A stretch of DNA of 64,000 nucleotides from Blastocatellia bacterium (lineage in GTDB: Bacteria; Acidobacteriota; Blastocatellia; Pyrinomonadales; Pyrinomonadaceae). Shown here in pieces: positions 1-64,000 of this stretch. How positions within the stretch are numbered: the stretch's first letter is position 1; the number at the start of each line of letters is the position of its first letter. Under the pieces are notes generated by a model, which was given only the letters and a program-made list of their open reading frames with translations, was not told where the DNA came from and did not search any database. Location: NCBI GenBank assembly GCA_003168335.1, contig PMSM01000006.1, positions 62,001-126,000 on the forward strand. Direction: 5' to 3'. The translations under genes and the position numbers were made by a program.

Positions 1-38
1 CTTCGGACTAGGACGCGGGTGGGCGTTCAAGGAAATCT

Positions 39-70
39 GGCTACAAGGCTCCTGGCAGAGTTTTGTAGCC
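39..70. repeat. Small inverted repeat near window edge
   Basis: GGCTACAA at 39-46 pairs with TTGTAGCC at 63-70, giving an 8-9 bp stem with a 16-base loop. No T-run follows, so it is not a clear terminator. The rest of 1-133 shows no gene or RNA that I can recognise. Confidence 0.35.
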
Positions 71-133
71 AAAACTATTTCTGGGGTAAGCATACCATAG
101 CAAGTCAAATCGATCAGTGATATAAGGGCGACT

Positions 134-640
134 ATGCCGAAGCGCAAATTTCCAATGACCTCGCGGCAGTGTGAGATAGCCGCTGAGTCGTACACCGCCT
201 GTCTGTTAGCACAGTCCGGCTACGACGTTCTCGTGCAGTACGGAGCAAACCAGCCGCACTATGACTTGATGGCCGTGAAGGGCGAAGAACGCAAGCTTCC
301 GATCTCTGTCAAAGGTAGTCAGGACGGTGGTTGGATGTTGGCCGTTGGCTACAAGAAAACGGGAGTTACCTATCTCTCGGCGATTGACCAATGGCTCTCA
401 GTCCAGCGACAGGATATTGTCTATGCGTTTGTGGGGTTTCTCAACGTACCTCTTGGTCAGGCTCCCCGCGTGTACGTTGCCCGACCGTCAGAGATCGCGG
501 CGCAGCTCAAGGCTCAGGCGTTCGGGCGAGGTCATTGCGCGCTGCAAGAAGACTCACCAACCTATTACCCAAGTTCTAAGAATAAAGACAAAGTTCCGGC
601 TGAATGGCGCTACTCCACCGAGCGCATCGACACTATCTGA
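134..640 (+). CDS. PD-(D/E)XK-like nuclease-fold protein, hypothetical
   Basis: 168 residues. I do not recognise an exact family, but the N-terminal half resembles the small PD-(D/E)XK endonucleases related to intron-associated enzymes: an N-terminal helix with E14, then SGYDVLVQYG, then YDL with D44, then a strand ending in SVKG with K60. The usual acidic or Gln residue two before the Lys is Ser58 here, so catalysis is uncertain. The C-terminal third has no visible motif. The ATG at 134 has only a weak AGGG upstream. It is followed 32 bases on by a small membrane-anchored gene on the same strand. Nothing nearby (no methylase, no intron) identifies a restriction or homing function. Known: this fold covers nucleases and non-enzymatic relatives. 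Inferred: DNA-binding or DNA-processing role. Confidence 0.6.
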   Translation: MPKRKFPMTSRQCEIAAESYTACLLAQSGYDVLVQYGANQPHYDLMAVKGEERKLPISVKGSQDGGWMLAVGYKKTGVTYLSAIDQWLSVQRQDIVYAFVGFLNVPLGQAPRVYVARPSEIAAQLKAQAFGRGHCALQEDSPTYYPSSKNKDKVPAEWRYSTERIDTI

Positions 641-672
641 GCAACCAATAATACTAAAGGACTACCTACTGA

Positions 673-1110
673 ATGTTCGCCAATAGGAAAAAGCGCCGCA
701 AATTGCAAGGTGAGATCGATGCGCTGAGGGCCGAATTGCGTGCTGCCGCCAAATTGGCTAGAGAAGGTGAACCGAATTTCCGCGAACAGAGGGATATTGC
801 AGGAGACATAAGATCCTGCGAGCGGCGATTAGCTGTGTTTGAATCTAGTATCGTCACTAGAAAGGCACCAAAGTATGGAATTGATATTCCTTCAGCGCGA
901 GAGAAGCCAGAATGGTGGCTAGACGATACGGAAGAACAACATGAGGCCGGAGTACCTAACAACATGTTGGCCGAAGTTTCAACCCAATGGTTGTCTGCCA
1001 AAGGCAGAGCGATAGTTATTAGTCAGATTCATGCTTACTGGAAAGGCTTGGTTGAACTACTAATAACAGTACTTGCCCTCCTAGTCGCAATCCTCGCCTT
1101 GTTGAAGTAG
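673..1110 (+). CDS. Hypothetical coiled-coil protein with C-terminal membrane anchor
   Basis: 145 residues with no family I recognise. Residues 1-60 are rich in Lys, Arg, Glu and Ala in a heptad-like pattern, suggesting a coiled coil. Residues about 122-144 form one hydrophobic helix (LVELLITVLALLVAILALL) ending in a single Lys, the pattern of a tail-anchored protein with its bulk in the cytoplasm. AAAGGA lies upstream of the ATG at 673. The gene starts 32 bases after the PD-(D/E)XK-like gene, so the two may be co-transcribed. The function cannot be read from the sequence. Confidence 0.6.
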   Translation: MFANRKKRRKLQGEIDALRAELRAAAKLAREGEPNFREQRDIAGDIRSCERRLAVFESSIVTRKAPKYGIDIPSAREKPEWWLDDTEEQHEAGVPNNMLAEVSTQWLSAKGRAIVISQIHAYWKGLVELLITVLALLVAILALLK

Positions 1111-1192
1111 CGCGTCCAGCAACACACTAATAGAGCACTACCCACCGTAGACTTCGGTTGCTTGCTCGGGCTACGATGACACAGCAACCGAA

Positions 1193-1534
1193 ATGATTAC
1201 TTTTCAGATCTCAGGTCACTTAACTGAATTCACGGGCGGCCGCGTCGAGATTGAATTGGATGGTTCTTACTCGACGGTGGGGCAGGCATTAGATCGTCTA
1301 TGGATCGAGCACGTTGGCCTGCGCGATCGCGTGCTGAACGAGTTGGGCGAAGTGCGACCGCATGTAAACGTCTTCGTAAATAGCCAGACCGTTCGTCGCG
1401 ATCAAGCATTGCAGACAGAGATTGAAGGAGACACCGAAATCTGCATCATGCCGGCCGTCAGCGGCGGTTGTTCAGAGTACCAACTTTGGTTGTTGTTCAC
1501 ACCACGAAAAGCCCGACTAAAGTCGGTACGCTAA
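1193..1534 (+). CDS. MoaD/ThiS-like sulfur-carrier protein with C-terminal extension
   Basis: Residues 1-92 have the beta-grasp pattern of MoaD family proteins: an N-terminal strand MITFQISGHL, a helix with VGQALDRLW, HVNVFVN at 57-63, and the C-terminal strand EICIMPAVSGG ending in diglycine at 91-92. In the family the protein stops at this GG, which is adenylylated and then thiocarboxylated to carry sulfur for molybdopterin or thiamine. Here 21 more residues follow, and they are encoded by an inverted repeat (arms 1477-1490 and 1516-1529). The tail would block activation unless a protease removes it, as is known for some ubiquitin-like sulfur carriers. No molybdopterin or thiamine genes lie nearby. 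It could be inactive, processed, or not a sulfur carrier at all. Confidence 0.75.
   Translation: MITFQISGHLTEFTGGRVEIELDGSYSTVGQALDRLWIEHVGLRDRVLNELGEVRPHVNVFVNSQTVRRDQALQTEIEGDTEICIMPAVSGGCSEYQLWLLFTPRKARLKSVR
1477..1529. repeat. Inverted repeat read in frame as the tail of the MoaD-like gene
   Basis: GTACCAACTTTGGT at 1477-1490 pairs with ACTAAAGTCGGTAC at 1516-1529 with two mismatches. The element begins about six codons after the diglycine codons and provides the rest of the reading frame up to near the stop at 1532-1534. Confidence 0.7.
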
Positions 1535-1603
1535 ACCCGGGCCAGACGACATCGAAGATGACGTGGAACTACCAACGAATCCCGACCGTATAACTCACCG
1601 ATT

Positions 1604-2245
1604 ATGTTTTGTCCAAGCTGCGGTTCCAACGAACAGATGAGTCAGTATTGTCGCGCCTGCGGCACTGACCTGCGGCCGGTGCGCACGACCCTCGAACGCC
1701 CTGACTCAATTACCGCTGTCGCAGTATCAGCCCGCGAAGAGATCGGCCGCGCGGTCGCGGACAAAATCCGCGAAGTGGAAGACTCGTACGACCTCAAGCG
1801 AGTCGCCGAAGACGTGCTGCCGCAGATCGAAAAGTTCCTCGAGTCGTATGAAGAGAAACGTTTGCGGCGCATCCGCGCCGGAGTCATCGTCGCGGCCTGC
1901 GGCTTCGGCACTGGCATGCTGGGTTTGATAATGTCGTTGGTCCTTCACGGCGGTGACGTCGAGTCTGCCTTGATGGTGGTGGGGCTCGGTTCGATCGCTT
2001 TCGCCATCGGTTTCGGTCTGCTGCTCAACGGCATGATGTTCACCCGGCCGCGCAAAGGATTGGAAGACAATTCGTCTGATGCCCGTTCACAGAATCTTTT
2101 GGACGCCGGGTACGCCGCGCCGCAATTGAAACCAGGCGGTGAGGCGGCACCATCATTTCGCTCGCAAACCACCTCGAATCTTGCTCCGGCTTCCGGCTCA
2201 TCAGTAACTGAAGGCACTACCCATCATTTAAAGACTGAGCGCTGA
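1604..2245 (+). CDS. Zinc-ribbon membrane protein
   Basis: 213 residues. The N-terminus is a zinc ribbon with Cys3, Cys6, Cys16 and Cys19 in two CxxC knuckles. Residues about 40-90 are charged and helical. Two hydrophobic segments at about 92-114 and 122-146 form a hairpin, with the Gly-rich, low-complexity C-terminus (150-213) probably back in the cytoplasm. Acidobacterial genomes hold many such ribbon-plus-TM proteins with no known role. It stands alone, followed by a palindromic repeat at 2257-2312. No enzyme motif is visible. Confidence 0.7.
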   Translation: MFCPSCGSNEQMSQYCRACGTDLRPVRTTLERPDSITAVAVSAREEIGRAVADKIREVEDSYDLKRVAEDVLPQIEKFLESYEEKRLRRIRAGVIVAACGFGTGMLGLIMSLVLHGGDVESALMVVGLGSIAFAIGFGLLLNGMMFTRPRKGLEDNSSDARSQNLLDAGYAAPQLKPGGEAAPSFRSQTTSNLAPASGSSVTEGTTHHLKTER

Positions 2246-2256
2246 AGGGCTCGGTA

Positions 2257-2312
2257 TGGAGTGCGGTGACTGGTCACCGCTTTCTAAAGCGCCGACTAGT
2301 CGGCGCACTCCA
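2257..2312. repeat. Twin-hairpin repeat, TGGAGTGC family, copy 1
   Basis: Outer arms TGGAGTGC and GCACTCCA enclose two inner hairpins, GGTGAC-TG-GTCACC and GCCGAC-TA-GTCGGC. It lies between the zinc-ribbon gene and the cupin gene. Related copies are at 13693, 52825, 57465 and 60249, with a half copy at 55924. Confidence 0.85.
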
Positions 2313-2354
2313 AAAAGAGGCTACACCCCGCCGAAGTTGATATAGACTAACTGA

Positions 2355-3131
2355 ATGGCAATAAACCTCGAGGGCGGTTGCCGCGTTTCCGAGATGCGCG
2401 AAGGCCTGCCCTTCGAAATTGGGACTCTGAAATTGTGGCCCAGGATCGACCGCGAGCAGGGGGCGCAGGCGATCTCGCTGCGAGTGCTGGAATTCTCACC
2501 CGGATGCTCGCAAGGCTTTCGCAATACTACCTGTGACGAGATCCTGTATCTGCTCGGAGAAGCGGAAACAGATCAGCAGGCAACGGTGTTTATCGATGGT
2601 TGGGCGTATGAAGTGAAGCCCGACAGTGGGATCTATTTGCGGCCACTGCAAACCCTGACGATTCACAATCACGGATCGAGCCCGCTGGTAATGATCAGCT
2701 CGCGCTGTCCGGAACCGATTGGCATTTGTGAGCTCGCGCCACCCCTCACTTCGCCCTTATCCGGTGCGCCCCGGCCAGACAAACCGCCAATCGTAAGCCT
2801 TGCCGATCGTCCGGCACAGCCCACTGCGGATCGCTGGTATCGCTTGCTGGTTGATGATGTAGTAGGCAGCACAAAGGCCACGCAGTTTGTCGGCTCGATC
2901 CCGCCCGGCCGCGCGCCTGATCATTTTCACCAATACGAAGAAGTGCTTTTCATCTTGAAAGGCAAAGGCCGCATGTGGGCCGGCGAAACCAACACGCCCG
3001 TCGCACCCGGCTCGTGCATCTATCTGCCGAAAGGTCAGGTGCACTGCGTCGAGAATACGGGCACAGATGAGTTGCGCTTGCTGGGAGTTTTCTATCCAGC
3101 GGGGAGTCCGAGTGTGAGGTATGATGCGTGA
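2355..3131 (+). CDS. Bicupin protein
   Basis: 258 residues forming two cupin barrels. The second, residues about 165-255, has a full metal site: His190, His192, Glu196 and His230 in DHFHQYEEVLFI and PKGQVHCVENTG. The first, residues about 25-118, keeps the fold (CDEILYLLG, SGIYLRPLQTL) but lacks the His pair, so probably only one barrel binds metal. Bicupins include dioxygenases, isomerases and aminohydrolases, and the sequence does not tell which this is. It is followed tail-to-tail by the kynureninase-like gene 19 bases away. A link to aromatic amino acid breakdown is tempting but not shown. Confidence 0.8.
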   Translation: MAINLEGGCRVSEMREGLPFEIGTLKLWPRIDREQGAQAISLRVLEFSPGCSQGFRNTTCDEILYLLGEAETDQQATVFIDGWAYEVKPDSGIYLRPLQTLTIHNHGSSPLVMISSRCPEPIGICELAPPLTSPLSGAPRPDKPPIVSLADRPAQPTADRWYRLLVDDVVGSTKATQFVGSIPPGRAPDHFHQYEEVLFILKGKGRMWAGETNTPVAPGSCIYLPKGQVHCVENTGTDELRLLGVFYPAGSPSVRYDA

Positions 3132-3150
3132 CTCGCTTGCGCTTACCAAC

Positions 3151-4323
3151 TCACTTGGGCGTTTTCTCTTTCATCAACTCACCCAGAATCCCCATCGCCT
3201 CCCTCACCTCTTCATCCGTATTAAAGAAATGTGGCGAGATGCGCAGGCCGACGCCGGGACGGCAATCGACAAAGACTTTTCTTTCCGCCAGACGCTTGAC
3301 CGTCTCCGGGCCATCTTCAACATAGATCATTACGGAAGCGCCTCGGTCCTCAACATTAGCCGGGCTGTTCACCTTCCAGCCGTGCTCCAACGCAAACTCA
3401 ATCATCCATTCCGTACGCCGCTGTGATTCGGCTTGAATTGTTGGCACGCCAACCTCTTCGATGATTTGCAGACCGGGCAGGACGGAATAGAGCGCGGGGA
3501 TGCTGGGCGTGCCCTGAGCAAAGCGGCGCACTGAATCGGCATAGCGCATCGGCGCCGACGCAAAAGAAAACGGCTCGTCGTGCGCCACCCATCCGGTCAG
3601 TCGCGGCGTGAGATCTTTTTGCAGGTCAGGGCGCACGTAGAGATAGCCGCTCGCCGGCCCTCCGCACAGCCACTTGATCGTGCCGCCAATCAGGAAATCG
3701 ACTTCCCAGTCGGTCGCTTGTAATTCGACCGCGCCGGCCGATTGGTAAACATCCAGCAGGACCATGGCGCCGCACTTGTGCGCGCGTTCGACTATGGCTT
3801 TAGCGTCGACGCGGCACGAACTGCGAAACGAAACGTGCGAGAGCGCGACCAGGCAGGTCGAGTCATCAATCGCTTCCAAAATGTCTTCGAGCCGCACCGT
3901 GATGCCGTCGTCGCTGTGAACGATCTCGACATTCGCGCCGAGGCGACTCTGCGCGTCCCAGATGTATTCCATCGAAGGAAAATCCAGCGCGCTGGTCACG
4001 ATCTTGTTTCGATCGCTCTCTTTGAAATCGAAGCAGGAGGCCACGCTGGCGAGCGCAATCGAAGCGTTCGGTTGAGTCTGCACAGAACCGGGCACGCCGC
4101 CAAGAACCTGCGCGATTCGGTCACCGACTCGCATCGACATCTCCCACCAGCTTGAGGCCCAGGCATCTTCGCTGGTGTGATGTTCCCAGGCTTCGTAGTA
4201 AGCGCGCATCGACTCGCGCGCCGCTCGGGGAACCGGACCAAGGCTGTGGCTCAGCAGGTGTATCCCGGTAGCGAGGGTTGGAAATTCTTCGCGACGGCGA
4301 TTGATTTGGGGTTCGGGTTTCAT
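3151..4323 (-). CDS. Kynureninase-like class V aminotransferase-fold enzyme
   Basis: 390 residues, the size of a fold-type I PLP enzyme of the aminotransferase class V / kynureninase group. Asp191 in LLDVYQSAG should bind the pyridine nitrogen of PLP, and Lys217 in GGTIKWLCGGP should form the Schiff base. Lys followed by Trp and a Gly-Gly stretch is common in kynureninase relatives. It would be cytoplasmic and cleave or transaminate an amino acid. Kynureninase proper converts kynurenine to anthranilate, but no other tryptophan-degradation gene is seen here, so the substrate stays open. The nearest upstream gene on the minus strand is the SDR, with a 219-base palindrome-rich spacer between them. 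Confidence 0.8.
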   Translation of the reverse strand: MKPEPQINRRREEFPTLATGIHLLSHSLGPVPRAARESMRAYYEAWEHHTSEDAWASSWWEMSMRVGDRIAQVLGGVPGSVQTQPNASIALASVASCFDFKESDRNKIVTSALDFPSMEYIWDAQSRLGANVEIVHSDDGITVRLEDILEAIDDSTCLVALSHVSFRSSCRVDAKAIVERAHKCGAMVLLDVYQSAGAVELQATDWEVDFLIGGTIKWLCGGPASGYLYVRPDLQKDLTPRLTGWVAHDEPFSFASAPMRYADSVRRFAQGTPSIPALYSVLPGLQIIEEVGVPTIQAESQRRTEWMIEFALEHGWKVNSPANVEDRGASVMIYVEDGPETVKRLAERKVFVDCRPGVGLRISPHFFNTDEEVREAMGILGELMKEKTPK

Positions 4324-4542
4324 ATTTCAGGTTAAGGCGCACCGAGGGTGCGCAATGTGATAGCCAGGGGCAACGCCCCTGGGTAGTTTGCAATGAAAGA
4401 CTATCAAGCGCTGAAGGCGCGGAATAGTCCGCGGATATTGCCGAATCCATTTCGCGCCTTCAGCGCTTCTGAAGTCATTATTAGTCCTAACCTGGGGCGT
4501 TGCCCCAGGCTGTCGCATTTTCGCGCCTTTGGCGCTCCAAAT
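4324..4542. repeat. Composite palindromic repeat block (AAGCGCTGAAGGCGCG type)
   Basis: Several short palindromes lie in series: GCGCACCGAGGGTGCGC, CCAGGGGCAACGCCCCTGG, AAGCGCTGAAGGCGCG with its inverse CGCGCCTTCAGCGCTT, CCTGGGGCGTTGCCCCAGG and CGCGCCTTTGGCGCT. The same series occurs in 37660-37900 and 62430-62660. It fills the space between the SDR and kynureninase-like genes and has no open reading frame of its own. Confidence 0.75.
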
Positions 4543-5280
4543 CTACGCTCGAATCTGCGAAAGCATCTTCTCCAACCCTGCTGGATCAGTTCTCAGGCTT
4601 TCCAAAACTCGTTCAGCTTCCTCACCAATCGGCGGATCGATTGTCTCTTCGCGGATATGCCGCAAGATTTCCCCGGCGACAAACTCAGTCGTCATCTTTG
4701 GCACGTCGGCGCCGCGACTCATGTCAGTGTCGATCGTCGTTGGCATGACGGTCATCACATGCACGCCTTTGTCACCCAGATAAGCACGCAACGCCTGACC
4801 GAGGGAAAGCAACGCCGCTTTGCTGGCGCAGTAGGTACCAACCAGCGGCAGATTGACTTTGGCAAAGGCCGTGGCCACGTTGACGATCACTCCTTCACCG
4901 CGCTCGATCATTGCCGGCGCCAGGGCCCTCGCCATGCGGAGCGCGCCGAAATAATTGACAGACATCTCACGCATGGCATCTTCAAAATTCATCTGCACGG
5001 GATTGCCATAACCGGCCACGCCGGCGTTGTTGATTAGGATCTCAACAAAGCCGAGCCCGGCCGCGGCGCGGATATCGTCTTCCTTGGTAACGTCGAGTTT
5101 GATTGGCATGATCGGAGCGCCAATCGCCGCGGCATCGCTGGTTAGTTTCTCAATGTCTTCCCTCTTGCGCGCGCCGGCAAAGACTTCCCGCGCGCCTGCT
5201 GCGGCAAACGCGAAGGCCAGAGTACGACCGAGGCCGCGACTCGCGCCGGTGATTAAGACTCGTCTGTTTGCAATGTCCAT
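4543..5280 (-). CDS. Short-chain dehydrogenase/reductase
   Basis: 245 residues, the classical SDR length. The NAD(P)-binding turn is TGASRGLG at 11-18, the structural motif NNAG is at 84-87, and the catalytic Tyr150 and Lys154 sit in TYCASKAA. The residue 13 before the Tyr, normally the catalytic Ser, is Thr137 (NVATAFAK). Thr can sometimes replace Ser, but activity may be changed. Cytoplasmic and soluble; the substrate is unknown. The start codon lies 7 bases from the terminus of a MITE-like element (5288-5546) that fills the whole gap to the upstream permease gene, so its leader is repeat sequence. Confidence 0.88.
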   Translation of the reverse strand: MDIANRRVLITGASRGLGRTLAFAFAAAGAREVFAGARKREDIEKLTSDAAAIGAPIMPIKLDVTKEDDIRAAAGLGFVEILINNAGVAGYGNPVQMNFEDAMREMSVNYFGALRMARALAPAMIERGEGVIVNVATAFAKVNLPLVGTYCASKAALLSLGQALRAYLGDKGVHVMTVMPTTIDTDMSRGADVPKMTTEFVAGEILRHIREETIDPPIGEEAERVLESLRTDPAGLEKMLSQIRA

Positions 5281-5287
5281 AAAAATT

Positions 5288-5546
5288 GTCCGACAAACTA
5301 AAGGAACCTCTGACTAAGTGTCTTGGACGCGTAGCGTCCGCATGAACTTAGCCCGGCGTTTCAACGCCGGGATCAGGTTAGTCTCTGTTCTCGTCGCGTA
5401 GCGACGATTGAATCCCTTGGTTTCAGGCGTCGCTACGCGACGCGAACACCTCGTTGCCCCTTCCCGGCCTTGAAAGGCCGGGCTAAATTCATACCGACGC
5501 TACGCGTCGAAAGTACTTGATCAGAAGTTCCTAGAGTTTAACGGAC
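5288..5546. mobile_element. MITE-like element A with GTCCGACAAACT termini
   Basis: The left end reads GTCCGACAAACTAAAGGAAC. The right end, read inward on the other strand, is GTCCGTTAAACTCTAGGAAC, and the match continues for about 32 bases. The inside carries smaller palindromes (GTCGCGTAGCGAC, CCCGGCGTTTCAACGCCGGG). No transposase is encoded. The right end overlaps the last codons and stop of the APC permease. Confidence 0.75.
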
Positions 5547-7003
5547 TTCTTCCGCATCAATCGCGCGAAGCCATAAAGGGCTGCCCCAATCAGTGACCAC
5601 ACCAACACGAGTTCCAGGCTGGTCAGCGAATGCTTCGCGATTCTGTCGCTCAGACTTTGCGTCATCAGCGTGCGTGTGTCCTGCACCACCTGCACGACGA
5701 TCAGCACGCCCATCGACAGGGCGGAGAGCAGAGCCGCACTGCGCTGCAGCCAAACCGGAAGGCTGATCGTAATCTCACCGTAGAGCCTGGGATTTCGCCG
5801 CGGTAACATCAAAAACGTCACACTGTGTAGGAAGTAAAGCAGAACCAGTGCAAAGACGGCAATGTTCAAAGCCAGTGAAAGCTGTTTGCTGATAACGAGC
5901 AGTAAACACGCAGCCAGCGTTAGAGTCAGAGCGCGAATCGGCGTCGCGGTGCGCGGATTGATTATGCCCAGCCAGCGCGGAGCCAGACCATCCTCGACGA
6001 ATATCAGCGCGAGCCGTGAAGGAACGATCAGCGAAGGATTCAAGGAGGTCGTGATCGCCATGATCGCTCCCAAAGTCACGAAGCTCGCCGCCCCCCAGGG
6101 CAGGTAAACCGCGGCGACTTCAGTCATCGGCGCGCTGCTCGAGCCGAGCCGCGCACCGGGCAACACACCGAACGCCACGACCGACATCAAAACGAAGATG
6201 AATGCCGTTACACTGATCCCTTTCAAGAAAACCATCGGCAAACGCCGCGTGCTGTCTTTGGTTTCTCCCGCGGTTTGGGCCAGAGATTCAAAGCCGGCAT
6301 AAGAAAAGAAGATCGGCGCCAGGCTCAGGGCAAATCCACCGGCGCCGTGAGTAATGAACGGCGAATAATTGGACGGGTGAATTGCAAACAATCCCGGAAT
6401 AACCAGCACGAAGATCGACAGCCCCAACAGCACACACATGGCCACCTGAATTCTGCCGAACCACCGCACGCCGACGACATGCACGAGGTAGAAAAACAGG
6501 AGGGCGCCGACGGCCAGCGATTGATGAACGAACTCGCCGCTGAATCGTCTGCCGGTAAGCTCGATCACATAGTCCGCCAGGGCGCTCGCCAGATAAGCAC
6601 CGGCACCGATGTAGGCGATGATCTTCAACCAGGATCCGATGTAAGCCGTAGCGTATCCGCCGAATGTGCGTGAGATGTGGAGGTATTCACCCCCAGGCTC
6701 GCGGCCCAGGGACGTCGAAATGAAAGCCGCATAAGGAACCGACGTCGCCAGAATCGCCGGCATCAGCACCAGGTAACCCAGAATCACGCTGGGACCGGTC
6801 AGAGACCACGCGTCGCTGGTCACTTTGAAGATGCCCGCGCCGATCAGAATTCCGATCAGCGCCGCATAAGATTCTATCGTGCCGAGATCGCGGCGCAGAC
6901 GGCTGACGATCGGACCGGCAGGTATGCTGGTATTCTGTGATTTGTTTTCGATCACTCTGTAACGCCTATTGTCGGAGTTCATGAGCGACGTGTAATACCG
7001 CAT
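5531..7003 (-). CDS. APC-family amino acid permease
   Basis: 490 residues with about 12 hydrophobic segments. TM1 carries the substrate and ion signature GILIGAGIF, and TM6 has FFSYAGFESLAQTAGE, both typical of amino acid-polyamine-organocation transporters. It should import or exchange amino acids across the inner membrane; the substrate cannot be told. The final residues KSVKL and the TAG stop lie inside the right terminus of the MITE-like element at 5288-5546, so the original C-terminus has probably been replaced. An alternative ATG at 6982 would shorten the N-terminus by 7 residues, and neither start has a clear ribosome site. Confidence 0.88.
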   Translation of the reverse strand: MRYYTSLMNSDNRRYRVIENKSQNTSIPAGPIVSRLRRDLGTIESYAALIGILIGAGIFKVTSDAWSLTGPSVILGYLVLMPAILATSVPYAAFISTSLGREPGGEYLHISRTFGGYATAYIGSWLKIIAYIGAGAYLASALADYVIELTGRRFSGEFVHQSLAVGALLFFYLVHVVGVRWFGRIQVAMCVLLGLSIFVLVIPGLFAIHPSNYSPFITHGAGGFALSLAPIFFSYAGFESLAQTAGETKDSTRRLPMVFLKGISVTAFIFVLMSVVAFGVLPGARLGSSSAPMTEVAAVYLPWGAASFVTLGAIMAITTSLNPSLIVPSRLALIFVEDGLAPRWLGIINPRTATPIRALTLTLAACLLLVISKQLSLALNIAVFALVLLYFLHSVTFLMLPRRNPRLYGEITISLPVWLQRSAALLSALSMGVLIVVQVVQDTRTLMTQSLSDRIAKHSLTSLELVLVWSLIGAALYGFARLMRKKSVKL

Positions 7004-7022
7004 CGCAGGAGTACAACTCGGA

Positions 7023-7683
7023 TTATTTTCTCTTAAGCACTTCCAGCTTCATGAAATAATATTTGTCGTCAAACCTTTCCCATTTGAACTCATAAGAATT
7101 ACTGAGCATCAACGGCTTGTCATAGGGTTTAGGCGTTTTGTAAACAAGTTGTCTCCCAGCTGTGTAACTCTTTCGATCACTGAAATCAAAATCGCCCCTG
7201 GCGTTTGAATATGATTGGGAAAAGTAATGCTTATGATCGGTGCCGACGATGAAATACCGCAGATCGCACTCATGGCCATAATTCTCCAGGTTATGCAAAT
7301 CCTTGAATACATCATATCGGTTGTTTGGCTCTCTATGATTCTTCTTCAGGAAGAATTTCAGCTCAATGGCGCAGCATGATGTCTTTTTATGCGTGTACCG
7401 ATCTTCGAGTTTTAGAAAGATGTCAATTCTTGCCTTCTCCGATTTACTTTTTACGAATGCCCCCTCGGCAACAACTGCATTCCTCTCAAGCTCTATTGAG
7501 AATAAATCTGCCTCCGCAAACTCACACCTCGCCAAGAGTCTTAAGGATTGAAGAATAGTGAAGCTGAAACGATGCCTCGTTATCAATAGATATTCTACCG
7601 TTGTGAATCCTTTGACACAGGATGTCATAGCCGTCATTAACGATTCGAGCCAACCGATCTCTGTATTTCTCTATGTTGTCCAT
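7023..7683 (-). pseudogene. Frameshifted PD-(D/E)XK-like protein gene
   Basis: Two reading frames together look like one protein. Starting at the ATG at 7683, the first frame runs MDNIEKYRDRLARIV and on to ASFQLHYSSILKTLGEV, then hits TGA at about 7526. The frame shifted by one base continues with CEFAEADLFSIELER to the stop at 7023. The second part holds a likely nuclease core, ARIDIFLK (Asp) followed by CAIELKFFLK (Glu-x-Lys). One extra base, or two missing bases, near 7526-7532 would explain the break. Downstream of the break 160 or so residues are intact, so the loss may be recent or a sequencing error. It is more AT-rich than its neighbours, which hints at transfer. An ATG at 7637 in the second frame would give a 204-residue product but with an unrelated N-terminus. 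Confidence 0.7.
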
Positions 7684-7881
7684 ATCAGTTTGCGGCTCTG
7701 CCGCTCTCCAGTGCGGTAAGGCTCTGCCTTACCGGCGAGCAGGTTTTATTTGGAGGCTGCGCCTCCCATTGACGAGCGGAGGCGGAGCCTCGAATTCAAA
7801 ACACGAAGCCCCGGTAAGGCATAGCCTTACCGCATTGGGGAGCGGCAAAGCCGCGAACCCCGCCTCATTACATCCGACCAT
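7684..7881. repeat. Palindromic repeat block (GTGCGGTAAGGC type)
   Basis: Arms such as GTGCGGTAAGGCTCTGCCTT and GGTAAGGCATAGCCTTACCG, plus GGAGGCTGCGCCTCC, form a multi-hairpin block. Similar sequence appears at 47640-47779, 54690-54860 and, in frame, inside the membrane protein gene at 56470-56660. No gene is seen here. Confidence 0.7.
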
Positions 7882-9105
7882 TCACCGTGAATCGATCAAC
7901 GCATTTGCCGGCAGACTCGGGTCGAGCACCTTCTCGGCTGTCTCAACACCCGCCACGGGAAGGTTTGCTGTCTCAATTAAACCGAGTTGCACCAACACTG
8001 AAGCCTGGTCCCAATAGATGTGTTCGTGAGCCAGCTTGCCGTCGCGAAAATGAACTATCACCACCAGCGGAATCTTCACGTGTTTCCCTGTCGGCGCCAC
8101 GCCGGGGAGCATCCAGTCCATTTTAATCGTGTGCGTGAATTCAAAAACCATCTCGTCAACCACGCGATCGACGCCGATAGTCCGAGAGACGGGTGTCATC
8201 GAAGTGTCCGGCGGCATCTGTGGAATGAACCGCTGCGAATAGAACTCGCGAAGTTGATCGTGGCCGACACCGCCGGTAAGAACCGGGATGTGATTGACGT
8301 AAGCGTCCGTCACCATCGTCTCCAGGGTGTCTTCCGTGTCACGCGTGGCGAATTCGTACTTGACGTGTTCGTCCCAAGCGTCAGACAAAGACTTCTGTGC
8401 GCTCGCGATTCCCTCACCCGCGAGATTGCGCACGAAGAATTCCAGCGCGCGCAGATTCGCAAGTTCCGCTGCGTTAGCGTCATAGTGGTCGCCGCCCAGA
8501 CGTCCGAATGCATGATCTTGTTCGGGGTAATCGTGAATCGTGACCAACGAATTCGCATCGAGAGTTGCGTGAATCTGCTGCTGCGCTGCGGGCAGACAGT
8601 ACTGATCTTTTTCCGCGATGTGCAGCATCAGCGGCGAGCTGAGGCTCCCGGCTTCAGCCAAAGATTTTTCGATACCTACACCGTAGTAACCAACAGCGCA
8701 ATCCGGTTTGAAGCGAACTGACAGCAACCACGCAAGATTACCTCCGAGACAAAACCCAACCGCGCCCACCCGCCCGCTGCACGAAGGATGTTTGCGCAGA
8801 AACTCGACCGCAGCCGCCGAATCCTCGACTGCCTTCGCCTCATCCAGTCCCTGGTAAAGCTGAAATGCTTTCTGCCATTCGGCTTCTGTTTGATCAGTTA
8901 ACTGAATGCCCGGTTCCTGACGCCAAAACAGATCGGGACAAACGGCAACGAATCCGCGGGCCGCGTACCAATCACAGACGCTGCGCAGGTACTCGTTGAC
9001 GCCAAAAATTTCCTGCAACACGACAATCCCCGGGCCGTAGCCGCTCGCGGGCAACGCCATGTAGGCGTCAAACTCTCCGCCATCGAAAGATTTCAAGGTA
9101 ACCAT
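7882..9105 (-). CDS. Dienelactone hydrolase fused to a SnoaL-like domain
   Basis: 407 residues. Residues 1-230 are a dienelactone hydrolase with the catalytic triad Cys119 (GFCLGG), Asp167 and His198 (DHAFGR), plus Glu32 that activates the Cys in the family. This domain opens cyclic esters such as dienelactone in aromatic degradation, though many relatives act on other esters. Residues about 235-380 match the SnoaL/NTF2-like fold, with features such as YVNHIPVLTGG and HIYWDQASVLVQLGL that resemble ester-cyclase-like proteins. The two domains usually come as separate proteins. It has no signal peptide, so is cytoplasmic. No ring-cleavage genes lie nearby. Confidence 0.85.
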   Translation of the reverse strand: MVTLKSFDGGEFDAYMALPASGYGPGIVVLQEIFGVNEYLRSVCDWYAARGFVAVCPDLFWRQEPGIQLTDQTEAEWQKAFQLYQGLDEAKAVEDSAAAVEFLRKHPSCSGRVGAVGFCLGGNLAWLLSVRFKPDCAVGYYGVGIEKSLAEAGSLSSPLMLHIAEKDQYCLPAAQQQIHATLDANSLVTIHDYPEQDHAFGRLGGDHYDANAAELANLRALEFFVRNLAGEGIASAQKSLSDAWDEHVKYEFATRDTEDTLETMVTDAYVNHIPVLTGGVGHDQLREFYSQRFIPQMPPDTSMTPVSRTIGVDRVVDEMVFEFTHTIKMDWMLPGVAPTGKHVKIPLVVIVHFRDGKLAHEHIYWDQASVLVQLGLIETANLPVAGVETAEKVLDPSLPANALIDSR

Positions 9106-9188
9106 GTCGGATTAGTCTTCACCCCAACAGAGAGATGATAAGGCGGCGCTAAGATTAGCAAGTTTATCTGGGAGTACCAACTCTCATT

Positions 9189-9303
9189 GCTGGGAGCGCG
9201 GACGTCTCGTCCGCACTGAGCGCGAAGCGCGAAAATTAATGCATCGTACGAATAGCAGCTAGCGCCGGCGGCGCTGTGCGGACGAGACGTCCGCGCTCCC
9301 AGC
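9189..9303. repeat. Element with perfect 28-bp inverted ends
   Basis: Positions 9189-9216 and 9276-9303 are exact reverse complements over 28 bases, and each arm contains its own hairpin GCGGACG-TCT-CGTCCGC. The 59-base centre holds GCGCGAAGCGC-type palindromes. A single related arm is read in frame inside the membrane protein gene near 56490-56515. It lies between addA and the dienelactone hydrolase gene. Confidence 0.85.
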
Positions 9304-9375
9304 GAAATGGGACCCCTTTGTCTTCACACGGGCGCGCACCCAACAGAACTTCGCACGACGGGCTCCAACGTTCCT

Positions 9376-12300
9376 TTAGTCTCGGTGCTGCCGGAGCCAC
9401 TCACGTCCGGCCGGACACAACTCAAGAAAGTTGCAAATGCGACAGTGCGTCGCGGGCAAAGGCGGAAACAGATCCGCGTCGAGCGTGCCGTCCAGGGCGG
9501 CGATCGAAAGCATTGCATCGTCAATCGCACGCGCGCAGGTATCCTGATCCAATAGTGAAGCCGGCAAGCTGATCTCCACGTTGGGATCGATGAAGTGGAG
9601 AGTGGCGCGCAGACTGTTTATCTTGAACTCATTCGCCAACGGGGTGCCTGGGGATTCGTTAACCCGGTCGCCTCCACCATCCCAAGCGGGCTGCCCGCTT
9701 GGGGACCCCGGTCCGCTCCCGGTTCTGTGCCCGAGCAGCGCGCGCAAGGAGAGCGCGTATGACTGCATTTGCAGTTGATAATCGCGTGCGACAGCTTCAG
9801 CTTGCTCTTCGATCGACAGCTCCGGCTCAACAACCGACCCGGCGGCGCTGGGAATAACCTGCGCGGGGACTTCTTCGGAAACAGCTTCGAAGTTAAAGAA
9901 GGCCTGCGCAGATTTCGACGTTATCACACCTATCTCATCTATCTCAGCGCGAGGCGTTAATGCCGGCTTGGCTGGCGAGGGTATGGCGGTTGCCGCCAAG
10001 GTTTGCCGCGGTTTGGCGTCCGTCTGCGCCGGTGAACGAAAACGGTTGGTCTTGAAATCGATAATTTCAACGTCAAGCCCCGCGCCATTAACACTCGGAG
10101 TAATCAGCAGCTTGTCGATCGTGCCGGTGAGAATTCCCAAAGGCCGGCGCAGGCGAAAGCGCAGCTCGCTCCAGAGACCCGGTGAAGAAGATTTCGGATT
10201 GCGAAGTTCGAATTTCGAATCGACAGTTTCATCACTAACTCGCTGCGCCGCAGTCACGCGCTGGAAGACATCACTGGCGAGATAGTTTTGCGCCAGGGGC
10301 ATCAGGTCAGACACAGCTTGCTCAGGATCAATTTCGAAAGCGCGTCCTGCAAGTTCTGCCTGTCGCTGCGAGACAACGTCCTCGAAACTTTTCCGCAGAC
10401 GCGTCTCTGGTTCATCGCCCTCGACAAAGGTTTCGCAGAAGCGGTGAATCACCGCGCCTTTCAGAGTTGCGGTGAGATTCGCCGGCGGCTCCGGGGCTTC
10501 GGCGTCGTTCCAGACTCGGCGCTCTTCCTTACCGGGCGCCTTCAGCATCCGATCGAAATAGTATTGCCGCGTGCAACGCTGAAAGTTGATTAGTTGCGTC
10601 ACGCTAAAACGCCGCAGCACCTGGCCCTGCTCTGGCTGGATCTCACCCAGCAAAGGAAATAACTCATCGAATGGCCGCGCCAGGTCGACAGTTTCTTCGT
10701 CTGCTTCGTCGACCACGATTGGCGCAGTCGAACTTGACGACCAAAGACCCTGGCGCTCGCGATCCACCGTAACCTGGACCTGCACGTCATCGCCGAAAGT
10801 CACCAGGCCGCTCTGCGCGTGTTCGTCTAACTCGAGCGCCTGCCAGATCCACGCCAGCCATTGCTCGCGATCGGTTTTCGTTAGGTTCTTGAGATCTTTC
10901 TCAGCGACCGCACCCGAAAGAACCAGCCGGTCCTCGGCCCGGGTAGCCGCAACGTAAAGCAGGCGCATGCTTTCGAATTCTTCGCGCCAGCGATTGCGCT
11001 GACGCAGTTCATTGAAGAGCGCGCCGCGGACCGTCTGGCCGCGTCCGTCAGGAATGCGCACAGTCAAACCTTTGTGGCGATCAAGAATGAATGAATTCTC
11101 TCGCCGGATTGGTTCGCGGTGCAGATCCGGAATGATGACGACGGGAAACTCGAGTCCCTTGGCCTGATGGATCGTCATCAAACGCACGACGTTTGCCGAC
11201 TCGTCCATCTGACCCTCGCCTTCGCGGCCGCCGATGGCTTCAAACTCTTCGACGTAATGAACAAAGTCGCGAATCAGGTGACCGGACTTTTCAAACTGCT
11301 CAGCCAGGCGGAAGAGCTTCTCGACATTGGCGACGCGTTGGGCGCCATCGAAGTTGGCGGCAATGACCGTCATGAATTCCGATGCGGTGACGGCGTAACG
11401 CAAAAGCTCAGCAATGCCGTAACGATGGCGCCGTGGGATGAGCGATTCCAACAAAGATGACGCGCGATCAAGCGCCGAGTTGTCATCCTCGTCGATGAAT
11501 TGAATCTCCCGGTGGCGGCGCAACGCGCGCGGCAAATTGCGCCGGCGCAGACGCTCCGGATCGTCTTCCCCCACTAACGGCGCGCAGCGCAGAGCCAGCA
11601 ACGCGTTGTCCGAAATTCCGCAGAGCGGCGAACGCAACACGGCGGCCAAGGCCAGTTCGTCGGTGGTGTTATCAAGAAAGCGCAGCAGTTGAATCAGATC
11701 GGTAATTTCTTCGCGCTGATAGAAGCCCTTCCCCTGCACCGTCAAGTAAGGAATGCCGGCGCGTCGCAGGGCGCTTTCGTACGTCCACACACCAGTGAAC
11801 GCGCGGAGCAGGATGGCGACGTTGCCGTATTTGAAGTGGCCCAGACTTAAGTCTGGGGATGCGGCGTTACACAGACTGAAGTCTGTGCCACTCACCAGCG
11901 TTCTGATTCGCGCGGCCACCTGCTCCGCGTCACGCTCTTGCGGTCCTAACGGGTCGCGTTCTTCCGCACCATCGTCTGATTCGTCAGGCGAGCTTTCGGG
12001 CAGTGCGCTGACCAGCAACTCAACCAGAGGTGGCTCGTGTTCGACGCCACGCTGGGCCGTGCTCGGCTCATGTTTGACATAGCCGAGTTGTCCTAATGCA
12101 TCGAGGGGAACTTCAGTGCGTGCCTGGAAGATTTTTGCGAACAGGAAATTGAAAGAATCAATCAGAGGTTTCTGGCTGCGAAAATTCAGGTGCAATGGCT
12201 GCTGCACGCCCCCGCCCTCTTCAATGGCTGCGGTCATCTCGCTAAAGACGTCGACATCGGCGCCGCGAAAGCCGTAGATGGATTGTTTGCGATCGCCAAC

Positions 12301-13503
12301 AATGAACAGATTCGTGCCGCGTATCAGCGCCAGCTTCTTCAACAGATCGCGCTGCAAACCATTGGTGTCCTGGAATTCGTCGACGAGAAAAAATCGATAA
12401 CGGTCGGTGCCGCGATTAACAACCTCCGGCCGGGCTAAAAGTTGCAAAGCCCGTAGTTGTAGATCGTCGAAATCGAGTACTGAGAGACGTTGCTTTTCAT
12501 TGTCCAGACGGCGGTCGATCTCGCCGAGGAGCTTGAGCATCGCCAGCGAATAATCCTTCGCCAGCAGATCAAAACCTGTCGATGGGACTTTCCCTCGAAG
12601 CCTTTCCGCGGTCGTTGAATCGCGGCCCCAAAGTGAGTCGTCCAGCTGCTCGATCACCGGATGACTGCCTTTTTTCGGACGCGCTTCCCACAAATCTTCA
12701 ATCGCCTGACAATAGGCGGCGATCGTTTTTTCAGTTGGTGGCTGCGCGAGAAGCGCACGCAACGAAGGCCACTCCTGCTCAGCTTTGATTCGCTTTTCTT
12801 CAGCTGCTTTGGGCAGCCGCCGCGCCGCGAGCAGGTTATCCATTTGCTGGTCCAGATCCTTCAACGCGGAATCATAGTCTTTCGAGGAAGCATGATTCGC
12901 GGCCGTCAGCTTCTCGGTCGCTGCCAGGGACAGGCCCTCTCCGCGGTACTTGCGATGAAGCTCCGCCAGCGCAGTGGCCAGTGCCGCGCGGCCGGCGCCC
13001 TGCGCCAACTGAATTATCTTTTCGTTCCCGTGGTGGATGGCGTCGGCAAGCGTTTCTTCGACGACCGCTTCGAGCAGCATCGCCGCCTGATGCTCGTCAA
13101 GCAGCATGAACTGCGGATCGATGTTGGCTTCGACCGGAAATTCGTGAAGCAGACGCGAGCAGAACCCGTGAATCGTCGTAATGACGGCGCCTTCCAGAGC
13201 ACGCTTGTGACGCAACCACGTTTGCCGTTCGTTACCGGAAGTCGCGCGTAGTAACGCATCAATCTTTTCGCGCACCCGTTGGCGCATTTCGTTCGCGGCG
13301 CGATTCGTAAACGTGATCGCTACGATGTTATCGACAGAGATTTTCCTGGTGCGCAGAATCTCCAGATAGCGCTCGACCAGCACGAAGGTCTTGCCCGCAC
13401 CCGGACCGGCAGTGACGGAGACGTGGCGGTCGAGAGTGTGCGCGGCGATTTCTTGCTCAGGCTTCAGTTGGCGAGGTCTTGAATTAGAGAGATTATTGTC
13501 CAT
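9376..13503 (-). CDS. addA: AddA-like ATP-dependent helicase-nuclease
   Basis: 1375 residues, a usual size for AddA. The N-terminal half is a UvrD-type superfamily 1 helicase: Walker A AGPGAGKT at 32-39, ITFTNRAANEMRQRV at 63-77, and the Walker B VDEFQDTN near 374. The C-terminal quarter is a RecB-type nuclease with IDFKTN near 1148 and a terminal Cys cluster HCRICNFLELC. In the family, AddA works with AddB to resect double-strand breaks and degrade foreign DNA; no AddB is in this window. Two stretches, residues about 537-556 and 1255-1290, are encoded by palindromic repeats (11836-11891 and around 9682-9702) and look like in-frame insertions, the first just before YGNVAILLRAF. The protein is otherwise intact. 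A PcrA/RecB-like stand-alone enzyme is the alternative. Confidence 0.88.
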   Translation of the reverse strand: MDNNLSNSRPRQLKPEQEIAAHTLDRHVSVTAGPGAGKTFVLVERYLEILRTRKISVDNIVAITFTNRAANEMRQRVREKIDALLRATSGNERQTWLRHKRALEGAVITTIHGFCSRLLHEFPVEANIDPQFMLLDEHQAAMLLEAVVEETLADAIHHGNEKIIQLAQGAGRAALATALAELHRKYRGEGLSLAATEKLTAANHASSKDYDSALKDLDQQMDNLLAARRLPKAAEEKRIKAEQEWPSLRALLAQPPTEKTIAAYCQAIEDLWEARPKKGSHPVIEQLDDSLWGRDSTTAERLRGKVPSTGFDLLAKDYSLAMLKLLGEIDRRLDNEKQRLSVLDFDDLQLRALQLLARPEVVNRGTDRYRFFLVDEFQDTNGLQRDLLKKLALIRGTNLFIVGDRKQSIYGFRGADVDVFSEMTAAIEEGGGVQQPLHLNFRSQKPLIDSFNFLFAKIFQARTEVPLDALGQLGYVKHEPSTAQRGVEHEPPLVELLVSALPESSPDESDDGAEERDPLGPQERDAEQVAARIRTLVSGTDFSLCNAASPDLSLGHFKYGNVAILLRAFTGVWTYESALRRAGIPYLTVQGKGFYQREEITDLIQLLRFLDNTTDELALAAVLRSPLCGISDNALLALRCAPLVGEDDPERLRRRNLPRALRRHREIQFIDEDDNSALDRASSLLESLIPRRHRYGIAELLRYAVTASEFMTVIAANFDGAQRVANVEKLFRLAEQFEKSGHLIRDFVHYVEEFEAIGGREGEGQMDESANVVRLMTIHQAKGLEFPVVIIPDLHREPIRRENSFILDRHKGLTVRIPDGRGQTVRGALFNELRQRNRWREEFESMRLLYVAATRAEDRLVLSGAVAEKDLKNLTKTDREQWLAWIWQALELDEHAQSGLVTFGDDVQVQVTVDRERQGLWSSSSTAPIVVDEADEETVDLARPFDELFPLLGEIQPEQGQVLRRFSVTQLINFQRCTRQYYFDRMLKAPGKEERRVWNDAEAPEPPANLTATLKGAVIHRFCETFVEGDEPETRLRKSFEDVVSQRQAELAGRAFEIDPEQAVSDLMPLAQNYLASDVFQRVTAAQRVSDETVDSKFELRNPKSSSPGLWSELRFRLRRPLGILTGTIDKLLITPSVNGAGLDVEIIDFKTNRFRSPAQTDAKPRQTLAATAIPSPAKPALTPRAEIDEIGVITSKSAQAFFNFEAVSEEVPAQVIPSAAGSVVEPELSIEEQAEAVARDYQLQMQSYALSLRALLGHRTGSGPGSPSGQPAWDGGGDRVNESPGTPLANEFKINSLRATLHFIDPNVEISLPASLLDQDTCARAIDDAMLSIAALDGTLDADLFPPLPATHCRICNFLELCPAGREWLRQHRD
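9682..9702. repeat. Palindrome in frame in addA, C-terminal copy
   Basis: CCAAGCGGGCTGCCCGCTTGG is a 9-10 bp stem with a tiny loop, read as part of a Gly/Pro/Ser-rich segment between two nuclease-domain blocks of the AddA-like protein. Confidence 0.7.
11836..11891. repeat. Twin palindrome in frame in addA, helicase domain
   Basis: The outer ends are GTGGC and GCCAC. Inside are CCAGACTTAAGTCTGG and CACAGACTGAAGTCTGTG. Read on the minus strand it gives SGTDFSLCNAASPDLSLGHF, immediately before the conserved helicase strand YGNVAILLRAF. Confidence 0.75.
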
Positions 13504-13692
13504 GGCGGCGATCGAGGAGCGGTTCGAGTCCGCTGCAGCGGGCTTTCCCGCAGGGTTACCAGACCAGCGCCTTTAGCGCTGGGCAAGTACGACTCGACTT
13601 CTAGATTAGCGCGCTTTAGCGCGCTTACGAAATCAGCACAACTAAAAAAGCCCGCTAAAGCGGGCTTGGTATTTCTCGGGAGGCGCAATCTA
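13504..13692. repeat. Palindromic repeat block between addA and the M1-like gene
   Basis: Contains CAGCGCCTTTAGCGCTG, TTAGCGCGCTTTAGCGCGCTTA and AAGCCCGCTAAAGCGGGCTT. The last hairpin is preceded by six A bases, which on the minus strand gives a GC-rich stem followed by a U-run. It could therefore terminate the transcript of the M1-like gene reading leftwards. The same repeat types recur at 26400-26688 and 37590-37966. No gene. Confidence 0.6.
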
Positions 13693-13793
13693 TGGAGTGC
13701 GCCGGCAGAGCGAAGCGTCGACGGCGCTTTGGATGCGGCGGATCCCATCAAGAATCCAAAGCGGTGTCGCGCTCCGCTTGCCACCGCACTCCA
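13693..13793. repeat. Twin-hairpin repeat, TGGAGTGC family, long variant
   Basis: TGGAGTGC and GCACTCCA ends enclose two longer hairpins, GCCG...CGGC and GGTG...CACC, with inner GAGCGAAGCGTCGAC and GTCGCGCTCCGC-like loops. It ends 4 bases before the stop codon of the M1-like gene. Confidence 0.75.
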
Positions 13794-13796
13794 AAA

Positions 13797-15848
13797 TTAG
13801 AATTCGCCCGGCGCGTTCTGCGCCTGTTCAGCGGGAGCTTTGGGATCGAATGGGATGTTGATGAACTTCTTTGCTACGGCCTGCGCGTTATCATAGTTGC
13901 TGCCGGCCTGCAGGGCTTTGTTGTATTCATAGACGGCCTTGGGCCGGTCACCCTTGGCGTCGTAGGCGTTGCCGCGTTTGATGTGGGCCCAGGTCTCGAT
14001 CCACTCCGCCTTGCTGCTGGTTCCGTCGATCGCCGCCTGGAAATTGTCGAGCGCCAGCTGCCAGTTCTTCTGTTCGAAGTAAACCAGGCCCAGATTGTAA
14101 TAAACCCAGGCGTTGTTGCGATCGAGTTTCAGCGCCGCTTCCAGTTGCTGCTGGGCCTCGGCATACTGACCTTCCTTAAACAGTTCGATGCCGCGACGCG
14201 CCACGATCGAGATCTTCAGATCGTCGGACATGCGCAGAATCTTGTCGTTCGGATCGACCTCGGCGTTAATCGGCTGGCCGTTCGACTCGAAATCAAAATC
14301 TTCACTCCGGCCGTCGAGGTACAGGACCTTCGTTTGCGAGTCGCCTTCCGAATGCAATGTCAAATCGACGGGCAGGTGCAGGTTCTCGAAGTTCTGTCGC
14401 ACCGTGCCGCGGGTGCGAAACTTTCCGGCGCGCGTGCGAATGATTTGATAGTCAATACTGAACTCCGGCACGCCCGTCCCTTCGACCCACTGCGCAAAGA
14501 AGTAGCGCATGTTCTTACCGGCCACCTTCGAGGTCAAGCGCTCGAAATCGTCAATCGATGCGCTCTTGTTCCGGTACTGCTCGACAAACTTTCGCATCAA
14601 TTGCTGGAACTGCTCCTTGCCGAGCGTTTCGCGCAACATGCGAAATACCATCGCGCCTTTGTAGAACACGATCGACTGGTAAGCGGCTGATTGATCGTCG
14701 AGCGCTGACGGCGCCCGCACGATCGACGAAGTCTGTTCAAAGGTCAGCGCGCGTTCCTGCTCTTCGCGTTGCGCGGCGTCAAGTTGCGCACCCGTCAGCG
14801 CCGATTCACGCAGCGCGAATGCGCTCCACTCGGCCAGGCCCTGTGAAATCCACGCATCGTCGAAGGACTTCAGTCCGACAGTCTGACCCCACCATTGATA
14901 CGCGACCTCGCGCGTTAGCCGGTCTTCCGCGGCGGGTTTGGCTGAATCGAAGAACCGCGAAGCGAGCAAGAGAATTCCCGGCCCCGAATAAGCTTCCATC
15001 GTCTCGTCATCGGTTTGCGCGATGATGAAACGCGATCCGAAGGCGGGTGCGCCATACTCGTTGGTATAAAATTCCAGCGCGCGGCCCATCAGCTCGCCAT
15101 AATTGGTGATCCGATTTTCACTGCCGGGCTTAACGAAGAACTGCAACTCGTACTTTCCAAACCGCAGCGACTTGGCAACGTACTGACCGGCAACGAAATT
15201 CCCAATCAGGACGGGCTGCTTGTTGACGAAACGAAAACGCGTGGTCCCGGTCTTATCAACTTGCGGAGTGACCGGCTCGTCGCTAACGCCGCCGACCTGC
15301 ATTCCTGTCGGCACGATTACGGTGATGTCGGCGGTGGCCCGATCCACCGAATAATCGTGGAACGGAAACCAACGCGAGGCATACATCAGATACGAACCTT
15401 CAGGGCCAATGTACGCCAGTCGTTTGCTCGCCAGGGGACCACCTTCAGGAGAAGTCAGGGCGCCGCCCCAACGGATACGAACCGTCACCGGCTGGGCCGC
15501 GGGAACGACCTGGCCCAGATCGATCCGCACGTTCGGACCGAGCGTGCCCGCGCCCACAGAATCCTGGACAAATCCCGTCAGCGCCTTGCCGTCTTTCTCG
15601 ACGCCGTCCACATGCAGCGACCCGTTCAATTCGAAAACAACCGAACGGGTAGCATCCTGCGGCACGAACGTAACATCTGCGCCGGCGCGCAGGGTGTGCT
15701 CGTCGGGATTCAACTGGACCTCGATGTGATAGTTAGTAACGTCGTAGCGAGATCCGGGAACGGTTTGCGCGCGGGCGGTCGCTCCAAACGAGCAGACGGC
15801 AAGTGCCAGCACTACATTGCGACAGGAGAGAAGATCAGTTCTAAGCAT
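13797..15848 (-). CDS. M1 aminopeptidase homologue lacking zinc ligands, with TPR domain
   Basis: 683 residues from the ATG at 15848, which begins a signal peptide (MLRTDLLSCRNVVLALAVC, cut near ARAQT). An ATG at 15911 would put a repeat-like NPINPTNP tract before it. The body aligns with M1 gluzincins: a beta N-terminal domain (SRYDVTNYHIEVQLNP) and the catalytic-domain landmark QWWGQTVGLKSFDDAWISQGLAEW. The zinc motif HEXXH-18-E reads REVAY-18-Q (Arg313, Tyr317, Gln336): all three ligands are lost while Glu314 stays. GAMEN is also missing (AYSGPGIL). Residues about 560-660 hold TPR repeats. So it is probably an exported, non-catalytic scaffold or binding protein. The three substitutions fall exactly at ligand positions. 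Confidence 0.85.
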   Translation of the reverse strand: MLRTDLLSCRNVVLALAVCSFGATARAQTVPGSRYDVTNYHIEVQLNPDEHTLRAGADVTFVPQDATRSVVFELNGSLHVDGVEKDGKALTGFVQDSVGAGTLGPNVRIDLGQVVPAAQPVTVRIRWGGALTSPEGGPLASKRLAYIGPEGSYLMYASRWFPFHDYSVDRATADITVIVPTGMQVGGVSDEPVTPQVDKTGTTRFRFVNKQPVLIGNFVAGQYVAKSLRFGKYELQFFVKPGSENRITNYGELMGRALEFYTNEYGAPAFGSRFIIAQTDDETMEAYSGPGILLLASRFFDSAKPAAEDRLTREVAYQWWGQTVGLKSFDDAWISQGLAEWSAFALRESALTGAQLDAAQREEQERALTFEQTSSIVRAPSALDDQSAAYQSIVFYKGAMVFRMLRETLGKEQFQQLMRKFVEQYRNKSASIDDFERLTSKVAGKNMRYFFAQWVEGTGVPEFSIDYQIIRTRAGKFRTRGTVRQNFENLHLPVDLTLHSEGDSQTKVLYLDGRSEDFDFESNGQPINAEVDPNDKILRMSDDLKISIVARRGIELFKEGQYAEAQQQLEAALKLDRNNAWVYYNLGLVYFEQKNWQLALDNFQAAIDGTSSKAEWIETWAHIKRGNAYDAKGDRPKAVYEYNKALQAGSNYDNAQAVAKKFINIPFDPKAPAEQAQNAPGEF

Positions 15849-16340
15849 AGCTGCGATCGGATTAGTCGGATTAATCGGATTAGTGACGAGCATTATAGTT
15901 CGACGTATCACTTGCCCGCCAGCGCGGGCCCCCTAGCAACCTTGGGCGTCGTCTTGGATGGCCGGAACGCGGGTGCGGTTGGCCGCCTTCTCTGTGAAAA
16001 CCATCCCGATGTGGTCGGATTGCCTTTGTCAGTCGGGATCCTGGTCATCAAACAAATGCCGCATTGATTCATCCGGCTCGCTGCAAACTCGAAATTCCGG
16101 AAGAGCGCCGGGACTTCCGCGCACCCGGTTTTCGCGATTTGACGTAACCGCCAACGAATAGTCGGGGTTACCAAAAGTTTGAAAGACTAAAACCTCTGCT
16201 TGACAGGTCGCGCCCGGGCGCATAGATTCAGTCTCGTTTCGCTTCAGACAAACCTGCGAGGGACTGCCAGGCAATGGCTCTTTCGTCGTACGCCAAAAAT
16301 CCGCAGTGCTACTGCTCGATTCTAACCAGGAGTTTTTCGT
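15849..16340. other. Divergent intergenic region
   Basis: About 490 bases between the M1-like gene and the M16 pair. Near 15850-15890 there are direct repeats of CGGATTA. Otherwise I see only the putative promoter at 16200-16228 and an AGGAG ribosome site just before 16341. No supported gene lies here. Confidence 0.5.
16200..16228 (+). promoter_or_regulatory. Putative sigma-70-type promoter for the M16 operon
   Basis: TTGACA at 16200-16205, a 17-base spacer, then TAGATT at 16223-16228 (4 of 6 consensus bases). It would give a leader of about 105 bases before the M16 start at 16341, which is preceded by AGGAG. Read by eye only. Confidence 0.45.
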
Positions 16341-17753
16341 ATGAGACTGCACAAAAAGTTTCTGATCGCGACGGTTCTCTTCGCACTCGCCGGCGCCGTG
16401 CCGGCCCAGACCGGTCGCAGCATGCATGTTGATTTGAAAGACACGCGCCTGGCCAACGGCCTGCGCGTGATCACTGTCGAAGATCACACCACCCCGGTCA
16501 TTGCCGTCGCGGTTACTTACAATGTCGGCTCGCGCAACGAGCGAGAGGGCCGCACCGGATTTGCTCACCTCTTCGAACACATGATGTTCCAGGGTTCTGA
16601 AAATGTGGGCAAGTCAGAGCATTTCATGCTGATCCAAAACAACGGCGGCACCATGAACGGCACGACCAACGAAGACCGCACCAACTATTTCGAAGCGTTG
16701 CCGTCAAATCAACTTGAGCTGGCGCTGTATCTTGAATCAGATCGCATGCGCAGCCTGGCAGTGAACCAGGAGAACCTGGACAACCAGCGCAACGTGGTGC
16801 AGGAAGAGCGGCGCATCGGCCTGGACAACGCTCCTTACGGCAAGAGCGGAGAAATCCAGCAGGCGCTGATGTACGACAACTTCGCCTATAAGCACGACAC
16901 GATCGGATCGATGGCCGACCTGAATGCGGCGTCGGTGGCGGACGTGCAGGCGTTCTTCAAAATGTATTACGCGCCCAACAACGCGGTGCTGACCGTGGTG
17001 GGCGATTTCAAAACGGCCGACGCTCTGGCGACCATCAAGAAGTACTTCGAAAATATTCCCCGTCAACCGGATCCCCCGGCCGTTGATATGACTGAGCCGG
17101 AACAAAAGGCCGAACGTCGCACTTCAGTCGACGACATGCTGGCGCGCGCGACCCGAGTTTCGATTGCCTACAAAACCGTGCCCGGGAACACTGCGGACTT
17201 TTATGCATTGCAAGTCCTGGCCAACGTGTTGGGCGGCGGCGGCGGTTTTGGCGGTGGTGGCGGCGGCTCGAGTTCCCGCCTGAATCAAAAACTGCTGCGA
17301 GAGAAGGAAATGGTCACCGGGATTAACAGCAACGCCCAGGAGAATCGCGGCGTGGGTGGCTTTTACGTTACCGGCACTTTGCGGCAAAGCGTAAAAACTG
17401 AAGATGTTGAAGCCGCAGTCTATGAAGAGATTGCGCGGCTGCAGAAAGAGCCGATCGCCGACTGGGAGTTGCAGAAAGCCAAGAGTGGCGCGCGGCGCAA
17501 CTTCATCAATGGCCTGCAAAGCTCGCTGGCCCGCGCCAATTCGATCGGACAGTATGCCGTTTACTATGGCGATCCGAATCTCATCAACACCCGGCTCGAC
17601 AAAGTTTCCGCGGTCACCAAGGAAGACGTGCAGCGCGTCGCCAATAAATACCTGGTGCAAACCAATCGGACCGTCGTCATCACGGTTCCGAAAGGCGGCG
17701 GAGGCCGAGGCGGCCCGCAGTCCGGCGCCATGCAGCCAAACGTTTCGCAGTAA
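16341..17753 (+). CDS. M16 family zinc peptidase, catalytic partner
   Basis: 470 residues with an N-terminal signal peptide (cut near VPAQT). The inverted zinc motif HLFEH is at 76-80, followed by VVQEERR with Glu156 as the likely third ligand, so it should be active. The second half is the inactive M16 lobe. A Gly-rich loop before SSSRLNQ is longer than usual (LGGGGGFGGGGGG). Periplasmic M16 enzymes of this size work as pairs with a non-catalytic homologue, and such a homologue follows 15 bases downstream. It probably degrades peptides in the periplasm. AGGAG precedes the ATG. Confidence 0.92.
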   Translation: MRLHKKFLIATVLFALAGAVPAQTGRSMHVDLKDTRLANGLRVITVEDHTTPVIAVAVTYNVGSRNEREGRTGFAHLFEHMMFQGSENVGKSEHFMLIQNNGGTMNGTTNEDRTNYFEALPSNQLELALYLESDRMRSLAVNQENLDNQRNVVQEERRIGLDNAPYGKSGEIQQALMYDNFAYKHDTIGSMADLNAASVADVQAFFKMYYAPNNAVLTVVGDFKTADALATIKKYFENIPRQPDPPAVDMTEPEQKAERRTSVDDMLARATRVSIAYKTVPGNTADFYALQVLANVLGGGGGFGGGGGGSSSRLNQKLLREKEMVTGINSNAQENRGVGGFYVTGTLRQSVKTEDVEAAVYEEIARLQKEPIADWELQKAKSGARRNFINGLQSSLARANSIGQYAVYYGDPNLINTRLDKVSAVTKEDVQRVANKYLVQTNRTVVITVPKGGGGRGGPQSGAMQPNVSQ

Positions 17754-17768
17754 GAGGAGAATGGATCA

Positions 17769-19271
17769 ATGAAGAACACTGCAAATGCCAAAATGAAATT
17801 TCTGATAGCGGTGATGGCCATCGCTTCTTTTGCGACGACGGTTTGCGCGCAGGGCACTCTGGCCCCCCAAACCGGAACCATGAAAGGCGCTGTGCTTAAA
17901 GGCCGCGCGCCCGTCAACAAGCAGATCCTGCGGGTCAAGCTGCCTAAAGCCCAGGAGGCTACGCTGAAGAATGGCCTGCGCGTAGTGGTGCTCGAGAATC
18001 ACCGCGTGCCAACCTTCTCAATGGAAATGGTCGTGATGAGCGGCGGGCTTTCAGATCCGGCGGACATGCACGGACTGGCGGGAGTCACCGCCGCCCTCTT
18101 GCGCGAGGGCACGGCGAAACATACGAGCCGCGAGCTGGCCGAACAACTCGACACGATCGGCGCCACGGTGAACGCCAACTCCGGTCTGTCGGGGTTCACC
18201 ACCAACATCACCGCCGCCGGACTGGTGGAAAATTTTGATCAGGTCCTCGACCTTTTCGCCGAAGTGATCCGGACACCGAAGTTCCCTACTGATGAAGTCG
18301 AGCGGTACAAATCCCGCACCGTGTCAGCGCAGGGCCAAATCCGCGGGCAGGCTGCTTTCCTGGCCCAGGAACGTCTGAACCAGGCGATTTATGGAACTCA
18401 TCCGGCATCGCTGGTCTTGCCGCCTGCCGAAGGCATTAAGAAAATCGCCCCGGCCGACCTGATGCGATTTCACGATGAGAATTACGTCCCCAACAATGCG
18501 ATGCTCGCGATTGTCGGCGACGTGACGCTCAAAGAAATCCTTCCCAAGCTCGAGCGCGCGTTCGGCGATTGGAAGAGCGGCGCAGCGCCCCCGACCGTGA
18601 TTCCCGCGGTGCCGGCGCAATCCGCCGCAAAGATTTATCTCATCAATCGACCCGGCTCAGTCCAGACGGTTTTCCAGATTGGCGCGCTGGGAATTGAACG
18701 CACCGATCCGGATTACGCGGCGATGGCGGTGATGAATCGAATCCTGGGTGGCGGCGGCTCTTCGCGACTGTTCCTGAACATCCGTGAAGATAAGAGCTAT
18801 GCGTATTCGGTCGGCAGCAACTTTAGCAGCTCGAAGTATCGCGGCACGTTCGTGGCCAGCGCCCCGGTCCGCACCGATGCGACTGAAGGTGCGCTGCGCG
18901 AGTTCATGAATGAATTCAATCGCATCCGCAACGAGAAAGTTTCAGCCAACGAGTTGGACAACGCCAAGCGTTCGATCGTGGGCGGCTTTGCGCTTTCGCT
19001 CGAGAACCCGGGAGCGCTCTTGCAGAACATCATCACGCAGAAGCTCTATAACATGCCGGCCAACTACTGGGACACTTACCCGCAGAAGGTCGAGGCCATC
19101 ACGGTCGATGATGTGCAACGCGTCGCGCAGAAATACATCGATCTGAACCATCTGCAAATCGTAGCGGTCGGCGACGCTACGAAGACCCGGGCAGTGCTGG
19201 CCAAGTTTGGCACCGTCGAGGAATACGACGCGGAGGGGAAACCCGTGCGGACCGCTTCGAAGACACAGTGA
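17769..19271 (+). CDS. M16 family protein, non-catalytic partner
   Basis: 500 residues with a signal peptide (cut near VCAQG). It aligns with the M16 fold, but where the partner has HLFEH this protein has GVTAA (105-109), so both His ligands and the Glu are gone. It keeps the Gly-rich loop and Arg-Tyr region of M16 C-lobes (GGGGSSRLF, IREDKSYAYSVGSNF), which in paired M16 enzymes help close the shared chamber. This fits the active/inactive pairing known from mitochondrial processing peptidase and bacterial M16 pairs. It is almost certainly co-transcribed with the catalytic gene: GAGGAGAATGG lies just after that gene's stop. Confidence 0.9.
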   Translation: MKNTANAKMKFLIAVMAIASFATTVCAQGTLAPQTGTMKGAVLKGRAPVNKQILRVKLPKAQEATLKNGLRVVVLENHRVPTFSMEMVVMSGGLSDPADMHGLAGVTAALLREGTAKHTSRELAEQLDTIGATVNANSGLSGFTTNITAAGLVENFDQVLDLFAEVIRTPKFPTDEVERYKSRTVSAQGQIRGQAAFLAQERLNQAIYGTHPASLVLPPAEGIKKIAPADLMRFHDENYVPNNAMLAIVGDVTLKEILPKLERAFGDWKSGAAPPTVIPAVPAQSAAKIYLINRPGSVQTVFQIGALGIERTDPDYAAMAVMNRILGGGGSSRLFLNIREDKSYAYSVGSNFSSSKYRGTFVASAPVRTDATEGALREFMNEFNRIRNEKVSANELDNAKRSIVGGFALSLENPGALLQNIITQKLYNMPANYWDTYPQKVEAITVDDVQRVAQKYIDLNHLQIVAVGDATKTRAVLAKFGTVEEYDAEGKPVRTASKTQ

Positions 19272-19358
19272 ACCTGGGGCAGTAGCCCGACCGTGAGGGA
19301 GGGCTCGTGGCGTGCAACGACCACTCGCCGCTTTCAAAAGGCGCGACTAGTGGGGACT

Positions 19359-19620
19359 CTAGTGTTTTTCGCCGGGTTTCGTCTCGACTTTAATATGGCC
19401 GATCTCTTCGACCTCGCCGTCAAGGCTCATTAAGAGGGTTTCAACGTCGAGGTTCGGATATTTTTCGTGGATCGCATTCGCGAGCGCATCCAATTGCTCT
19501 TTGTGGACCGCGGTTTCTTCCTGCAGTTGCGCGGGACTGGAATCCGCCGGAAAATCTTTCCCAGAAGCAGCTTGTAAGCGCCACAATTGCGGTGGTCCAT
19601 GACTATCACCTCATGGATGC
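19359..19620 (-). pseudogene. Truncated, frameshifted carbonic-anhydrase-like remnant
   Basis: On the minus strand, IHEVIVMDHRNCGAYKLLLGK is read in one frame up to about 19558, and DFPADSSPAQLQEE onward to EEIGHIKVETK in the next. Adding one G in GGAAAGATTTT restores a single protein. DHRxCGAYK is the signature of a beta-carbonic-anhydrase-like family, and the rest matches its C-terminus (a block ending in LLMSLDGEVEEIG). The N-terminal part that should precede it is missing: upstream of 19621 lies only repeat-like sequence, including GTGGAGTGC and GCCACTCC. So it is a decayed fragment, cut by repeat insertion and one deleted base. Confidence 0.7.
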
Positions 19621-19797
19621 TGTGGAGTGCGAGAGGAGCACCGAGTAGACGTAGTCGGGAAAATGGGCGGTGACGTTCAGCCTCTTTGCTTAGTTTGCCA
19701 CTCCGCAGCAACCCCGTTATCGGTCGGACACTCTACTCAGATTTTCTAATGGGTCAAATGAAAATAGAAATGCGGTAGTGACTAAATTTGCTCGAGG
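19621..19797. repeat. Degenerate TGGAGTGC-type repeat and spacer
   Basis: GTGGAGTGCGAGAGG at 19621 and GCCACTCCGC near 19700 look like worn ends of the TGGAGTGC family. The remaining bases to 19797 show nothing recognisable. A similar worn copy lies at about 19300-19360. Confidence 0.45.
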
Positions 19798-22758
19798 TTA
19801 ATGGACTTCCGGCGAAACAGCCGGGCTCGGCGTGGGACTCGCAACAGCAAACCCCGGCCCGATCTTGTCATCCAGTCCTTCCAACGTGCCGTTGACCTTC
19901 TGGTAGACATGTTCGATCACTGTGCGCCGCGCCGGATCGGGAGCGCCCGCCACGTAACTCTTGATGTAATAGAGCAGCGCCTGATCGTTCTTGCCGGTGG
20001 CTTCGAGCGCCGCACCGAGATGCCACATCGCCGAACGCCACAGCGGCGTGCCTTCGGGCGCAGCGTTGACCGCACGACGCAAACGCGTCACTGCTTCAGC
20101 AGATTTATCCAGTTTGAAAAGCGCTACCCCGGCGAGATCTTCGATTCGTCCACGCAAGAGCCCGGACAGCGCCGCCCGCGGAGCATCGGGGATGCGAGGC
20201 GTCCCACCCTGGGCCAAAGCCTTCGCCCGGATGTCACTGTATTCGTCGGGCTGGACCGCGAGCGTCGCGACGGGCGTGCTCAGCGCGACTTCAACCCCGT
20301 TGGTGGCCTGATCCATGAGATCGATCACGGTTGAGAGCGCTACGCCCTTTTTCACTAATTTGTCCGCGACATAAACCTGACGGTAAGTTCGCATGGCGTC
20401 ATCACCGGCGGTGAAGTCGCGGGCGATGGCGCCTAACTCATCTTCATTCGGCGCGTTGCCTTCCGGCTGATTCAAAGCAGTGTTCAGGGCGAGCAGTGCC
20501 TTCAGCATCTTCGCATTCGCATCCGTGTCGGCCGGACGTGATTGAAAGATCACCGCCCGACGCTCAGGCGCGAGTAGTTCCGTAAAGCTGGCGGCGTGCG
20601 CGGCGTAGCGACCAGCAAGCATGGTCTCGATTTGTCCGCCTTTGATCGAGAAGGAGTGCGCGAGTTCCGCTGTGGCCTCGTCATACAATCCAATGGCCGC
20701 CAGCATGCTCGCCAATTCGTAATCGAGTGTCGGGAAGCGGCTGAATTGACGCACGAAGCGCAGGGACCGCTCGGCTTCCTGCGGGCGTTTGTTGGCGATC
20801 AGCGCGCGCGCCAAAGCAATCTGGGCCCAGGAATATCTCGGCTCGAGCGCAACTGCCTTGTCCGCCAACTCCAACCCACGGGCCGGATCATTGTGCGCGA
20901 GAAACCAGTAGGCCGCGCCGACCAATAGCGGAAGGTTGCGCGCCTGATCCTTGTCTTGCAGAGCGGTGTTGAGTTCCTGATCGGCCTCGTCCTTCTTGCC
21001 CAGCTCGAAGAGCGTCACTACCACGCCCGCATGGGCCGAATTATTTTTCGGATCAGCCACCAACTGCTCGCGGTACAGGGCCAGTGCTTCTTCAAACTTG
21101 CCGGCCCCACGTCTCAGATCGGCCAAAGCTATTCTGGCGCTCGGCGACTTTGGATCCAGCGCCAGCGCGCGTGCATATTCGGTTTCGGCTTCGTCCAGGC
21201 GCAGGGCGATGTGCCGGGCCGTGCCGAGCGCTTGATGCGCTATCGCAGAATCCGGCCCCGCCTGCGTGGCCAACTCGGCCAGGCGACTGGCTTCATTTGC
21301 ATCTTCGATTACCAGATAGAATCCGGCGACTGCCGCCAGCCGTTTCGGGTTCTGCTTAGCCATCGCCTCTGCCTGATGGGCCGTTTCGATCGCCGCCGCC
21401 CGCTGGCCCCGCAAGAACAAGTTAGTAGGAATGCGGGCGATCACCTCGATGAATAAGCGATCCGGCATATCGGCAGGCGCTTCAGAGATCGCCAAACGGA
21501 ACTGTTGCAGACCACCTTGGATATCGCCTGCTTGCAACTTCTGATCGCCCAGCAGCGCGTGCGCCACCACGATCAGTTCGGTCGCCCTGGGCACCGCCCC
21601 GGATTGTGGATGAGTGGCGATGAACGCCTTCAGAACTTCGATTCTCTTATCAGGGGTCAGCGCCAGCGTTACTTCCACTTCTTCTTTTTCGTCCTCCGGG
21701 TTAGCCGGAGGCGTAGTCGTAGTTTTTCCCGGGCCCGGCGACCGAGTGGCCCGCGCCGAATTGCCGGCAGAGTTCTGATTTGGATCGTTTGCCACGCTGG
21801 GCGAAGACTGCGCAGCCGGACTTTCTATCGGCGTCGCAGTTTGGACAGCAGCCGGGCTCTCAGTAGTTTGTGGTGAGGCACTGGGCAATGGTGTAGCAGA
21901 CGGAGTAAGCGGCGGCGTAGCAATCGCGGGCGTTTCCGAGGGTTGCGCTGGCGGCGAACCCGAGGCCGTTGCGGTCGGTTGCGGTGACTCAGCCACCGGC
22001 GGCGCCGGTGCAACCGTGGCCGTTGCTTCCGGCGACGGCGTTTCAGTTGCCCGCACCGCAGGCGTTTCGACTGCCGCAGCCGTAGGCGATTGAGTCGGTT
22101 GAGCCGCAGGCGTTTGACTGGGTTGCGCCGCAGGCGTTTCGACTGGTTGGGCCGCGGGGCTCTCGACCATTCGCGGCCGCTGTTGTTCGGCGATCAGATC
22201 CTGGGCTTGACGTTGATCGAGATCCGCGAAGGTAAAATTGTTTCGCTCGCCCAAACCATTGGCAAGGGTCTGAATCCCGGTTAGCAGCCCTGCGCCGTAG
22301 CCGGCGCTCTCAATCTTTGCGTGCATGCGCTGGCCCATGTCACCGATCAGACCGTCGGGAAGATCGGCCCGCGCGCCTTTGCTGATATGCGCCAGAAACT
22401 TTCCGTTGTCGCCCGCAATCGCGAGCAGGACAGTTTTTTTCGGACTCGTCGGGACGCCGATGTTCCAATCGTTGGCAATTCGCAGCGAATAATCGTAGAG
22501 GTCTTCCGCGCCGGAACTTTTCACCGTGGCGATCACAAAGTCGATACCGGTTCGCTCTTTGAGGTTCTCGAGGACCTTTTCCAACCGCTGCTTTGTCGCC
22601 GCATCAAGCACTTCGGCAAAGTCGTTGACGTGCCCACTCGGCTTGGGCAAACGTCCTTGCGCGTGGGCGCCCGGGTTTGCTCCAAACCAAAACAAAGAAA
22701 TGACCGCCAGGATAACTACAAAGATGATCGTTCGCTGATTAATAAAAGGTAGTTTCAT
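19798..22758 (-). CDS. TPM domain protein with Pro/Thr-rich linker and TPR domain
   Basis: 986 residues. A signal peptide or N-terminal anchor (residues about 10-33) leads into a TPM domain (about 38-170: SGHVNDFAEVLDAATKQRL, GIDFVIATVKS), a fold found in exported proteins of photosystem repair and in YgcG-type proteins. Residues about 200-345 are low-complexity, with many Pro, Thr, Ser and Ala in SPAAQ and ETPA units, as in a cell-wall spanning linker. Residues about 360-960 are TPR-like helical repeats. Such a layout suggests an exported scaffold, not an enzyme. It begins 21 bases after the PafA-like phosphatase gene stops, so the two are probably one transcript. Confidence 0.85.
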   Translation of the reverse strand: MKLPFINQRTIIFVVILAVISLFWFGANPGAHAQGRLPKPSGHVNDFAEVLDAATKQRLEKVLENLKERTGIDFVIATVKSSGAEDLYDYSLRIANDWNIGVPTSPKKTVLLAIAGDNGKFLAHISKGARADLPDGLIGDMGQRMHAKIESAGYGAGLLTGIQTLANGLGERNNFTFADLDQRQAQDLIAEQQRPRMVESPAAQPVETPAAQPSQTPAAQPTQSPTAAAVETPAVRATETPSPEATATVAPAPPVAESPQPTATASGSPPAQPSETPAIATPPLTPSATPLPSASPQTTESPAAVQTATPIESPAAQSSPSVANDPNQNSAGNSARATRSPGPGKTTTTPPANPEDEKEEVEVTLALTPDKRIEVLKAFIATHPQSGAVPRATELIVVAHALLGDQKLQAGDIQGGLQQFRLAISEAPADMPDRLFIEVIARIPTNLFLRGQRAAAIETAHQAEAMAKQNPKRLAAVAGFYLVIEDANEASRLAELATQAGPDSAIAHQALGTARHIALRLDEAETEYARALALDPKSPSARIALADLRRGAGKFEEALALYREQLVADPKNNSAHAGVVVTLFELGKKDEADQELNTALQDKDQARNLPLLVGAAYWFLAHNDPARGLELADKAVALEPRYSWAQIALARALIANKRPQEAERSLRFVRQFSRFPTLDYELASMLAAIGLYDEATAELAHSFSIKGGQIETMLAGRYAAHAASFTELLAPERRAVIFQSRPADTDANAKMLKALLALNTALNQPEGNAPNEDELGAIARDFTAGDDAMRTYRQVYVADKLVKKGVALSTVIDLMDQATNGVEVALSTPVATLAVQPDEYSDIRAKALAQGGTPRIPDAPRAALSGLLRGRIEDLAGVALFKLDKSAEAVTRLRRAVNAAPEGTPLWRSAMWHLGAALEATGKNDQALLYYIKSYVAGAPDPARRTVIEHVYQKVNGTLEGLDDKIGPGFAVASPTPSPAVSPEVH

Positions 22759-22779
22759 TGGATAGCTCGCCGAAAGATT

Positions 22780-24594
22780 CTATCTGACGCCGGGTCGATG
22801 CCTTTCGCTGACCATCGCTTCGGACAAAACTCGGCCCACGGAACAGCTTGGCGCCTGCACGCCGAGCAAGCTGGCCAGCGTCGGGGCAATGTCCGCCGGC
22901 GTCGCTGCCTGGCCATAACTGCCGCCGGCAAAGTCGCGCCCCATGATAATCAATGGCACGTGGGTGTCATAACCGTAGGGCGAACCGTGCGTGGCAGTCG
23001 ACAGCGGATCGGTCGGATCATCGGGAGGGTCGAACAGGATATTGTAGGGCTCGAAAACAACAATGACGTCGCCGCTGCGTGATGGATAAAAGCCGTGCAG
23101 CACTCGCCGGGCGATCGGATCGGATGACGATACGGCGTTGTTTTCAAGCTGCGCCCTGGTGAAATAGCGCGCGACGCCAGGCATGCGCATGGACAACTCG
23201 CCCACAACTCGCTCGCATTCATCCAGATCGATCCCGTCGCGCTTTAGAGCCGCGCGATTCAGATAAAAATTGCTGTTGAGCAAGCCTGACTCGGTCTCTT
23301 CCCGGTTGTTGAAAGTCTGAATGTAGTCCGTTGCCGCACGATCCGTGCGGGCGTATCTCGCTTTCAATCCATCCTCGACAATCTTGAGCAACCCAGCCTT
23401 CTGATAGCGACGGCCGGGGAGATTCATTGACGCTGCCTGCTCCGGCGCCGGTGACGCTCCGTGATCTGCGCTGAAGATAACGACGGTGTTTCGCAAACCC
23501 ACGCGCGCATCGACAAAGTCCAGCAGCGTTCCGATTTGCCGGTCCACGCGCAGCGACATATCCATCGCTTCCTGGCTGTACGGTCCAAAGCGATGGCCGA
23601 CATAATCGTTGGCCGAGAAACTCACCGACAGCACATCGGTGTCCTCACCGTTTCCGAGTCTCTCGTTCGTAATCGCTTCCTCGGCGAAAGCTATCAGCAG
23701 GTCATTCGCAAACGGCGTGTAGTCGAGGGCTTTGTAAAAAGGCTTGCTCGGTCGCGCGGCCCCGCCGGTGACCACATGTGGAAAATAATTCGTATCGTTC
23801 GAAGACTTGTCGAAATTCTCCCAGGGCACATCGTCTCTTCCGGCGCGCCGCAAGTACTCTGCTTCGGGCAGCAAGCGATCCCAGTGAGCACCAAACCAGC
23901 CATCGGCCATGTGCCGGTTATTGAAGCGCGTAACCCAATCCGGCTCCTGATTGAAGTAGTAGGTGCTGGAAACCATGTTTCCATGATCGGTGCCAAACCA
24001 GTACGCCGCGTTCGCCCGGCGGCCGGCGGGCAAGATCGCAGAACGATCCTTGGTCGAGATGCCGATCACCTTCGATCGATCCCCGTCGGCTATCCGTATT
24101 TCATCGCCAACGGTGGAACACAAAAGCCGGCGCGGACTGTAACTTTTCTGGTCCGGCAGGCCGGCGAGCATCCGGGTTGAATCATCAGTGACCGACTTAA
24201 CTTTTTTTCCGGTATCGCGCTCGTACCATTCGTTGGCGATGATGCCGGTCTGGGATGGCCAGGCCCCGGTCATGAAAACCGCATGACCAGGTGCGGTGAA
24301 CGTCGGCACGTGATCGAAGTTGGCCTCGGTCCACGAAGCGCCAGCGCGCATTAAGCGGCCGATGCCGCGCGAGCCGAACAGATCACCGAAACGCGTCAGA
24401 TAGTCATAGCGAAACTGGTCCACGACGATCAAGAGGACCAGTCGCGGACGAGCTTTGGCGGGCGCTTTGTTCTCAGCCCGGACGCCGAGTCGGCGCGCCG
24501 ATCGCGCCTGCTGGGCCGGCAGCAGAGTAACCGGGAAGAGAAAGAAGACGAGCGCGGCCAGACGGGCAACATTTCTAATACGGGAGTGCTTCAT
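22780..24594 (-). CDS. PafA-like alkaline phosphatase
   Basis: 604 residues with a signal peptide (cut near LLPAQQA). The active site matches the PafA type of alkaline phosphatase: Asp59 (VVDQF), Thr100 nucleophile (PTFTAPGHA), Asn121 (ANEWYERD), Lys182 and Arg184 (STKDRSAILP), Asp330 and His334 (ANDYVGHRFG), Asp377 and His378 (ADHG), and His536 (ATHG). All are present. The Lys-x-Arg pair separates phosphate monoesterases from nucleotide pyrophosphatases of the same superfamily. It is a periplasmic or outer-surface enzyme releasing phosphate. The TPM-TPR protein follows directly. Confidence 0.9.
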   Translation of the reverse strand: MKHSRIRNVARLAALVFFLFPVTLLPAQQARSARRLGVRAENKAPAKARPRLVLLIVVDQFRYDYLTRFGDLFGSRGIGRLMRAGASWTEANFDHVPTFTAPGHAVFMTGAWPSQTGIIANEWYERDTGKKVKSVTDDSTRMLAGLPDQKSYSPRRLLCSTVGDEIRIADGDRSKVIGISTKDRSAILPAGRRANAAYWFGTDHGNMVSSTYYFNQEPDWVTRFNNRHMADGWFGAHWDRLLPEAEYLRRAGRDDVPWENFDKSSNDTNYFPHVVTGGAARPSKPFYKALDYTPFANDLLIAFAEEAITNERLGNGEDTDVLSVSFSANDYVGHRFGPYSQEAMDMSLRVDRQIGTLLDFVDARVGLRNTVVIFSADHGASPAPEQAASMNLPGRRYQKAGLLKIVEDGLKARYARTDRAATDYIQTFNNREETESGLLNSNFYLNRAALKRDGIDLDECERVVGELSMRMPGVARYFTRAQLENNAVSSSDPIARRVLHGFYPSRSGDVIVVFEPYNILFDPPDDPTDPLSTATHGSPYGYDTHVPLIIMGRDFAGGSYGQAATPADIAPTLASLLGVQAPSCSVGRVLSEAMVSERHRPGVR

Positions 24595-24782
24595 TAGACA
24601 TTAGTCGCCGCGGAAAAGTTTGCAACCAGCATAAAATCCAGGGAGAGACAATTCGGGCGGGCATGATAACATCGATTAGCGGGCAAAAGGAAAACTGGAA
24701 ATATCCCGGGCCGTTTAGAAGCGGGCTACTGCCCGCCTGGTCGGGCGGTAGCCCGACCCTAAACAGCGGATGACGATTAAGA

Positions 24783-25307
24783 ATGAGCGAACTTGAGGAA
24801 GCATGGGAGGTAGCGCTGGCTGAAGCAACGCGACGCGCTCGCGGGGCCGGTCGCGCGGATATCGCCAGGTACCTGGATCTGCGCTCGAAGAATGATCTGC
24901 TGCGTCGGACTGCGGTCGACTGGCTGACCACCGCGCTTACTTCGCTCGCCGGCGAAGCCAATCGCAAAGGCGGGGGCATCCAGATCGAAAGACAAGACTC
25001 GCACAGTTTTCGCAGGGGATCTTCGACCATGGTCGGAAAGCAACTGACCCTGCGGCGCGGAGTCAGGGCGCTGTCGCTCGAAAGCGGCTGGCCACGAGCT
25101 CCACGTGACGGATTCGTACAAGGAGACGGTCTGGCCTGCGCCAACATCAGGCACTTTGGCCGGCCTCGCTCGAACGCTGAACTGCTGCTGGCGCGTTCCT
25201 CGAAGGGCTTGCCACAATGGCTCGTCCTTGCAAAGACCGGCGATCAGACACCTCTATCAGAAGCTGACATTCGCAAGCATTTCTCACTGCTGCTGGCTGA
25301 GTCCTAA
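24783..25307 (+). CDS. Hypothetical protein
   Basis: 174 residues, no signal peptide and no motif I recognise. Two basic helical stretches lie at 1-60 and a mixed core follows, with an LTLRRGVRALSLESGWPRAPRDGF stretch near 85-110 that is Arg-rich. Composition and codon use resemble the neighbours, so it is likely a real cytoplasmic protein. It sits divergently from the phosphatase gene and 195 bases before rsmI, from which it is separated by a MITE-like element beginning 2 bases after its stop. Confidence 0.6.
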   Translation: MSELEEAWEVALAEATRRARGAGRADIARYLDLRSKNDLLRRTAVDWLTTALTSLAGEANRKGGGIQIERQDSHSFRRGSSTMVGKQLTLRRGVRALSLESGWPRAPRDGFVQGDGLACANIRHFGRPRSNAELLLARSSKGLPQWLVLAKTGDQTPLSEADIRKHFSLLLAES

Positions 25308-25308
25308 G

Positions 25309-25457
25309 GTCCGACAAGTTTTTAGTTTGTCGTTCTGCAATCTCCCTCCCCCGCTGGGGGAGGGTTGGGGTGGGGGCTTGTACGCGTCAGTCCCTCTCCC
25401 CTAACCCCTCTCCCATCGGGAGAGGGGAAATGCACAGACGACAAACTGAAGTTTGTC
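25309..25457. mobile_element. MITE-like element B, short
   Basis: The left end is GTCCGACAAGTTTTTAGTTT; the right end is CAAACTGAAGTTTGTCATAC, a weaker match to the family termini. The interior has GCTGGGGGAGGGTTGGGGTG and a GGGAGAGGGG stretch. The left end is 2 bases past the stop of the hypothetical gene. Confidence 0.5.
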
Positions 25458-25502
25458 ATACATCCTTTCGCTTTTTGATCTTCGGAATGACAGAATAGTC
25501 GC

Positions 25503-26375
25503 ATGCCCGCCGGCACGCTTTACATCGTCGCCACGCCTATCGGCAACCTCGAGGACATCACGCAACGCGCGTTGCGGGTGCTGGGTGAAGTCGACCTCGT
25601 CGCCTGCGAAGATACGCGGCGGACGCGGGTGCTGCTCAACCACTTCGGCATCAAGACAAAGACGATCAGCTATCACGAGCACAACGAGCGCGAGCGCGCC
25701 GCAGAGATCTGCAAACTGCTGGCTGCGGGAAAGAACGTGGCCCTGGTTTCAGACGCCGGCACGCCGCTGATTAACGATCCCGGATTTCGGGTCGCGAACG
25801 CCGCGATAGAACTCAACCTGCCGGTCGTTCCCGTTCCCGGGCCCACTGCATTTGTGAGCGCGTTGATCGCTTCCGGCCTGCCGTCCGATCAATTTTTCTT
25901 TGCTGGCTTTCTCCCCGCGCGCGCCAATGCCCGGCGCGCGCGGTTGGAAGAACTCCGCACAATTCCCGCGACCCTCGTGTTCTATGAAGCTCCCCACCGG
26001 ATCAATGCCACGCTGAAGGACGCGCTGGAAGTTCTGGGCAATCGCCGGGCGGCCGTCGCGCGCGAACTGACAAAGATTCATGAAGAGATCGCGCGCGGTA
26101 GTTTGGCAGAGTTGGCCCAGCGCTTCGGCGCGGGCTCGCCGGCCCGTGGTGAAATGGTGCTGGTCGTGACCGGAACACTCGCGGACAAACCATCTGCCAA
26201 CCAACCAGGCGAGACCGGGCCTTCATCGCAAAGGTTGATTGAACGGGTGGGCGAACTCGAGCGTGAAGGCTTGGATTCAAAAGCGGCGCTAAAGAAAGCG
26301 GCTCGCGAACTGGGGATGAAACGCGCCGAAGCGTATCGCCTGTTGATTGCTCAAAAGAACCGGTGGAATAAGTAG
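25503..26375 (+). CDS. rsmI: 16S rRNA (cytidine1402-2'-O)-methyltransferase
   Basis: 290 residues, the RsmI length. It opens with GTLYIVATPIGNLEDIT, has ACEDTRRTRVLLNHFGI, and the SAM-binding stretches GKNVALVSDAGTPLINDPG and VPVPGPTAFVSALIASGLP, all diagnostic. The C-terminal basic helix domain (AALKKAARELGMKRAEAYRLL) is present. RsmI methylates the ribose of C1402 in the decoding centre, with RsmH adding the base methyl group. The gene stands alone, preceded by a MITE-like element. No oddities. Confidence 0.96.
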   Translation: MPAGTLYIVATPIGNLEDITQRALRVLGEVDLVACEDTRRTRVLLNHFGIKTKTISYHEHNERERAAEICKLLAAGKNVALVSDAGTPLINDPGFRVANAAIELNLPVVPVPGPTAFVSALIASGLPSDQFFFAGFLPARANARRARLEELRTIPATLVFYEAPHRINATLKDALEVLGNRRAAVARELTKIHEEIARGSLAELAQRFGAGSPARGEMVLVVTGTLADKPSANQPGETGPSSQRLIERVGELEREGLDSKAALKKAARELGMKRAEAYRLLIAQKNRWNK

Positions 26376-26688
26376 AAAAGCAGACCCGGCAAGATCATCG
26401 GCTTCGAAACGATCGGTATATAGACTTGCAGGCTCGTTTACGAGCCTTCCTCGCAGGGTTACGCCGCAACCGCGAATCCGTTAGCGCGCTTCAGCGTGCT
26501 TACCATCAATCGCTTCAGCACCAACACGGCTCAAGCCCCATTGACCAAGCCCGCTGAAGCGGGCCCGGTTTTCGGGTTGCACTCACCAACCCAGCCGTAA
26601 AACGGCTGGTCTAGAAACCCTGCGGGCAAGCTGCGTGAACGCAGCTCATGATCGCAAACCGAATTGCAGATGGAAGTCTGTGCAATCC
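26376..26688. repeat. Palindromic repeat block after rsmI
   Basis: CAGGCTCGTTTACGAGCC, TTAGCGCGCTTCAGCGTGCT, AAGCCCGCTGAAGCGGGC, CCAGCCGTAAAACGGCTGG and GCAAGCTGCGTGAACGCAGC follow one another. The same series is found around 37590-37966. No coding sequence is seen. Confidence 0.65.
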
Positions 26689-27858
26689 CTATCTCGCGAA
26701 AGCCGCCATGGGCCCGTCTGCTTTGATGATGTCTTTCAACGCCGAGTAAGGAACCAGAACGTGCTGCGGACCGGCGGCGTAAGCCGCTACCTGGTAAGGA
26801 TCGAAAGTAATCCACAAACCTTTTTTCGTAATCGCCACTGCCCGGTAGTTATCAGCTTTCGGCGACGCGCCCGATTTCATCATCTCCTCGTCCAGCATCG
26901 CATCTTTGTCTTTCTGTGCTCGGTCCCTCAAGTTCTTGATGCAATACGTCGAGATCACACTGAGATAGTTTGATTTCGGATTGAATAGGTCAGCGAGCGC
27001 CAGCTTCTTACCATTCCTGACGTCATAGTTCAGGACGGTCGTCGCGCTATTGCCATGTGCAGCGCCGGCCTCGTATGTTCCTTCGCTGAACTCCACGCTG
27101 ACCAGATCGTCAGTCGCGCAGCGAATCTCATAGCCGATATCCAAAGTCGATTCTCGTGCTTCGTCGGCCAACACTTCGCCCGGGTTATTCTCTGCAACGG
27201 TCTGCCCGGTCTTAAACGCGGCGACGTCCCTGGTGATCAGGCCCCGCGCTTCCCGGTTGAAGCTATCAAAGCGAGGATCGCCTTCGATCTGCGGATACTC
27301 GGCATCGACAGTGTAAAGCTTTTCTTTGTTCGCCTCTTTGATAACCTTAGGAGTAACCCGCACGGCGACGGTGAATTCGATCGCCTGCTGAACCACCTGA
27401 AACGCAGTTTGTTTCGAGCCGTCAGGTTTCGACCACTTGCCTTCGATTTCGTTCAAGTTGGGATCCGGTGAATCAGTAGCCGGTTTCCACTGGCCCTTGA
27501 ATACGCCGGTCTCCTTGCCGCTCTCGTCCGACTCTTTCAACTCGACGTTGCCGGCTTTATCAACTGTACCGCCGAGGGTGATGTTCTTGCCGACCCTGGG
27601 ATAGAAATAAGTTCCCGTCAGCCGTTCGCCGTCGCGCACGAGGGCCATCTCAATTGCGAGATTGCCCGTGCCAGTAGTGATCGTGCCGCGAAAATAAAAC
27701 TTGTCGCCGGCGAGCGCCTTGCCGCCAACCGGCGCTTCGTGGACGGCCGCGTCATTGCTGTTGGCTGTTGGTTGATTACTCGCCTGCTTTCGACACGCAC
27801 CCAAACTAATCAGGACGATGGCGAGATAAAGAAGTAAGAAGCTCCTGAGGGTTCGCAT
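26689..27858 (-). CDS. Lipoprotein with DUF3298/DUF4163-like domain
   Basis: 389 residues from the ATG at 27858, chosen because it begins the lipoprotein signal MRTLRSFLLLYL and the lipobox LGAC with Cys22; an upstream ATG at 27915 would add a charged leader. Residues about 50-150 form a beta-rich domain (FYFRGTI, GTYFYP, GGTVDKAGNVEL). The C-terminal 200 residues match the DUF3298 family, also found in the RsiV anti-sigma factor and PdaC: paired Tyr and Asp residues (YTVDAEYPQIEG), YEAGAAHGNSATTVLNYD and LADLFNPKSNYL. It should sit on the periplasmic face or outer membrane. The role in acidobacteria is unknown; in RsiV this domain binds lysozyme. Confidence 0.82.
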   Translation of the reverse strand: MRTLRSFLLLYLAIVLISLGACRKQASNQPTANSNDAAVHEAPVGGKALAGDKFYFRGTITTGTGNLAIEMALVRDGERLTGTYFYPRVGKNITLGGTVDKAGNVELKESDESGKETGVFKGQWKPATDSPDPNLNEIEGKWSKPDGSKQTAFQVVQQAIEFTVAVRVTPKVIKEANKEKLYTVDAEYPQIEGDPRFDSFNREARGLITRDVAAFKTGQTVAENNPGEVLADEARESTLDIGYEIRCATDDLVSVEFSEGTYEAGAAHGNSATTVLNYDVRNGKKLALADLFNPKSNYLSVISTYCIKNLRDRAQKDKDAMLDEEMMKSGASPKADNYRAVAITKKGLWITFDPYQVAAYAAGPQHVLVPYSALKDIIKADGPMAAFAR

Positions 27859-28086
27859 GCTGGATTCAATCCTTCGGTGTCTGGCTTTATTTCGGTCTCT
27901 AGTATTGTCTCTCAACCAATTTTTACAGAGCGTTTCCTTCGTGCGGTCTCATGTAATTTCGTGGATCGAGTCTTTGTCAGTTGCTGACGATTCACTAAAG
28001 CTCACGAAAAACCACGAAACAGAGAAGTCGGTCTGTTTGTTCTTCTTTCATTCATGAACGAGCGAAACCGGTTATCTGTTGTCTAC

Positions 28087-28677
28087 TCATTTTCGAGACA
28101 CTTCACCAGCTAATCCGCTTTGCTCGACTTCCTTCCGGATGTCCGCAAACGTCAGTACGCTCAATTTTCCGCCACTGAATATCTCGTTGTTAGTCACCTC
28201 AGCAAGAGCAAACCGCGGCAGGGGAAAGTTGTCCAGCTCTTCGTCTGTTTCAAAACTTACCTCAGCCATCACCAGGCCGAACAGGTCCCCAAGAAACATA
28301 TCGATTGAAAACTCGCGGCCTTCGAATGGAAACGGATAACGGTTCTTGCGAATCTCGTTTGCTTCAAAGACAGAGAGGGTCTCAGCTTCGATTGCGTTGA
28401 GGTAAATGTTGGTAATTATGGTTCGTGATAAGTCCGCCGGGTCGGGCGCAAACTTCTGCGTGAACTTCACGATCCATTTGTTCGTGTTCGGATCGCGCAC
28501 CTTCCGAATCCGCAGCCGCGTGCCGGTAATATAGTTGTCGGTGATTTGCAGGTGATAATCCATGCGCGACATTATTTTGGGCAAGTCGTTGAGGAGATAA
28601 CGCCGCTCGCGCTCAACGCGCGCGTACTTGCTGTCCGGCACGATCGTGTTCTGGTCGGTTAACTTTGCGACACCCAT
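28087..28677 (-). CDS. CYTH-like triphosphate tunnel protein
   Basis: 196 residues. The CYTH signature ExExK is read as ERERRY at 22-27, with Arg in place of Lys. Later blocks fit the beta-barrel: TRLRIRKVRD, IVKFTQKF, and MAEVSFETDEEL near the C-terminus. Known members hydrolyse inorganic or nucleotide triphosphates or make cyclic AMP. Family pairs of acidic and basic residues lining the tunnel seem present, but the Lys to Arg change leaves substrate unsure. No signal peptide. It is flanked by the lipoprotein genes, with no obvious operon. Confidence 0.75.
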   Translation of the reverse strand: MGVAKLTDQNTIVPDSKYARVERERRYLLNDLPKIMSRMDYHLQITDNYITGTRLRIRKVRDPNTNKWIVKFTQKFAPDPADLSRTIITNIYLNAIEAETLSVFEANEIRKNRYPFPFEGREFSIDMFLGDLFGLVMAEVSFETDEELDNFPLPRFALAEVTNNEIFSGGKLSVLTFADIRKEVEQSGLAGEVSRK

Positions 28678-28855
28678 GGCTGAAGGTACCCGGTTACTTT
28701 AGCTGGCGCGTCAAAAAATGACAAAAGGCGGCGATGACCTGATCGGTTGGCTCGCCTGCATTCGACCATCAGCGGGCTGTCATCGACGCGCACCAAAGGT
28801 ATATATTAGCCCGGCCTGAAAATGTAGACATGCCGGAGAAAGAAGGAGACCCCAG

Positions 28856-29302
28856 ATGAAAAACCTTAGGATTGGCGTTACGTGCGTCGCGATCGCTTTT
28901 GTCCTGGCGGCGTCGGCCTGCAGTTTGCTCAACCGCTCAACACCCACTGCCACTTTCAAGGCGTTCTATGAAGCGTCAAAGAAAAAAGACGCCGCGGGCA
29001 TGAAGAAATCGCTGTCGAAGGGCACGCTGGATATGTTTGACAAGCTCGCCAAGGAACAGAACAAATCGACCGATGACATGCTGAAAGACGTCGATAAGGA
29101 CGACAAATCCGAGAAGATGCCAGAGACGCGCAACGAGAAGATCAACGGCGATACGGCAACCCTCGAAGTCAAGAATGACAAGACAGGCAAATGGGATCCG
29201 CTGCCGTTCGTCAAAGAAGACGGCGAGTGGAAAATCGCGCTCGATAAGTTTCTCGAAGACATGCTGAAGGGCCTTGGGGACAAGATGCCGCAGAGTAAAT
29301 AG
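28856..29302 (+). CDS. Small exported lipoprotein, DUF4878-like
   Basis: 148 residues. A strong ribosome site, GAAGGAGACC, precedes the ATG at 28856. The signal peptide ends in the lipobox ASAC with Cys22. Downstream is a small alpha/beta domain with TPTATFKAFYEASKKKDA near the start and EVKNDKTGKWDPLPFVKEDG near the end, the pattern of NTF2-like DUF4878 proteins. It is Lys- and Asp-rich, so is highly charged. The ligand is unknown. Confidence 0.78.
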   Translation: MKNLRIGVTCVAIAFVLAASACSLLNRSTPTATFKAFYEASKKKDAAGMKKSLSKGTLDMFDKLAKEQNKSTDDMLKDVDKDDKSEKMPETRNEKINGDTATLEVKNDKTGKWDPLPFVKEDGEWKIALDKFLEDMLKGLGDKMPQSK

Positions 29303-29358
29303 ACCGGCTGCAAGATAGCGGGCAAGAATTTGTGGGTGGTGGAGGTGGCCAGGTTCTT

Positions 29359-30432
29359 TCACCTGGTCACGATCGTCCCCATCCGCACGACTTCGAAGTT
29401 CGAGCCTTTAATGGTTTTCAGCATCCCCAGGTCGTCATTGCTCCAACGCGGATCGGGCGCCCCGCTCAAAAACCAGCCCGGACCGTTGTCGGCGACGAAC
29501 ATTCCGTACTTCTTTAGCGCTCGTAGAATCACCTGATTGGCCGGCGAATAACTGGAAATATCAAACGATGCTTTTAAGCGCACGCGCATGCCCATCGGCG
29601 GCAGATTGGGATCCGTGTCGCCGCTGGCAAAGTGACGAGCAGGGTAAACATAAGCTCGCCGCGAACGCCCCACGGTAAAGCGCAATGCATGTTTGATCTC
29701 GCGTTGATCGAAGACTTCATCGTAACGAACCAGTCCCGGAAAAATTGGCAGCCCGGCCGCATCTGCCGAAGTCCAGCCCTCCGGTCGCAGCGTATTCGAA
29801 TTCAAATCAAAGACGGCGCCACTGCCGGCGATCCAGCCGGCGCCGTTGTTCGCTGGCGCAGCCGAAAACATCTCGTACAGCTTCCATCGATCGCGATCGA
29901 TGACCAACACGTGGCGGTCACCCGTCGAGTTTGGTCCGCCTTCAATCGGCGCGTTGCGCGGCACCGGATATGGACCGGGGTCGCTCTCGCCGCCAAAAGA
30001 TCGAAAGCTCACCGGAAGCAGCGGCTGGCTGCCGGCAACTACAATGTAAGGAATTCCATTCGGCGCGCCGTTCCAGACCGTGCCAAAGTCCGGATGCAGC
30101 ACCGCGTCAACACCAATGCTCTTGATCAAATTCGCCGAGTTGGGATCTACAGGTGAGTTTGAAATGTCCTGGTTCCACGGATTATCAGGCGGGAAAAGCC
30201 GCTTGCCATGAAGACTGGCACCCGGCCCAAGATCCGGCACTGACCCGGGACCGGGTGTTACCGTGCGCGGCCGCGTCGAAGGTGTAGGCGTGGCGGCAAG
30301 GCTGAATCTCGATTCAACCGATCCCCGGCTCTCGGAGCCGACACCGACTTCTATCACCAAAACCATCAGACAGAAAAACGTCATCAGGAATTGAGCCAAA
30401 CGAACTCGGTTCTTTGTGGCCACAGACTTCAT
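29359..30432 (-). CDS. Exported protein of unknown function
   Basis: 357 residues. Residues about 12-33 are a hydrophobic signal or anchor, followed by a Thr/Pro linker (ATPTPSTRPRTVTPGPG). The rest is a single large domain with motifs such as LFPPDNPWNQDISNSPVDP, HPDFGTVWNG, GDRHVLVIDRDRWKLYE and FVADNGPGWFLSG. I do not recognise the family. The many Trp, Pro and Asp residues look like an extracellular beta-rich enzyme or binding domain. The stop lies 57 bases from the convergent lipoprotein gene. Confidence 0.75.
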   Translation of the reverse strand: MKSVATKNRVRLAQFLMTFFCLMVLVIEVGVGSESRGSVESRFSLAATPTPSTRPRTVTPGPGSVPDLGPGASLHGKRLFPPDNPWNQDISNSPVDPNSANLIKSIGVDAVLHPDFGTVWNGAPNGIPYIVVAGSQPLLPVSFRSFGGESDPGPYPVPRNAPIEGGPNSTGDRHVLVIDRDRWKLYEMFSAAPANNGAGWIAGSGAVFDLNSNTLRPEGWTSADAAGLPIFPGLVRYDEVFDQREIKHALRFTVGRSRRAYVYPARHFASGDTDPNLPPMGMRVRLKASFDISSYSPANQVILRALKKYGMFVADNGPGWFLSGAPDPRWSNDDLGMLKTIKGSNFEVVRMGTIVTR

Positions 30433-30486
30433 TAGGCGTCTTTCTGATGAAGAGTAACAAAGCGCGGATCGCGATCAAGTGATCCT

Positions 30487-32355
30487 TCACCGGTCATTGT
30501 TCTTCACAGCCTTTTCGTTGTTGTGTAATAGCGCCTGGGCAATTAGCAACCGCGCCAGGATGCGCAGTTCATTTCGTTGCAGACGATCGGCCATCGCTTT
30601 GGTGCGATTGAAGTCCGCCTTGGCTAACGCAACTATTCCCTGTCCGTATTTAAAAATTGCAAAGTCAGGCGAAATCATTCCGGGCTGCTGCAGGACGATC
30701 TCGCCACTTTTCACTAATCCGCTCTTTATCAGTTTGTCCAGCAGCATGAGTTTCGCGATGTTATCGTTTGCGCGGTCGACAATTGGCTCAATGGACGCAA
30801 ACGCTCTGGTCGGGTCTATCAAAGAATAAGCGAGCAGAACTGCCATCAGTGCTTCTGATTGTGTTTGACTCTGGAGGTCTACCTTGACCAGCGCCTGCGC
30901 TTCATCCAGCAGCTTCAACGCTTCGTCATGCGCGCCGTTCTTCTCGAGCAGGATAGCCATCTGGGCCATCGCCTCCGCGCGTTTTTCCTTGAGCCGAATT
31001 GAGGGCAGCAGCTTTTGCAAGCTTTCGGTGTCGCCGTGATTCACGTCCCATCCGATCTGTTGGGCGTCCAGCAAATCATTCAGTCTGTTCCTTTGCGACT
31101 GGTCCTCGACTTCACTCTTGATGGACTCGCGCAGCGCGTCCGCCTGGCCTTGCATCACCGCCTTCATAACCGCGGCCTGGAATAGCGCATCACGTTGCGA
31201 GTCGTTCGCCCCGCCGGCAGCTCGAAGCAGTTCTTCCGGCGTGCCTTTGCTGACCAAAGCATCGTACTGTCCGAATTCCCTCTGTTCTTTTGTGAGCGGG
31301 CGTTCAGCCAGCTTCATCCTGATTTTTACAGCGCGGTCCGGGGCAAACTGTTCAACATCCGGCATGACCAGGGACACCGCCGAAAAAAGATCTGAGTTCG
31401 CTGAGGCGCTCAAGGTGGCGTCGGTTACGATCTCCACCAACTCTCGCCGCTGATCATCGCTGAGCTTGAGCCGCCGCCAACCCAGAACGGCTGAGTTCTC
31501 ACCCGGAACATCTGGCGGAGTTCTGGCGGATCTCAAGAGGCCGATCGCCGTCCACCAGGCAGCCTCGTCCGTTGCCAAGTTCGCAGTTTGGAGTTTGTCG
31601 ATCACGTCCCCGGCAAATTCTGAAGCGGCCTCAGGGCTTCGCTGATTGAGGTTGAACAGCACACCCAGCAATTGAAACGTGAAGCCTTTGGACAGGCTTT
31701 CACGCGCGATTTGCACAGCGCGTTTCGGATCACGCGCCGCGGCTTCGTTGGCTATCTCTTGTTCCAGGTCGCTCTCGTTGGGCAGGCGATAGTTGGCGCT
31801 AGCCGGTTGTTCCGGCGGCGGCTGGCGCGTGGCCCGCAACATATCCAGGGCGAGCTGCGGATCTCTCCGCGCAACCTTGCGCAAAAATTCCTGACGCGCA
31901 CTGAACGTCGCGAAATACTGGTTTAGACTTTGGGCCTTATCGTTTGTAGAGCGTTTGGTTGTCGAGTCTTTCGCCGTCGACTCTTTCGTCCTGGAGTCTT
32001 TGGTTGTCGAGTCACCCAGTGTTGAGCCATCTTCGGCCGGACCGATCGTTGAGGTAAGATTATTCAGCGCGTCCCAAAACAAACTGCGCGCACGCTTCTC
32101 ATCGTGCGTCCATAGCAGATCCGCCGCGTTGGCCAAGACCAGCGAACGGTTTTCCGGCAGCCTGAGACTCAAGGCCTGGGTCGCAACCTCGTCCAGCATG
32201 GCCAGCGTCTTTCGCTCCAACTCCTGTCGCTTTTCATCTTCCTTTTGCGCCTTCTCCTTTTCATCTCCCTGCGCCGCCACGGACCAGGGCAGCGCTAAAG
32301 AAAATGAAATCAGCAGCAGAAGTGAAAAGCCGAGACGGTGGAATTTGATTCTCAT
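30487..32355 (-). CDS. Exported helical-repeat protein of unknown function
   Basis: 622 residues from the ATG at 32355, chosen because it gives a clean signal peptide (MRIKFHRLGFSLLLLISF, cut near SVAAQG); the next ATG upstream lacks one. A Lys/Glu-rich region follows, then four tandem copies of a DSTTK-like pentapeptide (31954-32013). The remainder is alpha-helical with recurrent patterns like ARSLFWDALNNL, RDPQLALDMLRAT and RDPKRAVQIARESLSKGF, suggesting TPR-like repeats. No enzyme motif. It may be a periplasmic scaffold. Similar long exported helical proteins occur elsewhere in this window. Confidence 0.75.
   Translation of the reverse strand: MRIKFHRLGFSLLLLISFSLALPWSVAAQGDEKEKAQKEDEKRQELERKTLAMLDEVATQALSLRLPENRSLVLANAADLLWTHDEKRARSLFWDALNNLTSTIGPAEDGSTLGDSTTKDSRTKESTAKDSTTKRSTNDKAQSLNQYFATFSARQEFLRKVARRDPQLALDMLRATRQPPPEQPASANYRLPNESDLEQEIANEAAARDPKRAVQIARESLSKGFTFQLLGVLFNLNQRSPEAASEFAGDVIDKLQTANLATDEAAWWTAIGLLRSARTPPDVPGENSAVLGWRRLKLSDDQRRELVEIVTDATLSASANSDLFSAVSLVMPDVEQFAPDRAVKIRMKLAERPLTKEQREFGQYDALVSKGTPEELLRAAGGANDSQRDALFQAAVMKAVMQGQADALRESIKSEVEDQSQRNRLNDLLDAQQIGWDVNHGDTESLQKLLPSIRLKEKRAEAMAQMAILLEKNGAHDEALKLLDEAQALVKVDLQSQTQSEALMAVLLAYSLIDPTRAFASIEPIVDRANDNIAKLMLLDKLIKSGLVKSGEIVLQQPGMISPDFAIFKYGQGIVALAKADFNRTKAMADRLQRNELRILARLLIAQALLHNNEKAVKNNDR
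31954..32013 (-). repeat. Four tandem 15-bp units encoding DSTTK-like pentapeptides
   Basis: The protein reads DSTTK, DSRTK, ESTAK, DSTTK, with a degenerate fifth unit RSTND after it. The period is exactly five codons, so slipped-strand changes would keep the frame. Confidence 0.8.
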
Positions 32356-32815
32356 CGTTAACTCTCTAACGCCGACGAGCAAAGTTGGTTGCGACAAAAG
32401 ATACTGCTTGCCTGGTAAATGGGCAATGTTTGCGAGTTCGCTTTGCCGGGTCCATTGTTGGTTGCTGGAGAATAGCAGTGCAGGCCCGAAGGGCCGGCAC
32501 TTCTTGCCTCACAATTTCATCAATCATTACATTGTGCCGCACCTTCGGCGCTCATTGGTCTGGGAGAGTTCTTGATCCACGCCCTTACGGGCGTGGCTAT
32601 TAAATGTCGGCCCTTCGGGCCTAAGCTTCACAAACCATCCTCTGCGTCAACCTCCAACTTGGCTGCTCAGCAACTTGCTCCGAGCTTTCTGAAGTTTGTC
32701 GGACATAACCACGTCTGCTGGCACCCAAACTCGATCTCAACTAGAATGCGTCGGCTGTAGCGCAGGCTGTGGGTTGCGCTCAACCTGTACCTATCAAACA
32801 ATCCGAGGAATCAAA
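32356..32815. mobile_element. MITE-like element C and flanks
   Basis: The right end, at 32704, reads GTCCGACAAACTTCAGAAAG inward. The next 100 bases nearly repeat the left part of element D (55970 onward) on the other strand. Inside are AGGCCCGAAGGGCC, CACGCCCTTACGGGCGTGG and a GCACCTTCGGCGC palindrome, as in element E (59345-59724). The left end is worn and not clearly located; the block begins about 32460. No gene in this 460-base gap, except that the leader of the next gene (GAGGAA) starts near 32804. Confidence 0.6.
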
Positions 32816-34165
32816 GTGAAAACCTTCAGACTTCTTTCCACCGCACTGACCCTGATCTCATGTCTTTGCATTTCCGTGATGCCGCAAAATCCTGCGCCGA
32901 TAGGAATTCGGCCTGAGCCGCCGGAAGGCAAAGGCGTGGTCGCTCTGCGCGCCGCCCGTCTAATTGACGGCACCGGCGCGGCGCCGATCAATAACGCCAT
33001 CGTGATCGTCGCCAACAATAAGATTTCCGTTGTCGGGGACGCTAATTCAGTTCGCATCCCTTCGGGCGCGAAGGTCATCGATCTCGGCAATGTCACTTTG
33101 CTCCCCGGCTTCATTGACGCGCACACACACCTGATCGGCCGCGTGCTCGGCGATCCCGAAGGCGACATGGCCGCGGTCAGGGACTTTGACTCTTTCGGCG
33201 CAATCCTGGGCGTACTGCACGCGCGTGACACCTTGTTGGCCGGATTCACCAGCGTGCGCAACGTCGGGGCGTCGGGCGCCTTTGATGACATGGCCCTGCG
33301 CAAGGCAATCAACGAGGGATGGACGATCGGGCCGCGCATGGAAACCGCGGGCCACGCGATTGGCATCACCGGCGGCCACTGTGACGAAAACGGTTTTCGA
33401 CCCGGTGTCGTGCAACTTGGTCCCATCGACGGGGTCGCCGACGGACCTGAACAAATTCGCCAGGCGGTGCGCCTGCAAATTAAATACGGCGCCGATGTGA
33501 TCAAGACCTGCGCGACCGGCGGCGTGTTGTCGGAAGGCGATGCGGTCGGCGCCACTCAATACAGCTTTGAAGAATTGAAAGCGCTCGTCGACGAGGCTAA
33601 TAAACTTGATAGAAAAGTCGCCGCGCATGCGCACGGCACCGAAGGGATCAAGCTGGCAGTGCGCGCAGGTGTGTCTTCAATTGAACACGGATCATTTCTG
33701 GATGAAGAAGGCGCCCGCATGATGGCCGAGCGCGGAACTTTCCTCGTGCCCACACTGATGGCCGGCGAAGCCGTAGAGCGAGCTGCGAAGAACGGCGTGC
33801 TGAAAGGATTGAGAGCTGAAAAGGCTTTGGCGGCCGCTGCGGCAATGCGCCGCGGCATTAAGATCGCCATCGCCAATAAAGTTCAGATTGCTTTAGGAAC
33901 TGACGCCGGCGTGATTCCGCACGGCACGAACGCGCGCGAGTTTGTCTTGCTGGTCGAATGGGGCGGGATGACTCCGATGGATTCGATCATCGCCGGCACA
34001 ATGAACGGCGCGAAGCTGCTGGGCTGGGACAAAAACCTTGGCTCTTTGACGCCGGGCAAGTGGGCCGACATCGTCGCCGTCTCTGGCGATCCGCTCAAAG
34101 ACATTCACGCGATGGAGAAGGTCGTGTTCGTGATGAAGAATGGGGTGGTTTATAGACGCGATTAG
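32816..34165 (+). CDS. Exported amidohydrolase-superfamily metal enzyme
   Basis: 449 residues from a GTG at 32816, preferred because CCGAGGAATC lies just upstream and it opens a signal peptide (VKTFRLLSTALTLISCLC). Metal ligands of the superfamily are present: HxH at 103 and 105 (DAHTHL), the lysine that is carbamylated, Lys230 (VIKTCATGG), His273 (AHAHG), His291 (IEHGS), and Asp363 (GTDAGV). This set fits imidazolonepropionase-like and Xaa-Pro-dipeptidase-like amidohydrolases of bacterial periplasm. The substrate is not readable. It is followed by a palindromic repeat and then the VanX-like gene. Confidence 0.88.
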   Translation: MKTFRLLSTALTLISCLCISVMPQNPAPIGIRPEPPEGKGVVALRAARLIDGTGAAPINNAIVIVANNKISVVGDANSVRIPSGAKVIDLGNVTLLPGFIDAHTHLIGRVLGDPEGDMAAVRDFDSFGAILGVLHARDTLLAGFTSVRNVGASGAFDDMALRKAINEGWTIGPRMETAGHAIGITGGHCDENGFRPGVVQLGPIDGVADGPEQIRQAVRLQIKYGADVIKTCATGGVLSEGDAVGATQYSFEELKALVDEANKLDRKVAAHAHGTEGIKLAVRAGVSSIEHGSFLDEEGARMMAERGTFLVPTLMAGEAVERAAKNGVLKGLRAEKALAAAAAMRRGIKIAIANKVQIALGTDAGVIPHGTNAREFVLLVEWGGMTPMDSIIAGTMNGAKLLGWDKNLGSLTPGKWADIVAVSGDPLKDIHAMEKVVFVMKNGVVYRRD

Positions 34166-34276
34166 GCCCATCCGTCGCGTTTGAACCATTGGTTGAAGGG
34201 CGTCTGGCGGAGCATCACGCCGATTCTGGTTCCTCTGTGCGGCTGGATGAAATGCAGGCTGGTTGAACGGTCCAAG

Positions 34277-34432
34277 CCAACTCGGTACAGAACCGCGAGC
34301 GGTAGCGAGCGGGACAAAGACGCAACCTGCGCGGTCACGCGTGATTGACCTCGGCGCCAGAACAGCACAGAAGCAAATCACAAAATTGAGTCCCTATCCC
34401 GCTCCCTACCGGTCGCGGTTCTGTACCTTTCG
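34277..34432. repeat. Inverted repeat GGTACAGAACCGC, left copy
   Basis: GGTACAGAACCGCGAGCGGT at about 34285-34304 is repeated in inverse as CCGGTCGCGGTTCTGTACC near 34411-34430. Inner palindrome: CGAGCGGTAGCGAGCGGG. A second copy of the same type is at 35581-35665, on the other side of the VanX-like gene. The centre (34320-34400) has no gene. Confidence 0.75.
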
Positions 34433-34456
34433 CCTGCTAATTCGCATAATCGAAAC

Positions 34457-35602
34457 ATGCGACTATCTGAAAGTAAACGACCAAACCGCCTGGCCTCGCT
34501 CGCGCTGTCGCTGCTAACTCTGTTTGCCTGTCTAATCGCAGTTCTCACTTCAACGGCATCGAGTGCGCGTCTTCATCCCAAGAAGTACACCGCTCAATCA
34601 ACTGCCCCCGCACAAGCCAAGCCCTTGCCGGCCCCGGCACGCTGGCGGGGGTTGATCGGTGAGTACGGACCCGACAATGACATTCTGATCATTCTGGAAG
34701 CGGACGGGAAGCTCGTCGCGCTCTTCAAGCGCGTCGACGTCTTTCCGCTAACTGAACTAGTCAGAGATTACTTCAGGTTTCCTGAGCGGGGACCACGTTC
34801 AGCCCAAGAACTAGTATTTACTCGCGATCGTCATGGGCGCGCGACCAAAGTCAAAATCCATCTGGGCGGTGGACCTGAATCTTTTCTTACGCTCAACCGC
34901 CGTCAGATTGAACCCGAAAGCGGAAATCAACTGCACGTTAAGCCGGTGCGCCCGGTCCCGGAGTTGATGAAGGAAGCGCGCGCCGCGCAACCGCCGAACG
35001 AGAACGGAGAGTTTCGCCAGACGGATCTGGTGGAACTGGCAAAGCTCGATCCGACCATCAAACTCGAAATCCGCTACGCGACGACTAACAACTTTCTCGG
35101 CACGATTTTCTATTCCGAAGGCCGCGCGTTCATGCAGCGTCCGGCGGCTGAAGCGGTCGTGCGCGCCCACCGCAAGTTGAAACAGCTCGGGTACGGCTTG
35201 CTCATTCATGACGCTTACCGGCCCTGGTACGTGACCAAAGTTTTCTGGGACGCGACGCCTGACGATAAGAAGGTCTTCGTCGCCGACCCGGCGAAAGGAT
35301 CGCGTCACAACCGCGGTTGCGCCGTTGACCTGACGCTTTATGATTTGAAGACGAAAAAGCCGGTGGAGATGGTCAGCACGTATGACGAGACCACTGACCG
35401 AGCTTATCCTGACTATCCGGGAGGCACATCCTTGCAGCGGTGGCACCGAAAACTATTGCGCGATGCCATGGAAGCGGAAGGCTTCACCGTTTACCAGGCG
35501 GAGTGGTGGCATTTTGATCATAAGGACTGGCAAAAGTATCGGATTGGCAATGTGCCCTTCGATCAGATCGGAACGAATCCGGTACAGAACCGCTCGCGGT
35601 AG
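34457..35602 (+). CDS. VanX/DdpX-like D-Ala-D-Ala dipeptidase, exported
   Basis: 381 residues. A signal peptide spans about residues 10-37. Residues 60-160 are an extra beta domain (WRGLIGEYGPDNDILIILE) not in VanX itself. The peptidase M15D core follows: Arg255 (DAYRPW), SRHNRGCAVD with His284 and Asp291, and EWWHF with Glu349 and His352. All zinc and catalytic residues are present. It should cleave D-Ala-D-Ala, probably for cell-wall recycling or as food, since no vancomycin resistance genes lie nearby. The last six residues, VQNRSR and the TAG stop, come from the inverted repeat at 35581, so the native C-terminus has been rewritten. Confidence 0.88.
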   Translation: MRLSESKRPNRLASLALSLLTLFACLIAVLTSTASSARLHPKKYTAQSTAPAQAKPLPAPARWRGLIGEYGPDNDILIILEADGKLVALFKRVDVFPLTELVRDYFRFPERGPRSAQELVFTRDRHGRATKVKIHLGGGPESFLTLNRRQIEPESGNQLHVKPVRPVPELMKEARAAQPPNENGEFRQTDLVELAKLDPTIKLEIRYATTNNFLGTIFYSEGRAFMQRPAAEAVVRAHRKLKQLGYGLLIHDAYRPWYVTKVFWDATPDDKKVFVADPAKGSRHNRGCAVDLTLYDLKTKKPVEMVSTYDETTDRAYPDYPGGTSLQRWHRKLLRDAMEAEGFTVYQAEWWHFDHKDWQKYRIGNVPFDQIGTNPVQNRSR

Positions 35603-35665
35603 CGAGCGGGCGCACTAGTCAAGTTGCACCCGTAACCCGCTTGCTACCGCGAGCGGTTCTGCAAC
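35581..35665. repeat. Inverted repeat that ends two convergent genes
   Basis: CAGAACCGCTCGCGGTAG on the plus strand at about 35585-35602 appears as its exact reverse complement at about 35644-35661. Each arm gives QNRSR and a TAG stop, to the VanX-like gene rightwards and to the NADAR gene leftwards. The hairpin might also terminate both transcripts. Confidence 0.85.
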
Positions 35666-36351
35666 TCCGTGCGAATCTGCGCGAGAATTTCAAAATACCG
35701 CCAAGCGGCCGGCGCGTTCGGCTCCTGATGATGATCGGGTTTTAAGATCAGGTCGCCGGTTGAGAGCAGGACTTTCTTCACCTCAGGATTCTGTTTCACT
35801 TTTTCCCAGGTCGCGGCAACGATCAACTTGTAGTGCTCGCCCGGAACGGCAGGTTTGTACTCAAAATGTTTGCCCTCAAAGCTCACCCAGGTAATGCCCA
35901 TCTTCTCCATATTCGCGCTGGCGAGCGCGCCGGCCTGGTTGGCTTCGAACGCAACCATCTGCGCCACCTGCTCGCGCGTGTACTTCCATTCGAGACCGGC
36001 AAATTTTGCGCGTGGATCGTTCGGGCCTTCGGGATACTTCATCATTTGCCAGAAGCCTTCCAAACTCGCATAGCGTTGGCCGTGAAAGACAAACGGCGTC
36101 GGCGCAAAGTTCGAAAGCAAACCGAGTTCGTTGCGTTTTGAAAGAATTACTTCGCCGGGTCCGGCTTCCTGCGGCAGGATTTCCCAATCAGGCTTTTTCG
36201 GATCGATTACCGCCGTCCACCAGTGCGCGGGATAGCGTGGATCGCGGGTGATTTGTTGAGCCAGGAGTGTCGCAGGCTGAAGGGTTATTGGCGGCTGGCG
36301 GTGGTGGCCGGAGAGAGTCAGCAGCATTAAGAAAATGGGGAGCTGATTCAT
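35644..36351 (-). CDS. NADAR-family protein with possible signal peptide
   Basis: 235 residues. The core resembles NADAR/YbiA: LGLLSNFAPTPFVFHGQRY then SLEGFWQMMKY, where family members have SEHYFQAxK, so Glu, Gln and Lys are kept but His is Gly. Later ATWEKVKQNPEVKKVLLSTGD fits the K..NP...LL.TGD block. The family removes ADP-ribose from riboflavin intermediates or from guanine bases on RNA/DNA, inside cells. Here the N-terminus (MNQLPIFLMLLTLSG) is hydrophobic and could be a signal peptide, which would be odd for this family. Its C-terminus LQNRSR is supplied by the repeat at 35581. The caspase-like gene starts upstream on the same strand, 15 bases away. Confidence 0.72.
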   Translation of the reverse strand: MNQLPIFLMLLTLSGHHRQPPITLQPATLLAQQITRDPRYPAHWWTAVIDPKKPDWEILPQEAGPGEVILSKRNELGLLSNFAPTPFVFHGQRYASLEGFWQMMKYPEGPNDPRAKFAGLEWKYTREQVAQMVAFEANQAGALASANMEKMGITWVSFEGKHFEYKPAVPGEHYKLIVAATWEKVKQNPEVKKVLLSTGDLILKPDHHQEPNAPAAWRYFEILAQIRTELQNRSR

Positions 36352-36366
36352 TTCTTGATCATGAGT

Positions 36367-37416
36367 TCAGCGCGGGCTGCCTGGCCAGGGTCCGTTGCGG
36401 GACGATCCGCCGACAGATGATCCCGGCGCGTATCGCGCGATCTTCCCGTCGCGAACCTGTCGGGCATTTACCCATTCATCATACCAATCGTCGTAGCCAT
36501 AGTAGTGCACTTTATACTGACCTTGCCCGGCCTCGATAATTCGCGCCTTGTACCAATCGCCTTCGGATTTCACCTCGACCCGTTTACTCACGTCACGGCT
36601 CGACCTTCTCTCTGCTCTTGCCAGGACCGTCTGGTTCGTAAACACTCCGGTAGCTACGAACGCGGACCGTTGATCTTCGGCGAAGGCCATGTCTGCTCTG
36701 ATGTCTTCGGCCAATTCCTGGAGCGTTATTTCGCCGTCCTGATTTGTGTCAGCGTAGGCTTCACCCTTGAGACCGGCCAACAACATTTCCGTGAACGTCC
36801 AGTTTCCCGTCGACAGCTCGTTCGCGGATGAGGATGCGAGGCAGGCGTAAGAAATACGACTATTCAATGCGCGGACTTGCTGCGCCAGGCTCCCCGAGTA
36901 GCAGCAATCCGCGGTCAGGACGGCTTCCGATCCTTTGAAGTACTGCTCGATGTCCCGCACGATGGAGCTGGTCGCCCAGCCCGGAACATTGTCGCCGGCA
37001 TCATAAGTTGCAAAAAATGTAGTGCGCTCGTCGTCTGACTTGTAACCGTGGCCGGTATAGTACACAAAGAGCAGGTCTCCTTCTTTCGCCTCAGACAGAA
37101 GAGTTTTGAAAGCAGTTCTCACCTGGCGGGTCGTCGCCTGCCGGTCTTTCAGATAAACCATTTGCTCGGCGGGAACACCCTGCGTTTTAAAGAACCTGGC
37201 TAATTGAGCATCGCGCCGGTTTTCCATGGGGAACGATTCGAACATACCGGAGTGTTCCCACTGCAGAGTGCCGACGATAAAAACCCAGGTCCTTTGCGGC
37301 TGCCACTCACGCTCTCGCGCAGGGGCCGGCAGTGCGGCCAACAGGCCAAACGTTGCGGAAAGAAAAACGGCCAGACACAGTCTCTTGAGTGTTTGCAGTG
37401 AACAATAGTAAGTCAT
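36367..37416 (-). CDS. Exported caspase-like peptidase with EF-hand and Tudor-knot-like domain
   Basis: 349 residues. Residues 1-33 are a signal peptide. The C14 caspase fold follows: His123 in VYYTGHGY and the Cys pair in TADCCYSG, Cys172 being the likely nucleophile. Residues 223-234 (ADTNQDGEITLQE) form a canonical EF-hand loop with Asp1, Asn3, Asp5, Glu7, Thr9 and Glu12. Residues about 283-325 (DWYKARIIEAGQGQYKVHYYGYDDWYDEWV) fit a Tudor-knot/chromo-barrel like that of MSL3/Esa1, which in eukaryotes binds methylated chromatin or RNA. Metacaspases are often calcium-activated, so the EF hand may tune activity. Not seen as a set in one bacterial exported protein by me. The NADAR gene lies 15 bases downstream on the same strand. 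Confidence 0.82.
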   Translation of the reverse strand: MTYYCSLQTLKRLCLAVFLSATFGLLAALPAPAREREWQPQRTWVFIVGTLQWEHSGMFESFPMENRRDAQLARFFKTQGVPAEQMVYLKDRQATTRQVRTAFKTLLSEAKEGDLLFVYYTGHGYKSDDERTTFFATYDAGDNVPGWATSSIVRDIEQYFKGSEAVLTADCCYSGSLAQQVRALNSRISYACLASSSANELSTGNWTFTEMLLAGLKGEAYADTNQDGEITLQELAEDIRADMAFAEDQRSAFVATGVFTNQTVLARAERRSSRDVSKRVEVKSEGDWYKARIIEAGQGQYKVHYYGYDDWYDEWVNARQVRDGKIARYAPGSSVGGSSRNGPWPGSPR

Positions 37417-37966
37417 GATGTTTTCGGAGTTTCAATCGGGAATCGATGAAGAGAGTCACCGGATGTTACGCGATTCGCCAGGTGTTCTCGGCGCCTCGCC
37501 GGCGAGCAACGCAAGCTAACTCAACACTAGGACGCAGAGTGCGCCGAGGTTTTGCCGAGAAAAGTGGTCACGCACGGCGATTACTTCTTAGCGCGCTAAA
37601 GCGGGCTCGGCTATCCGCAACGCTTTGTAACCCAGCCGTAAAAAGAGGCTGTGTCAAGACTCAGGTCTTCCAGCGCCGAAGGCGCCGAAATGTAATAGCC
37701 CAGGGCAACGCCCTGGGTAATCGTGCGTATGAGTCTTTCAAGCGCTGAAAGCGCGAAATGGCGACTACGTCCTCGCAATGGCCAGCATTAAGGGCGCCTT
37801 CGCTATCATTACGCGCCTTCAGCGCTTCCAAAATTTATTATGGCCCAACCCAGGGCGTTGCCCTGGGCTATTACATTTCGCGCCTTTGGCGCTGGGACTC
37901 CGAGTTTTGACACGGGCTCTAAAACGGCTGGGCTAGTAACCCCTCGCGCAAGCCGCGTGAACGCGG
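37417..37966. repeat. Long palindromic repeat region
   Basis: A run of several repeat types: GGACGCAGAGTGCGCCGAGG, TTAGCGCGCTAAAGCGGGCT, ACCCAGCCGTAAAA with its inverse CTAAAACGGCTGGG near 37920, GCCCAGGGCAACGCCCTGGG, AAGCGCTGAAAGCGCG and CGCGCCTTCAGCGCTT, and GGCGCGTTGC-type units. Parts repeat 4324-4542, 26376-26688 and 62430-62660. No gene is visible in the 550 bases. Confidence 0.7.
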
Positions 37967-40564
37967 CTATTTTGATCGCGCACGGCTGCCCGTGGCTGGC
38001 GACACTCGCACATCAGGCTTCAGGTTATCCACAAATAGTTTCAGAATGCGCTTGTACTCATCCGCCCAACTCGCCTCGCGTTCAAAGCCGTGGTCTTCGA
38101 CCGGATAAGGCGCGACCTGCCAATTTTCTTTGCGCAATTCGATCAACTTCTCGACCAGACGAACCGTGTCCTGAAAATTCACATTCGTGTCCACCATGCC
38201 GTGGCAAATGAGCAATGCTCCTTTCAGACCATTGGCGAAATAGATCGGCGAGCTTTGTTTGTAGCTTTCAGCATCGTTCTGCGGCAGATTGAGAATGCCC
38301 GAGGTGTACCCATTGTTGTAATGTGCCCAATCCGTCACCGGCCGCAGCGCCGCGCCCGCGGCAAAAACATCAGGCTGTGTGAACATGGCCATCAGCGTGA
38401 TGAAGCCGCCATAGCTGCCACCATAAAGCCCGATGCGCTTGGGATCCACGCCGTGTTCCTTCACCAAATAATTCACCGCGTCGACGTGATCGGTCAGGTC
38501 CTTCCCGCCCATGTGCCGATAAATTCCGGTCCGCCAGTCACGGCCGTAACCGGCCGAACCCCGATAATCAATATCGAGCACCACAAAACCGCGTTCCATC
38601 AGCAGATGATTGAACATGTATTCGCGAGAGTACTGACTCCACCAACGGTGCACGTTCTGCAAATACCCCGCGCCGTGAACGAACAACACAGCCGGTCCGC
38701 CGGCCTTCCAATTCGACGGCACGTAAATGCGACCGTAGACGGTCGCGCCGTCGCGCGCTTTGAAACTGACGATGGGAGGATCGATCCACTTGTTAGTGGA
38801 GAACTCGGGGATAGGCGAAGTTGTGACCGGCTTGTCTGACACCAGAGACTTCCCGGGATAGAAGGGACGGTTCGGAAAAAGGTAGAGTTCCGGCGGCTTG
38901 TTGCTGTACGAGCGCACGTCCGCGAGCATCGCTTCATCCGGCGAGACATCCACTTGATTGTGGCCATCCAGCGGGGTGAGACGCCTGCGTTCCCCACCAT
39001 TGATCGACATCGAATAGAGATGCCGTTCGAAAGGACTGCCTTCGCTGGAAGTAAAATAGAACTTCGTCTTGTCCGCCGCCAGATGGACGTCAGAGACTTC
39101 GAACTGACCGGAAGTTAATTGCGTCGGCTCGCCACCATCGATTGAAACTGAATACAGATGAGCAAAGCCGTCGCGCTCTGATTCGAAATAGACATGAGCG
39201 TTGTCGGGCAGCCAGCCCAATGTGTTGTTGCCGGGGCCGTCTATCCATGCGTCGTCATGCACGGTCGCCAGCACTTTCGTTTTACCCGTCGCCGCGTCGA
39301 GCAACATCACCCAGCGATCTTTGTTGTCTACCGAGCGACCCATCAACACGGCGTTCTTTCCATCTTCCGACCATTGGAGCTGTGCCAACTGCACGTCGCG
39401 GTCGCGTTGTTGCGGGCGCGGCGGACGCTCGCCTTGTCCGCGCGCTTGTGCTTGCTCAGAATCGCTGCGCTGAGGCTGATCCGTCGTGCTCGTTTCGGTG
39501 CGAGAAGCCGCGGGCGTCGCCGGCAATCGCTGGCCATGATCGACATTCTTCGTTTCGCCGGTCTCTACGTTGATGATCGTCAGGCGCGTACGCCCCTGCG
39601 TGTCACCAACTTTCGTGCGCCCGGTAATGTCTTCGGTATAAGCCGATTCGGTCACGTAGTTCGGCACGAGCGTGTTCTTCGAGCCGGTGCCGGGTTCGCT
39701 GATCGTGGCGATGACATACTTGCCATCCGGCGAAAGGTTCAGGGCAATTGCGTTCTGTCCGGTGGGAAGACTAAGCGGTTTCCGCTTTTCGCGCTCTTTG
39801 CGTTTCTTCTCCTGCTCTTCGCGCTGCTCGGCGCGCTCGCGCACGGCGTCGAGCAACGTCCGCTCTTCTTTCTTGATGTATTCCTGACTGTCTGTGCCGC
39901 GCTGTTGCCCTTCAGCACTCGTTTGTCCCTGGCCACCCTGTCTTTGCCCGCCGCCGAGTCCGCCACCGCCTGCACCACTTGCGGTTTGTGGCGCGCCCGC
40001 GCCACCGACGCGAATGTCGGTGAATTGCTCCAGCGAACCGCCATCGAGTGCCATCACGTAGAGATTGCTCAGCCGGGTAAAGTAAATGTGTTTCTGATCG
40101 GAAGTGAAGTGAGGGTTTGTCTCGGCATCGACAGTGCGCGTTATCTGCCGGCGCGTTCCGTTGGCGTGCAGGTAAATGAAAATGTCGCCTTCGTCGGCGA
40201 AGACGGTCATGGTCTTATCTTTGGACAACTCGCCACTGGCCGGCGGCGCTTGTTTCGCTTCGTCGTCGGTCAGCCGGCGCAGGCCAGAGCCGTCGCGATT
40301 CACGACGTAAAGACTCGTCTCTTTCAAGCGCGGCTCGTCGGCCTGCTTCCAACGGAAATAAATGCGCCGGCTGTCCTGTGACCAGTAGACTCCGGTCGGC
40401 GGGTAACCAACCAGGCGCGGGCCGCGCATGATGCTGTCGACTGTCAACTCGAAGCGTTTCGGTGGAGGCGGAGCAGGCTGTTTTTGAGCGAAGATAAGTT
40501 GCGGGGCGAGCAGCGACAGGACGCAGAGCATTATGCCCGCATATCGAGAATGTTTGATTGTCAT
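37967..40564 (-). CDS. S9 family prolyl oligopeptidase-type peptidase, exported
   Basis: 865 residues from the ATG at 40564, chosen because it opens a signal peptide (MTIKHSRYAGIMLCVLSLL, cut near FAQKQ). Residues 40-590 form the beta-propeller (WSQDSRRIYFRWK, FTSDQKHIYFTR repeats) with a Gly/Gln-rich loop around 190-230 and an Arg/Glu-rich coiled stretch around 240-260. Residues about 600-850 are the alpha/beta hydrolase: Ser in GLYGGSYGGF near 717, Asp in MVDTNVNF near 791 and His in EDHGFER near 824. It should cleave peptides, likely dipeptides from proline N-termini, in the periplasm. Confidence 0.92.
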   Translation of the reverse strand: MTIKHSRYAGIMLCVLSLLAPQLIFAQKQPAPPPPKRFELTVDSIMRGPRLVGYPPTGVYWSQDSRRIYFRWKQADEPRLKETSLYVVNRDGSGLRRLTDDEAKQAPPASGELSKDKTMTVFADEGDIFIYLHANGTRRQITRTVDAETNPHFTSDQKHIYFTRLSNLYVMALDGGSLEQFTDIRVGGAGAPQTASGAGGGGLGGGQRQGGQGQTSAEGQQRGTDSQEYIKKEERTLLDAVRERAEQREEQEKKRKEREKRKPLSLPTGQNAIALNLSPDGKYVIATISEPGTGSKNTLVPNYVTESAYTEDITGRTKVGDTQGRTRLTIINVETGETKNVDHGQRLPATPAASRTETSTTDQPQRSDSEQAQARGQGERPPRPQQRDRDVQLAQLQWSEDGKNAVLMGRSVDNKDRWVMLLDAATGKTKVLATVHDDAWIDGPGNNTLGWLPDNAHVYFESERDGFAHLYSVSIDGGEPTQLTSGQFEVSDVHLAADKTKFYFTSSEGSPFERHLYSMSINGGERRRLTPLDGHNQVDVSPDEAMLADVRSYSNKPPELYLFPNRPFYPGKSLVSDKPVTTSPIPEFSTNKWIDPPIVSFKARDGATVYGRIYVPSNWKAGGPAVLFVHGAGYLQNVHRWWSQYSREYMFNHLLMERGFVVLDIDYRGSAGYGRDWRTGIYRHMGGKDLTDHVDAVNYLVKEHGVDPKRIGLYGGSYGGFITLMAMFTQPDVFAAGAALRPVTDWAHYNNGYTSGILNLPQNDAESYKQSSPIYFANGLKGALLICHGMVDTNVNFQDTVRLVEKLIELRKENWQVAPYPVEDHGFEREASWADEYKRILKLFVDNLKPDVRVSPATGSRARSK

Positions 40565-40663
40565 TTTGTTTTGAACGACAAGAGAATGGAATAAATTCGC
40601 CCACATGCCGCGAGCGCTTCCGCGATGACACCAGTCGAGACTGAAAAGTATTGCGGAGAGGCG

Positions 40664-41311
40664 TTATGCCTTCAACTTCCCTCTCCGTTTCAGCCACTGG
40701 CGCAGCTCTTCACACGCGCTCCCCTTTTCCTCCGGATGCTCCCAGGCCGTGCCATCCTTATACAGGACGCACTTGATGGCGACCCGCTCATCAAAGGGTG
40801 ATCGCACATCTTTCGCCAACCCGGTGGTGGTAACCACTCGTGGCGGCGAAGACCTCGACTTGATCTGGAGTAACTTCTTGCTGTTCGTAGCGATCTTCTC
40901 AAAGTTGCCGAGGGCAATCCTGCCCAATTCCTGTTTGCTGGCGGGTTCGTCGAAGATGTAATCCCAGGTAATGGCTCTAATTGCCTTAGGCCCGTGGTTA
41001 TCAATCTCCAACGAATAAACATAGACTTGGCTGTGCCCTTCAGTCGGAAGTTTGCTTGACCCGGATGAACTGCCGGGGTGCTCACCGGTTGGCAATTTGG
41101 TGGCGCCCGGTTCGAGCGCGGTTTGCCGATCGATTGTCTGGGTGGAAACCATGGTTAGTGGGATTACGTCGACAGATGCCGCTGACTTGTCCCAACCAAA
41201 TTTGCCGATCGTAACCCCTGGCGGAGCTAGGTTGTCTGAAGGCTGCTGCGCCATGGCGGGGCTGAGGCACCATGGGCTCAGACAAAGAATAAAGATTCGA
41301 ATCAGCCTCAT
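40664..41311 (-). CDS. Exported hypothetical protein
   Basis: 215 residues with a signal peptide (MRLIRIFILCLSPWCLSPAM, cut near AMAQQ). After a Ser/Thr/Pro-rich linker (GATKLPTGEHPGSSSGSSKL), the domain SQVYVYSLEIDNHGPKAIRAITWDYIF and VAIKCVLYKDGTAWEHPE looks like an immunoglobulin-like or fibronectin-like sandwich. I do not know the family. It starts about 40 bases from the DUF2911 gene stop on the same strand. Confidence 0.7.
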   Translation of the reverse strand: MRLIRIFILCLSPWCLSPAMAQQPSDNLAPPGVTIGKFGWDKSAASVDVIPLTMVSTQTIDRQTALEPGATKLPTGEHPGSSSGSSKLPTEGHSQVYVYSLEIDNHGPKAIRAITWDYIFDEPASKQELGRIALGNFEKIATNSKKLLQIKSRSSPPRVVTTTGLAKDVRSPFDERVAIKCVLYKDGTAWEHPEEKGSACEELRQWLKRRGKLKA

Positions 41312-41354
41312 CTCTGAAATCCCGTCCGTTCGATGCTCTTGTTCTCACTCGCCG

Positions 41355-42314
41355 TTACATCGTGCCCGTCTTCCAGCCGGCTACGCGCTTCTCAAAGCCG
41401 GCCGTGTCGGCTTTGTCAGCTTTGCCTTTGGCGATGGCCACGTCAGCCGCTGCCAGCGCTTCCTGTTTCTTGCCGGCTGCCCAAAGTATGTTGGCCTTGG
41501 CAGAAAGGTTACGGAACGTCTCTTTAACCTTGATTGATTGGTCGACGAACTTCAGAGCTTCATCCCATTTCTTGTCGCCGGCGTAAGTGTTCGCCACCTG
41601 GAGTGGCAGCGCTTCGTTGGTTGGATTGGCGGCGATGAGCGCATCCGCCCTGGCGCGCCAGACCGCCTTGACGTCTTTCACTTCAACGGTAAACGGAACT
41701 CGAGTTTTCTCCCAGCGAAGATTGACGGTGGCGACATTGTCGGTAATCGGATCAAAGCTGTACGCCAGGAATTCCTGATTCTCACTGACCATCTGGGGCT
41801 TCGTCTTGACGCGGAGCGCGTCCTTCTTCTCATCATACGTAAAGCTGCCCCACTGACCGGCGTCATTGTTGAAGATGATGGTCCACTCTTCTTTACCGGG
41901 TACTGTGTGCATGCTATAGGTGCCGGCCTTTAACGGCTGGCCGTTAATCAAGACATCATCGGTGACCACAAACATCGTCGCTTCATTTGCGCCGGCGCGC
42001 CACACGTGACCGTAGGGAACGATGGGCTCACCTGTCTTGCGCTCGTTCTGATTGTCCAGAGTCGCTTCGCCTTTGGCGCGTGCCTCCATCGTGGCGGGAG
42101 CGTCGGCGAAAATTGTGCGTCCCTTCACCGGCGGGCGGCTGTAGGTGATGGTGATGTCGGTGACACCGATGGTCTGCATCACGCTGCCCTTCTGGCTGGG
42201 GCGGATCGGCTTGATCTGCAGCGGCGGCTGCTGCGCCAGCGCATAAGGCACAGCGCACGTCAGCGCAAACAGAATTGCGAAAGTGAAAAGAGAAAATCGT
42301 TTCAGGGAAATCAT
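41355..42314 (-). CDS. DUF2911-family exported protein
   Basis: 319 residues with a signal peptide (cut near ALAQQ). The core matches DUF2911, found in acidobacteria and bacteroidetes: SVMQTIGVTDITITYSRPPVKGRTIF, PYGHVWRAGANEAT, LINGQPLKAGTYSMH and WTIIFNNDAGQWGSF. The C-terminal 90 residues (FTVEVKDVKAVWRARADALIAANP onward) are a helical segment like TPR. GAGGAG precedes the start. It probably binds something in the periplasm, since no enzyme residues are obvious. DUF1684 lies upstream on the same strand, 82 bases off. Confidence 0.86.
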   Translation of the reverse strand: MISLKRFSLFTFAILFALTCAVPYALAQQPPLQIKPIRPSQKGSVMQTIGVTDITITYSRPPVKGRTIFADAPATMEARAKGEATLDNQNERKTGEPIVPYGHVWRAGANEATMFVVTDDVLINGQPLKAGTYSMHTVPGKEEWTIIFNNDAGQWGSFTYDEKKDALRVKTKPQMVSENQEFLAYSFDPITDNVATVNLRWEKTRVPFTVEVKDVKAVWRARADALIAANPTNEALPLQVANTYAGDKKWDEALKFVDQSIKVKETFRNLSAKANILWAAGKKQEALAAADVAIAKGKADKADTAGFEKRVAGWKTGTM

Positions 42315-42396
42315 TGTGGCACTCCTCGTGGTTGAATTTGGCGCATTATCTAACGCTTACCGGTTAACCGCAAGCAGGCGACTTCTAAACGAGGGG

Positions 42397-43341
42397 TCAC
42401 TTCGGATGCCCGCTGTACTTCTCGCCCGCTGCAATCGGAAAAGGCAGGCGATTCTGCCGCGGCGGGAGCGGACAGGTCGCAAATTTCGTAAAGGCGCAGG
42501 GCGGGCTGTAGGCTTTGTTAAAGTCGATCACCATGCGGCCGGATGAGTCGGGCGGATCGACGTAAAGGTATCGCCCTGCCGGATAGGTTTCCTTGCCGCT
42601 GGTCTTGTCCGCGATGATCATGAAGAACTTTGACTCTCCTTTTTCGGTGATCGCGTCGAGCCGGTATGTGTGACCGTCGACTTCAAATACGACCGCGCCG
42701 GGAGACGCTTCGGCGCTTTCCATGTCGAGCACGTTAGTTATTGCGACGGGCTTGGACGGATTGTAAGCGTCGAAATGCGCTTCGATTCTCCACTTCACAT
42801 CAGTCGGATAAAACTGAGTGTTTTGAAAATTGATACGATCCGGATTGTCTTTGTCTTTAACCCGGAGCCCGAGCTTGTCGCCGCGTTTTATGATTTGGAA
42901 ACTCAGCGAACCGCGCTGCAAGATGGTGGGAGATCCGTCGGCATCGGATTTGAGTACTAAGCTTGAAACCGGTTTGCCGTCGAGAGTGAAACCTGTCTTT
43001 TGCGTCGTCTCAATTCGGACCACGCCATCCTTGAGCACTAACCCGCCATCATGCGCGCCGCCTTTACCCAAAACGATATCGTTCGCCGCGTCGCTGCCGA
43101 ACTTATTTTCACCTTCTTTGAGCCAGTAAAGGCCAACCAGTGTCAGGTACCCATCCTCGCTCTTCAAAGCTACCCATCGTTCCGCCCGCCATGCTTCGAT
43201 TTCTTTGGCATAGGCGTTGGGGTCCATCTTCGGCTTTGGTTGCCAGCGCGAACACGAACCGACCAGTGCGGCGGTCGTGAAAAGCGAAAGCGCGAGTATG
43301 GCACTCGCGCTTCCTGTGTTGATCTTTCTTCTAATCATCAT
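42397..43341 (-). CDS. DUF1684-family lipoprotein
   Basis: 314 residues. A lipobox with Cys30 (LVGSC) marks a lipoprotein. The family pattern is complete: DGYLTLVGLYWLKEGENKFG, FNKAYSPPCAFTKFATCPLPP and the C-terminal QNRLPFPIAAGEKY. DUF1684 proteins are often exported and have no agreed role. It lies between the M13 peptidase and DUF2911 genes on the same strand. Confidence 0.88.
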   Translation of the reverse strand: MMIRRKINTGSASAILALSLFTTAALVGSCSRWQPKPKMDPNAYAKEIEAWRAERWVALKSEDGYLTLVGLYWLKEGENKFGSDAANDIVLGKGGAHDGGLVLKDGVVRIETTQKTGFTLDGKPVSSLVLKSDADGSPTILQRGSLSFQIIKRGDKLGLRVKDKDNPDRINFQNTQFYPTDVKWRIEAHFDAYNPSKPVAITNVLDMESAEASPGAVVFEVDGHTYRLDAITEKGESKFFMIIADKTSGKETYPAGRYLYVDPPDSSGRMVIDFNKAYSPPCAFTKFATCPLPPRQNRLPFPIAAGEKYSGHPK

Positions 43342-43444
43342 CGACCGATAAAAACCAGGCCCTCACTCAACGCCCCACCCCCCACGGCGCTGCGCCGTCC
43401 GCTGACCCCGGGGTCGGGCTACTGCCCAAACGCACCACGCTCCT

Positions 43445-45478
43445 TTACCAAATCACGCAACGGTCTTTTTCCGGACGCACCATCCGATCGCCTTCCTTGC
43501 ATTGAAACGCGGCGGCGAACTGCGGCATGTTCATCAGCGGAGCACTGCCGCGAAACCTTCCCAGCGGGTGCGGGTCGACAATGACCAACTGGCGCTCGAG
43601 CTCGGGTCGTATGCTGCCCGCCCAAACGCGCGCGAAAGCGAGAAAGAACCTTTGCTCCGGCGTAAACCCGTCAATGTTGGCCGGGCGCGGTTTGCCTTCC
43701 ATGGATTTCTGGAAGGCCGCGTACGCGACCACCAGTCCGCCCAGGTCAGCGATAGATTCACCAACTACGAGTTTGCCATTCTCGTGCAGTCCGGGTTGCA
43801 CTTCGAATCCGTTGAATTGATCGATGACACATTGCGCGCGTTGCTGGAACGCTTTGAGGTCCGCGTCACTCCACCAGTTGGCAAGGTTTCCGGTGGGACC
43901 GAACTTTGCGCCCTGATCGTCAAATCCGTGGGTCATCTCGTGACCGATGACCGCGCCCATAGCGCCATAGTTGAGCGCATCGTCTGCCTCAGCATCAAAG
44001 AAAGGCGGTTGCAGGATGCCTGCGGGAAAAACGATCTCGTTGATCTGCGGGTTGTAATAAGCGTTGACTGTCGGCGGCGACATGCCCCACTCCATCCGGT
44101 CGACGGGCTTGCCGATCTTCCGCACGTCACGCAACTCGTTGAACTGGCCCACGCGGATTCTGTTGGCGACGTATGAAGAGCGGTCGATTGACAGCGTCGA
44201 ATAGTCTCGCCATTTGTCCGGGTAGCCAATCTTGTTGAGAAAGGCATCGAGCTTAATGACCGCCTGCTTGCGGGTGGCCTCTCCCATCCAACTCAGCGAA
44301 CCGATATCCGTCTTGAGCGCCGCCTCGAGATTGCGAACCATCGCCAGCGCGCGTGTCTTGGCGGCCGGCGGGAAAGCCTTCTTCACATAAACTTCGCCCA
44401 GCGCTTCACCCAGCGCGCGGTCGGTGCTGGCCACGCACCGTTTCCAGCGCGGCAAGTTCTCTTTTGAGCCCTGAAGGACGGTACCCTTGAAGTGAAAGTC
44501 CTCGTCAACAAATTTCGCGGCCAGAACAGAACCGAACGTGTTGACCAGGTTCCAGCGCAGATAAGTCTGCCAGTCGGGCAGCGGCGTCGCGGTCAGTTGG
44601 GCGTCCATCACCTTAAAGAAATCAGGCGTGGTGACGTTGACGTCGGCCTTCTGCGCGAGGCCGATGCGTTGAAAGTAAGCCTCCCAGTCAAACGTGGGAG
44701 CGATGTCGTGAATCTGAGCTATCGACATGCGGTGGTAAAGCTTTTCGACGTCCCTTAGTTCCACCCGGGTCTTCGAAGCCTCGGCGAGTTTCGTTTCGAG
44801 CGTCATGACGGTTCGCGCTTCCGTCGCGGCCATCGCCGCATCGTCGCCCATCAGCTCAAACATCTTCGCGACATGCTTCAGATATTCATCGCGAATCGAC
44901 TTCGACCGATCATCCGAATTGGTGTAATAGTCCCGATCCGGCAAACCAAGTCCACCCTGGCCAAGAACGGCCGTAACTTCGGCGCTGTCTTTGAAATCCT
45001 GAATTGAGCCGGAACCGAACAACACGCCGAAACCGATCGAGTGCAGATGGCCAATCTCTTCCTGCAAAGTTCCCTGGTTGTTGATCCGTGCCACGCGTTC
45101 GAGCTCCGGCTGCAAAGGCTTGAGGCCGTCCGCCTCGGCCCTCGCCTCGTCCATGCAAGTCGCGTAATAGTCGCCGACCCGCTGCTCGTTGCTGCCCTTG
45201 TGCGCGCCGGCGTTCTTGGCCGTGGCCTCTAGAATGTCGTGCAACACGTCGCGGTTCTTCTCATTCAGAACATTCCCGATGCCCCAGGCGGGAAAGGCCG
45301 CCGGGATGGGATTGGCCTTGAGCCAGCCACCGTTGGCGTACTGGTAAAAGTCGGTACATGCGGCCGTACTCGCGTCCATGCCCGAAACATCGAAGTGCGA
45401 AGACTGGCCAAAGGTCGCCGCCACGCTGAACACCATGACCAGCGCGCAGGCTACAAAAGCTTTAAGCGAATTGCTCAT
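43445..45478 (-). CDS. M13 family neprilysin-like metallopeptidase
   Basis: 677 residues from the ATG at 45478: AGGAG lies before it and the protein opens with a signal peptide (MSNSLKAFVACALVMVF, cut near ATFGQ). The zinc motif HEMTH is near 512-516 (VIGHEMTHGFDDQG), and GESIADLGG with the third ligand Glu is near 573. The C-terminus CVIW is the typical CxxW end of the M13 family. All catalytic features are present. It should degrade small peptides in the periplasm or outside the cell. Confidence 0.93.
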   Translation of the reverse strand: MSNSLKAFVACALVMVFSVAATFGQSSHFDVSGMDASTAACTDFYQYANGGWLKANPIPAAFPAWGIGNVLNEKNRDVLHDILEATAKNAGAHKGSNEQRVGDYYATCMDEARAEADGLKPLQPELERVARINNQGTLQEEIGHLHSIGFGVLFGSGSIQDFKDSAEVTAVLGQGGLGLPDRDYYTNSDDRSKSIRDEYLKHVAKMFELMGDDAAMAATEARTVMTLETKLAEASKTRVELRDVEKLYHRMSIAQIHDIAPTFDWEAYFQRIGLAQKADVNVTTPDFFKVMDAQLTATPLPDWQTYLRWNLVNTFGSVLAAKFVDEDFHFKGTVLQGSKENLPRWKRCVASTDRALGEALGEVYVKKAFPPAAKTRALAMVRNLEAALKTDIGSLSWMGEATRKQAVIKLDAFLNKIGYPDKWRDYSTLSIDRSSYVANRIRVGQFNELRDVRKIGKPVDRMEWGMSPPTVNAYYNPQINEIVFPAGILQPPFFDAEADDALNYGAMGAVIGHEMTHGFDDQGAKFGPTGNLANWWSDADLKAFQQRAQCVIDQFNGFEVQPGLHENGKLVVGESIADLGGLVVAYAAFQKSMEGKPRPANIDGFTPEQRFFLAFARVWAGSIRPELERQLVIVDPHPLGRFRGSAPLMNMPQFAAAFQCKEGDRMVRPEKDRCVIW

Positions 45479-45813
45479 TCGACTCTCCTGATTTGAATTT
45501 GAATTAGCTTTGTTCGTAACGGACCGAAACCGAAGATGCACTATTACGCGAGTTATTACGCCGGGAAAAGAAATTAGTTTCTCTTGCAACTGGTAGTTCG
45601 TTGACGGCCCTGGGGATTTGAGATAGAAAGCCCGCGCATTCTGCACCTGCAGCTGTCAACCCAGCCTGCGCAGCAGGGGACAGAGTAAAGCCCCTGGCGC
45701 GGCTCGGTGAGCCTGGGGATGTGTCGATCAAATACTGACGAGCCTGCGACAGCCTTGTTAACTCATTACCACTCTTGACGCCTTTCGCACAGCTCGCTAC
45801 CGTTTGACCCTCC
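45479..45813. other. Divergent intergenic region
   Basis: About 335 bases between the M13 and FAD monooxygenase genes. I see CCAGCCTGCGCAGCAGGGG and GCTCGGTGAGCC-type short palindromes and AT-rich stretches that may hold two promoters, but no motif I can defend. Confidence 0.4.
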
Positions 45814-47046
45814 GTGCCTTTAAATAACCCGACAAGAATGACTACGCGCTGTTGCATCGCCGGTGGTGGGCCGGCGGGAATGATGCTGGGGTATCTTTTG
45901 GCGCGCGCGGGCGTCGAAGTCATCGTGCTTGAGAAGCACGCCGATTTCTTGCGCGACTTTCGCGGCGATACTATTCATCCCTCGACGCTGGAGTTGATGC
46001 ACGAGCTGGGTCTCCTCGAAGACTTTCTCAAGCGGCCGCATACCGAGATCTCGCAGATGGTGGGACAGATCGGCGATGAGACCATCCCACTCGCTGACTT
46101 CTCTCACCTGCCGACGAAATGTAAATTCATCGCGTTCATGCCGCAATGGGACTTTCTGAATTTCATCGCTGAACACGCGGGGCTCTATCCCACTTTCAAG
46201 CTAAAGATGCAGGCAGAAGTAACTGATTTGATCGAAGCAGGAAACAGCGTCGTCGGCGTGAGAGCCAAAACGCCGGCCGGAGATGTGGAAATCCGCGCTG
46301 ACCTTGTCGTCGGCGCTGATGGCCGCCATTCAATCGTGCGCGAACGTGCCGGCTTGGAAGTCGAAAGCCTCGGAGCGCCAATCGATGTGCTCTGGTTCCG
46401 CCTCTCGCGCAAGTCGGACGATCCCGGGCAGGCCCTGGGCCGATTCGTCGCCGGCAAAATCATGGTGATGCTCAATCGCGATACCTACTGGCAATGCGGC
46501 TTTGTGATTGCCAAAGGCGCATTCGATGAGATCAAACGTCGCGGTCTGGATTCTTTCCGACACGACATAGTCAGTATTGCTCCGTTCCTTCGCGTCCGCG
46601 TCGGCGAGTTGCAGGATTGGGAGCCGGTAAAGCTCTTAACTGTCGCGGTGGATCGTCTGCGCCAGTGGTATCGATCCGGACTCTTGTGCATCGGCGACTC
46701 AGCCCACGCGATGTCGCCGGTGGGCGGCGTGGGGATCAATCTCGCGATTCAGGATGCAGTTGCCGCGGCGAATATTCTCGCGCGACCCTTGTCAGCAGGA
46801 TGGGTTTCGCTTAGTCACTTGCAGAAGGTCCAATGGCGGCGTGAGTGGCCGACGCGCCTGACGCAATGGGCGCAGGTCCAGGTGCAGCAGCGTGTGTTGG
46901 GCCGCGTGCTCGGCAACGCTCAGCAGGTACCAGCGCCTTCGCTGCTGCGACTCTTCAAAAGGTTTCCTGTCTTGCAACGAATACCAGCGCGGCTGATTGG
47001 CATTGGCGTGCGGCCGGAACATGTGCAGACGCCTGAAGTCCTTTAG
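45814..47046 (+). CDS. FAD-dependent monooxygenase, PHBH-type
   Basis: 410 residues. FAD binding GGGPAGMMLG at 17-26, the family's DG motif VVGADGRHSIVR near 167 and the GD motif CIGDSAHAMSPVGGVGIN near 292 fit group A flavoprotein monooxygenases such as p-hydroxybenzoate hydroxylase. It uses NAD(P)H and oxygen to hydroxylate an aromatic ring. The C-terminal 60 residues are basic. An ATG at 45838 would remove 8 residues and begins directly before the flavin motif. The substrate is unknown and no ring-cleavage genes lie beside it. Confidence 0.86.
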   Translation: MPLNNPTRMTTRCCIAGGGPAGMMLGYLLARAGVEVIVLEKHADFLRDFRGDTIHPSTLELMHELGLLEDFLKRPHTEISQMVGQIGDETIPLADFSHLPTKCKFIAFMPQWDFLNFIAEHAGLYPTFKLKMQAEVTDLIEAGNSVVGVRAKTPAGDVEIRADLVVGADGRHSIVRERAGLEVESLGAPIDVLWFRLSRKSDDPGQALGRFVAGKIMVMLNRDTYWQCGFVIAKGAFDEIKRRGLDSFRHDIVSIAPFLRVRVGELQDWEPVKLLTVAVDRLRQWYRSGLLCIGDSAHAMSPVGGVGINLAIQDAVAAANILARPLSAGWVSLSHLQKVQWRREWPTRLTQWAQVQVQQRVLGRVLGNAQQVPAPSLLRLFKRFPVLQRIPARLIGIGVRPEHVQTPEVL

Positions 47047-47087
47047 CGACTGGGTGACCAGCCATGCTGATTATTTGGTCTGCGTTC

Positions 47088-47435
47088 TTAGTCCGACGAG
47101 AGGCGAGAATATTGAGGCTGGAAGTCCTTTAACAATTTCTTTGCCTGGTCGAACTGATCTGTATTAACCATAACCCTGACAGGCTGTGGTGAGAAAGTAA
47201 GGGTGTTGAACTCTTCATTCTGCATGAAATATATGATCTTCTCACTGTCCAAAATGGATTCTATGAAGGCAATATCGGCCAGATTGTAAGTGGAGAGCAG
47301 TTCCTGGTATTGGACGTAATCGACGGACTTGGGTTCCGCCGGCAATGGGGCCAGCTCAGGGATCAATTCAACCTGGCAATCTGCACATTCGGTAAACCCT
47401 TTTCTATACTCAGAGCGACACTTTGGACAAAACAT
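47088..47435 (-). CDS. Zinc-ribbon/DUF2007-like small protein
   Basis: 115 residues from the ATG at 47435, because AGGAGGG lies before it. Cys3, Cys6, Cys17 and Cys20 (FCPKC and CADC) make a zinc ribbon. The rest (LADIAFIESILDSEKIIYFMQNEEFN to VRVMVNTDQFDQAKKLLKDF) resembles DUF2007, a small signalling-like domain whose role is unsettled. Cytoplasmic. Downstream is only the convergent monooxygenase gene. Confidence 0.75.
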   Translation of the reverse strand: MFCPKCRSEYRKGFTECADCQVELIPELAPLPAEPKSVDYVQYQELLSTYNLADIAFIESILDSEKIIYFMQNEEFNTLTFSPQPVRVMVNTDQFDQAKKLLKDFQPQYSRLSSD

Positions 47436-47639
47436 AAACCCTCCTGCGTCTTCCAGGATACCGGTGAGAATTACCAGAGGGACTTGAAAAGAACGAATCG
47501 GGCTTATATCACCGCCTCGGCCAAAACGCAATAAGTTCAAGTAAGGTCAGAAGTAAACCGCTCAACGCTGAAACTGCATCAGGACCAGTCGTCCTGGTAG
47601 TGGGTAAGTTTGAAAAAAGTGGCCCGGGTTTCCCGCGAT

Positions 47640-47779
47640 GCCTTCCGAAAAGACTCTAAAATTCTAATGGGGCTATGCCCATTTCGGGGCGCAGCCCCAT
47701 CTTCGAGAACGTTGACACGGAAAGGCAAAGCCTTTCCGCACATCAGACGGCATAGCCGCATCCGAATTTTTAGTTGATC
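47640..47779. repeat. Palindromic repeat, GTGCGGAAAG type, after alaS
   Basis: GGAAAGGCAAAGCCTTTCC and ATGGGGCTATGCCCAT-like stems, ending next to the stop codon of the C-terminal alaS half. Also CAGACGGCATAGCCGC, repeated at 54840-54860. It may work as a terminator. Confidence 0.6.
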
Positions 47780-49855
47780 CTACGACGCGAGCATCCGCTC
47801 AATCACGCCATAACTTGCTTCGAGAGCTTCCGCTAGTTTTTCTGGTTGGTTGCCGCCACCTTCGGCCATGTCGGCTTTGCCGCCACCTTTGCCGCCAATG
47901 ATCGGCGCGAGTTCTTTGATGACCAGCCCGGCCGGAACTTTCCTGGTGAGATCGTCGGACGTGCGCACGATCAGAGAAGCTTTGCCCTCATTGCTGCGAC
48001 CGATCACGACCACCCCTGATTTGATTCGCGCCAGCAGCGTGTCGGAAAGCTGACGCATGCCGGCAGAATCGAGCCCGCTGGCTTCGCGCGTCAACACGCG
48101 CACGCCGGCAACCTCGCGCGCATCATCGCCGTTCGATGCCGCGCTGCCAGACGCGCCGGTGGCGATCTTCAATTTTAGTTCGTCAGCTTCGCGCCGCGCC
48201 TTTTTCAATTCGTCTTGCAGCTTGCCGATCATTGCCGGCAATTCAGCGCGAGACGTTCTTAAGTTCGTCGTGACCTGAGAGATGATCTCTTCATCTTCGC
48301 GAAAGCGTTCGTAAGCGTCCACGCCGGTGACGGCGCGAATGCGCCGCACGCCGGAAGCGATCGATTCATCGCTGGTGATCTTGAAGACCCCGATGTCGCC
48401 GGTGGCGCGCACGTGCGTGCCGCCGCACAGTTCTTTTGAAAAGATTCCTTCGGCGCCTTTGATCGAAAGCACGCGTACCTTCTCGCCGTACTTCTCGCCA
48501 AACAGGGCCATCGCGCCCGAACGCATTGCTTCTTCAATCGCCAGCTCGTCAGTCTGCACGGGCTCGTTACGCAGAATGTGATAGTTGACCAGGCGTTCAA
48601 TTTCTTCGATCTCGGCGCCGGTAAGCGGTTGATAATGGTTGAAATCAAAACGCAGATAATTAGGCGCAACGACAGAGCCCGCTTGTTTGACGTGCGTCCC
48701 CAAAACTTCACGCAGCGCCGCATGCATCAAGTGTGTCGCCGTGTGATTGCGCCGCGTCGCATCGCGCTTTTCGACATCGACTTCAGCCGTGACCGTGTCG
48801 CCGACTTTCAAAGTTCCCTTTTCGACTTTGACCTTGTGCACGATCAGACCCTGGGCCGGTGAGTGTGTATCTTCAACTGTCGCGAATAATGTGGCACGCG
48901 CATCCTGCGCGTGATTCACAGGCGGGACGCCCATGCCACTTTCGCCACTGCCCGGCGCATTGAGGTCAGTACCGGGAGCGATAGCGACCGGGTTGATAAG
49001 TCGACCAACATCTCCGACCTGTCCACCACTCTCGGCATAGAACGGAGTTTCATTAAGGACAATCTCACCTTCCTCGCCATCCACTAACGATTCAACCTTT
49101 TTCGCTCCACTAACGATTTTGACTACTCGGGCGTTTTCGACCAGAGTCGTTTCATAACCTCGAAACTTGGAATGGTTTTGGATGATGTTGACGGCTGCTA
49201 CGTCGATTTCCGCAGTTGGATCGTCGAAATCTTGAACTGTACGCTCACTACCATCTTTCAAAACGAGGTCCCATATTGCGGAATCAGATATCCCGTAAAT
49301 CTTTTTTGTTTGTTTCAGAATATCGCCGACCTTCGATTGAATCTCTTTCAGCGCGGCATCAAATTGCTTGTTAAAGTCGTCCTCATCCAAAGGAAAACCA
49401 TGCTCTTCAAGAACCACGCGAATCAGATCCCGCGGTGTACCGAAGGTATCGTACAAGCGGGCGAGAGCGGCATAGCCGGGCGTTTGACTAGACTTAGTCT
49501 GGGCAAAAAGCTCATCCAGCTTCTGCAGCCCAACCGTCATCGTCGCTCCAAAACGCTCTTCTTCCAACTTCACCATCTTCTCGACGAATTCACGCGATGC
49601 CTCGAGTTCCGGATAAGCCTCGCCCATCTGATCGACGACGAAGTTCGTCACCTTGTAGAAGAACGCATCTTCCAGTCCCAGAGCGTGGCGCCCCTGATAA
49701 ATCGCCCGCCGCATAATCTTCCGCAGCACATAATTCCGGCCTTCATTACCGGGCAGAATTCCATCAGCGATCGAGAACGCCGTCGCGCGCGCGTGATCGG
49801 CAATCACGCGGCAGGCGAATTTTTTCTGCTCGTCAAAGGTATCGTAAGTGCTCAT
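47780..49855 (-). CDS. alaS: Alanyl-tRNA synthetase, C-terminal half (split gene)
   Basis: 691 residues. It begins MSTYDTFDEQKKFACRVIADHARATAFSIADG, which in normal AlaRS follows directly after the catalytic domain. It carries the tRNA-recognition helices, the editing domain with HTATH (His371, His375) and CGGTH (Cys477, His481), and the C-terminal GGGGKAD glycine-rich domain, all intact. The ATG at 49855 follows the small ORF stop by 24 bases, with no strong ribosome site. A segment near 302-324 (GMGVPPVNHAQDARAT) is encoded by a repeat (48891-48939) lying between two editing-domain strands. The N-terminal half is a separate gene 600 bases upstream. In Nanoarchaeum equitans AlaRS is also two chains. 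Inferred: a second subunit that joins the first. Confidence 0.9.
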   Translation of the reverse strand: MSTYDTFDEQKKFACRVIADHARATAFSIADGILPGNEGRNYVLRKIMRRAIYQGRHALGLEDAFFYKVTNFVVDQMGEAYPELEASREFVEKMVKLEEERFGATMTVGLQKLDELFAQTKSSQTPGYAALARLYDTFGTPRDLIRVVLEEHGFPLDEDDFNKQFDAALKEIQSKVGDILKQTKKIYGISDSAIWDLVLKDGSERTVQDFDDPTAEIDVAAVNIIQNHSKFRGYETTLVENARVVKIVSGAKKVESLVDGEEGEIVLNETPFYAESGGQVGDVGRLINPVAIAPGTDLNAPGSGESGMGVPPVNHAQDARATLFATVEDTHSPAQGLIVHKVKVEKGTLKVGDTVTAEVDVEKRDATRRNHTATHLMHAALREVLGTHVKQAGSVVAPNYLRFDFNHYQPLTGAEIEEIERLVNYHILRNEPVQTDELAIEEAMRSGAMALFGEKYGEKVRVLSIKGAEGIFSKELCGGTHVRATGDIGVFKITSDESIASGVRRIRAVTGVDAYERFREDEEIISQVTTNLRTSRAELPAMIGKLQDELKKARREADELKLKIATGASGSAASNGDDAREVAGVRVLTREASGLDSAGMRQLSDTLLARIKSGVVVIGRSNEGKASLIVRTSDDLTRKVPAGLVIKELAPIIGGKGGGKADMAEGGGNQPEKLAEALEASYGVIERMLAS
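48891..48939. repeat. GTGGCA/TGCCAC repeat in frame in alaS
   Basis: GTGGCACGCGCATCCTGCGC at one end and CCATGCCAC at the other, with CGCGCATCCTGCGCG as inner stem. The protein read from it (GMGVPPVNHAQDARAT) looks like repeat-coded text that I know from other environmental genomes. The frame stays open through it. Confidence 0.75.
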
Positions 49856-49879
49856 AACTGCTAACCCGTAAGAACAGCA

Positions 49880-49993
49880 TCAGGACGCCGGGCGCTTCTT
49901 CGCCCGCGGTCGCCTCGCCCGCATCAGCTTAACGCTCAACGCCCAAAGCTGATCGAGCAGCTGCAGACGTTGCGTCACCGCCTGGGGGGACAT
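49880..49993 (-). CDS. 37-residue basic protein, alaS cassette
   Basis: Reads MSPQAVTQRLQLLDQLWALS then VKLMRARRPRAKKRPAS. Its ATG is one base after the nucleotidyltransferase TGA (TGATATG), and its TGA is 24 bases before the C-terminal alaS half. The N-terminal half is a Leu- and Gln-rich amphipathic helix, the C-terminus is a run of Arg and Lys. The tight coupling on both sides suggests translation. It might be a small partner or antitoxin of the nucleotidyltransferase, but no family is recognised; it may also be non-functional read-through. Confidence 0.55.
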   Translation of the reverse strand: MSPQAVTQRLQLLDQLWALSVKLMRARRPRAKKRPAS

Positions 49994-49994
49994 A

Positions 49995-50453
49995 TCAACT
50001 TTCACTTTCGAGCCTCTCGATGTCAGCCAGGTCCTGCAACCGTCCGCTGAGTCTTTTCAAATGAATCAAACCCTCGCGCGACACCGTAGAAATAGCGCCG
50101 TGTTCCCATTCTACCGTTTCCCGGTCCCGCCAAATCTGTTGCGTTGACTCTGTCACCAACAAAAACTCTATGGTGAAGAGTATTCTCGTTTCGGCATCGA
50201 GCTTCGAAATGCGCCTGATTTCAATTGCCCCATCGTGAAAATGCAAAGGCCGCCCCTCGACGTGGTAGCCCAAATTCATCGCAATCTTCCAGGCCTCGGC
50301 CAGATCGTCTGCCAAAACCATCACATCAATATCCATCGTAGCGCGTGGGCAACCGTGAATCGTCATTGCCCAACCGCCGCACACGGCATAGGCAAGTTGG
50401 CGCTGGTTGAGCGCCGCGACAAATTCGGTAAACTCTTGCAGGAGTGTCGCCAT
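49995..50453 (-). CDS. Nucleotidyltransferase-fold protein inside split alaS
   Basis: 152 residues from the ATG at 50453, 4 bases after the stop of the N-terminal alaS half. The signature of the polymerase-beta-like fold is clear: GGWAMTIHG then ATMDIDVMV with Asp41 and Asp43 of the metal site. This fits the DUF6036/AbiEii/MNT-like groups. Relatives include toxins (for example MenT-type enzymes that add nucleotides to tRNA ends) and housekeeping proteins, so a link with AlaRS and tRNA is interesting but only inferred. The C-terminus (HLKRLSGRLQDLADIERL) matches the helix that follows the fold in DUF6036-like proteins. Confidence 0.82.
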   Translation of the reverse strand: MATLLQEFTEFVAALNQRQLAYAVCGGWAMTIHGCPRATMDIDVMVLADDLAEAWKIAMNLGYHVEGRPLHFHDGAIEIRRISKLDAETRILFTIEFLLVTESTQQIWRDRETVEWEHGAISTVSREGLIHLKRLSGRLQDLADIERLESES

Positions 50454-50457
50454 TGAA

Positions 50458-51288
50458 CTACTTCCCGACCGCCAACTCTGCCGCAAAATCTATGATGGGC
50501 TTCAGCAGGTCCGTTTCGTAGTTCGACTTCACGCCTTGCATGATCACCGCGGTGCGTTCCAGTCCCAGGCCCGTATCCACCGAGGGTTTGGGCAGCGGCT
50601 CGAGCTTGTACTTGCCCGGTTCAATCTCAATCCGGTTGTATTGCATGAAGACCAGATTCCAGATCTCCATCGTCGTGTCTCCTGGCCCATTGACCAGGTC
50701 GACGCGATTCTTTGTGGGGTCCTGCGGGTCGTCGCCGAGATAGTAATGAATCTCGCTGCACGGCCCGCATGGCCCGGTCTCACCCATCTGCCAGAAATTA
50801 TCCTTGCCGCTAAAACGCAGAATTCTTTCGCGTGGGGCGCCCACCTGCGCCCAGAACCTTTCCGCATCCTCATCCGGCCCAACCTGGTCGTCGCCTTCAA
50901 AGACCGTGAACCAGAGACGTCTCGAATCCATCTTTAGTTCATTCACCAGAAAGTCCCAGGCGAATTTGATCGCGTCTTCCTTGAAGTAGTCACCGAAGGA
51001 AAAATTCCCGAGCATCTCGAAAAATGTCTGATGCCGCGCGGTCTTGCCGACTTCGTCGAGGTCGTTGTGTTTGCCGCCCGCGCGCAGGCATTTTTGCGAC
51101 GAACAAGCGCGCCCGTACTCGCGCTTCTCGATTCCGAGAAATACGTCTTTGAACTGATTCATGCCCGCGTTAGTGAACAGCAAAGTCGGATCGTTTGCGG
51201 GCAGCAGAGGACTGGAGCGCACACGAGTATGCCCGTGGCGCTCGAAGTACTGCAAAAACTTTTCGCGAATCTCGTTACCGGTTAGCAT
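50458..51288 (-). CDS. alaS: Alanyl-tRNA synthetase, N-terminal half (split gene)
   Basis: 276 residues from the ATG at 51288 ([20 protein letters not shown]); a GTG at 51306 is possible. It carries class II motifs: [46 protein letters not shown] (motif 2 region), and [14 protein letters not shown] (motif 3). The ATP and alanine sites are thus present. It stops with TAG right after AELAVGK, where normal AlaRS runs on into the tRNA-binding part encoded at 49855-47780. No frameshift or base loss is seen. Both halves and the insert face the same way, so one transcript may yield all four proteins. Alternative: pseudogene with the real alaS elsewhere. Confidence 0.9.
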
Positions 51289-51306
51289 CGTCGAAAAGTT
51301 TAGCAC

Positions 51307-51630
51307 GCGCGAATCGATGCGCGAAGTTTGAGTGATTAGGCGTTGCGCTTAGTTCTTCTTATTCGCCCCACTCAACGAGCCATCGAAAGATGGCGGCAGA
51401 GTATAGCCCCGGGCGTAAGCCCGGGGATCCGAGTCTTTCCAAACTTTCAGAGCCCGCTTTAGCAGGCGACAGCCTGATAAGATTCTGCCGCCCGCTAAAG
51501 CGGGCTCATGATTCTCTTGGCGAACATTACCCAGGGTTCCGCTCGCTTCGCTCACTCCACCCTGGGCTAAATTCTGCCGCCGCTCCGCGGCTCATTGAGT
51601 TTCAAGTCGATCTTGAGTTATTGATCAACA
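51307..51630. repeat. Palindromic repeats between alaS and a lipoprotein gene
   Basis: CCCCGGGCGTAAGCCCGGGG, AGCCCGCTTTAGCAGGC and CCCGCTAAAGCGGGCT, ACCCAGGGTTCCGCTCGCTT with CCACCCTGGGCT, and GCCGCTCCGCGGC. A possible terminator or divergent regulatory region for alaS. No gene. Confidence 0.6.
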
Positions 51631-52794
51631 ATGCACACACTCGCCCGCTATCGCATCGGCACCGTCATAATTTCCTGCGCACTGATCTGTGTACTGATCG
51701 CCGCGTGCACTCGCCAACCCTCACCAGTGGGGCCCAAGTTCCGCGGCCGCCTGTTGCTGTTGGCTGGGGAAACGACGAACGGAGCGGATCTATTTGAGCT
51801 GAGCGGCGCGCCGACCGGCTCAAGCTACAACTATTCCATTGTTACCACGGGTGTGTTTGAAGCAGCGGCAAGTCCCGACCGAACCCGGCTTTTGTACACG
51901 ACCAAAGACGGAATTCTGCTGCGTGATCTGCGCACCGGTGGTGTCAAACCATTAGTCAAAGGAGAGAACTACTGTCTCGCCTGGGCACCGGACGGCAATC
52001 GTTTTAGCTATAAGCAGAAATCATCCGCGCAGGAGAAAGCGCCTGGCAGCACAGCCGGGACGCCGACGAAGCTCTACGTCTCAGACCTGGATGGTAAAGC
52101 GAAATTGATATGGGAAGATCTTTTTGCGAACTCCGGCACCGTCAGTCCCCCGGCTCAGCCCTCGGTCCTTGAAAGAGCGGCTGATCCTTCCGGTTGCTCG
52201 CAGTGGATCGCGCCCGACCGTTTTATCTTTGATCGATTCCTGGGGGCGCTCCCGAAACAAAAGAAAGGCGGCGAGGTGCTTAAACCGAACACCACGACGC
52301 TGGTAATTCTGAGTGACCCCGTGAAGTTCGTTGACACAGACAGGAAGTGGTCCATTGAAAGCGTCTGTCAGGTTGGAACTGCTGCGTTAGTGCGACCTCA
52401 CGATCAAAACCAGCCTTTTCTGATCGCCAAGAGTCTGGACCACCTTGAAACTCTCAACCCTTCTCCAGCATGTTCCGGGTGTCGATTCGTCGGCTTCGCG
52501 GCACACAGTTGCGTGCCTTTCTTCATTGAAGAGATCACGGCGACCAACAGCGAGTTATTCTCGCTCAATCCATTCAGCTGGCAAAGACAAAGAGGAACGC
52601 GTCTAAGCCAAACGTTTTCAGTGGCCGCCACCATGCTGATCAATTCTTCTGCCAGGTTAATGATCTTAGGAGATGTTCCCGCGTCGTTGCTCTTGATCGA
52701 CACGGAAACCGGCGAAACCGTACCGTTCTTCGCCAAATCTGCTCAGCCGCCGGGCCTGTTATTTCCCAGGCTCGTTGTGTGGATCGAGAACTAA
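51631..52794 (+). CDS. Exported lipoprotein, beta-propeller-like
   Basis: 387 residues. A lipobox with Cys26 (LIAAC) ends the signal. The remainder has repeated strands such as GADLFELSGAPTGSSY, AAASPDRTRLLYTTKDG, AWAPDGNRFSYK and TKLYVSDLDGKAKLIW that resemble TolB- or WD40-like propeller blades. Trailing Cys residues (SPACSGCRFVGF) may bridge. It is on the plus strand between recX and the N-terminal alaS half, in the position where recX and alaS are adjacent in many bacteria. Confidence 0.75.
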   Translation: MHTLARYRIGTVIISCALICVLIAACTRQPSPVGPKFRGRLLLLAGETTNGADLFELSGAPTGSSYNYSIVTTGVFEAAASPDRTRLLYTTKDGILLRDLRTGGVKPLVKGENYCLAWAPDGNRFSYKQKSSAQEKAPGSTAGTPTKLYVSDLDGKAKLIWEDLFANSGTVSPPAQPSVLERAADPSGCSQWIAPDRFIFDRFLGALPKQKKGGEVLKPNTTTLVILSDPVKFVDTDRKWSIESVCQVGTAALVRPHDQNQPFLIAKSLDHLETLNPSPACSGCRFVGFAAHSCVPFFIEEITATNSELFSLNPFSWQRQRGTRLSQTFSVAATMLINSSARLMILGDVPASLLLIDTETGETVPFFAKSAQPPGLLFPRLVVWIEN

Positions 52795-52824
52795 TTCTCT
52801 GCGGCCGCGGTTTTACGCTAATGA

Positions 52825-52881
52825 TGGAGTGCGCTGACTTGTCAGCGCTTTTAAAAAGCGGCGACTAGTCGCCGCACTCCA
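52825..52881. repeat. Twin-hairpin repeat, TGGAGTGC family, copy
   Basis: TGGAGTGC and GCACTCCA ends enclose GCTGAC-TT-GTCAGC and GGCGAC-TA-GTCGCC. It lies 30 bases after the lipoprotein stop and just before recX's stop, where it could end both transcripts. Confidence 0.85.
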
Positions 52882-52891
52882 AATTGGGCCC

Positions 52892-53434
52892 TCAGTCCCC
52901 GACCTCGCTCTTCGTCACCGCGCGAACTTTTTCGCTTACCAATTCAAATCCAAAACCCTGACGCAGCAGATGATCGAAAAGCTTCTTCGCCTCAGCGCGC
53001 GTCTTCGGCCTGCCGCGCAGGCGAATGCGCTTTTCAAGCGCCCGATCAATTAGCTCTTCTTCTGGCGTGGATTCGAAGACCTGATCGAGCGCTTTGTCGG
53101 CCGTTGCCTTGTCGATCTTCTTCAGCCAGAGATCGCGTTCCAGTCTCTGTCTCCCGATTGGCCGCTGCTGCACGCGCAACGACGCAAAGCTATGCGCGAA
53201 CTTTGCGTCATCGAGATAGCCGTACTCGCGCAGGCGTTCGATCACTGCTTCAACGGCGGCCGTGGTCGCGCCGCTGCCCTCGAGTAGACGCTCTCTTAGT
53301 TCCGCAACCGAGCGTGACTTGGCAGCGAGCAACTTGCCTGCTCGCTGGAAGACACGTTCACGGGCTTTCGCGGGATCGAGAGGGGAGGATTCCAGCTGCG
53401 CATCTTCAGCCCTTCTTGAGAATCGTTTCCGCAT
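52892..53434 (-). CDS. recX: Regulatory protein RecX
   Basis: 180 residues, matching RecX length. The three-helix repeats are visible: RERVFQRAGKLLAAKSRSVAELRERLL, VEAVIERLREYGYLDDAKFAHSFASLRVQQ and LERDLWLKKIDKATADKALD. RecX caps and inhibits RecA filaments. No recA in this window. In many bacteria recA, recX and alaS are neighbours; here alaS lies 1.6 kb away with a lipoprotein gene in between. Confidence 0.9.
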   Translation of the reverse strand: MRKRFSRRAEDAQLESSPLDPAKARERVFQRAGKLLAAKSRSVAELRERLLEGSGATTAAVEAVIERLREYGYLDDAKFAHSFASLRVQQRPIGRQRLERDLWLKKIDKATADKALDQVFESTPEEELIDRALEKRIRLRGRPKTRAEAKKLFDHLLRQGFGFELVSEKVRAVTKSEVGD

Positions 53435-53495
53435 GAATACAATCTAGCCCAAGAGTAGACCACAGTAAACGGACAGTTGATCACGCGGCAATCCC

Positions 53496-53661
53496 AAGTC
53501 CCGTAGGGACGTAATGTTTATAGTCCGAAGGTCGCAGTTGTTTTCGACCGTCGCAGCCGCGGCACAATTCTGAAACCGAGCAGCATGAAACCCTACCGCG
53601 CCGGCGGCGCTAAGCTAAGGGGGATATGGAATGCTATAAACATCTCGTCCCTCCGGGACTT
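53496..53661. mobile_element. Small MITE-like element with CCCGTAGGGACG termini
   Basis: The left end reads AAGTCCCGTAGGGACGTAAT and on to TTTATAG; the right end, on the other strand, is AAGTCCCGGAGGGACGAGAT and TTTATAG. About 24 of 28 bases match. The 166-base element has no ORF of note and lies upstream of truB. Confidence 0.75.
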
Positions 53662-53702
53662 AGAACAGTTTCAAATCGCCAATCGGCATTTGGCAATCTA
53701 GA

Positions 53703-54665
53703 ATGTTTCCGATGGATGGAGCTCTGATTATCGACAAGCCCGCGGGGATGACTTCGCACGACGTAGTCGCCCGAGTGCGCCAGCTCATGGGCGAGCGGCG
53801 TGTCGGACATACCGGCACACTCGATCCGTTTGCGACCGGAGTGCTGGTGGTTCTGGTCGGGCGCGCGACGCGGCTGGCGCAGTACCTCAGCGGCGCTGAG
53901 AAGGAATACGAGGCAGTGATCCGCCTGGGCTACGCGACCGATACCGGTGATGTGACGGGTAAACGATTGGAGTGCAAAGAGGATTTCACCGCAGAGACGC
54001 AGAGGGCGCAGAGTCTACGCAGAGAGGATGTCGAAACTGCGCTGGCTGCGTTGCGCGGCGAGATTGAGCAGATACCGCCGATGTATTCCGCCAAGAAGAT
54101 CGCCGGGCGAAAGCTCTACGAACTCGCTCGGCGCGGCGAAGAGGTCGAGCGAAAGCCCGTGCGCGTCATCATTAGTAGTTTCGAAGCTCTCGCGCACGAC
54201 GGCCCGTTGCTGGCGCGAAACGACGATGGCAGCCACGATCTAACCGTGCGAGTTGTGTGCTCTGCGGGAACTTACATTCGCACGTTGGCCGAAGACTTCG
54301 GACAGCAGCTAGGGCTCGGGGCGCACGTCGCTGCGCTGCGCCGCACACGCGCCGGTCGATTCACGATCGCCGACGCGTTTACCCTCGAACGATTGAGCGA
54401 ACTGGCTGAGTCAGCCAAAATCGGCCCGGCCTTGATCTCACCTGACGCGGCAATCTCGCATTTGCCTGCTGTCAGTTTGAGTGCTGATGAAGTGTCGCGC
54501 TCGCTTCACGGAGTGGACATGCAAATCGAGGACGCCCAGGCTTCAGATTGGCCGGACGGTCAGGCGGTGCGGATGCGCGACGCCGATGGCGATTTGGTTG
54601 CGGTAGGAATCTACGATGAAGGTCGAAAGACTCTTCATCCAAAGGTCGTAATTACGAATGAGTAA
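53703..54665 (+). CDS. truB: tRNA pseudouridine(55) synthase
   Basis: 320 residues. The catalytic motif GHTGTLDPFATG has Asp41, and KPAGMTSHD near 12-20 is the TruB opening. A later strand GTYIRTLAEDFG and the C-terminal PUA-like domain (SHLPAVSLSADE to AVGIYDEGRKTL) complete the family. It makes pseudouridine at position 55 of tRNA. Residues 94-107 (EDFTAETQRAQSLRRE) come from a known-looking short repeat ACCGCAGAGACGCAGAGGGC and appear to be extra compared with the usual link between VTG and the next helix. Most of the protein is otherwise standard. Confidence 0.94.
   Translation: MFPMDGALIIDKPAGMTSHDVVARVRQLMGERRVGHTGTLDPFATGVLVVLVGRATRLAQYLSGAEKEYEAVIRLGYATDTGDVTGKRLECKEDFTAETQRAQSLRREDVETALAALRGEIEQIPPMYSAKKIAGRKLYELARRGEEVERKPVRVIISSFEALAHDGPLLARNDDGSHDLTVRVVCSAGTYIRTLAEDFGQQLGLGAHVAALRRTRAGRFTIADAFTLERLSELAESAKIGPALISPDAAISHLPAVSLSADEVSRSLHGVDMQIEDAQASDWPDGQAVRMRDADGDLVAVGIYDEGRKTLHPKVVITNE
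53985..54025. repeat. ACCGCAGAGACGCAGAG repeat in frame in truB
   Basis: The plus strand reads ACCGCAGAGACGCAGAGGGC followed by GCAGAGTCTACGCAGAGAG. This type of GCAGAGACGCAGAG text occurs in many genomes as a non-coding repeat. A similar stretch, GGACGCAGAGTGCGCCGAGG, lies at about 37530. Confidence 0.7.
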
Positions 54666-54689
54666 TCGCAGCCACGGCCGCGTTTTGCG

Positions 54690-54860
54690 GCGGCGCCGTC
54701 CGATGTGCGGAAAGTCTTAGACTTTCCGATCCCGCCCGGTCCGTTTTCGGGCTACGCCCTTGATTGGTCCTTGCAGGAAAAAGGGGCGCCGCCCCAGGAT
54801 TAGCTAACACTTGATCGGAAGGCCGCGGGCCTTCCGCACCTCAGACGGCAGAGCCGCCAG
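54690..54860. repeat. Palindromic repeat block, GTGCGGAAAGTC type
   Basis: GCGGAAAGTCTTAGACTTTCCG, GGGGCGCCGCCCC, GGAAGGCCGCGGGCCTTCCG and CAGACGGCAGAGCCGCC. It fills the space between truB and the alpha/beta hydrolase gene. Confidence 0.7.
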
Positions 54861-54911
54861 CACGCACACTCTTTCGTCTAACGAGCCCAGCGCGTTAAGA
54901 TTCCATCCGTC

Positions 54912-55919
54912 ATGAAGAAACGTTACTTACTCGCCGGGGCATCGGGAATAGTCGCCGGCGCGGTTGCCACCAAACTTCTTACTCGTCCGCGCGACGTCAG
55001 TTGGCCTGACAGCATCGACCTCATCTATCACGCCGAGTACTCATGGTTCACGATTATCGACGGCGTACGGATTCACTATCAGGAAGCCGGCGACGAAAAC
55101 GCGCCGCCTATGATTCTCATCCACGGTTTCATTTCTTCGAATCTGGTTTGGAATGAAGTGTTCCGGCCGCTCGCGCAGGCCGGCTTTCGCGTCATTGCTC
55201 CTGACCTGCCCGGCTATGGCTATTCAGACAAGCCCCGCGACGGCGAATACACTATCGCGTCTCAGGCGCGCGCCGTGCTGGGTTTGATGGATCGTCTGGG
55301 GATCGAAAAAGCGACGATTGTCGGGGCTTCGTATGGAGGAGCCGTCGCCGCCATGCTGGCCCTCGATTGTCCCGAACGAGTTGCGCGGCTGGTATTGGTC
55401 GGCGCCGTGAGCAACGACGAAGTGAAAAAGAAGCTGCTGCTGAGATTGGCGAGCCTGCCAATCATCGGCGATATTGCCACGCCTCTTTTCCTGGGTTCGC
55501 GCTGGATTTTGCGAAAGCGAACTGAAGAGGTCTATCGACGGCTGGGGTACCCGGTCGACGAACGCAAGCTAGAGGCCCGTCATCATCTGCTGGAGACCTC
55601 GAACACGCATCACGCGATGATTCGTACCGTGCGTCAATGGAGCGCCAATCGGATCTCTCGTGATGCGCATCTGATCCGCCAACCCACGATGCTGGTTTGG
55701 GGCGACGAAGATAACCACATCCCGATCAGCAATGCTTACAGACTGCGCGATGCAATTCCCAACTCGCGTCTGATTGTCTTTCGCCGTTGTGGGCATTTGC
55801 CACCTACTGAGTATCCGGAGAAGTTCGTCGAAGTCGTCGCTGAGTTCTGTAAAGCCGACGAGAGTCCGGGCGAGAAACTTCAGCCGCTGGACTTCAAAGA
55901 ACGCAACACAAGCACATAG
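54912..55919 (+). CDS. Alpha/beta hydrolase
   Basis: 335 residues. A hydrophobic start (MKKRYLLAGASGIVAGAVA) may be a signal anchor. The hydrolase fold has the oxyanion HGF near ILIHGFISSNLVW, nucleophile GASYGG with Ser142, Asp in VWGDEDNHIP and His in CGHLPPTEYP. It could be an esterase, epoxide hydrolase or haloalkane dehalogenase-like enzyme; the substrate is not readable. It is alone, followed by a half TGGAGTGC repeat and element D. Confidence 0.88.
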   Translation: MKKRYLLAGASGIVAGAVATKLLTRPRDVSWPDSIDLIYHAEYSWFTIIDGVRIHYQEAGDENAPPMILIHGFISSNLVWNEVFRPLAQAGFRVIAPDLPGYGYSDKPRDGEYTIASQARAVLGLMDRLGIEKATIVGASYGGAVAAMLALDCPERVARLVLVGAVSNDEVKKKLLLRLASLPIIGDIATPLFLGSRWILRKRTEEVYRRLGYPVDERKLEARHHLLETSNTHHAMIRTVRQWSANRISRDAHLIRQPTMLVWGDEDNHIPISNAYRLRDAIPNSRLIVFRRCGHLPPTEYPEKFVEVVAEFCKADESPGEKLQPLDFKERNTST

Positions 55920-55923
55920 CATT

Positions 55924-55962
55924 TGGAGTGCGGCGGCAAGCGTAGCGCGACGCCGCTTTGGA
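55924..55962. repeat. TGGAGTGC-family half copy
   Basis: TGGAGTGCGGCGGCAAGCGT followed by AGCGCGACGCCGCTTTGGA. Only one of the two hairpins is present. It lies 8 bases before element D. Confidence 0.65.
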
Positions 55963-55969
55963 TATTGTT

Positions 55970-56177
55970 GTCCGACAAACTTCAGGAAGCTCTGAACAAG
56001 TTGCTGAGCAGCCGAGCTGGAGGTTTGACGCAGAGGTTAGTTTGCGAAGCTTAGGCCCGAAAGGGCCGACATTCAATATTTTCCAGCAACCAACAATACT
56101 TGTTCAGAGCTTCCTTCAGTTTGTCGTTGACGTTACTTCTACTCAAGTTGAAGCGACAAACGAAAAGTTTGTCGGAC
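55970..56177. mobile_element. MITE-like element D
   Basis: Left end GTCCGACAAACTTCAGGAAG; right end, read inward, GTCCGACAAACTTTTCGTTT. The first 100 bases are nearly the reverse complement of the right part of element C (32600-32704). A second inner copy of a terminus lies at about 56110-56130. The element ends 12 bases from the membrane protein stop. Confidence 0.7.
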
Positions 56178-56188
56178 ATAAGCTCCGC

Positions 56189-57457
56189 TCAGTTCATGTG
56201 CAGAGCCTTACCCACCGCAGGATCCCTGCGCACGCGCCAGATTTTTGAATCAAGGTAGTAGTGAATGAAGGCATAGCCCCAGAGGAAAGCGATTCCCAGT
56301 TGAATCGGCACAGACAGTAGGGCGGGTGAGTCACCCGTATGCAGGTTCAGGTAACCCAGATATTGCCGCGGGCCCTGGTAGATTATGCCAAAGAGAATTC
56401 CGAAGGCGATGTAGTAGATCAGTCGGCGACTGATGAGTGCGGCGGGACCATACTTACTGCGAAGATCAGTTCGCGCTTCGCGCTCATGCGGACGGGACGT
56501 CCGCGCTCCCAGCATTGCGGCTGTGCCGCTCTCCAGTGCGGAAAGGGCGGGGTCCCCAGCGGGGCAGCCCCGCTGGGGTGCTAGACTATGCCTTTCCGGC
56601 CCGCCGCTCTTATCTAATTCGACGAGGCTGCGCCTCGCCGGTGCGGCAGAGTACTTCTGATTATGAAACCAGATCAGCCGGTGATATTGCAGGTTGTGAT
56701 AGATAGTGAGAATTGCGACGATCGCGATCGGCTTGGCGGGCATCGGCGTCAGCAAAACGATCCAGTGCATCGGGATCGCCGCCGCCAGCAGCAGGTACTT
56801 CGGCAGATCCAAAGGTTGCTGTAACCACGCTCGCTGAATCTGGCGAATAATCCACGCCGCGCCAATCACGATTGTCCCCGCCAGCAGCAACATCGCCACG
56901 GTGTTTACGCCGCTGCGCAGAATCGGCGGGACGCGGGCCATCGCGTTCGGGTCGTTGGCGATGAACGCCACGAACGGATAGTTAAAAGCAAACATCAACC
57001 ACACGCGATCGAGCGCGTTGTCCACCGGCGCCAGGTCGTTGTTCTTCTTCTTGTAAAGCACCATGAAGCCGTAATGCTGTTTGACCAGATGGTAGTAAGC
57101 CCACAGCGCGGCTACAAAAAAGAAGACAAGCCCCAAGCCAAGCAGCACCAGCGCCGGGCCCACCACGAAAAAAAGCAGCGAGCCCAGCAACAGACGCTTG
57201 CGCATCTTCCATTCTGAAGCGTCAAAGTAAGTACGAGACAGCGTGCCGAAGACGTGCGGCGCGTCGATCAGAATCGCCCAGCCGGCGACCATCGGAATCA
57301 GTGGCAGGACACCGGTGACGTAAAGAATCAGCAGCGCGTAGCTCGATGCCACGGAACCCACAAACCAGATCAAATCCTCGCGGGCGTTAATGATCCAGCG
57401 CAGTGAGATAGCGCGTGGGCGAACTTGGTCGGTGATGATCTCAGTAGCGGCGGACAT
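56189..57457 (-). CDS. Polytopic membrane protein with in-frame repeat insert
   Basis: 422 residues from the ATG at 57457; an upstream start would read through the TGGAGTGC repeat. About eight hydrophobic segments are separated by charged loops (ASEWKMRKRLLLGSLLFFVV, YYHLVKQHYGFMVLYKKKN, LTIYHNLQYHRLIWFHNQ). Conserved-looking His and Trp pairs (HLVKQHYG, YHNLQYHR) may bind metal. I do not know the family. Residues about 266-329 (SAAPARRSLVELDKSGGPER onwards to THEREARTDLRSKYG-like text) are coded by several palindromic repeats at 56470-56660 and sit in a loop between two membrane helices, so they are likely a recent insertion. The reading frame stays open through all of it. Confidence 0.8.
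   Translation of the reverse strand: MSAATEIITDQVRPRAISLRWIINAREDLIWFVGSVASSYALLILYVTGVLPLIPMVAGWAILIDAPHVFGTLSRTYFDASEWKMRKRLLLGSLLFFVVGPALVLLGLGLVFFFVAALWAYYHLVKQHYGFMVLYKKKNNDLAPVDNALDRVWLMFAFNYPFVAFIANDPNAMARVPPILRSGVNTVAMLLLAGTIVIGAAWIIRQIQRAWLQQPLDLPKYLLLAAAIPMHWIVLLTPMPAKPIAIVAILTIYHNLQYHRLIWFHNQKYSAAPARRSLVELDKSGGPERHSLAPQRGCPAGDPALSALESGTAAMLGARTSRPHEREARTDLRSKYGPAALISRRLIYYIAFGILFGIIYQGPRQYLGYLNLHTGDSPALLSVPIQLGIAFLWGYAFIHYYLDSKIWRVRRDPAVGKALHMN
56470..56660. repeat. Mosaic of palindromic repeats read in frame
   Basis: Contains GCGGACGGGACGTCCGCGCT (arm of the 9189 element), GTGCCGCTCTCCAGTGCGG, CCAGCGGGGCAGCCCCGCTGG and GGCTGCGCCTCGCC. On the minus strand this mosaic codes about 60 residues inside the membrane protein. 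Confidence 0.75.
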
Positions 57458-57464
57458 CTTTTTA

Positions 57465-57539
57465 TGGAGTGCGGCGACCTGTCGCCGCTTTCTCCTTACA
57501 AACTCAAAAACCAAAGCGGTGACAGGTCACCGCACTCCA
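57465..57539. repeat. Twin-hairpin repeat, TGGAGTGC family, ends gpmI
   Basis: Between TGGAGTGC and GCACTCCA lie GGCGAC-CT-GTCGCC and GGTGAC-AG-GTCACC. The right arm codes the last residues FGVR and the TGA of gpmI; the left end is 7 bases before the start codon of the membrane protein. Confidence 0.85.
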
Positions 57540-59110
57540 AAATCTTCCCGCAAATCTTGTCCAGTCATCTCCACGGGCTTGGCAATTCCGAGCAGGCCAA
57601 GCATCGTCGGCGCCACGTCCTGCAACGCTCCGCCGGCGCGAAGTTTTAGGCCGAGAGAATCTTCATCAATGAGATGAAACGGGACCGGATTCGTGGTGTG
57701 CGCGGTGTGCGGCTGGCCGGTCTTCAGATCGATCATCTGTTCGGCGTTGCCATGATCGGCGGTGATCAAAGTAGTGCCGCGCGCGGTCCGCATCGCTTTG
57801 GTGATCCAACCAAGGCACGTATCAACGTACTGGCAGGCTTCAATCGTTTTATCGAGCATGCCCGTATGGCCCACCATGTCAGGATTCGCAAAGTTCACGA
57901 CGAACACATCTGTCTCGCCTTCCTCGATCGCGCGCAAGAGCTTGTCGGTGATCTTGAACGCAGACATCTCCGGCATCAAGTCGTAGGTCGCAACTCTGGG
58001 TGAAGGGATGAGCAGACGCTTCTCGAAGGGAAACTCCTGCTCGATGCCGCCATTAAAAAAGTATGTGACGTGCGCGTACTTCTCAGTTTCAGCCAGGCGA
58101 AGGTTGCGCACTCCGCAGGACGCAAAGACTTCGGCCAGCACATTGACCAGGTGCGCGGGCGTGAAAGCTACCGGCAAAGGATAGGTCTTGTCGTAGACGG
58201 CAAAGCAAACGAAATGCACGTGCGGGCGCTGCGGCGCCGAAAAAGCATCGAACCCGGGCACGGCCAGCGCGGCGGTAATTTCCCGCGCGCGGTCGGCGCG
58301 AAAGTTAAAGAAGATCACCGAATCGCCATCCTGAATCGTGGCTACGGGTTCGCCGCTGGCGCGGGTAACGACGATGGGCTCGACAAACTCGTCAGTGATT
58401 CCGTGCTCGTAGGACTTTCGGATCGCAGCCAGGGGATCCGTGGTCCGCTCACCTTCGCCATTCACCAGAAGTTTGTACGCGCGCTCAATCCGCTCCCAGT
58501 GCTTGTCGCGATCCATCGCGTAGTAGCGCCCAACCAACGTAGCAATCTCGCCCACGCCGATCTCCCCGCACTTGTCCTGCATCGCCGCGACATACTTTTC
58601 CGCGGAAGAAGGCGGCGTGTCGCGCCCGTCCAGAAAGCAATGAAGAAAGACGCGTCTCACTTCGTACTCTTTCGCCAGGCGCAGCAGCGCATAAGCATGC
58701 TCCTGCGACGAATGAACCAGGCCGTCTGAGACCAGTCCGATGATATGCAAAGCGCGATCGTGTTTTGCCGCGCCGTCCATGGCCGCATTGAGCGCCAGAT
58801 TCTGAAAGAACTCGCCGGTTTCGATCGAGTGGTTAATCCGTTCAATGTCGGTGAGCACCACGCGGCCCGCGCCCAGGCAGAGATGGCCGACATTCGAATT
58901 GCCCATCACGCCTTTCGGCAGGCCCACGCACTCTCCCGACGCCTCGATCAAAGTGTGCGGATATTTCTCGCGCAGCTCGTCGTAGTAAGGCATCTCGGCG
59001 AGGGCGATCGCGTTGCCTTCGCGTTCGGCGCGATAACCAAAGCCGTCAAGGACGATGAGCGCGAGTGGACCTTGTCTTTTATTCACATTTTGCTTTCTGT
59101 ACCAGGGCAT
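57527..59110 (-). CDS. gpmI: 2,3-bisphosphoglycerate-independent phosphoglycerate mutase
   Basis: 527 residues. Metal site Asp22 (LIVLDGFG), catalytic Ser72 in MGNSNVGH (family usually MGNSEVGH), HCFLDGRDTPP, FFNFRADRAREI and the second metal set MVGHTG and TADHGNAEQM. It interconverts 3- and 2-phosphoglycerate in glycolysis, manganese dependent. The ATG at 59110 directly follows the zinc-ribbon stop TAG, so translation may be coupled; a GTG nine codons in (NVNKRQGP) is a possible alternative. The last residues are from the TGGAGTGC repeat. Enolase, the next glycolytic enzyme, lies 2 kb away on the same strand. Confidence 0.95.
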   Translation of the reverse strand: MPWYRKQNVNKRQGPLALIVLDGFGYRAEREGNAIALAEMPYYDELREKYPHTLIEASGECVGLPKGVMGNSNVGHLCLGAGRVVLTDIERINHSIETGEFFQNLALNAAMDGAAKHDRALHIIGLVSDGLVHSSQEHAYALLRLAKEYEVRRVFLHCFLDGRDTPPSSAEKYVAAMQDKCGEIGVGEIATLVGRYYAMDRDKHWERIERAYKLLVNGEGERTTDPLAAIRKSYEHGITDEFVEPIVVTRASGEPVATIQDGDSVIFFNFRADRAREITAALAVPGFDAFSAPQRPHVHFVCFAVYDKTYPLPVAFTPAHLVNVLAEVFASCGVRNLRLAETEKYAHVTYFFNGGIEQEFPFEKRLLIPSPRVATYDLMPEMSAFKITDKLLRAIEEGETDVFVVNFANPDMVGHTGMLDKTIEACQYVDTCLGWITKAMRTARGTTLITADHGNAEQMIDLKTGQPHTAHTTNPVPFHLIDEDSLGLKLRAGGALQDVAPTMLGLLGIAKPVEMTGQDLREDFGVR

Positions 59111-59338
59111 CTATGATTTTGTTTGATACTTGGTCCCGCACACTGGACATTGCATTAGTTCCTTGATGCCGCTAATCGGCAGCACGGGAATGATGAAGAA
59201 CAGCGTGATGAATCGCATCCCCTGCTTCTTTGCAAAGGTGTCCACGGTCCCGCATTTACCGCACTTCATCTGATTTGGCACGGGCTGTGATCCCCACGAA
59301 AAGAAGTGCGAGCCGATGATGAAGAAGAAAGCGATCAT
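59111..59338 (-). CDS. Small zinc-ribbon membrane protein
   Basis: 75 residues from the ATG at 59338. Residues 1-14 are hydrophobic (MIAFFFIIGSHFFSWG); then CGKCG and, near the C-terminus, CPVCG give a zinc ribbon, with a second hydrophobic stretch FITLFFIIPVLP between. Such small ribbon proteins are widespread and uncharacterised. Its stop abuts the gpmI start. The upstream side is the left terminus of element E, 7 bases away. Confidence 0.72.
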   Translation of the reverse strand: MIAFFFIIGSHFFSWGSQPVPNQMKCGKCGTVDTFAKKQGMRFITLFFIIPVLPISGIKELMQCPVCGTKYQTKS

Positions 59339-59344
59339 GCTCGT

Positions 59345-59724
59345 GTCCGACAAACTTCAGAAACCTCTGAACAAGTATCGTTGGCTGCAAAAGTATTAGC
59401 CCGTCGAGGAATTCTTTGCGCCAATCCCTGACATCCCAGGCCCGAAGGGCCGACATGCAATAGCCACGCCCGTCAGGGCGTGGTCGCGATCGTCTCGATG
59501 AATCTTGAGGCCCGAAGGGCCGGCACTTTATGCCATCCGAGGTCAATATTGCTTGTGTCGCACCTTCGGCGCTTATTCGTCTTAACCAGCTTTCGGATCC
59601 ACGCCCTTACGGGCGCGGCTATTGCCTGCCCTACGGGCCTAAACTCAGGGAACCGCCCTCTCCGGCGACCATCCCAAATTCTTCGCCTCACGACTTCTTC
59701 AGAGCTTCCTAAAGTTTGTCGGAC
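59345..59724. mobile_element. MITE-like element E
   Basis: Left end GTCCGACAAACTTCAGAAAC, right end (inward) GTCCGACAAACTTTAGGAAG. Inside are two AGGCCCGAAGGGCCG hairpins and CCACGCCCGTCAGGGCGTGG and CACGCCCTTACGGGCG. It fills the whole space between the GNAT gene, whose stop lies in the right terminus, and the zinc-ribbon gene. No transposase. Confidence 0.8.
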
Positions 59725-60182
59725 TTCAACCAATAGTCCGGGCTCTCTTTCATATTCGGGTCAGGCCGCTCCATCCAACGCTCTGGCCGGTGCAGTTTGA
59801 TAAAGCCGAATCGTTCGTACAATCCGTGCGCGTCTTTCGTTGACAAGACCCAACGGCGGAATCCCTGCAACTGCGGATGCGCGATCATTACCTCCATCAG
59901 CCACTTTGACAGTCCGCGGCGGCGATGTTCCGGCAACACGAAGACGTCGGCTATCCAGGCGAACGTTGCATAGTCAGTCACGACCCGTGCGAACCCGACC
60001 TGCTCCAAATTCCTGTAGATACCAAAGCAGAGCGAGTTCTCGATCGATCGCCGCACCACTTCCAGGCTTCGACCCGTCGCCCAGTACGAGGTGTTCGAGA
60101 GATAGTCGTGAATCAGCTCGATGTTAAGGCGTGAGCGATCAGTACTGATCGAGTATTCGCCGCGCTCCCAGGATTCAGGCAT
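59709..60182 (-). CDS. GNAT-family N-acetyltransferase
   Basis: 157 residues from the ATG at 60182; an ATG at 60224 is less likely since the next M begins the conserved part. The acetyl-CoA motif is FVLPEHRRRGLSKWLMEVM, and RWVLSTKDAHGLYERFGF is the typical closing strand-helix. It acetylates an unknown amine. The last residues KSDKL and the TAG stop lie inside the right terminus of element E. Confidence 0.85.
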   Translation of the reverse strand: MPESWERGEYSISTDRSRLNIELIHDYLSNTSYWATGRSLEVVRRSIENSLCFGIYRNLEQVGFARVVTDYATFAWIADVFVLPEHRRRGLSKWLMEVMIAHPQLQGFRRWVLSTKDAHGLYERFGFIKLHRPERWMERPDPNMKESPDYWLKSDKL

Positions 60183-60248
60183 AGGCTTCGCGAATTGACA
60201 TTGGCCAAGTGGCCCAGACTTCAAGAGCTAATCCAAGGGTCAACTCCT

Positions 60249-60377
60249 TGGAGTGCGGCGACCTGTCGCCGCTTTGGTCTGAGTCGGCTCGACGCCGCAT
60301 TCTTTGAAAAGACGCAACTGAAGTGTGGTCGTGACAAATCGCGACCGACCAAAGCGCTGACAAGTCAGCGCACTCCA
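60249..60377. repeat. Twin-hairpin repeat, TGGAGTGC family, wide copy
   Basis: TGGAGTGC/GCACTCCA ends, with GGCGAC-CT-GTCGCC near the left and GCTGAC-AA-GTCAGC near the right, and a longer centre with ACCAAAGC. It lies between the GNAT and DinB genes. Confidence 0.8.
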
Positions 60378-60407
60378 AAGGGTCGACGCTTCCATCGCAG
60401 CCCCTCA

Positions 60408-60926
60408 CTACTTCGGAGATATCTCGCGCCGCAGATAGAAAAGCAAATCCGTCGACGGCGGCTCGATGCCGAGCTGACGGATCATCCCAACCACCTGTCC
60501 GCGGTGCAGCGTCGCATGATTGGCCACATGCTGCATTTGATCCACGAGCCGCATCGAATTGGGATCGCCGCTGAGAAGTTTGAACGGCAGTTCAGCCATC
60601 AAGCGCGACTCATCAAGTTCCGAGATGAAATGGGCCCGCCGATCGACGCCGTCCTGCCAGCGCTGGTTCAGTGTCGCGAGATCGGCGCAAGATTCCGTCG
60701 TCCAAAGCGACCAGGCCTCCGTTTTTGCCGGCGATCGTCCCTGCCAGCGCTCGAGCCAAACCCACTCGGCGCCCGCCATGTGCAGCAACGTTCCGAAAAT
60801 CGAACTGTGGCTAATCTGAAAGTCGCGGCGCCGGTTTTCGTCTGACAGTTCCGTGGCAGCATTCATCGCCAGGCCGTTGGCCCATTCCGTGTAGTCAAAC
60901 AGGTGTCTGATGTCATTAAGATTCAT
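60408..60926 (-). CDS. DinB-family protein
   Basis: 172 residues. The four-helix DinB fold has its metal ligands His49 (TLLHMAGAEW), His137 and His141 (HVANHATLHRGQV). This family includes damage-inducible proteins and thiol-dependent transferases (bacillithiol, mycothiol, maleylpyruvate isomerase-like). The exact role is unclear. It is the gene after enolase on the same strand. Confidence 0.86.
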   Translation of the reverse strand: MNLNDIRHLFDYTEWANGLAMNAATELSDENRRRDFQISHSSIFGTLLHMAGAEWVWLERWQGRSPAKTEAWSLWTTESCADLATLNQRWQDGVDRRAHFISELDESRLMAELPFKLLSGDPNSMRLVDQMQHVANHATLHRGQVVGMIRQLGIEPPSTDLLFYLRREISPK

Positions 60927-61065
60927 AATCGCTCGCGCTAGCCGTCGTTAAAGGAATACGATCCACGAACCCACACGAAACAATCACGAAGAAGAGGCTA
61001 AACTCCCTCTCGTTTTCGTGTATTTCGTGGATCGTTTCACAGGTCTTTTCCTCTGCTCCATTTGT
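60927..61065. repeat. Inverted repeat GATCCACGAA before DinB
   Basis: ACGATCCACGAACCCACACG at about 60960 pairs with TTTCGTGTATTTCGTGGATC near 61015-61036, a widespread type of repeat. A related piece is at about 27955-28015 (TTTCGTGGATC). No gene. Confidence 0.65.
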
Positions 61066-62744
<1,679 letters not shown>

Positions 62745-63512
62745 ATGATGATGTCGCTCTCCGAACAAGATCACGAACCACTGGTCGAATTCCGCGACGT
62801 AAGCTACGCGATCAACGGCGGGCGGCCGATCATCGATCACTTAAGTTTCGCCGTTGAGCGCGGCGAAACGTTTGTGCTGCTCGGCGAATCAGGCTGTGGA
62901 AAAACGACGACGCTCAAGCTGGTCAATCGCCTGCTCGCGCCGACCTCGGGCGAGGTTAGGGTCGAAGGGAAAACGACGGCTGAGTGGGATGCCATTCGTC
63001 TGCGGCGCCGCACCGGCTATGTAATTCAGGAAGCCGGATTGTTTCCGCATTTCACCGTTGAGCAAAACGTCGCGCTGGTCCCAGCCCTCGAAGGCTGGGA
63101 CGAAGCGCGCGGGCGCGAACGCGTGCGCGAATTACTTTCGTTGGTTGGTTTGGATCCGGAGCGGTTCGCCCATCGTTACCCACGTGAATTATCCGGCGGG
63201 CAACGTCAACGCGTCGGCGTGGCGCGCGCGCTGGCCGCTGATCCGCCGCTGCTCTTAATGGACGAACCGTTTGGGGCATTGGATCCCCTGACACGCTCGT
63301 CGTTACAAAAAGAGTTTGTGGAATTAAAATCCCGTCTCGGCAAAACGGTGATCTTCGTGACGCACGATGTGCGCGAAGCACTGCTGCTCGGTTCGCGGAT
63401 TGCGCTGATGGATGCCGGAAAGGTCGTGCTGCTTGAGACGCCAAACGGATTCTTGAAGTCGGAAAACAAACTCGCGCGCGCGTACCTGGAAACCCTGCGG
63501 AGTGAGTTTTGA
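62745..63512 (+). CDS. ABC importer ATP-binding protein, osmoprotectant type
   Basis: 255 residues. Walker A GESGCGKTT at 47-55, signature LSGGQRQR at 149-156, Walker B LLLMDEPFGALDP near 170, and the switch His in FVTHDVREA. The downstream permease fits the glycine betaine/carnitine/choline (OpuC/ProV-like) group. It drives import of a small compatible solute, substrate not proven. The gene lacks the C-terminal CBS pair found in some OpuCA/ProV proteins. It is followed at 86 bases by the permease, with a repeat between. Confidence 0.9.
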   Translation: MMMSLSEQDHEPLVEFRDVSYAINGGRPIIDHLSFAVERGETFVLLGESGCGKTTTLKLVNRLLAPTSGEVRVEGKTTAEWDAIRLRRRTGYVIQEAGLFPHFTVEQNVALVPALEGWDEARGRERVRELLSLVGLDPERFAHRYPRELSGGQRQRVGVARALAADPPLLLMDEPFGALDPLTRSSLQKEFVELKSRLGKTVIFVTHDVREALLLGSRIALMDAGKVVLLETPNGFLKSENKLARAYLETLRSEF

Positions 63513-63598
63513 TCCACAGATTACGCAAATTACACAGACCGAACGGTTCGATGCCGAATTTCCTTTCTGCGAAATCTGTGTAATCTGCGGATAAATCA
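63513..63598. repeat. Inverted repeat inside the ABC operon
   Basis: GATCCACAGATTACGCAAAT near the start pairs with AATCTGTGTAATCTGCGGAT near the end. It is a common environmental repeat type. It fills the gap between the ATPase stop and the permease start, with no other sequence left. Confidence 0.8.
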
Positions 63599-64000
63599 AT
63601 GCTCGAATTTCTCAAAGCCAACTGGTCAGACATTCTCGCGCACATCGCGCAGCACCTGTGGCTGGTCTTCATCTCGATTGCCATAGCCGTGGTCATTGGC
63701 CTCCCGCTGGGAGTTCTGATCACGCGGCGAAAACGTCTGCGCGGGCCGGTGCTGGGAATTGCCAACGTGATGCAGACGATTCCCAGTCTGGCTCTGTTTG
63801 GCTTTCTGATTCCCCTCCCTTTCATCGGCGGCATCGGGCCGCGCACGGCCATCGTCGCGCTTGTCTTCTACGCGTTGCTCCCGATCATTCGCAACACCGT
63901 CACCGGAATTCTGGGCGTCGATCGCAACGTGCGCGAAGCGGCGGTGGCCATGGGAATGACTGATCGCCAGGTTCTGTTTCAGGTCGAGCTGCCGCTGGCG
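63599..64000 (+). CDS. ABC importer permease, osmoprotectant type (partial)
   Basis: 134 residues to the window edge; the 3' part is missing. From the ATG at 63599 it reads MLEFLKANWSDILAHIAQHL then a hydrophobic helix IAIAVVIGLPLGVLITRRKR, another near MQTIPSLALFGFLIPL, and NVREAAVAMGMTDRQVLFQVELPL. EAAVAMG-x(9)-ELPLA is the cytoplasmic EAA loop that contacts the ATPase. This is the BPD_transp_1 fold of OpuCB/YehW-like permeases. It pairs with the ATPase gene just upstream, and the solute-binding protein probably follows beyond the window. Confidence 0.88.
   Translation, partial: MLEFLKANWSDILAHIAQHLWLVFISIAIAVVIGLPLGVLITRRKRLRGPVLGIANVMQTIPSLALFGFLIPLPFIGGIGPRTAIVALVFYALLPIIRNTVTGILGVDRNVREAAVAMGMTDRQVLFQVELPLA

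Follow-up and report, generated by a model that had tools for sequence, protein, structure and literature searches.

How does a short inverted repeat come to end one gene and to stop a few bases before the start of the next? This question is raised by element E, which lies between two minus-strand genes, one coding for a GNAT acetyltransferase and the other for a short protein with a zinc ribbon. We analyzed E within a stretch of 64,000 nucleotides (the window) from the genome of a Blastocatellia bacterium (assembly GCA_003168335.1, contig PMSM01000006.1, forward-strand positions 62,001 to 126,000). The original prediction held that E and element A, at an unrelated locus of the window, share a layout with a stop codon inside one terminus and a start codon just past the other, and that this layout points to insertion preference near gene ends or to selection for elements that replace untranslated regions. 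We find that E is best described, with a probability of roughly 0.7, as a REP/BIME-like non-autonomous mobile element that has a core probably moved by a Y1 transposase and that landed on the end of a gene. The observed basis of this explanation is the anatomy of the element, its copy number, a bias toward stop codons and the absence of a clear duplication at elements of its family (SDKL), together with RF01687 arms beside Y1 genes and an element-free junction in another genus.

The observation that E is an inverted repeat capping the GNAT gene is confirmed (Table 1). The same exact 13-mer stands at both ends (59345–59357 on the plus strand and 59712–59724 on the minus strand). With up to two mismatches this 13-mer matches nine times in the window against 1.45 expected, a count that none of 100 shuffles reached. 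Folded as a single strand, E attains −176.1 kcal/mol compared to a shuffle mean of −116.4 kcal/mol (z −10.5, 0 of 100 shuffles as good). As predicted, the GNAT open reading frame ends in ...DYWLKSDKL-stop with its TAG within the E terminus. Since this frame enters the right terminus, the four codons and the TAG are part of E. The ATG of the zinc-ribbon gene (59338–59336) is five bases away from base 59344, which corresponds to the predicted seven positions when counted from 59345. This start is supported by the homologue in a different genus (genome G034), which begins with MISFFFII where the protein described here begins with MIAFFFII. The best named matches of the mutase encoded by the next gene downstream (70–71% identity) are from Pyrinomonadaceae and Acidobacteria MAGs; the 80 loci of this comparison include many distant organisms and served for their names alone. 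E was also considered as an intrinsic terminator, and by eye its sequence showed no T-run. Absent from the original prediction is the nested structure of E, in which termini and arms of the SDKL type surround a separate palindrome.

Table 1. Positions of element E, its parts and the neighboring genes, and of the probable element A, in window coordinates
Feature	Position	Strand	Remarks
Element E, 382-bp inverted repeat enclosing a second palindrome	59344..59725
Left terminus TGTCCGACAAACTT, SDKL-family end	59344..59357	+	13-mer with 89 exact genome copies
Left arm, variant SDKL type (CAGAAACCTCTGAACAAGT...)	59358..59437	+
Inner palindrome, Acido-Lenti-1 family, about 203 bp	59438..59640		Elsewhere in the genome with unrelated flanks
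RF01687 (Acido-Lenti-1) match, left arm of inner palindrome	59438..59483	-	52.6 bits, gathering score 37
Right arm	59641..59711	-	Complementary to left arm near terminus
Right terminus	59712..59725	-	Encodes S-D-K-L on the minus strand, followed by the GNAT TAG (59709-59711)
GNAT acetyltransferase gene	59709..60182	-	PF00583, 1.7e-14; last four codons and stop from E
Zinc-ribbon gene	59111..59338	-	PF17032, E 1.6e-5, 26 bits, below the curated cut-off of 28.9
2,3-Bisphosphoglycerate-independent phosphoglycerate mutase gene, next gene downstream	57527..59110	-	PF06415, PF01676
Probable element A	5287..5549 (right end approximate, by eye)		Same layout as E

The outer layer of E belongs to a large family. 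In the fetched loci, the canonical SDKL element measures about 70–90 bp and consists of TGTC plus a 20-bp hairpin CGACAAACTTCAGTTTGTCG, a linker and then an inverse copy, with terminal inverted repeats of 14 bp; the ends of E, with their CAGAAACCTCTGAACAAGT arms, are a variant of this form. The fetched loci from this genome (G000) contain 58 such pairs with lengths from 57 to 387 bp, and 16 of the 58 are flanked on one or both sides by a sequence with CTTT, as in repeat D1. Genome-wide, the 13-mer end occurs in 89 exact copies (reversed control: 0) and, with at most one mismatch, in 155 copies (reversed control: 8). The hairpin pattern, again with at most one mismatch, was found in 14 of 60 genomes, including this one and G034 with 298 matches, and in none of the other 46. 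Part of the left arm of E is common to elements at 5287 and 55969 of the window and at two further loci (L040 and L076). The element at 5287 is probably the element A of the original prediction (5287 to about 5549). There the predicted layout holds: the gene at 5531–7003 closes with KKSVKL-stop within the right terminus, and 5280 is the start of the following predicted gene.

Some SDKL copies form larger assemblies. In G034, most SDKL pairs with lengths below 70 bp are, by eye, nested in a GGTAGTGGGTCAGTTT palindrome. In this arrangement a 56-bp pair sits inside a GGTAGTGGGTCAGTTT...AAACTGACCCACTACC palindrome in mid-intergenic position, with divergent genes on either side in 12 of 26 cases (carriers include L240, L244, L249–L252, L254 and L256). 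At another locus of G034 (L235:2484–3051) four SDKL elements follow one another, the first directly after a stop codon.

The palindrome inside E has a different identity. Its left arm is a member of the Rfam family RF01687 (Acido-Lenti-1) by covariance-model score, and copies of the same palindrome with unrelated flanks occur for example at L032, L034 and L035. This genome contains 136 RF01687 matches, 101 of them above the cut-off, compared to none in 14 control genomes. Across the phylum the family was found in 17 of 60 genomes, this one included. Elsewhere in the window (37672–37893), a pair of RF01687 matches forms a perfect 33-nt inverted repeat, which is a loose Acido-Lenti-1 element.

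RF01687 arms also stand beside transposase genes. We examined 50 loci with a match to the Y1_Tnp profile from 11 genomes, representing 50 of 117 matches (14 in this genome, of which 11 exceed the cut-off, 6 in G034, and 30 of the 97 in nine others). At 32 of 48 loci, the two flanks of the Y1 gene match each other in inverted orientation over 13 nt or more, compared to 0 of 48 for control flanks. RF01687 above its gathering score adjoins the Y1 open reading frame at 9 of the 50 loci, on both sides in L202, L207, L287 and L306 and on one side in L201, L229, L292, L301 and L308; the other 41 lack such a match. Usually, the left match is on the minus strand and the right match on the plus strand. 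Within 400 bp of the 14 Y1 matches of this genome we counted six RF01687 matches, against 0.40 expected from a uniform spread. Three other Acidobacteriota families provide further examples: L347 (G086) with 53 bits on one side of the Y1 gene and 50.5 bits on the other, L328 (G064) with 38.3 and 35.2 bits, and L322 (G081) with 40.4 bits on the left and 27.2 bits on the right. L207 and L322 contain an extra inner match on the left in opposite orientation. L305, where RF01687 matches are close to a Y1 gene but arranged differently, was left out of the counts. Searching in the other direction, we found a Y1-like stretch in 7 of 47 loci around RF01687 matches, a set in which many loci come from this genome and some regions were chosen by hand; of the seven, L351 overlaps L328, L343 apparently overlaps L322, and L325 is partial. 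The Y---Q--HH signature occurs at 23 of the 50 Y1 loci, and RF01687 adjoins 8 of these 23 compared to 1 of the other 27.

At L202, L207, L287, L306 and L347, a Y1_Tnp gene is thus bounded on both sides by RF01687 hairpins above the cut-off. Because the arms adjoin Y1 genes at 9 of 50 loci and in three further families, the best reading of RF01687 is that of a transposon end. Other repeats of the window flank Y1 genes by eye: D4 at L214 and L234, D7 at L211 and L231, and D1 at L212 and, on one side, at L213. L211 (2851–3037, this genome) also contains a 6S RNA match (58.3 bits) about 1 kb from its Y1 match. SDKL ends were found beside none of the 50 Y1 loci; three matches with two mismatches are 1.1 kb away or inside the open reading frame. 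Since these 50 loci (of 117 matches) show no SDKL ends, the outer layer of E is left without an assigned transposase.

This result leads to the question as to which type of enzyme may have inserted the outer layer. RUP and NEMIS are named examples of MITE-type elements. E could be a classical MITE that depends on a DDE transposase, bears terminal inverted repeats and has a target duplication like RUP or NEMIS (PMC2229807, as excerpted), and its 14-bp terminal repeats, its intergenic location and the SDKL ends missing from all 50 Y1 loci would suit such an origin. The ends of SDKL elements are themselves hairpins, however, as in REPs, and the expected duplication was not observed: among 49 SDKL elements shorter than 135 bp, a direct repeat abutting both termini occurs in none at 3–9 bp and in one at 2 bp. 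With shifted boundaries, words of at least five bases are common to both sides in 7 of 49 elements compared to a shuffle mean of 3.5 and maximum of 9. This is no clear excess, although SDKL elements may have a short or decayed duplication. These data fit single-strand transposition better than a DDE enzyme, without proving it, and we consider the DDE origin improbable.

The bases next to the termini could also bear on how insertion sites are chosen. In the same size class (<135 bp), 64 of 98 ends have an A immediately outside the terminus, compared to 24% A in intergenic DNA, and the most common trinucleotide is TGA (13 of 98). Of 49 elements, 24 have GA outside a single end, 1 outside both ends and 24 outside neither. 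These bases may represent a target motif.

To see whether E represents a general layout, we surveyed the positions of SDKL elements relative to genes at 60 loci (402,076 bases) of the 5.16-Mb genome plus the window, all picked for holding ends. These loci cover the 89 exact ends and, among the 100 matches listed of 155, a few ends with one mismatch. Genes were called with a home-made hexamer model, and 15 single ends as well as element A, with a right end too diverged for the pair finder, were left out of the counts of 55–58 elements. Three of the 58 paired elements are located within genes. Among the 55 between genes, a stop codon is located 0–9 nt outside a terminus in 27, compared to at most 4.9% of the insertion points in the 299 gaps of these loci that contain no element. 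A stop codon inside the element was found in 4 of 55, namely E and L110 (both SDKL), L089 (VRQTSVCR) and L114 (by one base). Both classes together comprise 30 of 55, since L089 counts under either. In the 39 stop-to-start gaps that hold an SDKL element, 33 elements are nearer to the stop and 6 are nearer to the start (sign test 1.4e-5). In these gaps the distance to the stop is at most 9 nt in 21 cases, compared to 11.3 under uniform placement (P 0.00015). The corresponding number for start codons is 7 against the same 11.3, so that no enrichment at starts was found in these gaps, and 10 of the 55 between-gene elements have a start codon 0–9 nt outside a terminus.

With this survey we could establish which parts of the original prediction stand. 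A preference for gene ends is supported by the stop-side bias. The paired layout is not general: a stop inside or within 9 nt of one side combined with a start within 9 nt of the other occurs in 5 of 55 elements, and the layout linking stop and start in E is uncommon. C-terminal S[DV]KL sequences do recur, as predicted, though rarely: SDKL in E and L110 and SVKL in element A among 431 predicted genes in the end-holding loci of this genome, and a single case (L271) among 307 genes in those of G034. We also considered a start-side rule by which the terminus would supply a Shine–Dalgarno GGA, given that the terminus ends with GGACA near several starts. This rule was dropped because starts are not enriched. 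The same survey in G034 (58 pairs from 52 loci, among the matches listed) showed a weaker form of the trend, with 10 of 20 elements of at least 70 bp near a stop compared to 5.8 expected (P 0.013) and a P of 0.09 for the mean relative position. The bias is absent from the G034 elements shorter than 70 bp, where 0 of 26 are within 0–9 nt of a stop.

The GNAT gene provides a second view on the same question, since an orthologue is present in all ten relatives that were searched. In G034, from another genus, the GNAT gene ends with HVT-stop and is followed after 18 nt by the zinc-ribbon ATG with no element in between; given the distance between genera, this junction may differ at base level from the sequence into which E inserted. 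In G014, no palindrome was seen at the GNAT end. In contrast, all seven genomes of the genus, including this one, contain by eye a palindrome at or near this gene end. In the genome under study this is the SDKL palindrome, and in G002 and G004 it is of the D4 family with QNPER-stop and QNPEQ-stop. In G001 and G006 the palindrome has CCGTTTAGA ends, the TAG of which is the stop codon, with an arm that in G001 pairs across a run of N. G003 has an Acido-Lenti-1-like pair that begins 26 nt past the stop, and G005 another palindrome that begins 5 nt past the stop. One common insertion may account for each of the pairs G002/G004 and G001/G006.

We quantified this pattern with a fixed inverted-repeat score. 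A score of at least 14 was reached at the GNAT end in five of the seven genomes (G002 scored 12, at another place, and G006 scored 9), compared to 25 of 130 background gene ends drawn from 248 (297 minus 49 near SDKL elements). Other genera scored 8 (G014), 7 (G034), 13 (G010) and 10 (G028). The GNAT stop is inside the palindrome in five of seven genomes by eye and in three of seven (G000, G001 and G004) by the fixed score, compared to 12 of 297 sampled gene ends in this genome, a set in which the gene-score filter of 30 excluded the GNAT gene of E itself (29.6), and 4 of 186 in G034. The GNAT end looks enriched in palindromes within an already palindrome-rich setting, and the presence of different palindrome families at the end of one gene across a genus is among the stronger results of this analysis. 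Two other palindromes of the window touch on this subject. A D4-family palindrome at 35585–35661 apparently lies between convergent genes; two genes of the window read QNRSR-stop from a D4 arm, and one palindrome may thus supply both stops. At about 57510–57545, the stop of the mutase gene (REDFGVR-stop) is inside a palindrome that resembles repeat D1.

Several processes could place such elements at gene ends. The layout of E might be coincidence, given a genome that is rich in palindromes and short in its intergenic gaps, and both the 25 of 130 sampled gene ends with a palindrome beginning near the stop and the rarity of the exact layout are in line with this idea. Evidence against chance comes from the 33 stop-side placements against 6 in the same gaps and from stops inside palindromes at three of seven GNAT ends, compared to 12 of 297 sampled gene ends. 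Coincidence is largely refuted for the stop-side bias and stands for the start side; for the layout of E as a whole we regard it as quite unlikely. Alternatively, selection may keep elements near stops where the transcribed hairpin would act as an mRNA stabilizer, a transcription attenuator or a regulator of translation. The 27 of 55 elements found 0–9 nt after a stop, the strong fold of E and the several palindrome families seen by eye on or close to the GNAT end across the seven genomes of the genus would agree with such a signal, as would the 15-nt rule, counted from the stop codon, for effects of E. coli REPs on translation (PMC12306157, in an excerpt citing Liang et al. 2015). The palindromes are, however, unrelated sequences in different species, the short elements of G034 are never near a stop, and position alone cannot separate selection from tolerance. 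Selection for elements that replace untranslated regions, as proposed in the original prediction, is not demonstrated by these data, and selection in the broader sense appears unlikely to us.

Insertion machinery that targets gene ends, by way of an A-ended target or of single-strandedness or terminators at 3' ends, is a possible but doubtful explanation. The excess of A and the recurrence of TGA outside the termini are what such targeting could produce, and so is the presence of several palindrome families at one gene end; yet direct abutment to a stop codon is limited to 6 of 55 elements, and the preference for A is general rather than tied to stops. Tolerance in short 3' flanks could also account for the gene-end pattern.

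Returning to the mobile-element explanation, we propose that E may have formed as follows. An inverted repeat of the SDKL family carries the RF01687 palindrome inside, and this core was probably moved in trans by a single-strand Y1 transposase (IS200-like, of the subclass-1.2 type), as suggested by the RF01687 arms at Y1 loci. The outer SDKL element would have inserted where the GNAT and zinc-ribbon genes meet, and its in-frame terminus supplies SDKL and the stop codon to GNAT. The location at a gene end would mainly arise because only short 3' flanks and the last few codons tolerate insertions. Against this explanation speak the SDKL ends missing from all 50 Y1 loci examined, the 41 of these loci that lack adjoining RF01687 above the cut-off, and the weaker stop-side bias in G034. 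We also lean, somewhat beyond even odds, toward a joint reading in which RF01687 is no sRNA gene but the double-hairpin end of Y1 subclass-1.2 transposons and gene termini are a shared landing niche. The transposon-end part would describe a widespread Acidobacteriota family with deleted copies nested in other palindromes; the niche part would describe unrelated palindromes that repeatedly reach the same gene end, take over its stop and give different protein tails in sister species.

Comparison with known systems places E close to, but not within, described families. Like REP/BIME/REPIN sequences with their RAYT (TnpA-REP) enzymes, SDKL elements are short hairpins in inverted pairs with many copies and mosaics, mostly outside genes (58 pairs, 3 inside) and biased to 3' gene ends. 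They differ by their foot, which is TGTC followed by CGACAAACTTCAGTTTGTCG instead of GTAG, and by ends that adjoin none of the 50 Y1 loci (11 genomes, 50 of 117 matches), where a RAYT-type element would; moreover, E nests one palindrome family in another. According to the available portion of PMC3733652, REPs are found mainly downstream of coding regions and GTAG REP termini often supply the TAG stop to flanking open reading frames. Because of this precedent, the terminus-supplied stop of GNAT adds one more family to a pattern that is already published. The same portion describes CGTC-tagged REPs without a dedicated transposase, which SDKL elements resemble by a four-nucleotide foot ending in GTC, by paired units and by no adjacent transposase having been found; the SDKL foot is TGTC, a CCA tail was not seen by eye, and the five phyla listed there for CGTC repeats do not include Acidobacteria (PMC3733652). 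Rickettsia palindromic elements insert in frame within genes and contribute residues (PMC2229807, as excerpted); E likewise gives residues to a protein, but unlike these elements it ends the gene.

For the inner palindrome, the closest precedent is the TIRYT/TIRtron of Acidobacteria, where Y1 genes are flanked by long inverted repeats as at the RF01687 loci, and where some repeats are double-palindromic or repeated in the genome (PMC3733652, available portion). The word Rfam is absent from that portion of the text, and the sequences in its Figure 9 could still overlap with RF01687. The enzymes at L201 and L202 resemble TnpA-Y1 subclass 1.2, to which they were assigned by motif (Y---Q--HH, about 150 aa; PMC6006769, excerpt). 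In the table of that excerpt, subclass 1.2 occurs mainly in Cyanobacteria and Bacteroidetes and has no REP, whereas 8 of the 23 Y---Q--HH loci studied here have adjoining RF01687. Acido-Lenti-1 is listed as a likely RNA that is not cis-regulatory (PMC2864571, excerpt); in the present data its behavior is that of a paired end of a transposon. No link between RF01687 or Acido-Lenti-1 and a transposase was found in literature titles and the openings of abstracts. Judged against these partial sources, the link between RF01687 and Y1 appears unreported, and REP termini that supply stop codons were already published.

E is now mostly explained, with the stop-side bias and RF01687 as a transposon end among the stronger results. 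These findings provide a testable explanation, as a mobile element, for an RNA family that Rfam lists without a known function. With this explanation, REP-like biology would come to include the subclass-1.2 Y1 enzymes; such repeats are missing for them from the excerpted text of PMC6006769. The end of the GNAT gene offers one locus at which to trace, from one sister species to the next, how different mobile families replace a stop codon. In genome annotation, the protein tails SDKL, QNPER and QNRSR look element-derived and may hold no family signal.
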